DNA of 33,327 nucleotides from Gammaproteobacteria bacterium. GTDB taxonomy: Bacteria > Pseudomonadota > Gammaproteobacteria > Steroidobacterales > Steroidobacteraceae. Under the pieces are notes generated by a model. The model did no database searches and was not told where the DNA came from. It saw only the letters and a program-made list of their open reading frames with translations. This document shows positions 1 through 33,327 of this stretch, one piece after another (positions within the stretch are counted from its first letter, which is position 1; the number at the start of each line of letters is the position of its first letter). Location: NCBI GenBank assembly GCA_028870355.1, contig JAGWPU010000157.1:1-33327 (forward strand), written 5' to 3'. The position numbers and the translations under genes were made by a program.

Positions 1-165
1 GGCGGCTATACCCGCATCCTGAAGATGGAGCCGCGACCCGGTGATTCGGCCGACATGGCGCTGATGCAGCTCGTCGAGGCGGCGCCCGCGGTGGCCGCCA
101 AGGCGGAGGGCGGCGGCGACAAGACGGCCAAGCCGAAGCGGCGCCGCGCAAAAGCGGCCGCGTAA
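1..165 (+). CDS. rplQ: 50S ribosomal protein L17, C-terminal fragment
   Basis: The window opens inside a reading frame of 54 codons plus TAA. The first residues, [20 protein letters not shown], match the conserved C-terminal strand of bacterial L17, a 50S protein near the peptide exit tunnel. The native protein normally stops soon after this motif; here a basic, Ala/Lys-rich tail of about 25 residues follows (ending [11 protein letters not shown]), a common type of lineage-specific extension. rplQ is usually the last gene of the alpha operon (rpsM-rpsK-rpsD-rpoA-rplQ), so the upstream neighbour is probably rpoA. The start lies outside the window. No hairpin terminator is evident between it and mscL. 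Confidence 0.86.
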
Positions 166-232
166 GCGGGGGCCGCACGCGCGGCGAACACGCAGGACCC
201 GACGAACGTCCATAACGAGAGGAACGAACGAC

Positions 233-634
233 ATGAGTCTAGCCAGCGAGTTCAAGGAATTTGCGATGAAGGGCAACGTCGTCGACATGGCGGTCGGCGT
301 CATCGTCGGCACGGCGTTCGGGAAGATCGTCTCCTCGCTGGTAGCCGACGTGATCACGCCGGTGCTCGGCAAGGTGATCGGCGGCATGAACTTCAGCGAT
401 CTGGCGATCGGCCTCGGCACCGATCCGAAGGGCGCGGCGGTGCTCCTCAAGTACGGCGTCTTCCTGCAGTCGATCTTCGATTTTCTCGTGATCGCGCTCG
501 TGCTGTTCCTCGCGCTGCGCGGGATCAACAAGCTCAAGAAGCCCGCTCCCGCGGCGCCGGTCGCCCCGCCCGCGCCTTCCCGCCAGGAAGTGCTGCTCGA
601 GGAAATCCGCGACGCGCTGCGCGGCCCGCGCTGA
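233..634 (+). CDS. mscL: large-conductance mechanosensitive channel MscL
   Basis: The 133-residue product has the usual MscL length and architecture. It begins with the short amphipathic N-terminal helix ([20 protein letters not shown]). The first membrane helix follows with the gly-rich pore-lining stretch [20 protein letters not shown], then a periplasmic loop at about residues 45-70, a second membrane helix ([18 protein letters not shown], about 80-97) and a charged C-terminal helix ([11 protein letters not shown]) that forms the cytoplasmic bundle after a Pro/Ala linker. MscL is a homopentameric safety valve in the inner membrane that opens under hypo-osmotic shock. A GAGAGG sequence about 10 bases upstream of the ATG serves as ribosome binding site. 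It sits tail to tail with pepQ, 28 bases apart. Confidence 0.97.
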
Positions 635-662
635 CGCAGGGCCGGGCGCGTCGTCCGGGACT

Positions 663-2021
663 TCAGGCCGCGGCGCGCGCGAACGCGTCGCGCGTGAGGT
701 TCTCCGGGGCCGCGCGGGTCGTCGCGACGTCGTCCTCGATCCGGATGCCTCCGTAGGGGCGCAACGCCTCGACGGCCTTCCACTCGATCGCGTCGCGACG
801 CGCGTCGCTCTTCGCCGCGGCGAGCAGCGAGTCGATGAAATAGATTCCGGGCTCCACCGTGACCACGACGCCGGGCTCGAGCCGCCGCGTGAGCCGCAGG
901 TACGGGTGGCCTTCCGGCCGCTTGCGTTCGTGACCTTCGGGGTCCGCGAGCACGCCGCCGACGTCGTGAACCTGCAGTCCGAGCAGATGTCCGATGCCGT
1001 GCGGGAAGAACACCCCGGTCACGCCCGTCTCGACCGCCGCATCCGGCCCGATCCGGATGATTCCCGCGCGCCGCAACACCTCGCCGATCGCGTGATGCGC
1101 GGTCAGATGCACGTCCCGGTAGTCGCGCCCCGCCACGATCTCGGCGCATAGCGCGCGCTGCATGCGATCCATCTCCGATATCAGATCCGCATACGCTCCC
1201 GGCGCGGACGCATAGGTGCGCGTGATGTCGGCGGCGTAGCCGCGGAACTGGGCGCCCGCGTCGATCAGGAAGGATCTGAGCGGCCGCGGCGCCTCGCGCT
1301 CCAGGTGCTGGTAGTGCAAGGTCGCGGCATTTTCGTTGTACGCGACGATGTTGTTGTAGGGCATCTCCTCCTCGCGCTGCATGCAGGCGCGCAGATAGCG
1401 CTGCTGGACCTCGTATTCGCTGAGCCCTTCGCGGAACGCCGCGAGCGCCGCGAGGTGTGCCTGCGCACCGAGCCGGCTCGCGCGGCGCATGCATTCGATC
1501 TCGTAATCGCTCTTGATCGCGCGCTCGTAGTGCAGCCGCGTGAGCAGTCCGGGCGGATTCAGGCGCTCTGGATCGACGTGACCGAGCGCCGTTGCGGGGC
1601 CGATCACGGCCGTGCGGCCGAGCCCGTCCCGCCGGGCCGCAATCTCAGAGGCACTGCGCAGCGGGACGACGTCGAATTCCCGGGTCCATGCGTCCCGAGG
1701 CAGGGGTGCGGCCTTGTGCCAGTAGTCCTGCGGCTGGTGGAACAGCAATCTTGGCCGGCCGCCGGGCGCGTAAAGCAGTACGCAGCCCGGATTGTCGACG
1801 ACCGGCACCCAGGCCTTGAAATGCGGATTCACCTTGAACGGGTAGTCCTGGTCGTCGAGGAACAGCGTCGGAGGGATTCCGGCATGTATCTCCAGGGCGT
1901 CGAACCCGGTCGCCGCGAGGGCCCGGTCCGCGCGCTGCATCGCGGCCGTCAGATGTTCGCGATAGAGAAGATCCAGTGTCCGCTCGTTCAAGCGCTCTGC
2001 GCCCATCCAGGCATGCTCCAT
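663..2021 (-). CDS. pepQ: Xaa-Pro dipeptidase (prolidase)
   Basis: This metallopeptidase of the M24B family cleaves Xaa-Pro dipeptides in the cytoplasm. The 452-residue product has the creatinase-like N-terminal domain followed by the pita-bread catalytic domain. The five metal ligands are visible in order: two aspartates in IDAGAQFRGYAADITRTYA, a histidine in FFPHGIGHLLGLQVHDVGG, and glutamates in VTVEPGIYF and IRIEDDVATT. Length and the N-terminal FLDDQDYPFKVNPHFKAWVPV segment resemble proteobacterial PepQ. The start is uncertain. The ATG at 2021 has no clear ribosome site, whereas the in-frame ATG at 2006 (MGAERLNERT) has GGAG nine bases upstream, so the protein may be five residues shorter. 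The gene is transcribed alone, divergent from a small lipoprotein gene. Confidence 0.93.
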   Translation of the reverse strand: MEHAWMGAERLNERTLDLLYREHLTAAMQRADRALAATGFDALEIHAGIPPTLFLDDQDYPFKVNPHFKAWVPVVDNPGCVLLYAPGGRPRLLFHQPQDYWHKAAPLPRDAWTREFDVVPLRSASEIAARRDGLGRTAVIGPATALGHVDPERLNPPGLLTRLHYERAIKSDYEIECMRRASRLGAQAHLAALAAFREGLSEYEVQQRYLRACMQREEEMPYNNIVAYNENAATLHYQHLEREAPRPLRSFLIDAGAQFRGYAADITRTYASAPGAYADLISEMDRMQRALCAEIVAGRDYRDVHLTAHHAIGEVLRRAGIIRIGPDAAVETGVTGVFFPHGIGHLLGLQVHDVGGVLADPEGHERKRPEGHPYLRLTRRLEPGVVVTVEPGIYFIDSLLAAAKSDARRDAIEWKAVEALRPYGGIRIEDDVATTRAAPENLTRDAFARAAA

Positions 2022-2193
2022 ATTAAGAATACTTTAACCGGGCCCGCCCGGCGTCCCGGCGCGCCGATTTCGATGCAGCCACTTAACCCCGATGCCGTTC
2101 CGCTGCGTTCAATGGCCGGAGTGTCCACGGAAAATGATAGGAATGTCAGCCAAAACACTCTAAACTGATCGGCGAAATCTTGGGGAAGGTCCA

Positions 2194-2208
2194 AGACTAG
2201 CCTAGTCT
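2194..2208. promoter_or_regulatory. perfect inverted repeat, possible operator of the lipoprotein gene
   Basis: AGACTAG and CTAGTCT flank a single C, giving a 15-base near-perfect palindrome in the AT-rich gap between divergent pepQ and the small lipoprotein gene. It contains two copies of CTAG. It lies 46 bases upstream of the lipoprotein ATG, where a promoter is expected. No strong sigma70 hexamers are visible; the best -10 candidate is TATTAA at 2232-2237 and has no good -35. Operator function is inferred from position and symmetry only. Confidence 0.35.
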
Positions 2209-2253
2209 GCCTACGTTGTTTAAACATCAAATATTAATTTGGGGTATCGATAG

Positions 2254-2481
2254 ATGAAGACCAAACTCGTTCTCAGCGCGATTGCCGCCGCTTTTGTCCT
2301 GACCGCCTGCGGCAAGAAGACCGAAGCCCCGGCGCCGGCGGCCGACACCTCGGCAACGGCTCCCGCGGCGTCCGAGGCGGCCCCGGCCGCGAGCGACGCG
2401 ACCCAGGCGGCGAGCGCGGCCTCCGACGCAGCTTCTGCGGCAGCGGCCCCGGCCGCGAGCGACGCTTCGACTCCGCAGTAG
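2254..2481 (+). CDS. small Ala/Ser-rich lipoprotein
   Basis: The 75-residue product begins with a basic residue pair and a hydrophobic stretch ending in LTAC, a canonical lipobox, so Cys19 should be lipidated after signal peptidase II cleavage. The mature part is only about 57 residues, starts GKKTEAPAP and then consists almost wholly of Ala, Ser, Asp, Pro and Thr in loose repeats of the type PAASDA or AASDA. It is predicted to be unstructured, like other short proteobacterial lipoproteins of this composition, whose function is generally unknown. A GGGG at 2241-2244 is about 9 bases upstream of the ATG. The gene lies alone between an AT-rich leader and a strong terminator, which suggests an independently transcribed, perhaps abundant, envelope component. 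I cannot assign a function. Confidence 0.8.
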   Translation: MKTKLVLSAIAAAFVLTACGKKTEAPAPAADTSATAPAASEAAPAASDATQAASAASDAASAAAAPAASDASTPQ

Positions 2482-2507
2482 TAACACGCGAAGGTTCTGA
2501 CCGCGTG

Positions 2508-2551
2508 AGGCCCGGGCGGACGGCCAGACGGCTCGTTTGCCCGGGCCTTTT
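2508..2551 (+). terminator. intrinsic terminator after the small lipoprotein gene
   Basis: AGGCCCGGGC at 2508-2517 pairs perfectly with GCCCGGGCCT at 2539-2548, and TTTT follows directly. The 21-base loop itself carries short complementary segments. The 10-bp all-paired, GC-rich stem with a U-tract is the clearest Rho-independent terminator in the window. It ends only 23 bases before the next start codon. Confidence 0.85.
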
Positions 2552-2574
2552 CACGTTCGGACGCGCGGTGCCTC

Positions 2575-3093
2575 GTGTCCGTTAGCATCCGCGACTGCCG
2601 GTATTCGAAAGCCGACCGGCTCTGGATCCAGAGCGTGTACGGCGAGTATCTCGATTCCCTGTCGAGCCTGAACACCGGATTCTTCCCCGCCATCGGTGCC
2701 GACAGCCCGGAGAAGGACGGCATCTTCGCGAGCTGGTTCTCGAGCGAGCATTCGCATCCGCTGGTGATCGCAAATGGCGAGGAGCGTGTCGGTTTCGCGC
2801 TCGTCTCGCGACCGCAGATCCCGGCCGCAGGCGAGGCGACCCCGGATTACCGCATGGCCGAGTTCTTCATCCGCGCGCCGCATCGTCGCCAGGGCTTCGG
2901 GCGCGACGCCGCGACGTTGATCTTCGATCGGTTCGCAGGCGAATGGGAGGTCGTCGAATACCTGCGCAACCCCACTTCGGTGCGCTTCTGGCGCCGAGTG
3001 CTGGCCGACTACTGCCGCGGCCGGTTCGACGAACGCTCCCGTCACGGCGAGGTCCGGCACCGGTTTCGCAGCCGGCCGAAATCCATTCGCTGA
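2575..3093 (+). CDS. GNAT-family N-acetyltransferase
   Basis: The 172-residue product starts at a GTG and has the GNAT fold signature. An N-terminal segment (SIRDCRYSKADRLWIQSVY) precedes a central strand pair (PLVIANGEERVGFALVSRP). Motif A, the acetyl-CoA pyrophosphate loop, is MAEFFIRAPHRRQGFGRDAA, matching the R/Q-x-x-G-x-G/A pattern (RRQGFG). Motif B is VEYLRNPTSVRFWRRVLADY, typical of the Asn/Trp-containing last helix that contacts the pantetheine. Such enzymes acetylate small molecules or protein amines; the substrate cannot be read from sequence. The start lies just after a strong terminator, so expression may depend on read-through or on an unrecognised promoter. No good Shine-Dalgarno sequence is visible. 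Confidence 0.82.
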   Translation: MSVSIRDCRYSKADRLWIQSVYGEYLDSLSSLNTGFFPAIGADSPEKDGIFASWFSSEHSHPLVIANGEERVGFALVSRPQIPAAGEATPDYRMAEFFIRAPHRRQGFGRDAATLIFDRFAGEWEVVEYLRNPTSVRFWRRVLADYCRGRFDERSRHGEVRHRFRSRPKSIR

Positions 3094-3222
3094 CCGCGGC
3101 CCGCGCGACGGCCGGAGCCGCGCCGAGAACCAGGTCACGCTCCGCAGGGTGGATCCTCAAGAATTTCGTGAACCGGTCGAACATCCTGGGTCGACGCCGG
3201 CACGACACTCCAGAGGGTTCCA

Positions 3223-4095
3223 GTGAGCAATACGCAAGCGCAGACGACGACGGACGTCGCATTCGGCTTCGTGCAGGCTCTCGCCGCCGAGTTGTCCTCC
3301 GGCCGCCTCGACCTGCCCTCGTTCCCGGAGATCGCGATCCGCGTGCGCCGCGTGCTGGCCGACGACAATTCGACGCTGGAGAAGGTGGTGCGCGTCGTCG
3401 GCTCGGAACCCGCACTGGCCGCGCGGCTCCTGCGCATGGCGAATTCGGCGTCCCTGAACACGACCGGCAGGCAGATCGCCGACCTGCGGACCGCGATCAA
3501 CCGCATGGGCTACAACATGGTCCGCAGCGCGTCGATGTCGTTCGCGATGGCGCAGATCCGCAACAACAGCAAGCTCGCGAGCATCAAGCCGCAACTCGAC
3601 GAACTGTGGGAGCGCAGCACGCTCGTCGCGGCGATCGCCTACGTGATCGCGCGGCGCTGCACGAAGCTCAATCCCGATGCGGCCATGCTCGCCGGCACGA
3701 TGCACGGCATCGGCAAACTGTACGTGCTCACGCGGGTCGCCGCCCACCCCGAACTCTTCGTCAGCGCGGATGCGGTGAAGCGGATCATCGACGAGTGGCA
3801 CGTACAGATCGGCCGCGCGATACTCGAGAGCTGGGAATTTGCGGAGGAAACGGTCGCGGCGATCGGCGATCAGGACGATCCGGACCGGGATGGGCCGGAA
3901 GTTGCGGACCTCGGCGACGTGATCGCGACCGCCAATATGGCAGCCCCGTATGCGTCGCGGCCGGACCAGTTGCCGGCCTCGGCCGCGACCCTCGCCGCGC
4001 CGACGCGGCTCGGTCTCGATCAGGAGAGCCTGCGCCGCGTGCTCGACGAATCGGCGGTCGAGATGGCGGCACTGCGCAGCGCACTGGGCGCCTGA
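3223..4095 (+). CDS. HDOD domain protein
   Basis: The 290-residue product is nearly all HDOD domain, a non-catalytic relative of the HD phosphohydrolases used as a signalling or scaffold module. Recognisable parts are the entry motif LPSFPEIAIRVRRVL (about 30-45), the segment VVRVVGSEPALAARLLRMAN, the characteristic INRMGYNMVRSASMSFAMAQ (about 91-110), and the degenerate metal region AAMLAGTMHGIGKLYVL, where His-Gly replaces the catalytic His-Asp pair. HDOD proteins take part in c-di-GMP signalling, motility and stress control. Here no output domain (EAL, receiver, GGDEF) is attached, so the partner is unknown. The GTG start has AGAGGG five bases upstream. The next gene is convergent. Confidence 0.88.
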   Translation: MSNTQAQTTTDVAFGFVQALAAELSSGRLDLPSFPEIAIRVRRVLADDNSTLEKVVRVVGSEPALAARLLRMANSASLNTTGRQIADLRTAINRMGYNMVRSASMSFAMAQIRNNSKLASIKPQLDELWERSTLVAAIAYVIARRCTKLNPDAAMLAGTMHGIGKLYVLTRVAAHPELFVSADAVKRIIDEWHVQIGRAILESWEFAEETVAAIGDQDDPDRDGPEVADLGDVIATANMAAPYASRPDQLPASAATLAAPTRLGLDQESLRRVLDESAVEMAALRSALGA

Positions 4096-4129
4096 GGGTC
4101 CGGCACCGGCGCGGCGGCTTGCGGCCGGT

Positions 4130-5323
4130 TCAGCTCATCACGCGGCAGATCGCGCCGGCGAGATATTCGACGTTGCCGGGCATCACACCGGCCAGATTCA
4201 TGCGCCCGTCCCCGGTCATGTAGACGTGGTGCTCGGCCTGCAGCCGCCCGACGGCCTCGGCGGATGCGCCGAGCAGCGAGAACATACCGCGCTGGCGCTC
4301 GAGAAAGTCGAACGTGCGGTCGCCGCGCAGGCCCCGCAGGGTGTCCGCAAGCAGCGTACGCATCGCGTTGATCCTGCCCCGCATCGCCGCGAGCTCGCCG
4401 ATCCACGCACGCCGCAGCTCCTGGTCGCAGAAGATCCGGGCGGCGATCGCGGCGCCGTGATCCGGGGGCATGGAGTAGATGCTGCGCGCGATCTGCAGCA
4501 CGTGGCTCCTGATCGCCGCGGCCCGGCTCTCGCTCTCGCCGACGACGAGCAGCGCGCCGACCCGCTCGCGGTACAGCCCCAGGTTCTTCGAGAAAGAGGT
4601 CGCGATCAGGCATTCCGGCACGCTTTGCGCGACGAGGCGCACGCCGGCCGCGTCCGTCACCTCATCCTCGCCGAAGCCCTGGTACGCGAGGTCGAGGTAG
4701 GGAATCAGGCGCCGCCGCAGCAGCAGTTCGGTCAGCGCCTTCCATTGGGGCGGCTCGAGGTCCGCGCCCGTCGGGTTGTGGCAGCAGGCGTGGATCAGCA
4801 CGACGTCGCCCTCCGGGGCGCATTCCAGGCGCTCCAGCATCGCGTCGAAGGTCAACCGTCGCGCGACCGCGTCGTAATAGGGGTATCGCGCGAGCCGCAG
4901 GCCCGACCCACCGATCAGCGGCACGTGATTCGCCCAGGTCGGATCGCTGACGTGCACCGTCGCGGAGGCCGCGGCGGTGCGTACCAGCTCCGCGCCGACG
5001 CGCAGCGCACCGCAACCGCCCGGGGCCTGGAGCGCGACGACGCGCCGGTCGGCGACGGCCGGATGGCCCGCGCCGAGCACCAATTCGATCACAGCCTCGT
5101 TGAATTCGGCGCGGCCCGCCGGCGCCACGTAGGACTTGGTCGTCTGCGCGGCGAGCACATCCCGCTCGGCGCGGCGCACGCAGTCGAGCACGGGCGTGTT
5201 GCCGGCCGCATCCCGGTAGACGCCGACGCCGAGATCGACCTTGAGCGGGGAAGGGTCGGCGCGGAATTTCGCCATCACTCCGAGGATCGCGTCCTCGCTC
5301 AAACGGCTCAGGCTCTGGAACAT
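4130..5323 (-). CDS. aspartate/aromatic amino acid aminotransferase (class I alpha)
   Basis: This PLP enzyme transfers amino groups between aromatic or acidic amino acids and 2-oxoglutarate or oxaloacetate (TyrB/AspC family). The 397-residue product has the family N-terminus (LKVDLGVGVYRD, the strand that clamps substrate), the cofactor-binding segments HVSDPTWANH and HACCHNPTG, the YLDLAYQGFG segment, and the Schiff-base lysine in ATSFSKNLGLYRERVGAL at about residue 246. GRMNLAG near the C-terminus holds the substrate carboxylate arginine. A longer frame reaches an ATG at 5356, but that codon overlaps a TATAAT sequence. The chosen ATG at 5323 (MFQSLSRL) has GAGGA nine bases upstream and begins at the conserved family start. 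The choice between TyrB and AspC is not safe. Confidence 0.93.
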   Translation of the reverse strand: MFQSLSRLSEDAILGVMAKFRADPSPLKVDLGVGVYRDAAGNTPVLDCVRRAERDVLAAQTTKSYVAPAGRAEFNEAVIELVLGAGHPAVADRRVVALQAPGGCGALRVGAELVRTAAASATVHVSDPTWANHVPLIGGSGLRLARYPYYDAVARRLTFDAMLERLECAPEGDVVLIHACCHNPTGADLEPPQWKALTELLLRRRLIPYLDLAYQGFGEDEVTDAAGVRLVAQSVPECLIATSFSKNLGLYRERVGALLVVGESESRAAAIRSHVLQIARSIYSMPPDHGAAIAARIFCDQELRRAWIGELAAMRGRINAMRTLLADTLRGLRGDRTFDFLERQRGMFSLLGASAEAVGRLQAEHHVYMTGDGRMNLAGVMPGNVEYLAGAICRVMS

Positions 5324-5354
5324 CGCCGGGGGTCCTCGTCGGTCGGGAGGCTGC

Positions 5355-5360
5355 ATTATA
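5355..5360 (-). promoter_or_regulatory. -10 element of the aminotransferase gene
   Basis: Read on the minus strand the sequence is TATAAT followed by GCAGCC, a perfect -10 hexamer rare in this GC-rich DNA. A transcript starting about seven bases downstream would have a leader of about 23 bases containing the GAGGA ribosome site of the ATG at 5323. No clear TTGACA-like -35 is seen 17 bases upstream. Confidence 0.55.
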
Positions 5361-5452
5361 GACGAACGCTCCCCGCCCGCCCTGCGTGCGGCCGTGCGGA
5401 CGGCCCCGGAAAATTGCTAAGCTCGCAGCCTTTGATTTTCGGGAGCGCAAGC

Positions 5453-6712
5453 TTGGGCGAGCGGGCGGGTCGGCGGCTCGGAATGGCGGCTCTGTGCGTC
5501 GCGGGCCTGGTCGCGTCCGGCGCGGCCCGGGCCGCCCTGCCGTCGTGGATCGGCCGCTGGCTGGATCCCGCGACCGCGCCGTTCATTCCGGTGCCGGAGA
5601 TCGACGTCGATCCGAACAGCGGCACGACCCTCGGCCTGATTCCGACCTGGCTGGTCACCGACGACAAGTCGCAGATCCGCAAGATCATCGCGCCGGACGT
5701 GATCCACAACCCGAATTTCGGCTGGGGTGCGCGCGGCCGGATCTTCGCGTACCCGTCGCAGGACACGCAATGGTCGCTGGTCGCGGGCGCCAAGCAGCGC
5801 GTCGAGAGCGAATTCGACTTCGAGTACGAGGCCGGGCGGCTGCGGGACACGCGCTGGTCGTTCGACGCGAGCGTCGTGTACGACCGCAACGGCACGCCGC
5901 GCTTCTACGGGATCGGCAACCAGTCGCCGGTCATCGACGAGACGAACTACACGGATCAGCAGAAATACGTGCAGACGACCCTCGGCTGGAACGTCACGCA
6001 CGCGTGGCAGATCGGGTGGACCCTGCGTGCGCGCGAAGTCGCGATCCAGCCCGGCTCGCTCGCGAGGATCGCCTCGATCCAGACGCGGTTCGCGGGGCTG
6101 CTCGGCATCGGCGTCAACCACGAAGTGCTGAACCGCGTCGAGATCACCTACGACACGCGCAATGACGCGACGATGCCGACACGCGGCGGAGCCTATGCGA
6201 TCTTCGGCGGCGTCGCATCCCGCGAGGGGATCTTCAATGCGACGCTCTACAGCGTCGCCGGATTCGACGGCCGCCAGTTCTGGCACGTGGGCCGCGAGGC
6301 GACCATCGCGGCGCACGTCGCACTGCGGTACATGCCGGGAACGTCCAACGTGCCCTTCTGGAGCCTCTCGAGCATCGGCGGCGACCGCAGCATCCTCGGC
6401 GAGGCCCAGCCGCTGCGCGGCTTCGGCACGGGCCGGTTCTACGGCCGGAATTCCTTCTCGTCGAGCCTGGAATACCGCCGGCGCGTGCTGTCGCTGAACG
6501 CGATGTCCACCCACATCGACGTCGAGCTCACCCCGTTCATCGACGTGGGCGAGGTGTTCGCCCATTCCCGCGGTTCGCCGGTCGCGCACCTGCACAAGGT
6601 CGGCGGCCTCGGCTTTCGCGGACTGGCACCCCCGTTCGTGGTCGGTTACGTCGACATCGGCTACGGCAGCGAAGGCGCGGCCGTATTCACCGGCATCAAC
6701 TATCCGTTCTAG
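5453..6712 (+). CDS. Omp85-superfamily outer-membrane beta-barrel protein without POTRA domains
   Basis: The 419-residue product starts at TTG (5453) with GGGAG seven bases upstream. A signal peptide follows (MGERAGRRLGMAALCVAGLV..., cleavage likely after ARA near residue 28). The mature protein begins with a short linker and runs straight into a barrel: alternating strands, the segment VEITYDTRNDATMPTRGGAY (a surface-antigen/D15 signature), then IGGDRSILGEAQPLRGFGTGRF, which holds the conserved RGF motif of Omp85 L6-type loops, and SSLEYRRRV. It ends with aromatic-terminated GINYPF, the usual C-terminal insertion signal. No POTRA repeats fit in the roughly 25 residues between signal and barrel, so this is not BamA or TamA. 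Eleven bases downstream begins an MMPL transporter, probably in the same transcript. An ATG at 5483 is a less likely start because it would clip the n-region. Confidence 0.85.
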   Translation: MGERAGRRLGMAALCVAGLVASGAARAALPSWIGRWLDPATAPFIPVPEIDVDPNSGTTLGLIPTWLVTDDKSQIRKIIAPDVIHNPNFGWGARGRIFAYPSQDTQWSLVAGAKQRVESEFDFEYEAGRLRDTRWSFDASVVYDRNGTPRFYGIGNQSPVIDETNYTDQQKYVQTTLGWNVTHAWQIGWTLRAREVAIQPGSLARIASIQTRFAGLLGIGVNHEVLNRVEITYDTRNDATMPTRGGAYAIFGGVASREGIFNATLYSVAGFDGRQFWHVGREATIAAHVALRYMPGTSNVPFWSLSSIGGDRSILGEAQPLRGFGTGRFYGRNSFSSSLEYRRRVLSLNAMSTHIDVELTPFIDVGEVFAHSRGSPVAHLHKVGGLGFRGLAPPFVVGYVDIGYGSEGAAVFTGINYPF

Positions 6713-6723
6713 CCCGCGTCGCG

Positions 6724-8919
6724 ATGACATCCCTGTTCTTCGGCCTCGGTCGATCGGTCGCAAAGCACGCGCGCCTCGTGGTCGCGATCTGGGCGGTCGC
6801 GATCGCGCTCGGCGCATGGGGCGCAGTGGTCTTTGCGCACGTGGCGATCGGCGGCACCGCGAGCCTCGCGGGCAGCGCGTCGAAGCAGGTCGACGATGCG
6901 CTGCAGGCGGATTTCCGCAATCCGTTCCTCGATCCCCTGGTCGTCGCGGTCTCGAGCGCGCACTACCGCATCGATCAGGCGCCGTTCGCGGCGTGGGATC
7001 GGAAGGCCGCGGCCACCCTGCGCGGACTCGCCGACGTCAGCGCCGTCGAATCCTACGCGGAGACGGGCGATCCGTCGCTGAAGTCGCCCGACGGGCACCT
7101 GACGATGCTGCTGGTCGGGCTGAGGGCGCGCGACGAGGGCGGGCAGCATCGCGCCGTCCGGCACGTGCGCGATGCGCTCGCGCCGCTGCGCGCCGAACTG
7201 CACGGCCTCGACGCCTCGTCGCGGGTCGCGGTCACCGGCGGGCCCGCCGTCGACTTCGACATCAACACCAGCAGCGCCGAGGGCGGAGACCATGCGGAGA
7301 AGCGCGCGCTGCCGCTCACGCTGGCGATCCTGCTGGTCGCGTTCGGCACCGTCGTCGCCGCCGTATTGCCGTTCCTGATGGGCCTCGCCTCGACCATGGT
7401 GGCGTTCGGCGCGGCGTTCCTGCTGGCCCGCCTGATGCCGGTGTCGAATCTTCTGGGCAACGTGATCACGATGGTCGGGCTCGCGGTGGGAATCGACTAC
7501 TCGCTGTTGATGGTGAAGGACTTTCGCGAGTCGCTGCGGCGTGCGGACGTCGCCACCGCCGTCGCGGTAACGGTCGGCGAAGCCGGAATGACGATCTGCT
7601 GGTCGGGCTGCACGGTCGCGATCGGCCTGCTGGGCCTGTTGTTCAGCCCGATTCTGGAGACCCGCAGCGTCGGCATCGGCGGCGCGCTCGTGGTGCTGGT
7701 CGCCGTGCTCGCGGCGCTGACCCTGCTGCCGGCCTGCCTCGCCCTGCTCGGCCGGCGCGTCGAGCGGTGGCCGGTCGCTCCAGGGGCGTTCAAGCGCGCG
7801 GACCGTGCGGTGTTCTGGCGGCGTCTGGCGGCCTGGACCGTGCGACGGCCGCTGCGGAGCCTCGGCGGGTCGGGCCTGGTCGTGCTCGCGCTCGCGCTGC
7901 CGGTGCTCGGGGCGCACAGCGGCTTCACGAACGAGCCATGGTTCCTGCCGAAAGGCATGGAGGCGCGCGTCGGCATGGATATGCTCGCCGGCGTTCGCCG
8001 CGACGCCGCCGATCTCGACCTGCGCATCCTCGTGCGTGCGACCGACGACGGGGCGCTGCTCGCGCCGTCTCACATGGCCCCGCTGCGCGCGTACGTGGCC
8101 CGGCTGGCGGCCGATTCGCGCGTCGCGTCGATCGCTTCGCCGCTGAACGCGCCGAATCCGGCGGCGCGCGCGCTGTTCCTGAGCCGCGACGGGCGGGCGG
8201 GACTCATCGAGCTGACGCCCGCGGCGAACCTGAGCGTCGCCGAGGTCCAGAGGCTCGCGCGCGATCTGGGAGGCATCGCTGCGCCGGGCGCGCTGCACGC
8301 GACCGTCGGCGGGACGCCGGTGTATTACGACGAATTCAGCGACTACATGTGGCGCAGCTTTCCGAAGGTGTTCGGCTTCGTGATTGCGGCGACCCTGGTG
8401 CTGCTGTTCGCGGCTTTTCGCTCCTACTTGCTGCCGATCAAGGCGGTCGCCGCGAATCTGCTCGCGATCGGCGCGGGCTACGGCGCCGTGGTCGCGGTGT
8501 TCCAGTTCGGCTGGTTCGGCCGGCTGGTCGGACTCGAGCATCCGTTCGGCGCGATTGCGCTCGAGGTGCCGATGATGATCTTCTGCCTGAGCTTCGGGCT
8601 GTCGATGGACTACGAACTGTTCCTGCTGTTCAGGATACGGCGCGAGTACCTCGTGCACGGCGACAATGCGCGCGCCACGGTCGACGGGCTCGCGTCCGTC
8701 GCGCCGGTGATCACCGGCGCGGGCCTGATCATGGCGGTCGTGTTCGGTGCGTTCGCGGGAGCGGCGCTGCCCGCCCTGAAAATGATCGGTGTCGGTCTGT
8801 GCGTCGCGGTGCTCGTCGACGCGACCCTGATACGCGGCTTCGTCGTGCCCGCGTTCATGAGCATCGCCGGACGTTGGAACTGGTATCCCGGTCCGAGGTC
8901 CCGGGACCGTCTCCAATAA
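6724..8919 (+). CDS. MMPL/RND-superfamily inner-membrane transporter
   Basis: The 731-residue product has the internal duplication of RND permeases: one membrane helix (about 17-40), a periplasmic domain, a helix cluster (about 195-345), a second single helix (about 378-395), a second periplasmic domain, and a final cluster (about 540-720). Both halves carry an Asp-Tyr pair at the expected proton-relay sites, GIDYSLLMV near residue 257 and SMDYELFLLFRIRREY near residue 627, as in MmpL3. MMPL proteins export lipids or other hydrophobic molecules using proton motive force. Direct linkage to an outer-membrane barrel suggests a joint envelope transport role. A methyl-accepting or sterol-sensing domain is absent. 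Substrate is unknown. Confidence 0.9.
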   Translation: MTSLFFGLGRSVAKHARLVVAIWAVAIALGAWGAVVFAHVAIGGTASLAGSASKQVDDALQADFRNPFLDPLVVAVSSAHYRIDQAPFAAWDRKAAATLRGLADVSAVESYAETGDPSLKSPDGHLTMLLVGLRARDEGGQHRAVRHVRDALAPLRAELHGLDASSRVAVTGGPAVDFDINTSSAEGGDHAEKRALPLTLAILLVAFGTVVAAVLPFLMGLASTMVAFGAAFLLARLMPVSNLLGNVITMVGLAVGIDYSLLMVKDFRESLRRADVATAVAVTVGEAGMTICWSGCTVAIGLLGLLFSPILETRSVGIGGALVVLVAVLAALTLLPACLALLGRRVERWPVAPGAFKRADRAVFWRRLAAWTVRRPLRSLGGSGLVVLALALPVLGAHSGFTNEPWFLPKGMEARVGMDMLAGVRRDAADLDLRILVRATDDGALLAPSHMAPLRAYVARLAADSRVASIASPLNAPNPAARALFLSRDGRAGLIELTPAANLSVAEVQRLARDLGGIAAPGALHATVGGTPVYYDEFSDYMWRSFPKVFGFVIAATLVLLFAAFRSYLLPIKAVAANLLAIGAGYGAVVAVFQFGWFGRLVGLEHPFGAIALEVPMMIFCLSFGLSMDYELFLLFRIRREYLVHGDNARATVDGLASVAPVITGAGLIMAVVFGAFAGAALPALKMIGVGLCVAVLVDATLIRGFVVPAFMSIAGRWNWYPGPRSRDRLQ

Positions 8920-9011
8920 AAGACACTGGGAGCGTGGGAACCCGCGCGTTACTCTTGTCGTTCGACTCCGGGCGGCACGCCCATCCATACCAGACGGGGG
9001 AGATCACGAAC

Positions 9012-9512
9012 ATGGCCCTTTGGAAAGAAACGGGGATGCCCGGCGCGAGCGGCAATCCGGTTGCCCCGACCGCGGCGACTCCAGAGCGAACGGTCCCCGA
9101 CATTCCGGCGCCGGCCCAGGCCCGCAAACCCAAGGAACGCGGCGAAGGCGGCGATTCCGTGATTGCCGCCAACCTCACGATCGAAGGCAAGATCGAGGGA
9201 TCCGGGAACGTCCGGATCGCGGGCCGCTTCAAGGGCGACGTGCGGATCGACGGCAATTTCAACATGGAGTCCGGCTCCCACTTGACCGGCCAGGTGCTTG
9301 CGGGGATCGTGGTCGTCGGCGGCGAATTGCAGGGCAACATCGAGTCGGCGAAGCGCGTCGACGTGCTCGAGGGCGGCGTGATCGTCGGCGACGTGAAGGC
9401 CGGCTCGATCACCGTCGCAGCCGGTTCGCGCATGCGTGGCCACGTCGAGTTCGGCTGGGAGGACGAGAAGCCGGCGAAGCTCGACTTCGGCCGAAAGGGT
9501 GACGGCAACTAG
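9012..9512 (+). CDS. bactofilin (polymer-forming cytoskeletal protein)
   Basis: The 166-residue product contains one bactofilin domain at about residues 49-150, seen as regularly spaced short strands with Gly turns (NLTIEGKIEGSGNVRIAGRF, GDVRIDGNFNMESGSHLTG, GGELQGNIESAKRVDVLEGG, VGDVKAGSITVAAGSRMRG). This is the right-handed beta-helix that polymerises without nucleotide. A Pro/Ala/Lys-rich disordered N-terminus precedes it and a short charged tail follows, both usual. Bactofilins scaffold cell-shape, stalk or polar complexes at the inner face of the membrane. GGGGAG lies about nine bases upstream of the ATG. The 92-base gap from the MMPL gene contains only a weak six-pair hairpin (8932-8947), so this may be a separate transcript. 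Confidence 0.93.
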   Translation: MALWKETGMPGASGNPVAPTAATPERTVPDIPAPAQARKPKERGEGGDSVIAANLTIEGKIEGSGNVRIAGRFKGDVRIDGNFNMESGSHLTGQVLAGIVVVGGELQGNIESAKRVDVLEGGVIVGDVKAGSITVAAGSRMRGHVEFGWEDEKPAKLDFGRKGDGN

Positions 9513-9526
9513 GAAAGGCTCTCACG

Positions 9527-9595
9527 ATGGGCTACATCGGCGTCGCGGATCGCAGGCGCGCGAGACCGGGCGCGCGCCGCGGCGGCGCGCGATGA
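9527..9595 (+). CDS. 22-codon mini-ORF coupled to the zinc-ribbon gene
   Basis: An ATG preceded by AGGAAAGG at a spacing of eight to ten bases opens a 22-residue basic frame (MGYIGVADRRRARPGARRGG...). It ends in TGA, which overlaps the ATG of the next gene as ATGA. The ribosome site here is better than any at the next gene, so ribosomes may load here and re-initiate. It could be a translated coupling leader, a real micro-protein or chance. No family is recognised. Confidence 0.4.
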   Translation: MGYIGVADRRRARPGARRGGAR

Positions 9596-9954
9596 GCGCC
9601 GTGCGCCCGGGGTCGATCGGCACGACCCGCGTCTGCCCGCACTGCAAGGCCACGGTGCTCGCGAGTGCGAGCATCTGCCCGGGCTGCCGCCATCACCTGC
9701 GGTTCAATGCGGGGACCGCGGCGGACGCGCCGGCGACGCGGACTGCGCTGCGCATCGAGGGCACGATCGGCCACGACGTCGCCGGCGAGAGCTGCGAGTA
9801 CTGCGTCGTCGTTTCGATCTCGAACCAGCACGGCGAGAAGATCGCGAGGCAGGTCGTCGGGGTCGGCGCGCTCCCGCCGGGCGAGCGCCACAGCTACAGC
9901 TTCTCGGTCGAGTTGATGCCGGTCCGGTCCGGGCCCGACCGCAGGAAGGCCTAG
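9592..9954 (+). CDS. zinc-ribbon protein with a C-terminal beta-sandwich-like domain
   Basis: The 120-residue product has CPHC at residues 15-18 and CPGC at 29-32 ([25 protein letters not shown]), a classic zinc ribbon. After a short linker there is a second part, [20 protein letters not shown] followed by [19 protein letters not shown] and [15 protein letters not shown]. The pattern of a strand pair, a polar turn and an L-x-PGE turn before the last strand resembles FxLyD-type extracellular or accessory domains; that comparison is inference. The start ATG overlaps the preceding mini-ORF stop. It follows a bactofilin by 79 bases and may be co-expressed with it. Its stop TAG shares a CTAG with the stop of the opposing folE. 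Confidence 0.7.
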
Positions 9955-10565
9955 ACCGCGCCCTTGCGCTCGATGTCGATGAACCGCAGGAACTCCGCCC
10001 TGGTGCTCGGATCCTTGCGGAAGGCGCCGAGCATGCTGCTCGTGACCATGGATACGCCGCGCTTGTGCACGCCGCGGGTGGTCATGCATTGGTGAACCGC
10101 GTCGATCACGACGCCGACGCCGCGCGGCTTCAGGACGTCGTCGATGCAGGCCGCGATCTGCGCGGTCAGCTTCTCCTGGACCTGGAAGCGGCGGGCGAAG
10201 CCGTCGACGACCCGCGCGAGCTTGCTGATGCCTACGACGCGGTCAGTCGGCAGATAACCGATGTGGGCGCGGCCGATGATCGGGGCCATGTGATGCTCGC
10301 AGTAGGATTCGAACGCGATGTCGCGCAGCACCACCATCTCGTCGTAGCCCTCGACCTCCTCGAACGTGCGGCGCAGGTATTCGCCCGGATCCGTGGAGTA
10401 GCCCGAAAACCAGTCGCCGTACGCGTTGACCACGCGCTTCGGCGTGTCGCGCAGGCCCTCGCGGTCCGGATCCTCGCCGGCCCAGCGAAGCAGGGTGCGC
10501 ACCGCGGCCTCGGCATCGGCGCGGCCGACCGCGCGCCGGACCGGACGCTTCCTGAGTTTGTTCAT
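9951..10565 (-). CDS. folE: GTP cyclohydrolase I (FolE1)
   Basis: The enzyme converts GTP to dihydroneopterin triphosphate, the first step towards folate and other pterins. The 204-residue product has all family hallmarks: [14 protein letters not shown] in the N-terminal helix region, the zinc and catalytic site [20 protein letters not shown] (Cys and His ligands), [20 protein letters not shown], and a second zinc Cys in [13 protein letters not shown]. The homodecameric cytosolic enzyme is the canonical zinc type. The ATG start has GGGGGAT about eight bases upstream. The gene overlaps the convergent zinc-ribbon gene by four bases, with both TAG stops contained in one CTAG. Confidence 0.97.
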
Positions 10566-10684
10566 CGCATGATCCCCCGGAACGACCGAATCTCCACTAC
10601 GGATACCATAACATCCGCCGCGACCGCGCCCGGCAATTCGACCGTGCGCGGCCGTCTCATGGCCGCGGTCCGCCCGGACGCCGC

Positions 10685-11728
10685 TCAGGCCGCGCCGCCT
10701 CGCCGCTCGAGCGCGGCGAGGATCTCGTCGATCAGCGCGTCCCCGCGGTACGCGAATCCCGTGTACACCTGAATCAGGTTCGCGCCCGCCGCGAGCGTCT
10801 CGACCGCGTCGTCGGCGCCGAAGATCCCGCCGACGCCCACGATCGGGAAGCCGGCGGGCAGCAACGCGCGCAGGCGCCGGATCACCGCGAGCGAGAGTGC
10901 GTGCAGCGGCCGGCCGCTGAGGCCGCCGCCCGCACCCGGCGGCAGGGCGGATGCGAACCGCTCGAGCCGGTTCGAGGTGTTCGTCGCAATCACGCCGTCG
11001 ACCGACAGCGCCGGCAGCTGCGCCGCGAGAGTCTCGAGCTGGGCCTCGTCGAGATCCGGCGCGACCTTCACGAAGACCGGCACGCGTCGGCCGCGCCGGC
11101 GCGCGAGCACGGCGCCCTCCTCCGCGAGCGGTGCGAGGATGCGCTCGAGGCCCTCGCGGGCCTGCAATTCGCGCAGGCGCGCGGTGTTCGGCGAGGAGAC
11201 GTTGATCGCGAAATAATCGGCGTGCTCATAGAGCCGGCGGAAGCAGTGCAGGTAGTCGCCGGCCGCGTTCTCGATCGGCGTGTCGAAGTTCTTGCCGATG
11301 CTCACGCCGCGGACTCCGCGGTAGGCGCTGCGCTCGAGCCGCGCGGCGACATGGTCCGCGCCCTTGTTGTTGAAGCCCATCCGGTTCACGAGCGCCTGCG
11401 ATTCGCGCAGACGGAACATGCGCGGCTTCGGGTTTCCGGGTTGCGGCCGCGGCGTCACGGTGCCGATCTCGACGTGGCTGAAACCGAGCGCGCCGAGCGC
11501 ATCGAGATGGTCCGCGTTCTTGTCGAAGCCCGCGGCGAGCCCGAGCGGGTGCGCGAACTCCAGGCCCGCGCAGCGCACCGCGAGGGACGCAGAGAATTCG
11601 CGCCGCGGCCAGAGCGGGCGCAGCCAGTCGAGCCCCGCGAGCGCGAGCGTGTGCGCCGTCTCCGGCGCGAGGCGCGTCAGGATCGGCAGCGCCGCCGCGG
11701 CCGCCGCGGAGATCGCCGCGCGCCTCAT
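10685..11728 (-). CDS. pyrD: dihydroorotate dehydrogenase (quinone), class 2
   Basis: This FMN enzyme of the inner-membrane face oxidises dihydroorotate to orotate with quinone in pyrimidine synthesis. The 347-residue product begins with the membrane-associated helical tract ([20 protein letters not shown]) that makes the quinone tunnel in class 2 enzymes, followed by [40 protein letters not shown], the catalytic-loop motif [14 protein letters not shown] with the class 2 Ser, [20 protein letters not shown] and the FMN phosphate site [14 protein letters not shown]. The frame stays open upstream to 11923, but the family start fits the ATG at 11728. No good ribosome site is visible there. The gene lies 130 bases downstream of a phosphatase-like gene on the same strand. 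Confidence 0.95.
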
Positions 11729-11818
11729 CGGCGCGGCGGCACGGCGGGCCCGCAGGAAGAACGTTCCGAATTCACGAGCAATCCCACCCCCGCAAGGCCG
11801 CCATCGGCGCGCATTGTC

Positions 11819-11857
11819 GGGCCGGGCCGCGGCTTTTTCAAATCGCGCGGCCGGCCC
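11819..11857 (-). terminator. hairpin directly after the histidine-phosphatase-like gene
   Basis: Starting one base beyond the stop codon on the minus strand, GGGCCGGCCGCG pairs with CGCGGCCCGGCCC through 12 base pairs with one bulged base. The loop of 14 bases is AT-rich and includes AAAAA on the minus strand. The stem is very strong but no U-tract follows, so it is either a weak or Rho-assisted terminator, or an mRNA 3' end stabiliser separating the uvrA unit from pyrD. Confidence 0.5.
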
Positions 11858-11858
11858 T

Positions 11859-12425
11859 TCAGCGATTCGAGAATTCCAGGCGCCATCCGCCGGTCGCGTC
11901 CGAGAGCCTGGCGAGGCCGCCATGATCGACGTGAATGCGCAGGATCGCCTCCGCCGGAAGTTCCAGCGCGATCGTGATCAGAGCGCGCAGGGGACCTGCG
12001 GGAGCGATCAGCACCGCCGAGTCGGAGCCGCGACCGGGCAGCGCCTCCCAAACGGCTGCGACCCGCGCGTGCATGGCCGCGTACGACTCGCCCTCGGGCG
12101 GCGCGCGATTCCAGAAGTCCCGCGTCCACGCGTCCGTCTCGGCGCGCGCGATGGTTCGCCAGGGGCGGCCCTCCCAGTGTCCGAAGTCCATCTCGCGCAG
12201 CCGGTCGTCGACGGTCACCGTGGAGCCGAGCCTTGCGGCGAGCGGATCCGCGAGCCCGCGGCAGCGCCGCGACGCGGCCGTCGTGATCGGAGCGGCCTGC
12301 GGCAGCGCGCCGGCGAGCCGCTCCACGCGGTCCTCGACGCCGCTGCGCAGCGGCGCGTCGAGCCGGCCGTGACAGATCCCGGGATCGATGTCCGGCGTGG
12401 TGTGGCGGATCAGGTAGACGTCCAC
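11859..12425 (-). CDS. histidine phosphatase-fold protein (phosphoglycerate mutase/CobC-like), second catalytic His replaced
   Basis: The 188-residue product starts at GTG with GGAG six to seven bases upstream, 19 bases after the uvrA stop. It has the RHG-type motif near its start (VYLIRHTTPDI), the acid motif LREMDFGHWEGRPW and PPEGESYAAMHARV, together typical of small alpha-ribazole-phosphatase or phosphoglycerate-mutase-like enzymes. In active members a second histidine occurs in a segment like VTHGGVIRAL; here the segment reads VLIAPAGPLRAL, so proline stands at that place. The protein may be inactive, have altered chemistry or use another residue. It contains no cobalamin genes nearby to support a CobC role. 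Position in a uvrA transcript may be incidental. Confidence 0.8.
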   Translation of the reverse strand: MDVYLIRHTTPDIDPGICHGRLDAPLRSGVEDRVERLAGALPQAAPITTAASRRCRGLADPLAARLGSTVTVDDRLREMDFGHWEGRPWRTIARAETDAWTRDFWNRAPPEGESYAAMHARVAAVWEALPGRGSDSAVLIAPAGPLRALITIALELPAEAILRIHVDHGGLARLSDATGGWRLEFSNR

Positions 12426-12444
12426 GCGCGGCTCCGCATCCGGG

Positions 12445-15321
12445 TCAAGCGAGCCGGCGGCGGGGCGCGGGCGCGTCGCCGGCCGCCGCCGCGTTTGCCG
12501 CGCCGAGCGCGGTCCGCAGATAGTGTCCCGTGATCGAGGCGGGATTCGCGGCGACGGCCTCGGGTGTGCCGGTCGCGACGATCCGTCCGCCGCCGTCGCC
12601 GCCCTCGGGCCCCAGATCGACGATCCAGTCCGCGGTCTTGATCACGTCCAGGTTGTGCTCGATCACGATCACGGTGTTGCCCTCGTCGCGCAGGCGCTGC
12701 AGAACCTTCAGCAGCAGCGCGATGTCCGCGAAATGCAGCCCGGTCGTCGGTTCGTCGAGGATGTAGAGCGTGCGCCCCGTCGAGCGTTTCGACAGCTCCC
12801 GCGAGAGCTTGACCCGCTGCGCCTCGCCGCCGGAAAGCGTGGTCGCGCTCTGCCCGATCCGTACGTACGACAGGCCGACGTCGAGCAGGGTCTGGAGCTT
12901 CGGCTGCACCGCGGGCACCGCGGCGAAGAACGGCAACGCTTCCTCGATCGTCATCTCGAGCACTTCGTGGATGTTCCTGCCCTTGAAACGGATCTCGAGC
13001 GTCTCGCGGTTGTAGCGCTTGCCGCGGCACACGTCGCAGGGCACGTACACGTCCGCGAGGAAGTGCATCTCGACCTTGATCACGCCGTCGCCCTGACAGG
13101 CCTCGCAGCGGCCTCCCTTCACATTGAAGCTGAAGCGCCCGGATCCGTAGCCGCGCGCGCGCGCCTCGGGCATCGTCGCAAAGATCTCGCGAATCGGGGC
13201 GAAGAGTCCGGTGTAGGTTGCCGGGTTCGAGCGCGGCGTGCGGCCGATCGGGCTCTGGTCGATCTCGATCACCCGGTCGACGTGTTCGAGTCCGTCGATC
13301 CGTTCGAAGCGTCCCCCCGAGGCCGGGCCGCGGCTCAGCCGCGCCGCCACCGCTCGATACAGGGTGTCGTTGATCAAGGTCGACTTCCCCGACCCGGACA
13401 CGCCGGTCACGCAGGTGAGCAGGCCGATCGGGAACTCCGCGGTCACGGACTTCAGATTGTTCGCGTGCGCGCCGACGATGCGCAACAGGCGCTTCGGATC
13501 GGCGCGCCGCCGTTGGCCCGGCACTTCGATCCGCAGTGCCCCGCTGAGGTAGCGACCCGTGATCGATTCCGGCCGGGCCGCCACTTCCTGCGCCGTGCCC
13601 TGCGCGACCACGCGTCCGCCGTGCACCCCGGCGCCGGGGCCGAGATCGACGACGTGGTCGGCCTGGCGGATCGCGTCCTCGTCGTGTTCCACGACGATCA
13701 CCGTGTTGCCGAGATCGCGGAGCCTGGCGAGGGTGTCGAGCAAGCGCTGGTTGTCGCGCTGGTGCAGGCCGATCGAGGGTTCGTCGAGGATGTACATCAC
13801 CCCGACGAGCCCGGAGCCGATCTGGCTCGCGAGACGAATGCGCTGTGCCTCTCCGCCGGACAGGGTGTCCGCGCTGCGATCGAGCGTGAGGTATCCGAGC
13901 CCCACGTTCGCGAGGAATGCGAGTCGATCGGCGATCTCCTTGACGATCCTCGCGGCGATCTCGCCGCGCCAGCCGCCGACCGTGACCGCCTCGAAGAAGC
14001 GACGCGCCTCGTCGACCGAGAGCGCGGCGACCTGCGGAAGGCTGCGGCCCGCGACGAACACGTGCCGCGCGGCGCGGTTCAGGCGCGTTCCCCGGCATTG
14101 CGGACACGCGCGCGTGGAACGGAATCTCGCGAGCTCCTCGCGCACCGCGGCCGACTCGGTCTCCGCGTAGCGGCGCTCGAGGTTGTGCACGATGCCCTCG
14201 AACGCATGGCGGCGGCGCACCGCGCCGCCGTGGCCGTCGAGGTACTTGAACTCGATCGGCTCCTCGCCGCTGCCGTAGAGCAGCAGCTCCTTGGCCGCGT
14301 CCGTCAGGGACGCGAACGGCGCCTCGACGTCGAACGGGGCATGACGCGCGAGCGACTGGATCATCTGGAAGTAATGCGTGTTGCGCCGGTCCCAGCCGCG
14401 GACCGCGCCGGCGGCGAGCGACAGGCGGGGATTCGCGACGATCTTCGCCGGATCGAAGAACGACTGGGTGCCGAGGCCGTCGCAGCCCTCGCAGGCACCG
14501 ACGGGACTGTTGAACGAGAACAATCGCGGCTCGAGCTCGCTCAGCGCGTAGCCGCAGACCGGGCACGCGAACTGGTCGGAGAACACGATCTCGGGGCGCT
14601 CGGGCTCGTCCGCGAACGCGATCTTCGCGATGCCTTCGCCGATGCGCAGCGCCGTCTCGAAGGACTCGGCGAGCCGCTGCGCGAGGTCCGAGCGGACCTT
14701 GAAGCGGTCGACGATCGCCTCGACGTCGTGCTTGCGCCGCGGGTCGAGCTTCGGCGCGTCGCCGAGCTCGACGATCGCGCCGTCGATCCGCGCGCGCAGG
14801 AAGCCGGCGGACTGCAGTTCCTCGATCACCCCGGCATGCTCGCCCTTGCGCGCGGCGACCGCCGGCGCGAGCAACAGGAGCGCGGTGCCCGGCGGGACCG
14901 CGAGCACCGCGTCGACCATCTGGCTCACGGTCTGGGCGGAGAGGTCGATCCCGTGGTCGGGGCAGCGCGGTGTGCCGGTGCGCGCGTACAGGAGCCGCAG
15001 GTAATCGTAAACTTCCGTGACGGTGCCGACCGTCGAGCGCGGGTTGTGCGACGTCGACTTCTGTTCGATCGCGATCGCGGGCGACAGGCCGTCGATCGCG
15101 TCGACGTCCGGCTTCTCCATCATCGAGAGGAACTGCCGGGCATAGGTCGACAAGGACTCGACGTAGCGGCGCTGGCCTTCCGCATAGATCGTGTCGAACG
15201 CGAGCGAGGACTTGCCCGAGCCGGAGGGACCGGTCAGCACGATCAGCCGGCCCCGCGGCAGATCGAGGTCGATGTTCTTGAGGTTGTGGGTCCGGGCGCC
15301 GCGGATGCATATCTCGTGCAT
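12445..15321 (-). CDS. uvrA: excinuclease ABC subunit A
   Basis: UvrA is the damage-sensing ATPase of nucleotide excision repair and forms a dimer that loads UvrB. The 958-residue product has two ABC ATPase modules. The first Walker A is [12 protein letters not shown] at about residues 31-42; the second is [13 protein letters not shown] in the C-terminal half. Each half has an ABC signature with [10 protein letters not shown]. Zinc modules are visible: [20 protein letters not shown] leading to CEGC, and [14 protein letters not shown]... leading to [10 protein letters not shown]. The start [14 protein letters not shown] fits the family; frames upstream remain open to 15405 but add non-homologous residues. 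A minus-strand TATGAT at 15332-15337 would give an extremely short leader. No LexA box is visible. It is divergent from ssb, a conserved gammaproteobacterial arrangement. Confidence 0.98.
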
Positions 15322-15331
15322 GGGACCCGAT

Positions 15332-15368
15332 ATCATACCCCGCGAAGGCTCCGCGAGCGGTGTACAAT
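15332..15368. promoter_or_regulatory. divergent uvrA/ssb promoter region
   Basis: The 77-base gap between the two starts holds a minus-strand TATGAT at 15332-15337 and a plus-strand TACAAT at 15363-15368, plausible -10 hexamers for uvrA and ssb respectively. The ssb leader would be about 24 bases and include its GGAG ribosome site. The uvrA leader would be only a few bases. No CTG-N10-CAG SOS box is seen, so damage control by a canonical LexA site is not supported. Confidence 0.45.
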
Positions 15369-15398
15369 CGCGCCGGCGCCCACCAACCGGAGCTAGCG

Positions 15399-15851
15399 AT
15401 GGCACGCGGAGTCAACAAGGTGATCCTGATCGGCAACCTCGGGGCGGATCCCGAGACCCGCTCGATGCCGAGCGGCATGACGGTCACGAACGTGCGGATC
15501 GCGACCAGCGAATCCTGGAAGGACAAGGCCACCGGCGCCCAGCAGGAGCGGACCGAGTGGCACAACATCGCGTTCTTCGGGCGACTCGCGGAGATCGCCG
15601 CCGAGTACCTGCGCAAGGGTTCGCAGGTGTTCGTCGAAGGGCGGTTGCGCACCCGCAAGTGGCAGGACAAGCAAGGGAACGATCGGTACACGACCGAGAT
15701 CGTCGCCGACAACATGCAGATGCTCGGTGGCCGCGGCGGCACGGGTCCGGGCGAGCGTGGGTCGGCGGGGGCGCCGCCGCGCGACGAGTACGATCAGACC
15801 CCGGCGCCGGCCACCGGGAAAGAGGACTTCGACGACGACATCCCGTTCTAG
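15399..15851 (+). CDS. ssb: single-stranded DNA-binding protein
   Basis: The 150-residue product has the OB-fold of bacterial SSB at about residues 3-110 ([86 protein letters not shown]). A Gly/Pro/Ala-rich linker and the acidic tip EDFDDDIPF follow; this tip recruits repair and replication partners. It coats ssDNA in replication, repair and recombination as a tetramer. The ATG at 15399 has GGAG six bases upstream; an in-frame ATG at 15360 adds 13 non-family residues and overlaps the -10 region. It is divergent from uvrA and convergent with def, 28 bases apart. Confidence 0.98.
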
Positions 15852-15879
15852 CGCCGCTCCGTTCGGTCGTCCGCGGGCG

Positions 15880-16413
15880 TCAATCGTCGGCGATGGCTTC
15901 CCCGGGAAACAGGGCGTCGGTGAATCCGAATCGGGTCAGATCGCGGATGCGGCGCGGGTAGAGGATGCCGTCGAGGTGATCGACCTCGTGCTGGACGACA
16001 CGCGCATGGAAGCCGTCGACCGTGCGATCGATCCGGGATCCGTCGGCGCCGAAGCCGACGTACCGGAGCCGACGATAGCGCGGGACGAGGCCGCGCAGAC
16101 CGGGGACCGACAGGCAGCCTTCCCAGCCATCCTCCTGCTCGTCGCCGATCGGGGTCAGCACCGGGTTGATCAGCACCGTCGCCGGCACGGATTCGGCGTC
16201 CCGGTAACGCGGGTTGCGGTCGACCGCGAAGACCACGACGCGCAGTCCGACGCCGATTTGCGGTGCGGCGAGACCGGCTCCGTCCTGGTGGTGCATCGTG
16301 TCCCACAGGTCGGCGACCAGCGCCTCGAGCGCCGGCGTGCCGAACGCCTCCACGGGCGCGGCGACCGTCAGGAGCCGAGGATCGCCCATTTTCAGAACGT
16401 CGCGAATCGCCAT
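15880..16413 (-). CDS. def: peptide deformylase
   Basis: The enzyme removes the formyl group from nascent proteins. The 177-residue product has the three diagnostic motifs in order: [11 protein letters not shown] (motif 1, about residue 46), [11 protein letters not shown] (motif 2, with the metal-binding Cys) and [12 protein letters not shown] (motif 3, HExxH with two metal-binding His and the catalytic Glu). Length is usual for type I enzymes. The N-terminus [14 protein letters not shown] is canonical, so the ATG at 16413 is secure, although no clear ribosome site precedes it. It is not adjacent to fmt, its usual partner, which is a small departure from the common def-fmt arrangement. It is divergent from miaB, 38 bases apart. 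Confidence 0.97.
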
Positions 16414-16451
16414 GGTTGCGGGTATCTTATCGACCTTTTCACGATGAGCCT

Positions 16452-17801
16452 ATGCCGGGACTCCTCTACATAAAGACGTTCGGTTGCCAGATGAACGAGT
16501 ACGACTCCGACAAGATGCGGGACGTGCTCCTGGCCGCCGAAGGCATGAGCCTCACCGATGATCCGGCCGCGGCGGACGTGCTGCTCATGAACACCTGTTC
16601 GGTCCGCGAAAAGGCGCAGGACAAGGTGTTCTCGCTGCTCGGCGAGTGGCGTCTGCTCAAGCAACAGCGACCCCAGGTCCTCATCGGGGTCGGCGGGTGC
16701 GTCGCGAGCCAGGAGGGCGAGGGGATCACCGCGCGTGCCCCGTTCGTCGACCTGGTGTTCGGGCCGCAGACGCTGCACCGGCTGCCCGAGATGATCCGTC
16801 GCGCGAAGCGCAGCGGCCGTTCCCAGGTCGACGTGAGCTTCCCCGAGATCGAGAAATTCGACCGATTGCCGGAACCGCGCGCCGAGCGGGCGACCGCATT
16901 CGTCTCGATCATGGAAGGATGCAGCAAGTACTGCAGCTTCTGCGTCGTTCCGTACACGCGGGGCGAGGAGATCAGTCGCCCGTTCGACTCGGTGCTCGCC
17001 GAGATCTCGCGGCTCGCGGCCCAGGGCGTCCGGGAGGTCACCTTGCTCGGGCAGAACGTGAATGCCTACCGCGGGGTCGCCGCGGATGGCGCCGGGACCG
17101 ATCTCGCGACCCTGATCCACTACGTCGCGGCGATCGGCGGGATCGAGCGGATCCGGTTCACGACGTCCCATCCGCTGGATTTCGACGACAGCCTGATCGA
17201 AGCGTACGCGAACGTGCCGAAGCTCACTCACGCATTGCACCTCCCGGTCCAGAGCGGCTCGGACCGGATCCTCGCGGCGATGAAACGCGGCCACACGGTG
17301 CTCGAATACAAGCACAAGCTCCGCAAGCTCCGTGCGGTTCGCCCCGACATCAGCATCTCCACGGACCTCATCGTCGGCTTTCCCGGGGAGACGGACGCGG
17401 ATTTCGAGGCGACGATGCAACTCGTCGTGGATGCGGGATTCGACCAGAGTTTCAGTTTCCTCTACAGCCGGCGCCCGGGGACGCCGGCGGCCGCGCTGCC
17501 GGACGAGGTGCCGGCCGAGGTCAAGCAGCGACGGTTGATTGCATTGCAGCAACGGCTGTCGGAGCAGGCGTACGCGATCTCGGCGCGCATGGTCGGCACC
17601 CGCCAGCGCGTGCTGGTCGAGCGCCCCTCCAAGCGGGATGCGCGGCAACTCGCGGGCCGCACCGACAACAACCGCTGGGTGAACTTCGATCCGCCGCCGG
17701 GTCGCGCGAGCGCGTTGATCGACCGCTTCGTCGACGTCGCGATCACCGAAGCGCTGCCGAACTCGCTCCGGGGGCGGCTCGTCGGGGAACCGACGCCGTG
17801 A
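16452..17801 (+). CDS. miaB: tRNA-2-methylthio-N6-dimethylallyladenosine synthase
   Basis: This radical SAM methylthiotransferase modifies A37 of tRNAs that read codons beginning with U. The 449-residue product begins [20 protein letters not shown]. Its N-terminal domain provides three cysteines for one 4Fe-4S cluster (FGCQMN at residue 12, [15 protein letters not shown]). The radical SAM motif is [17 protein letters not shown] with Cys157, Cys161 and Cys164. A C-terminal TRAM domain starts around residue 380 ([15 protein letters not shown]...). The frame is open upstream to 16263 but only the ATG at 16452 matches the family start; the ribosome site is weak. The next gene, phoH, overlaps by four bases (GTGA). 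Confidence 0.97.
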
Positions 17802-18790
17802 GCGTCGCCCCGCCGATCCACGAGGTGATCCTCGAACCGTCGGACAACGTGCGGCTCGCCGAACTCTGCGGACCGCTGGACGCGCATCTGCACGAGATCG
17901 AGCGTCGCCTCGGCGTCGAGATCCGTCGTCGGGCCAACCGGTTCCAGATCGTCGCCGAGGAGCCGGTCGCGCGTCGCACCGAAGCGGTGCTGCGCTCCCT
18001 GTACGAGCGCTCGCACCGCGAGCCGATCGATCCGGAGCGCGTGCACCTGGCCCTGCAGGAAGTCGCGATGGGCGAGGCACAGGACCCCGGGGTCTCGGCC
18101 ACCGCGCCGGGGGAACTGAAAGTGCGCACCACGCGCGGCGCGGTGCGCGCCCGGGGGCGCAGCCAGCTCGACTACCTGCACAACGTGCGCACGCACGACC
18201 TGACCTTCGGGATCGGACCTGCGGGTACCGGCAAGACCTATCTCGCGGTCGCCTGCGCGGTCGAGGCGCTCCAGGACGAACGCGTCCGTCGGATCGTGCT
18301 CGTCCGCCCGGCGGTCGAGGCCGGTGAACGGCTGGGCTTCCTCCCGGGCGATCTGACCCAGAAGGTCGATCCGTACCTGCGCCCGATGTACGACGCGTTG
18401 TACGAGATGATGGGTTTCGAGCGGGTCGCGAAGCTGATCGAGCGCAACGTGATCGAAGTCGCCCCGCTCGCGTTCATGCGTGGGCGGAGCCTGAACGATT
18501 CGTTCGTGATCCTCGACGAGGGGCAGAACACCACCAACGAGCAAATGAAGATGTTCCTCACGCGGATCGGTTTCGGCTCGAAGGCCGTCGTGACCGGCGA
18601 CATCACCCAGACCGACCTGCCGACCGCGAAGCAGTCGGGCCTGCGGACCGTGATCGACATCCTGCGGGACGTGCCCGGGATCGCGTTCACGATGTTCAGT
18701 TCGCGCGACGTGGTTCGTCACCCGCTGGTACAGCGCATCGTCCAGGCCTATGAATCGAGTGCCTCGGCGCCGACTCCCGAGCCGCCGTGA
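17798..18790 (+). CDS. ybeZ: PhoH-family ATPase (YbeZ)
   Basis: The 330-residue product starts at GTG, overlapping the miaB stop. An N-terminal KH-like segment (about 12-75) is followed by a PhoH ATPase domain with Walker A GPAGTGKT at residues 140-147, [20 protein letters not shown], Walker [21 protein letters not shown], and the family signature [12 protein letters not shown]. In E. coli YbeZ acts with YbeY in rRNA processing and is a cytoplasmic NTPase or RNA helicase-like protein. Here ybeY follows with a 41-base overlap, so joint translation is likely. Regulation by phosphate, which the PhoH name implies, is not shown by the sequence. Confidence 0.95.
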
Positions 18791-19241
18791 GCCCCCGCTC
18801 GCGCTCGCGCTGAGCGTCAGGGCACGCCGTCCCTGGGTTCCCGGCCGAGCGGACTTCGAGCGGTGGGTGGCCGCGGCGCTTCCCCCGTCGGGCCCGCCGG
18901 TCGATCTGTCGATCCACGTCGTCGGCAGCGTCGCGAGTCGCCGCTTGAACGAACGTTATCGTGGCAAGCCGAAACCGACCAACGTGCTGTCGTTCGCGGG
19001 GGCGGGCCGGACGCCCGAGGGCCGCTCGGATCTCGGCGAACTCGTGATCTGCGCGCCGCTCGTCGCACGCGAAGCGCAGGTTGGCGGCCGATCGATCCGG
19101 GCCCACTGGGCACACCTCACGGTGCACGGCGTCCTGCACCTGCGCGGATTCGATCACGAATGCGACCGCGACGCCCGCAAGATGATCGCAAGGGAAGTCC
19201 AAATTCTTGATCGAATTGGATTTTCCGATCCGTACCGCTGA
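18750..19241 (+). CDS. ybeY: endoribonuclease/rRNA maturation factor YbeY
   Basis: The 163-residue product contains the zinc motif H126-G-V-L-H130-L-R-G-F-D-H136 (H-x3-H-x5-H) typical of the UPF0054/YbeY family. It also has the upstream pattern LNERYRGKPKPTNVLSF, another hallmark, and DLGELVICAPLVAREA. YbeY takes part in 16S rRNA 3' end maturation and late 70S quality control. The ATG at 18750 lies within the end of ybeZ and adds a basic N-terminus ([15 protein letters not shown]) that is longer than usual. No in-frame alternative start with a good ribosome site was seen. The gene belongs to the miaB-ybeZ-ybeY-corC run. Confidence 0.95.
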   Translation: MNRVPRRRLPSRREPPLALALSVRARRPWVPGRADFERWVAAALPPSGPPVDLSIHVVGSVASRRLNERYRGKPKPTNVLSFAGAGRTPEGRSDLGELVICAPLVAREAQVGGRSIRAHWAHLTVHGVLHLRGFDHECDRDARKMIAREVQILDRIGFSDPYR

Positions 19242-19261
19242 TCGAGTATCCTGGTACCGCG

Positions 19262-20134
19262 ATGTCCGAGCAGTCACACGGCGGCACTGGTCGCTGGCTC
19301 AAACGAATCACCAAGTCGATGGCGGGCGAGCCCCGTGATCTCGCCGAGCTGACCGAGGAGCTGCGCGAAGCGAGCGATCGCGGCCTGTTCGACGGCGACG
19401 CGCTCGCGATGCTCGAGGGCGTGCTGTCGGTCGCCGACACCCAGGTCCGCGACATCATGGTCCCGCGTTCGCAGATCGTCTTCGTCGAGCACGACGAATC
19501 GCCCGAGCGCATCGTCGCGCACGTCGTGGAGTCCGGCCATTCGCGGTTTCCGGTGATCGGCGAGGACCGCGACGAAATCGTCGGGATCCTGCTCGCGAAA
19601 GACCTGTTGCGCCTGCAGATCGCGGGCGCGGAAGAGTTCGCGATCCGCGAATACATGCGCCCGGCCGTGTTCGTTCCGGAAAGCAAGCGGCTCAACGTGC
19701 TGCTGAAGGAATTCCGCCGCAGCCACAATCACATCGCGATCGTCGTCGACGAATACGGCGGTGTGTCCGGTCTCGTGACGATCGAAGACGTGATCGAACA
19801 GATCGTCGGGGAAATCGACGACGAGCACGACGTCGAGGACGATCAGCCGATCCGCCGGGAGGGCCCGCGGGAGTTCTCGGTGCGCGCATTGACGCCGATC
19901 GACGAGTTCAACCGCTACTTCGGCACGGGTCTTCCCGACGAGGATTTCGATACGATCGGGGGACTGCTGATGCAGCAGTTCGGACGATTGCCGCGTCGCG
20001 GAGAGAGCGTGCGGGTCGAGGGACTCGAGTTCCGGGTGCTGCGTGCGGACCGGCGTCGGATCGAGATGCTGCGCGTCGCGACCCCGACCGATCACGAACC
20101 CCCGCCGGAGGAGGATCGGGGCCTCTCCGGTTAG
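19262..20134 (+). CDS. corC: CorC/YbeX family CBS-domain protein
   Basis: The 290-residue cytoplasmic product has an N-terminal helical segment, two CBS domains (about 65-125 and 130-190, with [14 protein letters not shown] and the [20 protein letters not shown] signature plus [15 protein letters not shown]) and the CorC/HlyC C-terminal domain (about 205-285, with [20 protein letters not shown]). The family is linked to Mg2+/Co2+ efflux; in E. coli YbeX also influences ribosome metabolism. It lacks the DUF21 membrane domain, as is normal for stand-alone CorC. It lies 20 bases after ybeY. lnt, often the next gene in gammaproteobacteria, is missing; leuS follows directly. Confidence 0.93.
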
Positions 20135-20180
20135 GTCCGATCGCGGCTCGCGCCGATCTCGGGTATTCTCCCGGGCCATC

Positions 20181-22775
20181 ATGCAAGAACGATACGAACC
20201 GGCCACGATCGAGGCTGAAGCGCAGAAATACTGGGAAGAACGCGGCTGTTTCGCGGCGACCGAGGACCGCTCCCGCGAGAAGTACTACTGCCTGTCGATG
20301 TTCCCCTACCCGAGCGGCCGGTGCCACATGGGCCACGTCCGCAACTACACGATCGGCGACGTGCTCGCCCGCTTCATGCGGATGCAGGGGCGTAACGTAC
20401 TGCAGCCGATGGGCTGGGACGCGTTCGGCCTGCCCGCGGAGAACGCGGCGATCGCGAACGGCATGCCGCCCGCGAAGTGGACCGACGACAACATTGCGAC
20501 CATGCGGCGACAGCTCAAGTCGCTCGGCCTCGCAATCGACTGGAGGCGGGAGATCGCGACTTGCCGGCCGGATTATTACCGCTGGAACCAGTGGCTGTTC
20601 CTGCGGATGCTCGAGCGCGGAATCGCGTATCGCAAGACCGGTGTCGTGAACTGGGATCCGGTCGATCGCACCGTGCTCGCGAACGAACAGGTGATCGACG
20701 GGCGCGGCTGGCGCACCGGCGCGCTCGTCGAGAAGCGCGAGATCCCGATGTACTACCTCGCGATCACGCGGTACGCCGAGCCCTTGCTCGAGGCGCTCGC
20801 GCAGCTGCCGGGCTGGCCGGAACGCGTGCGCACGATGCAGGCGAACTGGATCGGGCGCAGCGAAGGCGTGAACGTCGGATTTCCCTATGAGATTGGGGAG
20901 ACACGCGGCGTTCTGCGCGTGTTCACGACCCGCGCTGACACCCTGATGGGCGTGACGTTCTGCGCGGTCGCGGCGGAGCATCCGCTCGCGGCGCTCGCGG
21001 CGAAGGACGATCCGGCGCTCGCGGCGTTCGTCGCGGAGTGCCAGCGCGGCCCGGCGATCGAGGCGGAGCTCGCGACGCAGGAAAAAAAGGGTATGCCGAC
21101 CGGATTCTCGGTTCGGCACCCCTTGAGCGGCGAGGCGATCCCGGTCTGGGTCGGCAATTACGTGCTGATGAGCTACGGTGAAGGCGCCGTGATGGGCGTG
21201 CCCGCGCACGACGAGCGGGATTTCGAGTTCGCGAAGAAATACGGCTTGCCGATCCGCCGGGTGATCGACGTCGACGGCCGTCCGTATTCGACGCAGGCCT
21301 GGGAGTCCTGGTACGCAGACCACGGCCGCTGCGTCGATTCCGGCCGTTACGACGGGATGCCGACCGCGGCCGCGGTGGCCGCGATCGCGGCGGATCTCGC
21401 GCGCGCGGGACTCGGAGAGCTGCGGACGATCTGGCGCCTGCGCGACTGGGGCATCTCGCGACAACGATATTGGGGTTGTCCGATCCCGATCATCCAGTGT
21501 GCGGACTGCGGCCCGGTGCCGGTACCCGACTCGGACCTGCCGGTGCTGCTCCCGGAGGAGCTCGTGCCGGATGGCAGCGGCAATCCGCTCGCGAAGCACG
21601 AGGCGTTCCTCGCATGCCGCTGCCCGCGTTGCGGTGCGCCCGCGCGCCGGGAAACCGACACGATGGACACGTTCGTGGACTCGTCGTGGTACTTCCTGCG
21701 CTACGCGTGCAACGACACCGCCGCGTCGATGGTCGACGCCCGGGTCGACTATTGGCTGCCGGTCGACCAGTACATCGGCGGGATCGAACATGCGATCCTG
21801 CACCTGCTGTACTCGCGGTTCTGGACGCGGGTGATGCACGATCTGGGACTGGTGTCCTTCCAGGAGCCGTTCACGAACCTGTTCACCCAGGGCATGGTGC
21901 TCAACGAGGTCTTCTACCGGAAGCCCGCGTCGGGGCGGATCGAGTATTTCAACCCGACGGACGTCGAGATCCGGATCGACCCCGACGACAAGCGGCGCAT
22001 CGCGACCCTGCGCTCGGACGGGGGCGAGGTGATCTCGGGCGGCGTCGTCACGATGTCGAAGTCGAAGAACAACGGCGTCGATCCGCAGGCGCTCGTGGAG
22101 GAATACGGCGCCGACACCGCGCGGCTGTTCACGATGTTCGCCGCGCCGCCGGAGCAGACGCTCGAATGGTCGGACGAAGGGGTGCAGGGCGCCTACCGCT
22201 TCCTCAAGCGCGTGTGGAAGGCCGTGTACGACCACGTCGACGCCGGGCCGGTCGCGCCGCTCGAGCGGGCGAGCCTGGAGGAGACGCAGCGCGCGATCCG
22301 GCGCCTGTCCCATCACACGCTCGCGAAGGTCGGTGACGACATCGGCCGCCGGCGCACGTTCAATACCGCGATCGCCGCGGTGATGGAGTTGATGAATGCG
22401 CTCGGACGGTTCGAGCCCCGCGGAGCGCAGGATCGGGCGGTGCTGCACGAGGGGCTCGAGATCGCGGTGCTGTGCCTGTCGCCGATCGTTCCGCACCTCG
22501 CGCACGCGCTGTGGCGTGAACTGGGTCACGATACCGCGATCGTCGACGAACGCTGGCCGGCGGTCGATGCCGCGGCGCTCGAGCAGTCGACGGTCGAGAT
22601 CGTCGTGCAAGTCAACGGGAAACTGCGCGGGCGGGTCGCCGTGCCGTCCGGCGCCGATGCCGATGCGGTGCGCGCGGCCGCGCTCGCGGATCCGGCGGTC
22701 CGCCGGTTCGTCGGCGACGGCGCGATCCGCAAGGTCGTCGTCGTGCCCGGAAAGCTCGTGAATGTGGTCGTCTGA
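20181..22775 (+). CDS. leuS: leucyl-tRNA synthetase
   Basis: The 864-residue class Ia synthetase charges tRNA-Leu. The HIGH motif appears as [11 protein letters not shown] at residues 42-52, followed by [15 protein letters not shown]. The CP1 editing domain, about residues 220-420, contains [20 protein letters not shown], the site that hydrolyses mischarged tRNA. The KMSKS equivalent is MSKSKNN at residues 625-631. The C-terminal anticodon-binding helices and the small ubiquitin-like domain ([19 protein letters not shown]) follow. Length is normal. The ATG at 20181 gives the family start [18 protein letters not shown]; the frame upstream is open to 20043 without homology. lptE begins inside its last codons. 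Confidence 0.99.
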
Positions 22776-23283
22776 CCGGTCGACCGTCGCTGGCCGGCCG
22801 GCATCGCGCTGGGCCGCGGTCGCGGTCGGCGCCGTGCTCGCCGCGGGATGCGGTTTTCGCCTCGCCGGGACCGCGCCGTTGCCCGCGTCGCTCGCACGAC
22901 CCCATCTGTCGTTCAGCGATCCGTACTCGGACTTCGCGCGTTTCTTCGGCCAGGAGTTGCGCGACGCCGGTGCGACGCTCCAGGCGAGCGATGCGAGCGC
23001 GACCGCGACGGTCGACGTGAGCCGCGACACGGTCGAGCAGCGCGTGCTGTCGGTGTCGGCACAGAACATCCCCACGGAATACCTGTTGATCTACACGGTC
23101 ACCTACTCCGTTCGGCACGCGGGCAAGGAGTTGCTCGCGCCACAGACGATCAGCCTGTCGCAGGACTACAGCTTCTCCGAGCAGGCGGTGCTCGCGAAGG
23201 AGCACGAAGCAGACCGCTTGCGGCGGCAGATGGCGCGGGAACTCGCGGCGATCGCGATGCGCCGCATCGCGAGCTTGAAATAA
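22762..23283 (+). CDS. lptE: LPS-assembly lipoprotein LptE
   Basis: The 173-residue product has a signal peptide ending in LAAGC (Cys30), a lipobox. LptE forms the plug inside the LptD barrel and is needed for lipopolysaccharide insertion at the outer membrane. The mature N-terminus [15 protein letters not shown] is the typical LptE/RlpB motif. The segment [20 protein letters not shown] and the later [20 protein letters not shown] and [20 protein letters not shown] fit the family; the C-terminal helix ([20 protein letters not shown]) is diagnostic. It overlaps leuS by 14 bases, the usual leuS-lptE arrangement. The expected next gene, holA, is not here. Confidence 0.93.
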
Positions 23284-23285
23284 GG

Positions 23286-23786
23286 ATGCCGACGGCCGGC
23301 GCCGGCGTGCGGTCGTTCGTCGAGGTCGACCCGGTCGACCTCGCGGTGCTGCTCGCGCGATACGGGCTGCAGCTCGAGCGGGTCGTGGTCGGCGAGCCGA
23401 TCCCCGGTTCCTACTGGGGGGACTCGGAGGCGGGACTCCTCGGCGATCGACTCTACGTCCGAGCCGATACGCCCGTTCATTCCCTGTTGCACGAGGCCTG
23501 TCACTACGTGTGCATGACGGCGGAGCGGCGGACCGGACTCGATACCGACGCGGGTGGGGATTTCGCCGAGGAGAACGCGGTCTGTTACCTGCAGATCGTG
23601 CTCGCGGACCAGGTTCCGGGATTCGGCCGCGATCGAATGCTCCGGGACATGGATGCGTGGGGATATACCTTCCGGCTCGGCAGCGCGGTCGCGTGGTTCA
23701 CGGAGGATGCGGCCGACGCCCGTCGGACGCTCCTCGACTGGGGGCTGCTCGAGCCCGGCGGTCGACCGACCTTCCGCTGCCGCTGA
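23286..23786 (+). CDS. conserved-looking hypothetical protein with an HExxH motif
   Basis: The 166-residue product starts three bases after lptE. It has no signal peptide or membrane segment. The central motif is LLHEACHYVCMT with H69-E70-A71-C72-H73, a zincin-type HExxH. It is followed by GGDFAEENAVCYLQIVLAD, where the Glu pair could provide a third ligand in a helix, as in gluzincin-like metalloproteins. Other notable segments are GEPIPGSYWGDSEAGLLGDR and DMDAWGYTFRLGSAVAWFTE. I do not recognise a named family. The composition and codon use match its neighbours, so it looks like a genuine long-resident gene. Peptidase activity is a hypothesis only. Confidence 0.75.
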   Translation: MPTAGAGVRSFVEVDPVDLAVLLARYGLQLERVVVGEPIPGSYWGDSEAGLLGDRLYVRADTPVHSLLHEACHYVCMTAERRTGLDTDAGGDFAEENAVCYLQIVLADQVPGFGRDRMLRDMDAWGYTFRLGSAVAWFTEDAADARRTLLDWGLLEPGGRPTFRCR

Positions 23787-23797
23787 GGAGCGCTTCG

Positions 23798-24703
23798 ATG
23801 CCGCGGTCGTCCTGGATCGAGCGGATCGCCGGCTTCGCCGAGGAGGCCGGGTCGCGCGCCGCGTTCGCGGCGGCGAACCTCCCGGCGGCCCTCGGCGCCT
23901 ACACGCGTCGCCGCGACGTGGCCTACGGCCCCGATCCGCGCCAGCGCGTGGACGTGTACGTGCCGGACGGGATGCCGTTGACGCCGCGCCCCGTGGTCGT
24001 GTTCTGGCACGGGGGCCGTTGGTCGCAGGGGGACAAGCGGGACTATCGTTTCGTCGGCGCCGCGCTCGCCGAGATCGGCTGCGTCGCGGTGCTGGCGAAC
24101 TATCGACTGTACCCGCAGGTCCGCATGGCCGGCTTCATGCAGGACGCGGCCCTCGCGGCGAGTTGGGCGGCTGAGTATGCGCGCGAGTTCCACGACCCGG
24201 GGCGACTCGTGCTGATGGGGCATTCGGCCGGCGCGATGCTCGCGGCGCTGGTCACGCTCGACACCCGGCATTTCGAAGCGGCGGGGCGGGAGGTTCCGCG
24301 GATCGCGGGCGTGATCGGGCTGTCCGGCCCGTACGATTTCCTGCCGCTGGTCGATGCGGACCTGCTCGAGATCTTCGGTCCCGAGGAGGCGCTGCCCGCG
24401 TCGCAGCCGATCCGCTTCGCCCGTCCCGGCGTCCCGCCGATGCTGCTCGTGCACGGTGCCGCCGACGAGACCGTCTGGCCGAAGAACTCGCGCAACCTCG
24501 CCGCCGCGCTCGGCGCGTGCGGCGCCGAGGTGACGTTGCGCCTGCTGCCGGGCCTGCGACACGCCGACACGGTCGCGGCGCTGAGCCTGCCGGCGCGCGG
24601 GCGCGCGCCGGTGCTGCGCGACGTCGATCGGTTCGTCCGCGGTCTCGGGGTGCCGGCCGGATACCGCGGACGCCAACCGGTACGCGCGGCCACCGAGCCT
24701 TGA
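23798..24703 (+). CDS. alpha/beta hydrolase, esterase/lipase type
   Basis: The 301-residue product begins after GAGGAG seven bases upstream of its ATG. It has an HGG oxyanion motif (VVVFWHGGRWSQGDKRD, His71), the nucleophile elbow GHSAG with Ser143, a likely acid Asp223 in VHGAADETVW and a likely catalytic His255 in LLPGLRHADTV. The overall order and GVIGLSGPYDFLPL segment place it with carboxylesterase-like BD-FAE or kynurenine-formamidase-like hydrolases. No signal peptide is seen, so it is probably cytoplasmic. Substrate is unknown; no tryptophan catabolism genes are near. It lies 11 bases downstream of the HExxH gene and is likely co-transcribed with it. The next gene is convergent. Confidence 0.88.
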   Translation: MPRSSWIERIAGFAEEAGSRAAFAAANLPAALGAYTRRRDVAYGPDPRQRVDVYVPDGMPLTPRPVVVFWHGGRWSQGDKRDYRFVGAALAEIGCVAVLANYRLYPQVRMAGFMQDAALAASWAAEYAREFHDPGRLVLMGHSAGAMLAALVTLDTRHFEAAGREVPRIAGVIGLSGPYDFLPLVDADLLEIFGPEEALPASQPIRFARPGVPPMLLVHGAADETVWPKNSRNLAAALGACGAEVTLRLLPGLRHADTVAALSLPARGRAPVLRDVDRFVRGLGVPAGYRGRQPVRAATEP

Positions 24704-24743
24704 GTCGCGCCGACCGTGCGCTGCGGCCCGGCCAGCCTCGCCG

Positions 24744-25850
24744 TCAGGCGCTGCGCGGCGGCTCCGCGGCACCGGCGACCGAATAGACGCGGCCGAACCG
24801 GTTGGCGAGGAACTTCGGCAACGCGATGTCCTCCTGCCGCACGAGTCCCGCCTGCGGCAGCTCGCCGGATGCCAGCAGGTCGAGCACGGTGCAGATGCCC
24901 GACGCGGTCGTCAGCTGGATCGCGCTGCGCACGCGCCCGCCGACCGGCGCTGCATAGATCCGGTTCGCGTAGGTCTCCTGGACCAACTGGCCGCCGCGCA
25001 GGCCGGTCACCGTGACGAACACGATCACGACGTCCTGCAGCGTCACCGGCAGCGCGCTCTCCAGGATCTCCTTCAGCAACTCGCGGCGGTCGCGCAGCCG
25101 CAGGTCGTTCAGCAGGACCTTCATCAGCGCGGCGTGACCGGGATAGCGGATCGTCCGGTAGTTGAGATTGCGCACCTTGCCGGCGAGCGTCTCGCACAGC
25201 GTGCCGAGGCCGCCGGAGGTGTTGAACGCCTCGTAGCGATCGCCGTCGAGCGAGAATTCCTCGAGTTCCTCGAGGGGCTGCGTCTCGCGGAGTTCGCCAT
25301 TCACGATCGCCTCGCACGGCTGGCAGTACTCGTTGATCACGCCGTCCGTGCTCCAGGTGAGGTTGTAGTTCAGCGCGTTCGACGGGAATTTCGGCAGTGC
25401 GCCGACCCGCATCCGCACGTCGTGCAACTCGTCGAACCGGGACGCGAGATCCGAGGCCACGATCGTGATGAACCCCGGCGCGAGGCCGCATTGCGGGATG
25501 AACGCCGTGCGAGCGCCATTCGCGAGCTGCTTGACCGCGCGGGTGCTCGTGACGTCCTCGGTCAGGTCGAGATAGTGCGCGCCGCCCGCCTTCGCGGCTT
25601 CGGCGATCGCCCGGGTCGCATGGAACGGTGCCGCGCTCAGCACCGCGAACTGTCCCGCGGTCGCGCGCCGCAGCCCCGCCGTGTCCTCGATGTCCACCGC
25701 GAGCTTGGTCACGGGCCGCGAGGTCTCGAGCCGCTCGAGCTGCGCGCTCGAGCGATCCACGATCGTGACCGCGTAATCGCCCGATCCGGCGAGGTTCTCG
25801 GCGATCATCGCGCCGATCTTGCCCGCGCCGATCACGACCACGTTCTTCAT
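24744..25850 (-). CDS. saccharopine dehydrogenase-like NAD(P)-dependent oxidoreductase
   Basis: The 368-residue product begins with a Rossmann motif, VVVIGAGKIGAMIAENLA, followed by VTIVDRSSAQLERLE, and contains the family segment SAAPFHATRAIAEAAKAGGA followed by HYLDLTEDV and CGLAPGF. The C-terminal half matches saccharopine dehydrogenase catalytic-domain relatives such as lysine 6-dehydrogenase (YNLTWSTDGVINEY, CQPCEAIVNGEL, DGDRYEAFNTSGGLGTLCET). It probably acts on a lysine-related or other amino acid, but lysine synthesis by the saccharopine route is not typical for proteobacteria. GGAGG stands four bases before the ATG. The divergent Lrp-type regulator suggests control by an amino acid. 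The frame upstream is open to 26075 but overlaps the regulator and is not used. Confidence 0.85.
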   Translation of the reverse strand: MKNVVVIGAGKIGAMIAENLAGSGDYAVTIVDRSSAQLERLETSRPVTKLAVDIEDTAGLRRATAGQFAVLSAAPFHATRAIAEAAKAGGAHYLDLTEDVTSTRAVKQLANGARTAFIPQCGLAPGFITIVASDLASRFDELHDVRMRVGALPKFPSNALNYNLTWSTDGVINEYCQPCEAIVNGELRETQPLEELEEFSLDGDRYEAFNTSGGLGTLCETLAGKVRNLNYRTIRYPGHAALMKVLLNDLRLRDRRELLKEILESALPVTLQDVVIVFVTVTGLRGGQLVQETYANRIYAAPVGGRVRSAIQLTTASGICTVLDLLASGELPQAGLVRQEDIALPKFLANRFGRVYSVAGAAEPPRSA

Positions 25851-25930
25851 AGTGCCTCCGGATTCGAATTCGCTGCTGGGAATGCGGTATTTTTCGCCAG
25901 CGCGCGGCCGATGGGTACCGTCGAATGCGC

Positions 25931-25959
25931 CAAAATGACGTACGATATTGGTCGTTTTG
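25931..25959. promoter_or_regulatory. operator-like inverted repeat between the dehydrogenase and Lrp genes
   Basis: CAAAATGAC at 25931-25939 and GTCGTTTTG at 25951-25959 are inverted copies matching at eight of nine positions, separated by 11 bases. The element is AT-richer than its surroundings, ends 18 bases before the regulator ATG and lies 80 bases upstream of the dehydrogenase ATG. Lrp/AsnC proteins bind such imperfect palindromes, so autoregulation and control of the divergent gene are likely but inferred. Confidence 0.5.
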
Positions 25960-25977
25960 ACTACCTGGTTCGTCGAA

Positions 25978-26406
25978 ATGTCGGATCCGATCGACGAGAA
26001 GCTGCTTGCCGCGCTGCGCGAGGACGGTCGCGCGTCGGTCGCCGCGCTCGCGCGCGCGGTCGGACGCTCGCGCACCAGCGTGCAGAGCCGCCTGCGCCGG
26101 CTGGAGCGGCAGGGGGTGATCCTCGGCTACGCGGTGCGCATCGCACCCGAGCATGCCGAGGGCGCGGTGCGCGCGCACGTCTCGATCAAGGTCGGCCCCA
26201 AGGAGGCGCGCGGCGTGATCGGCGAGCTGCGCCGGATCAAGGCGGTCCGGGTGCTGCATTCGGTCAGCGGGGAACTCGATCTGATCGCGGTCGCCGCGAC
26301 CGCGAGCGTCGCGGAAATGGACGAAGTGATCGATCGAATCGGGGCGATCGCCGGCGTCGAGCGCACGATCTCCTCGATCATCCTGTCGACGAAGTTCGAC
26401 CGCTGA
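25978..26406 (+). CDS. Lrp/AsnC-family transcriptional regulator
   Basis: The 142-residue product has the family layout: an N-terminal winged helix-turn-helix (DPIDEKLLAALREDGRASVA then ALARAVGRSRTSVQSRLRRL, about residues 4-45), the linker strand GVILGYAVRIAP, and a C-terminal RAM ligand-binding domain (RAHVSIKVGPKE, VLHSVSGELDLIAVAA, DEVIDRIGAIAGVERT and a last strand SIILSTKFD). Ligands of this fold are usually amino acids. The ATG at 25978 starts MSDPIDEKL, the usual beginning; a TTG at 25948 would place start codons inside the inverted repeat and is rejected. It is transcribed away from a saccharopine-dehydrogenase-like gene, its likely target. Confidence 0.93.
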   Translation: MSDPIDEKLLAALREDGRASVAALARAVGRSRTSVQSRLRRLERQGVILGYAVRIAPEHAEGAVRAHVSIKVGPKEARGVIGELRRIKAVRVLHSVSGELDLIAVAATASVAEMDEVIDRIGAIAGVERTISSIILSTKFDR

Positions 26407-26508
26407 CGGGCGGCGGGCTGCGGCGGCGGAGCGGGCGGTACCGTCAACCGTTCGTCATCCGGGTTTGCTAGGCTTGGGCGCCGTTCGAAGGATTCCGGAG
26501 GTTCGCCG

Positions 26509-27612
26509 ATGAAGTTCTCGTTGCGTCTCGCCGCTCTGGTGTGCGGGTGGATGTCGTTGTCTTCGACCGCGGCCCTCGCGGGGTCCGCGGCGCCCGCGCA
26601 CGGTGCGGCGCCGCCGATCCGGCACGTGTTCCTGATCGTGCTCGAGAACGAGCCGTTTCACGCGACGTTCGGGCCGGGGTCGGCGGCCCCGTACCTCGCC
26701 CGCACGCTGCCGCGCCGCGGCGCATTGCTCACGCAATACTACGGCGTCGGGCACTTCAGCCTCGACAACTACCTCGCGATCGTGAGCGGCCAGGCGCCGA
26801 ACCCCGATACGCAGCAGGATTGCCCGATCTATCGGGACTTCGTCGCGACGGGTCCGGTCGGCGCGTACGGACAATTGCCGGGACGCGGTTGCGTGTACCC
26901 TGCGAGCGTCAAGACGATCGCCGATCAACTCGAGGCGGCCGGCTTCAGCTGGAAGGGGTACATGGAGGACATGGGCCGCGATCCGGCGCGCGAGCGCTCG
27001 ACCTGCGGCCATGCGGTGCTCGGCAGCCGCGATCCGACGGAGACCGCGACGCGGACCGACGAGTACGCGGCGAAGCACGATCCGTTCGTCTATTTCCATT
27101 CGATCATCGACGATGCCGCTCGCTGCGACGCGCACGTGGTGAATCTCGATCGGCTGCGCAGCGATCTGCGGCGCGCCGCGACGACGCCGAACTTCGCGTT
27201 CATCACGCCGAGTCTGTGCCACGACGGCCACAATTCGCGCTGCGCCGACGGCAAGCCGGGCGGCCTGCAGGCGATCGACCGCTTCCTGAAGGTGTGGGTG
27301 CCGCGAATCACCCGCTCGCCGGCGTTCCGCAAGGACGGACTGCTGGTGATCACGTTCGACGAAGGCTCGAGCGGGGAGGCGTGCTGCGGCGAGCGGCGCT
27401 TGCCCGGCGGACCGGTGCCGGGCCAATTCGGGCCCGGCGGCGGGCGCGTCGGTGCGGTGCTTCTGTCTCCGTTCATCCACCCCGGTACCGTGTCGGCGAT
27501 GCGGTACGACCACTACGCGCTGCTGCGCAGCATCGAGGGGTATTTCGGCTTGCCCGCGCTCGGCTATGCGGGTGCGCCCGGCGTGCGCGTGTTCGGATCC
27601 GACGTGTTCTGA
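26509..27612 (+). CDS. secreted phosphoesterase (acid phosphatase/phospholipase C family)
   Basis: The 367-residue product has a signal peptide (MKFSLRLAALVCGWMSLSST, cleavage near AALA-GS at residue 24-25). It then shows the phosphoesterase (PF04185-type) pattern: IRHVFLIVLENEPFHATFG with the metal-binding Glu-Asn, YYGVGHFSLDNYLAIVSGQ with the Ser/His-rich site, CDAHVVNLDRL, and LLVITFDEGSS with the second metal site, then VGAVLLSPFIHPGTVSAMRY and YDHYALLRSIEGYFGLP. Related proteins include SapM-type acid phosphatases and phospholipases C; this one is the short, phosphatase-like form. It should act in the periplasm or outside the cell. GGAGG is eight bases upstream of the ATG. Its end overlaps the convergent acyl-CoA ligase by 49 bases. 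Confidence 0.88.
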   Translation: MKFSLRLAALVCGWMSLSSTAALAGSAAPAHGAAPPIRHVFLIVLENEPFHATFGPGSAAPYLARTLPRRGALLTQYYGVGHFSLDNYLAIVSGQAPNPDTQQDCPIYRDFVATGPVGAYGQLPGRGCVYPASVKTIADQLEAAGFSWKGYMEDMGRDPARERSTCGHAVLGSRDPTETATRTDEYAAKHDPFVYFHSIIDDAARCDAHVVNLDRLRSDLRRAATTPNFAFITPSLCHDGHNSRCADGKPGGLQAIDRFLKVWVPRITRSPAFRKDGLLVITFDEGSSGEACCGERRLPGGPVPGQFGPGGGRVGAVLLSPFIHPGTVSAMRYDHYALLRSIEGYFGLPALGYAGAPGVRVFGSDVF

Positions 27613-29279
27613 GCCGCGGCGGATGCGGACCGGTCGGCGTCGTCGGCCGGCGTCTCGAGCAGTCCCCGCCGCCACAGCTTGCCGACCGCGGTCCTCGGCA
27701 GCGCGGCGCGGATCTCGAGTGCGGCCGGCAGTTCGTGGCGGCCGAGCTTGTCGGCGAGGAATTCGCGCAGCGCCTCGAGCGTGAGCGGCGGCGCGCCCGC
27801 GCGCAGCTTCACGTACGCCTTCGCGGACTGGCCGCGAACCGCGTCGCGGATCCCGATCACCAGCGCTTCCTCGACCGCGGGGTGTTCGTAGATCGCCTGC
27901 TCGATCATCGTGGGGTAGACGTTGAATCCGCCGGAAATGATCATGTCGTCCTTGCGGTCGACGAGATAGAACGAGCCGTGCTCGTCCTGGTAGCCGACGT
28001 CGCCGGTCAGCAGGAAGTCATCGACGTGGCTCGCGGCGCTCTGCGCGGGCGCGCGCCAGTAACCGCGCGCGACGTTCGGACCGCGCACACGGATCTCGCC
28101 GATCTCGCGGGCGCTCAGCACGCGGCGCGGGTCGTCGAGCGCGACGATCTGCATCTCGACGCCGGGCAGGGGCACGCCGATCAGTCCGGGCGCGTGCGCT
28201 TGATCCGGCAGCATGCGCGTTCCGGCGGGCGCGGTCTCGGTCATGCCCCAGCCGGCGCCGAGCTGGCGGCCGGTGCGCCGATGGATCGCGGCGACGATCT
28301 CGGTCGGCAGCGGCGCGCCCCCGGAGCTCAGCACGCGCAGCGAGGACAGATCGCGCCGCTCGATCGTCGGATGGTTCGCGATCGCGCTCCACATCGTCGG
28401 CACGCCGGCGAAGAACGTCGCACGTCCGATCTCGATGTCCCGCAGCGTGGTCTCGACGTCGAAGCGCGGCCGCAACAGCACCGTCGCGCCCCGGTCCAGG
28501 CCGAGCAGCAGGATCGTGGTCAGCGCGTAGATGTGAAACAGCGGCAGCGCGCAGATCAGCCGATCGCCGGGGCCCATCGGCGTGCCGGTGCCGGCGAACC
28601 AGGCACGGTAGGCGCCCACGGCCGCGGTCAGGTTCGCATGCGTCAGCATCGCGCCCTTCGGCTGCCCGGTCGTTCCGCCGGTGTACTGCAGCAGCGCGAG
28701 CGCGTCCGGATCGATCGGCGGCGCGCGCCGCGTCGGCACGCCGTCGCCCAAGCGCCGGAACGGGATCGCTCGGCGCGGGAGCGGGGTCGCGCGGGCGCCG
28801 GGATCGAAGTCACGCGCTTCGGCGACGATCAGACGGTCGATCACGCGTTCCTCGAGCAAGGCCGCGGCTCGATCGAGCGGCTCCGGGTCGTCGCTCGTGA
28901 TCAGGATCCGCGTCTCGCTGTCCTCGAGCTTGAATCGCAGCCGACGCGGCGGGTCGAGCGGACTCAGGTGGGCGATGCGCCCTCCGGCGCGCAAGGTCCC
29001 GAAGAACGCGATCGGATGGAACGGCGTGTTCGGCAGATAGAGCCCCACGGAGACGCCGGGGCCCACGCCGAGCGCGGCGAGCCCCGCCGCCGCCGAGCGC
29101 TCCCGCTCGAGCAATTCACGATAGGTGATCATCCGGCCGGAGAAATCGATCGCGATGCCGTCGGGATCGCGCGCGACGGCTGCCTCCAGCAGCGCCGGGA
29201 GGCTCGTCGGTGGGTCCGGCAGATCCCACCGGAGCGTCGGCGGATACGCCGCCTCCCAGGCGAACGGCCGACCGCTCAT
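27564..29279 (-). CDS. AMP-forming acyl-CoA ligase (fatty acid--CoA ligase type)
   Basis: The 571-residue product carries the ANL superfamily motifs in order: the P-loop YTGGTTGQPKGAMLTH at about residues 199-214, GWGMTETAPAG near 342, YWRAPAQ, LTGDVGYQDEHGSFYLVDRK, DMIISGGFNVYPTMIE, and the catalytic lysine in PRTAVGKLWRRGL near residue 533. Such enzymes activate carboxylic acids, often fatty acids, to CoA thioesters. The C-terminal 38 residues are Ala/Asp/Thr-rich, non-homologous and partly encoded opposite the phosphoesterase gene, so the reading frame may have been extended by loss of an earlier stop. The ATG overlaps the stop of the cupin gene as ATGA, which implies translational coupling. 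Confidence 0.93.
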   Translation of the reverse strand: MSGRPFAWEAAYPPTLRWDLPDPPTSLPALLEAAVARDPDGIAIDFSGRMITYRELLERERSAAAGLAALGVGPGVSVGLYLPNTPFHPIAFFGTLRAGGRIAHLSPLDPPRRLRFKLEDSETRILITSDDPEPLDRAAALLEERVIDRLIVAEARDFDPGARATPLPRRAIPFRRLGDGVPTRRAPPIDPDALALLQYTGGTTGQPKGAMLTHANLTAAVGAYRAWFAGTGTPMGPGDRLICALPLFHIYALTTILLLGLDRGATVLLRPRFDVETTLRDIEIGRATFFAGVPTMWSAIANHPTIERRDLSSLRVLSSGGAPLPTEIVAAIHRRTGRQLGAGWGMTETAPAGTRMLPDQAHAPGLIGVPLPGVEMQIVALDDPRRVLSAREIGEIRVRGPNVARGYWRAPAQSAASHVDDFLLTGDVGYQDEHGSFYLVDRKDDMIISGGFNVYPTMIEQAIYEHPAVEEALVIGIRDAVRGQSAKAYVKLRAGAPPLTLEALREFLADKLGRHELPAALEIRAALPRTAVGKLWRRGLLETPADDADRSASAAAQNTSDPNTRTPGAPA

Positions 29280-29953
29280 CGGGCCGCGGATCGAGTGCCT
29301 CGGGCGAGGTGCCCGCTCTTGCGGTACAGGAGCGCGCGGTCGGGTGCCCGGATCGCGACCGTCGCGCCCGGCGGGAATCGCAACCACGCCCCCGCTGCGT
29401 GCACGCCACCGTCGACCTCGATCGAGCCCTCGACGACGAACCACTCGACGCCGGCGGGCCAGGTCTCCCGCAGCTCGCGGTGTCCCCGCGACAGCCGCAG
29501 CATCACCACGCGCTCCCACGGCGCCTCGAACAGCACGGCGCACTCGACGCCGGATCCGTCGCCCTTCCAGAGACCGGGATCGCGCGTGAAGAGCCGCAGC
29601 GGCTGGGTTTCCTCCGGGGGCATCTGCCGGAGCTTCACGAAGATCACGGTGCCCGGCGCGCTCGCCGGTGCGTGGCGGGAGCCCGGCGGATTGCGCACGT
29701 AAGAGCCGGCCGGAAAATCGCCGGTCTCGTCCGAGAACACCCCGTCGAGCACCAGGAATTCCTCGCCGGCGCCGTGTCCGTGCGCGGAGAACGCGGAGCC
29801 CGGGGCGTAGCGCACCAGCGAGGTCGCGCGGGCAACCTCGTCGCCGTCGCGCTCGAGCATTCGCCGGTCGACGCCAGGTATCGGTGATCGGACCCAGTCC
29901 AGGGAATCGCCGTCGACGATTGCCGGCCGGGTGAGATCCGCGTGCAGTTGCAT
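29276..29953 (-). CDS. bicupin protein, ChrR-like cupin
   Basis: The 225-residue product folds as two cupin domains. The first (about residues 45-110) has the metal-binding set His58, His60, Glu64 or Glu65 and His94 in SAHGHGAGEEFLVLDGVFSD and NPPGSRHAP. The second (about 140-205, with ETWPAGVEWFVVEGSIEVDG) has a Glu but lacks the final His and looks degenerate. The DETGDFPAGSYVRNPPGS stretch is characteristic of ChrR-type cupins, which include anti-sigma factors; however the N-terminal zinc anti-sigma domain is absent and no sigma factor gene is near, so an enzyme or sensor role is open. It precedes the acyl-CoA ligase with a four-base overlap. Confidence 0.85.
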   Translation of the reverse strand: MQLHADLTRPAIVDGDSLDWVRSPIPGVDRRMLERDGDEVARATSLVRYAPGSAFSAHGHGAGEEFLVLDGVFSDETGDFPAGSYVRNPPGSRHAPASAPGTVIFVKLRQMPPEETQPLRLFTRDPGLWKGDGSGVECAVLFEAPWERVVMLRLSRGHRELRETWPAGVEWFVVEGSIEVDGGVHAAGAWLRFPPGATVAIRAPDRALLYRKSGHLARGTRSAAR

Positions 29954-29972
29954 CGTCCGCCCCCGCCGGCGC

Positions 29973-30464
29973 TTACTTCGCGGCTCCGCAGGGGCCGACG
30001 CGCTCGCCGGTCGTGTGCAGGCTCATCACGCTCGCGGGCAACGCGACCGGGCTGCCGCTGAAGCTCTGGTGCACGGTCCCGTCGATCATCACCTTGCGCT
30101 TGTCGGCCGACGGCGTGATCACGAACCGGTCGACCATCTTGGTCACCAACCCGTGGCTCTCGGCGGTGCAGCTCAAGCTCGTGTGCCATGCGCCGGCGGC
30201 GACCACCAGGGTCGGTGGGTCGCAGTGCACGCCGGGCGTGTGCGGGACCGGCATCGGCGGCTGCGTGTCGCTCGGCTTCACGCAGACCTTCCACTCGCTG
30301 TGCATCGAGCGACCGTTCATCATCCCGCTGCGGTAGGTCACCTGCGACTGATAGTGCCACTCGCCGGGGGCGAGAACCGGCGTCGCGGCGCGCGCCGCGA
30401 CGCTCGAGGTCATGACCGCCAACGCGAACGTCGGCACGTATCGAGCAAGGGTTCGAGTGCGCAT
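29973..30464 (-). CDS. DUF3617-type secreted protein
   Basis: The 163-residue product starts with a signal peptide (MRTRTLARYVPTFALAVMTS, cleavage near ARA-A at about 26-27). The mature domain begins with PVLAPGEWHYQSQVTY, continues with SEWKVCVKPSDTQ and GVHCDPP, and includes CTAESHGLVTKMVDRFVITP plus MIDGTVHQSF. The G-x-W start and spaced cysteines fit the DUF3617 periplasmic family, whose function is unknown. The ATG at 30464 has GGAGG four bases upstream, so longer in-frame starts are rejected. It lies 19 bases before the cupin gene and 11 bases after the DUF2905 gene on the same strand, forming a probable four-gene transcript. Confidence 0.78.
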   Translation of the reverse strand: MRTRTLARYVPTFALAVMTSSVAARAATPVLAPGEWHYQSQVTYRSGMMNGRSMHSEWKVCVKPSDTQPPMPVPHTPGVHCDPPTLVVAAGAWHTSLSCTAESHGLVTKMVDRFVITPSADKRKVMIDGTVHQSFSGSPVALPASVMSLHTTGERVGPCGAAK

Positions 30465-30475
30465 CGATCCTCCGA

Positions 30476-30676
30476 TCATCGCCGCAACCACCAGATGATC
30501 GCCGACAGCAGTATCGACAGCAAGATCGACGTCGTGATCGGGAAATAGAAGCTGACGTGGGGCCGTTGGATCACGACGTCGCCCGGGAGTCTCCCGAGGC
30601 GCAAGCGCTGCACCCACGGCCACGCGAGGCCGAGCGCGAGCGAGACGAGGCCGATGGCGACGAGGAGCTTTCTCAA
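30476..30676 (-). CDS. DUF2905-family small membrane protein
   Basis: The 66-residue product begins at TTG (30676), with GGAGAG four to seven bases upstream, as MRKLLVAIGLVSLALGLAWP. It contains one helix at about 4-20, the family motif LRLGRLPGDVVIQRPHVSFYFP and a second helix, ITTSILLSILLSAIIWWLRR. This matches the short two-helix DUF2905 proteins in length and sequence. Its function is unknown. An ATG at 30751 would add 25 charged residues without homology. It is the first gene of the minus-strand cluster that continues with DUF3617, cupin and acyl-CoA ligase genes. Confidence 0.85.
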   Translation of the reverse strand: MRKLLVAIGLVSLALGLAWPWVQRLRLGRLPGDVVIQRPHVSFYFPITTSILLSILLSAIIWWLRR

Positions 30677-30802
30677 CCGGCTCTCCCTCCCTCGAGGGTG
30701 ACTTGCACCGAAGCGCGCGTGCATGTCAGCATTGCGACGGCCAAAACGCAAGCCGCGCGGTCACCGGCGGCGCGCCGACCGCGACCTCGAGTTTTTGATC
30801 CC

Positions 30803-31669
30803 ATGATCGAATCCGACGATTCTTCGTTCGAGCGCGACGTCCTCGACGCTTCGCGCACCCAGCCCGTGCTGGTCGATTTCTGGGCGCCGTGGTGCGCACC
30901 GTGTCGGGCGCTCGGGCCGCTGCTCGAGCGGCTGGAGAGCGATTACGGCGGCCGGTTTCGGCTCGTCAAGGTCGATTCCGATGCGAATCCCGAGCTCTCC
31001 GCGCGGTATCGCGTGCGCAGCATTCCCACCGTGATCGCGTTCGTCGACGGCGAGGCGAGCGATTCCTTCGTCGGCGCGTTGCCGGAAGGACCGCTTCGGG
31101 CGTTCATCGATCGGACGATCCCGGGTCCGGCGGAGCGCGAACGGCGCCGGGCACTGGCACTCCTCGGTGCGGGCGACCGGACCGCCGCGACCGTCGCGCT
31201 GCGCGCCGCGATCGCGCTGCAACCGGAACTCGCCGCCGCGCGGCTCGATCTGGCGGACGTGCTGCTCGAGGGGATGCCGCCGGTCGACGACGCCCGGCTC
31301 GCCGAGGCGAGCGCGACCCTCGAGCCGCTCGGCCCGGCGGGTCGCGGCGACGAACGGCATCGGGCCCTCGGGACGCGACTCGAGGCGCTGCGCGCGGCGG
31401 TGGATGCCGCCCCGCTCGACGTGCTGCGGGCGCGCGCCGCCGAGCAGCCCGATGACCTCGAGGCGAAATACGCGCTCGCGCAGCGCCTCGTCGCCGAGCG
31501 CGCCTACCCCGAGGCGCTCGAGCGGTTGCTCGAGATCATCGCCCGCGATCGTCGCTTCGGCGACGATGCCGCGCGGCGCTTGATGCTCTCCGTGTTCGAA
31601 CTCGCCGCGGCCGATGCGCCGCTGGTTTCCGCCTACCGGCGTCGACTGTCGGCGCTGCTGAATCGCTGA
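30803..31669 (+). CDS. thioredoxin-TPR protein, CnoX/YbbN-like co-chaperone
   Basis: The 288-residue product joins an N-terminal thioredoxin fold (about residues 1-108) to a helical TPR-like C-terminal half. The redox motif is WCAPC (Cys31 and Cys34) in VLVDFWAPWCAPCRALGPLL, and cis-proline is in VRSIPTVIAF. The C-terminal half has tetratricopeptide-type helices, including ALAQRLVAERAYPEALERLL and FELAAADAPLVSAYRRRLSA. This layout is that of CnoX (YbbN), which protects oxidised proteins and passes them to GroEL and DnaK. E. coli CnoX lost one Cys; here both are present, so thiol-redox activity is likely. No signal peptide is seen. It is divergent from the DUF2905 gene. Confidence 0.92.
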   Translation: MIESDDSSFERDVLDASRTQPVLVDFWAPWCAPCRALGPLLERLESDYGGRFRLVKVDSDANPELSARYRVRSIPTVIAFVDGEASDSFVGALPEGPLRAFIDRTIPGPAERERRRALALLGAGDRTAATVALRAAIALQPELAAARLDLADVLLEGMPPVDDARLAEASATLEPLGPAGRGDERHRALGTRLEALRAAVDAAPLDVLRARAAEQPDDLEAKYALAQRLVAERAYPEALERLLEIIARDRRFGDDAARRLMLSVFELAAADAPLVSAYRRRLSALLNR

Positions 31670-31700
31670 GCGCGCGTCTAGGTAAATTCACTCATTGAGC

Positions 31701-31716
31701 ACGCGAGGCCTCGCGT
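31701..31716. promoter_or_regulatory. 16-base perfect palindrome upstream of cytochrome c peroxidase
   Basis: ACGCGAGG is followed immediately by CCTCGCGT, so the 16 bases equal their own reverse complement. It lies 32 bases after the thioredoxin-TPR gene and 72 bases before the peroxidase ATG, just behind a TTGAGC that could be part of a promoter. A dimeric regulator site is a fair guess. As an RNA hairpin it would form only a short stem, and no T-tract follows. Confidence 0.4.
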
Positions 31717-31721
31717 CCACG

Positions 31722-31765
31722 ATGTTCTCATCACGCCGCTCGGAGCGATGCGGCGGACGGAACAT
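31722..31765 (+). promoter_or_regulatory. structured leader hairpin upstream of cytochrome c peroxidase
   Basis: The plus-strand RNA can fold with an outer stem ATGTTC/GAACAT, an internal loop, a CGCCGC/GCGGCG stem with one bulged T, and a TCG-gag-CGA tip. It ends 23 bases before the start codon, leaving the GGGAGG ribosome site just outside. It may stabilise the mRNA or regulate it, or stop upstream transcription; no U-tract is present, so a terminator is unlikely. Confidence 0.4.
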
Positions 31766-31788
31766 GCCAGGATAGGGAGGTTCGAGCC

Positions 31789-32862
31789 ATGATGTTCTCC
31801 TCGAAGAGGGTTTCGAAGCCGGCGCGATCGGCATCGCTCGGGTCGAGGGCCGCGCTTGCGCTGCTCGCGCTCGGGCTCGGCGTCGGTGCGCGGGCGCAAC
31901 CGTGGCAGGCGCTGCCGCGCGTCGCGCCGGCGCCCGCGGACAATCCGACGACGCCGGCGAAGGTGGTGCTCGGGAAGACGTTGTTCTTCGACACGCGGTT
32001 CTCGTCGACCGGCACCGTTTCCTGTTTTTCCTGCCACAACGTGATGGAGGGAGGCGACGATCATCGCCCGACGTCGATCGGCGTGCATGGGCAGAAGGGC
32101 GGGCGGAACGCGCCCACGGTGTGGAACGCGGCGTTCAAGTCCGCGCAGTTCTGGGACGGACGTGCACCGACGCTCGAGGAGCAGGCGAAGGGCCCGCCGG
32201 TCAACCCCGTCGAGATGGGCATGCCCACGCTCACCGAGACCGTGCAGCGGATCCGCGAGATCCCCGGCTACCAACCCTTGTTCGCCGCGGCCTTCGGCCC
32301 CGGCGACGTGGTCACGATGGACAATGCGGCGAAGGCGATCGCCGCCTACGAGCGCACCCTGATCACGCCGGGCAGCGCGTACGACCGCTACGTCGAGGGC
32401 GATCACGGCGCGCTCACCGCGCAGCAGGTGCGCGGGATGCAGACCTTCGCAAAGATCGGCTGCACGTCCTGCCATCAGGGGCCTAACTTCAGCGGGCCGA
32501 AGCTGCCGATGGGTACGCCGTTCCTGATGAAGTTCCCGGTGTATCCGCAGAGTCCGTACGTGAAAGTCGACGACTTGACCGCGGACGCCGGCCGCTACGA
32601 GGTCACGCACCGCAACAGCGACCGGGACCTGTGGGAAGTGCCGACGCTGCGCAATCTCGTGTACACCGCGCCGTACATGCACAACGGATCGGTCAAGACC
32701 CTGCACGATGCGGTACGGGTGATGGCGAGCACGCAGCTGAACCGGACGCTCGACGAGGCGGACGTGGACGACATCGTCGCGTTCCTCGACTCGCTGACCG
32801 GGCCGTTTCCGACCCAGACGATGCCGCACCTGCCGCCGACTCCGGGGCGATTGCTGCGTTGA
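31789..32862 (+). CDS. di-haem cytochrome c peroxidase (CcpA/MauG family)
   Basis: The 357-residue product has a signal peptide (KPARSASLGSRAALALLALG, cleavage near ARA-Q at about 36). It carries two c-type haem motifs, CFSCH at residues 79-83 and CTSCH at residues 225-229, the spacing typical of bacterial di-haem peroxidases. Typical surroundings are VLGKTLFFDTRFSSTGTVSC, NAPTVWNAAFKSAQFWDGRA, NPVEMGM, and the C-terminal EVPTLRNLVYTAPYMHNGSV with a Met ligand candidate. It reduces hydrogen peroxide in the periplasm with electrons from cytochrome c or azurin. GGGAGG lies about eight bases before the ATG. A MauG-type protein-modifying role is less likely but cannot be ruled out. Confidence 0.95.
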   Translation: MMFSSKRVSKPARSASLGSRAALALLALGLGVGARAQPWQALPRVAPAPADNPTTPAKVVLGKTLFFDTRFSSTGTVSCFSCHNVMEGGDDHRPTSIGVHGQKGGRNAPTVWNAAFKSAQFWDGRAPTLEEQAKGPPVNPVEMGMPTLTETVQRIREIPGYQPLFAAAFGPGDVVTMDNAAKAIAAYERTLITPGSAYDRYVEGDHGALTAQQVRGMQTFAKIGCTSCHQGPNFSGPKLPMGTPFLMKFPVYPQSPYVKVDDLTADAGRYEVTHRNSDRDLWEVPTLRNLVYTAPYMHNGSVKTLHDAVRVMASTQLNRTLDEADVDDIVAFLDSLTGPFPTQTMPHLPPTPGRLLR

Positions 32863-32876
32863 TCTGCAGTCATCCG

Positions 32877-32914
32877 GCGCAGCGTCTGTCGGCGCGTGGC
32901 GACAGGCGCTGCGC
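32877..32914 (+). terminator. long hairpin after the cytochrome c peroxidase gene
   Basis: GCGCAGCGTCTGTCG at 32877-32891 pairs with CGACAGGCGCTGCGC at 32900-32914 over 15 pairs with a single G-U pair, around the eight-base loop GCGCGTGG. It starts 15 bases after the stop codon. No run of T follows, so it may be a Rho-assisted terminator, an mRNA 3' stabiliser or a REP-like palindrome. Confidence 0.6.
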
Positions 32915-32930
32915 GCCAGCGGTCCCCGAC

Positions 32931-32936
32931 TAGAAT
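32931..32936 (+). promoter_or_regulatory. -10 element of the glycine-zipper gene
   Basis: TAGAAT differs from the -10 consensus at one position and lies 30 bases before the ATG, leaving room for a leader with the AGGAGGG ribosome site at 32947-32953. No convincing -35 is visible in the hairpin sequence just upstream. Confidence 0.4.
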
Positions 32937-32960
32937 TTCCCACTCTAGGAGGGACGACCC

Positions 32961-33327
32961 ATGAACAAATCCATGCTCGTCGGCGCGGTGTTCGGCGCGG
33001 TCGCGGCGACCGCCGGGGCTGCCGTCGCCGGTTATCGCTATCTCGGTCCCCACGAAGAAAGCGCGAAGGTCCTCGACGTCGTCGCGCTGCAAAAGACGCT
33101 GCGGACGCCGCGGCAAGTGTGTCACGACGAGGCGGTCACCCGCGTGGCGCCGCCCCGCGACCAGCAGCGCTTGGCCGGCACCGGGATCGGTGCACTGGTC
33201 GGCGGCTTGCTCGGGAATCGCATCGGCGACGGCAGCGGCCAGGTGCTCGCGACCGTTGCCGGCGCCGCCGCGGGCGGGTACGCGGGCAACCGGATCGAGC
33301 GCCGGATGCAGCAAGGCAACACCTACA
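32961..33327 (+). CDS. glycine-zipper 2TM-domain envelope protein, truncated by the window end
   Basis: An ATG preceded by AGGAGGG opens a frame that runs off the end of the window after 122 codons. An N-terminal hydrophobic segment (MNKSMLVGAVFGAVAATAGA) may be an uncleaved signal anchor, since no lipobox Cys follows. After a polar stretch with one Cys (RQVCHDEAV) comes a glycine-zipper pair, GTGIGALVGGLLGNRIGDGS and GQVLATVAGAAAGGYAGNRI, then ERRMQQGNTY. This is the Rick_17kDa/SlyB-like 2TM motif common in outer-membrane-associated proteins of unknown exact function. The remainder of the gene is outside the window. Confidence 0.85.
   Translation, partial: MNKSMLVGAVFGAVAATAGAAVAGYRYLGPHEESAKVLDVVALQKTLRTPRQVCHDEAVTRVAPPRDQQRLAGTGIGALVGGLLGNRIGDGSGQVLATVAGAAAGGYAGNRIERRMQQGNTY

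Follow-up and report, generated by a model that had tools for sequence, protein, structure and literature searches.

The window analysed here (positions 1 to 33,327 of contig JAGWPU010000157.1, assembly GCA_028870355.1, a gammaproteobacterium of the Steroidobacteraceae) carries two neighboring, co-directional genes encoding a predicted outer-membrane barrel and an MMPL-family transporter (Table 1). The barrel open reading frame (ORF) opens with a TTG codon that follows a possible ribosome-binding site by 7 bases, and the ATG at position 5483 is a second possible start. Its product begins with a signal-like segment that aligns with the barrels of congeners. The MMPL ORF opens with ATG, and the 11-base gap between the two genes noted in a first-pass annotation is borne out by the coordinates 6712 and 6724. 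An Rfam scan of the window returned nothing above the gathering score.

Table 1. Features of the barrel and MMPL genes, numbered from the first nucleotide of the window; gene coordinates run from the start codon to the last base of the stop codon.
Feature	Position	Strand	Basis
GGGAG, possible ribosome-binding site, 7 bases before TTG 5453	5441..5445	+	sequence
POTRA-less Omp85 (noNterm-like) outer-membrane barrel, 419 aa	5453..6712	+	PF01103, NF047779, AlphaFold, TamA/BamA folds, 61-row alignment A2
RGF motif at residues 322-324, within the long segment separating strands 283-293 and 333-350	6416..6424	+	sequence and AlphaFold model
MMPL/RND transporter, MmpL3 fold, 731 aa	6724..8919	+	PF03176, MmpL3 structure and phmmer matches
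Asp258-Tyr259, first proton-relay pair	7495..7500	+	invariant in 10 aligned MMPL sequences
Asp629-Tyr630, second proton-relay pair	8608..8613	+	invariant in 10 aligned MMPL sequences

The barrel matches the Pfam Omp85 domain PF01103 with 55.9 bits (cut-off 24) and the NCBIfam model NF047779 (Omp85_fam) with 112.9 bits, which is under the curated cut-off of 200; a homologue in locus L115 scores 108.9 bits against the latter. The stretch holding the RGF motif, whose arginine (R322) is invariant in the 61-row alignment, lies at what we take to be the position of Omp85 loop L6, and the C-terminal residue is a phenylalanine. In the AlphaFold model (pLDDT 84.4), the nearest folds are those of TamA and BamA (Foldseek E of 4.6e-12 for TamA; VIA Z of 27.2 over 304 residues for a BamA), and a barrel profile gave no match at E 0.01 against the sequences of solved structures. 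By its domain, its RGF-type motif, and its C-terminal aromatic residue, the protein thus belongs to the Omp85 superfamily, as the first-pass annotation had proposed. That annotation had also described the barrel as free of POTRA domains and had suggested structure prediction. The model agrees with this description: its first strand begins at residue 45 and is preceded only by the signal-like segment and one short helix, so that nothing POTRA-sized is predicted upstream, and no N-terminus of that size was found in the aligned homologues. The barrel therefore lacks the N-terminal POTRA domains that define BamA and TamA and, compared by definition, resembles the already known noNterm subfamily of Omp85 proteins, i.e., barrels without an N-terminal domain (Heinz and Lithgow 2014, PMC4104836).

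The transporter belongs to the MMPL family, with a PF03176 score of 275.6 bits (above the gathering score) and both Asp-Tyr pairs, which the first-pass annotation had correctly recognized. These pairs are present in MmpL3, the mycobacterial lipid exporter, from which we presume their role as a proton relay. The likeness to MmpL3 extends to sequence (phmmer E of 5.7e-48) and fold (VIA Z of 48.9, rmsd 3.2 over 694 residues, 24% identity), with a score against the MmpL3 equivalog NF052608 (186.4 bits) under its cut-off of 1400. Differences are that the window MMPL is found in a proteobacterium, a group that to our knowledge makes no mycolic acids, and is paired with a barrel. We also considered whether the transporter could be an orthologue of HpnN, but this was ruled out by its score against TIGR03480 (51.4 bits; cut-off 751.85) and by a fold nearer to MmpL3 (Foldseek E of 1.3e-35) than to HpnN (5khs, 2.8e-16). 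The only HpnN-like matches in the window genome at E 1e-10 were this MMPL and the copy on contig C147 of the same assembly. The latter contig holds a second barrel-MMPL pair with 78% DNA identity; since it repeats the gene order of the window around the pair, it most likely derives from a contaminating congener, and we rejected a duplication within one genome.

To see how far the pair is conserved, we analyzed the best 80 of 111 homologous loci, which stem from MAGs, with flanks of up to 8 kb, often shorter. Genes were called with a simple codon-score script that gives approximate starts and missed the barrel gene in 2 of the 80 loci, and families were clustered by blastp, so that partial genes at contig ends may be missed. 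The barrel tree was built from the window and 60 of the 80 loci, giving 61 rows. Both alignments omit the G027 barrel (L059/L132), whose reading frame is broken. A phylum-wide draw of 398 genomes added only weak barrel matches (E 1e-8 to 1e-10, three genomes).

In the window genome and nine congeners, the barrel and MMPL genes adjoin each other on one strand, the MMPL being cut by a contig end in G002 and G022. This tight pairing is a constant feature of one clade within a Steroidobacteraceae-like genus. The conserved adjacency envisaged in the first-pass annotation holds within these genomes but not beyond, as an MMPL gene lies near the barrel in only 11 of the best 80 of 111 loci. Nine of these 11 form one clade, with flanking genes (aminotransferase, bactofilin) in common where contigs reach far enough. 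Elsewhere, the MMPL gene is divergent from a CDP-alcohol transferase-HpnL-barrel operon (G010, locus L051, and L115) or from the barrel gene, the two being separated by a fragment of a CDP-alcohol transferase gene (G019, L055/L127), and in G015 and G020 the two genes are on separate contigs. A matching MMPL was detected in 14 genomes including that of the window, all of which also carry the barrel and belong to one genus, where the barrel is present in 21 of 23 genomes. As the MMPL gene is found near the barrel in different arrangements, the link seems to be more than one inherited adjacency, but an optional one. Barrel loci without an MMPL gene have hopanoid genes, a head-group lipid cluster, or neither alongside. 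No adaptor gene was conserved beside the pair in the annotated loci, and no periplasmic adaptor with a TolC-type outer-membrane factor was found among the part of the neighbors that was annotated; a periplasmic binding protein gene adjoins the barrel in G003, G004, and G012 only.

The neighborhoods of the barrel homologues pointed to hopanoids, the bacterial counterparts of cholesterol, a link that cannot be seen within the window and was missed by the first-pass annotation. Among the best 80 of 111 loci, 33 carry squalene-hopene cyclase (SHC), squalene synthase (SQS), or HpnA/B/G/H/I/J/K genes within about 8 kb, and 48 carry hopanoid-pathway genes when HpnL is counted. The barrel is thus encoded within or beside hpn genes in homologous loci, in orders such as HpnB-barrel-HpnA-HpnG-SHC, SHC-HpnG-HpnA-HpnL-barrel, HpnA-HpnG-SHC-SQS-barrel, and HpnA-(MMPL)-CDPt-HalD-HpnL-NTPt-barrel. 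Cluster representatives exceeded their family cut-offs for HpnA (511 bits), SHC (800), HpnB (493), HpnH (539), HpnL (310), HpnI (384 and 412), HpnJ (815), and HpnK (389), where HpnJ and HpnK were scored on locus L168 of a congener and BLAST linked them to the clusters; the HpnG representatives (135 and 185 bits) were under the cut-off of 187. From its gene sizes, a conserved five-gene cluster was at one point taken for an Mla/MCE operon, but Pfam and NCBIfam models ruled this out and identified a Rieske oxygenase, a CDP-alcohol transferase, a HalD-like oxygenase, HpnL, and a nucleotidyltransferase. The barrel tree requires at least 6 changes of the hopanoid label and 3 of the MMPL label. The available flank of 22 of the best 80 of 111 loci holds no hopanoid, HpnL, CDP-transferase, PepM, or MMPL gene, and 10 annotated neighbors from loci without hopanoid genes had no lipid theme. 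Five rows of a deep barrel clade lie beside TonB receptors, and four of these five genomes (L140, L143, L150, and L151) have no SHC match. In five loci (cluster c37), a LeuS gene lies close to the barrel, which we took as housekeeping context. In the window genome, SQS-SHC-HpnG-HpnA and HpnL-HpnK-HpnJ genes are present on contig C52, apart from the contig with the barrel and MMPL genes.

The same association was apparent at the level of whole genomes. Among the window genome and 59 relatives, SHC was found in 21 of 24 barrel genomes versus 5 of 36 barrel-less ones, and in a wider set in 35 of 40 barrel genomes versus 40 of 273 barrel-less genomes of the class. No SHC match was obtained in two of the ten genomes with the pair, G005 (91% complete) and G009 (81%), or in G028 (74%). 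HpnN showed the opposite pattern: counting only matches over the curated cut-off, it was present in none of the 24 barrel genomes of the first set and in 2 of 40 of the wider set, both among the 35 with SHC, versus 32 of the 40 SHC-positive barrel-less genomes. A lack of HpnN does not in itself require the barrel, since the other 8 of these 40 genomes, two of them with weak SHC matches only, lack it as well. Fisher values for the co-occurrence data were 3e-20 and 3e-11, in which independence is overstated since the genomes are related. HpnN was searched at E 1e-40 in the wider barrel set and control and at E 1e-10 in the relatives, and the G044 gene is split over contigs and thus falls under the cut-off. 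The SHC and HpnN searches of the wider set covered 41 of the 80 loci (40 genomes); of the other 39, 21 are in genomes of the relatives set and 18 were left out, some from MAGs tested via another locus. One genome (G346, identical to G023) is common to both sets.

Because the family occurs mostly in bacteria with hopanoid genes, usually without HpnN, the barrel may be a missing part of hopanoid delivery. We consider the chances about even that it is the outer-membrane part of a route for hopanoids or hopanoid-linked lipids where HpnN is absent, with the MMPL serving here as inner-membrane pump. The predicted folds, the absence of POTRA domains, the adjacency in one clade, the clustering with hopanoid genes, the co-occurrence with SHC, and the near-exclusion with HpnN form the basis of this reading. 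In proteobacteria making hopanoids but lacking HpnN, the cargo would be hopanoids, or lipids made with enzymes of the hopanoid cluster, bound for the outer membrane. In the clade of the window, the adjacent MmpL3-like MMPL would be the partner that lifts the lipid out of the inner membrane, driven by proton flow through its Asp-Tyr pairs; the two proteins may be in physical contact, and the barrel, once the lipid has crossed the periplasm, would accept it and release it into the outer membrane by way of a TamA/BamA-like lateral gate. The MMPL fold, that of a lipid exporter, favors this route. Counting against it are the closer kinship of the MMPL to MmpL3 than to HpnN, the 22 bare loci, the two pair genomes without SHC, the two genomes with both barrel and HpnN, the location of the window genome's hopanoid genes on another contig, and the role in protein assembly or translocation that Omp85 proteins generally have (as given in the accessible text of PMC4104836). 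A lipid path through adjacent MMPL and barrel genes had been suggested in the first-pass annotation; genomic evidence points to lipid traffic, but not to the two genes as the unit. More tentatively, and with rather less confidence, the barrel could be the long-missing outer-membrane acceptor of a second, HpnN-independent hopanoid exporter of proteobacteria with an interchangeable inner-membrane half, which would be the MmpL3-like pump in the clade of the window and HpnL-linked or other machinery elsewhere. Some lineages might load this exporter with hopanoids that bear a head group, possibly a phosphono one, through the neighboring CDP-alcohol transferase and PEP-mutase genes.

Other readings were weighed against the same data. 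The barrel might be a small protein-assembly factor, i.e., a POTRA-less insertase for outer-membrane proteins of hopanoid-rich membranes or for one client of hopanoid cells, and would then lie near hopanoid genes because the membrane, rather than a lipid cargo, is the common need. Its BamA/TamA/Sam50-type fold, the membrane-protein biogenesis proposed for the noNterm class in the accessible text of Heinz and Lithgow (PMC4104836), and a TonB receptor gene directly upstream in 6 of the best 80 of 111 loci are consistent with such a role. However, an assembly role alone predicts neither the near-exclusion with HpnN nor operons with CDP-alcohol transferase, HpnL, and PEP mutase, and we regard it as unlikely. 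We find it similarly unlikely that the cargo is a phosphono- or phospholipid from the CDP-alcohol transferase cluster instead of a hopanoid, one lipid island holding both. Among the best 80 of 111 loci, a CDP-alcohol transferase gene is near the barrel in 15 (in L127 only a 74-aa fragment) and a PEP mutase gene in 8, and L058/L138 hold a PEP mutase-nucleotidyltransferase, a TPP enzyme, and an aminotransferase, a set that follows the logic of 2-aminoethylphosphonate activation (PMC6697681, in its accessible part). Nonetheless, nothing in the window genome closely matches the HpnL of this cluster, the only match (35%) being the copy adjoining SHC, and the HpnB-barrel-HpnA loci have no CDP-alcohol transferase nearby.

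Finally, barrel and MMPL could be unrelated genes kept together by chance and shared descent, as might be expected from the single clade with conserved flanks that accounts for most MMPL-bearing loci and from the separate contigs of G015 and G020. The proximity of the two genes in other orders in G010, G019/L127, and L115, and the barrel in all 14 MMPL genomes (within a genus where it is common), make this quite improbable.

The proposed hopanoid route differs from the known systems that it resembles. HpnN is an RND hopanoid transporter (Doughty 2011 and Kumar 2017, as cited in the accessible parts of PMC12583986 and PMC10942540). The window MMPL is likewise of the MMPL/RND type and comes from a cell that has hopanoid genes, but has 731 aa versus the 862 positions of the HpnN model. 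We know of no outer-membrane barrel partner of HpnN. TamA-TamB, implicated in phospholipid traffic (PMC12800296, accessible part), also joins an Omp85 barrel to a protein anchored in the inner membrane. POTRA domains are present in TamA, and the long TamB spans the periplasm, whereas the window barrel has no POTRA, and no TamB-like long gene was seen beside the window pair. In Methylococcus, an MMPL-family pump of the BstA/BstB/BstC system, for which carriage to the outer membrane was proposed, is also encoded alongside triterpenoid (sterol) biosynthesis genes, but the system includes two soluble sterol-binding proteins, BstB and BstC, and the accessible text names no Omp85 barrel (PMC10942540). 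For the noNterm class, the accessible text of PMC4104836 makes no hopanoid or MMPL link, and our literature searches found no hopanoid role. A barrel that tracks SHC and nearly excludes HpnN is a concrete, testable candidate. If the proposed route is correct, a cargo would be assigned to an orphan Omp85 class, which would become a second lipid-handling Omp85 beside TamA.

The first-pass annotation had described an outer membrane Omp85 barrel lacking POTRA domains, with an RGF motif and a terminal Phe, and had asked for its structure to be predicted. The barrel sequence matched the Pfam Omp85 family (55.9 bits; cut-off, 24) and scored 112.9 bits against NCBIfam NF047779, under the cut-off of 200. 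An AlphaFold model built on a 61-row alignment (pLDDT 84.4, pTM 0.80) matched the TamA, BamA, and Sam50 folds (Foldseek E value of 4.6e-12), with a Z of 27.2 and an rmsd of 3.2 over 304 residues in the VIA comparison. Ahead of the first strand, which starts at residue 45, the model has a signal-like segment, a single short helix, and nothing else, and the barrel is therefore without POTRA domains. The RGF motif (residues 322 to 324) and the C-terminal Phe are also present, and the description was borne out. The MMPL transporter gene follows after 11 bases on the same strand, and the two Asp-Tyr pairs reported in its product were likewise found (D258-Y259 and D629-Y630), with no variation across 10 aligned sequences. 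Its model, for which the alignment was shallow (10 sequences; pLDDT 80.7), shares the MmpL3 fold (Z of 48.9, 694 residues) and is far nearer to MmpL3 than to HpnN, the known RND hopanoid transporter (Foldseek, 1.3e-35 versus 2.8e-16). Neither the barrel class nor the MMPL family is new. Elsewhere in the window, a 719-residue open frame had zero Pfam matches at an E value of 1e-5 and may be no gene, because long overlapping frames abound in the GC-rich DNA of this window.

Adjacency was surveyed in 60 genomes (G numbers), the window's own (G000) and 59 relatives. The barrel was found in 24 and a matching MMPL (E value of 1e-20) in 14, all of them barrel positive and all of the window's genus. 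The two genes adjoin codirectionally in 10 of these 14 (G000, G002, G004, G005, G006, G009, G012, G013, G016, and G022), the MMPL of G002 and G022 being broken off by the contig end. They are divergent neighbors in G019, are separated by 3.5 kb and four genes in G010, and lie on different contigs in G015 and G020, the G020 MMPL being merely 35% identical. Flanking genes are common to all 10 adjacent cases wherever the contig extends far enough, and these were therefore counted as one clade. Within the genus, the aminotransferase-bactofilin interval holds the barrel and a Rieske oxygenase in G003, whereas in G015 it holds the MMPL without the barrel; the partners are thus exchangeable.

Several further features were observed around the pair. 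The bactofilin gene is kept at this locus in both G003 (without MMPL) and G015 (without barrel). Another contig of the window's assembly (C147) carries a syntenic locus, 78% identical across the pair, and is most likely a contaminating congener. In G019, a 74-residue CDP-alcohol transferase-like fragment between the barrel and the divergent MMPL is possibly a remnant of the arrangement seen in G010 and in locus L115. A periplasmic binding protein gene, a possible soluble carrier that is not conserved, adjoins the barrel in three congeners and is absent there in the window.

Coordinates of the barrel, its partners, and associated features (L, barrel loci)
Feature	Location	Strand	Details
Barrel gene	window 5453-6712	+	TTG start at 5453; stop ends at 6712
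MMPL gene	window 6724-8919	+	ATG start at 6724
Bactofilin	window 9012-9512		PF04519, 67.7 bits; 3' of MMPL
Open frame	window 24103-26259	-	719 residues
Syntenic locus	G000:C147:1-9613 (L009)
CDP-alcohol transferase-like fragment	L055:7441-7662 / L127:7453-7674 (G019)		74 residues
Periplasmic binding protein	L063:5478-6362 (G004)		PF01497, 91 bits
Periplasmic binding protein	L049:6809-7672 (G003)		by clustering
Periplasmic binding protein	L065:3841-4389 (G012)		by clustering
Barrel operon	L058:413-9097
Barrel operon	L138:547-9257

To widen the sample, the barrel alignment was scanned against named genome contigs, yielding 111 relatives. The best 80 were kept, from metagenome-assembled genomes titled Steroidobacteraceae, Gammaproteobacteria, Proteobacteria, Betaproteobacteria, Burkholderiales, Rhodospirillales, and similar, some of them from bog, palsa, or peat judging from their names. 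Flank genes were called and clustered, and recurrent clusters were identified with Pfam and NCBIfam. Among these best 80 of 111, many recurrent clusters are hopanoid genes; at least one core gene (squalene-hopene cyclase [SHC], squalene synthase, or HpnA/B/G/H/I/J/K) lies in the flank of 33 loci, a core gene or HpnL in 48, and no hopanoid, HpnL, CDP-transferase, PEP mutase, or MMPL gene in 22. Scores exceeded the cut-off for HpnA (511 bits), SHC (800), HpnB (493), HpnH (539), HpnI (384; L097), HpnL (310), HpnJ (815), and HpnK (389), the last two being scored on a congener locus (L168) and assigned to clusters via BLAST. An HpnG-like phosphorylase cluster, at 135 bits, fell short of its cut-off of 187. 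Also recurrent was a member of the squalene/phytoene synthase family. Among the genes called, HpnB directly precedes the barrel in 20 of the 80 loci and HpnA directly follows it in 21, each on the opposite strand. Gene orders vary: one order has the barrel flanked by HpnB and HpnA, L092 reads SHC-HpnG-HpnA-HpnL-barrel, L115 reads HpnA-MMPL-CDP-alcohol transferase-HalD-HpnL-nucleotidyltransferase-barrel, and in L142 and L145 the barrel is divergent from a cluster led by squalene synthase. Along a quick barrel tree with some long branches, labels changed at least 6 times for core hopanoid genes, 8 times for HpnL, and 3 times for MMPL. A TonB-dependent receptor gene lies directly upstream of the barrel in L140, L143, L147, L150, L151, and L152; SHC was absent from four of the five such genomes tested (all except L152), and these barrels perhaps have an older or different role.

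Co-occurrence was scored with PF13243 for SHC and TIGR03480 over cut-off for HpnN. In the first set, SHC was present in 21/24 barrel genomes versus 5/36 barrel-less ones, and it was absent from G007 and G017, the two members of the window's genus that lack the barrel. In the window genome, contig C52 carries squalene synthase-SHC-HpnG-HpnA as well as HpnL-HpnK-HpnJ. Of 40 barrel genomes drawn from the wider set, among them G346, which is G023 and was counted in the first set too, 35 had SHC; class genomes without the barrel had it in 40 of 273 cases. HpnN was found in 32 of those 40 SHC-positive, barrel-less genomes and in 2 of the 40 barrel genomes (G344 and G368, both with SHC; hence 2/35). 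In the first set, HpnN over cut-off occurred in none of the 24 barrel genomes and in 3 of all 60, each barrel-less; G044 carries a fragmented HpnN that scores below the cut-off. Fisher tests gave 3e-20 for SHC and 3e-11 for HpnN, values that relatedness makes too optimistic, because the barrel carriers are probably of few families and the 40 controls of many. A cyclase without HpnN is the state of most barrel genomes tested. Contrary to the pattern, an SHC match was absent from 5 of the 40 wider-set barrel genomes and from 3 of the 24 first-set ones (G005, G009, and G028; 91%, 81%, and 74% complete), two of which carry the barrel-MMPL pair. Also contrary to it, 8 of the 40 SHC-positive controls had neither HpnN nor barrel; a strong SHC match (420 to 445 bits) with both absent was seen in G179, G187, G206, G209, G293, and G317.

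Lipid head-group genes also accompany the barrel. A CDP-alcohol phosphatidyltransferase lies nearby in 15 of the 80 loci (only the 74-residue fragment in L127), 13 of which also hold a HalD-like oxygenase and HpnL. A PEP mutase occurs in 8 of the 80. In L058 and L138, a PEP mutase-nucleotidyltransferase fusion stands ahead of genes for a TPP enzyme and a class V aminotransferase, a set matching the 2-aminoethylphosphonate activation logic described in PMC6697681. Similar operons occur in L086, L088, L091, L094, L098, L104, and L110 (L058 and L110 being one genome); their genes, which vary and are not all in each, comprise the CDP-alcohol phosphatidyltransferase, HalD-like Fe/2OG oxygenase, HpnL, nucleotidyltransferase, and PEP mutase/TPP enzyme/aminotransferase. 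Such operons likely encode a phosphonate head-group lipid pathway linked to HpnL. With HpnL and at times HpnA in the cluster, the predicted product may possibly be a head-grouped hopanoid; a phosphonolipid is the plainer reading.

The main rival explanation gives the barrel a role in assembling membrane proteins, which was proposed in 2014 for the Omp85 class without an N-terminal domain (PMC4104836). What the data show are the predicted folds, together with adjacency, clustering, and co-occurrence. Given that most barrel genomes tested have SHC without HpnN, the simplest reading is that the barrel is part of a route replacing HpnN. In a literature search with most subscription literature outside its coverage, none of the listed titles or abstract openings tied an Omp85 barrel to hopanoids. 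We infer the cargo, direction, gate, and barrel-MMPL contact of such a replacement route. In the window's clade, the MmpL3-like MMPL next to the barrel would serve as the inner membrane pump of this route, with the Omp85 barrel as the point at which lipid would enter the outer membrane, a role drawn by analogy from the phospholipid traffic attributed to TamA-TamB in PMC12800296.
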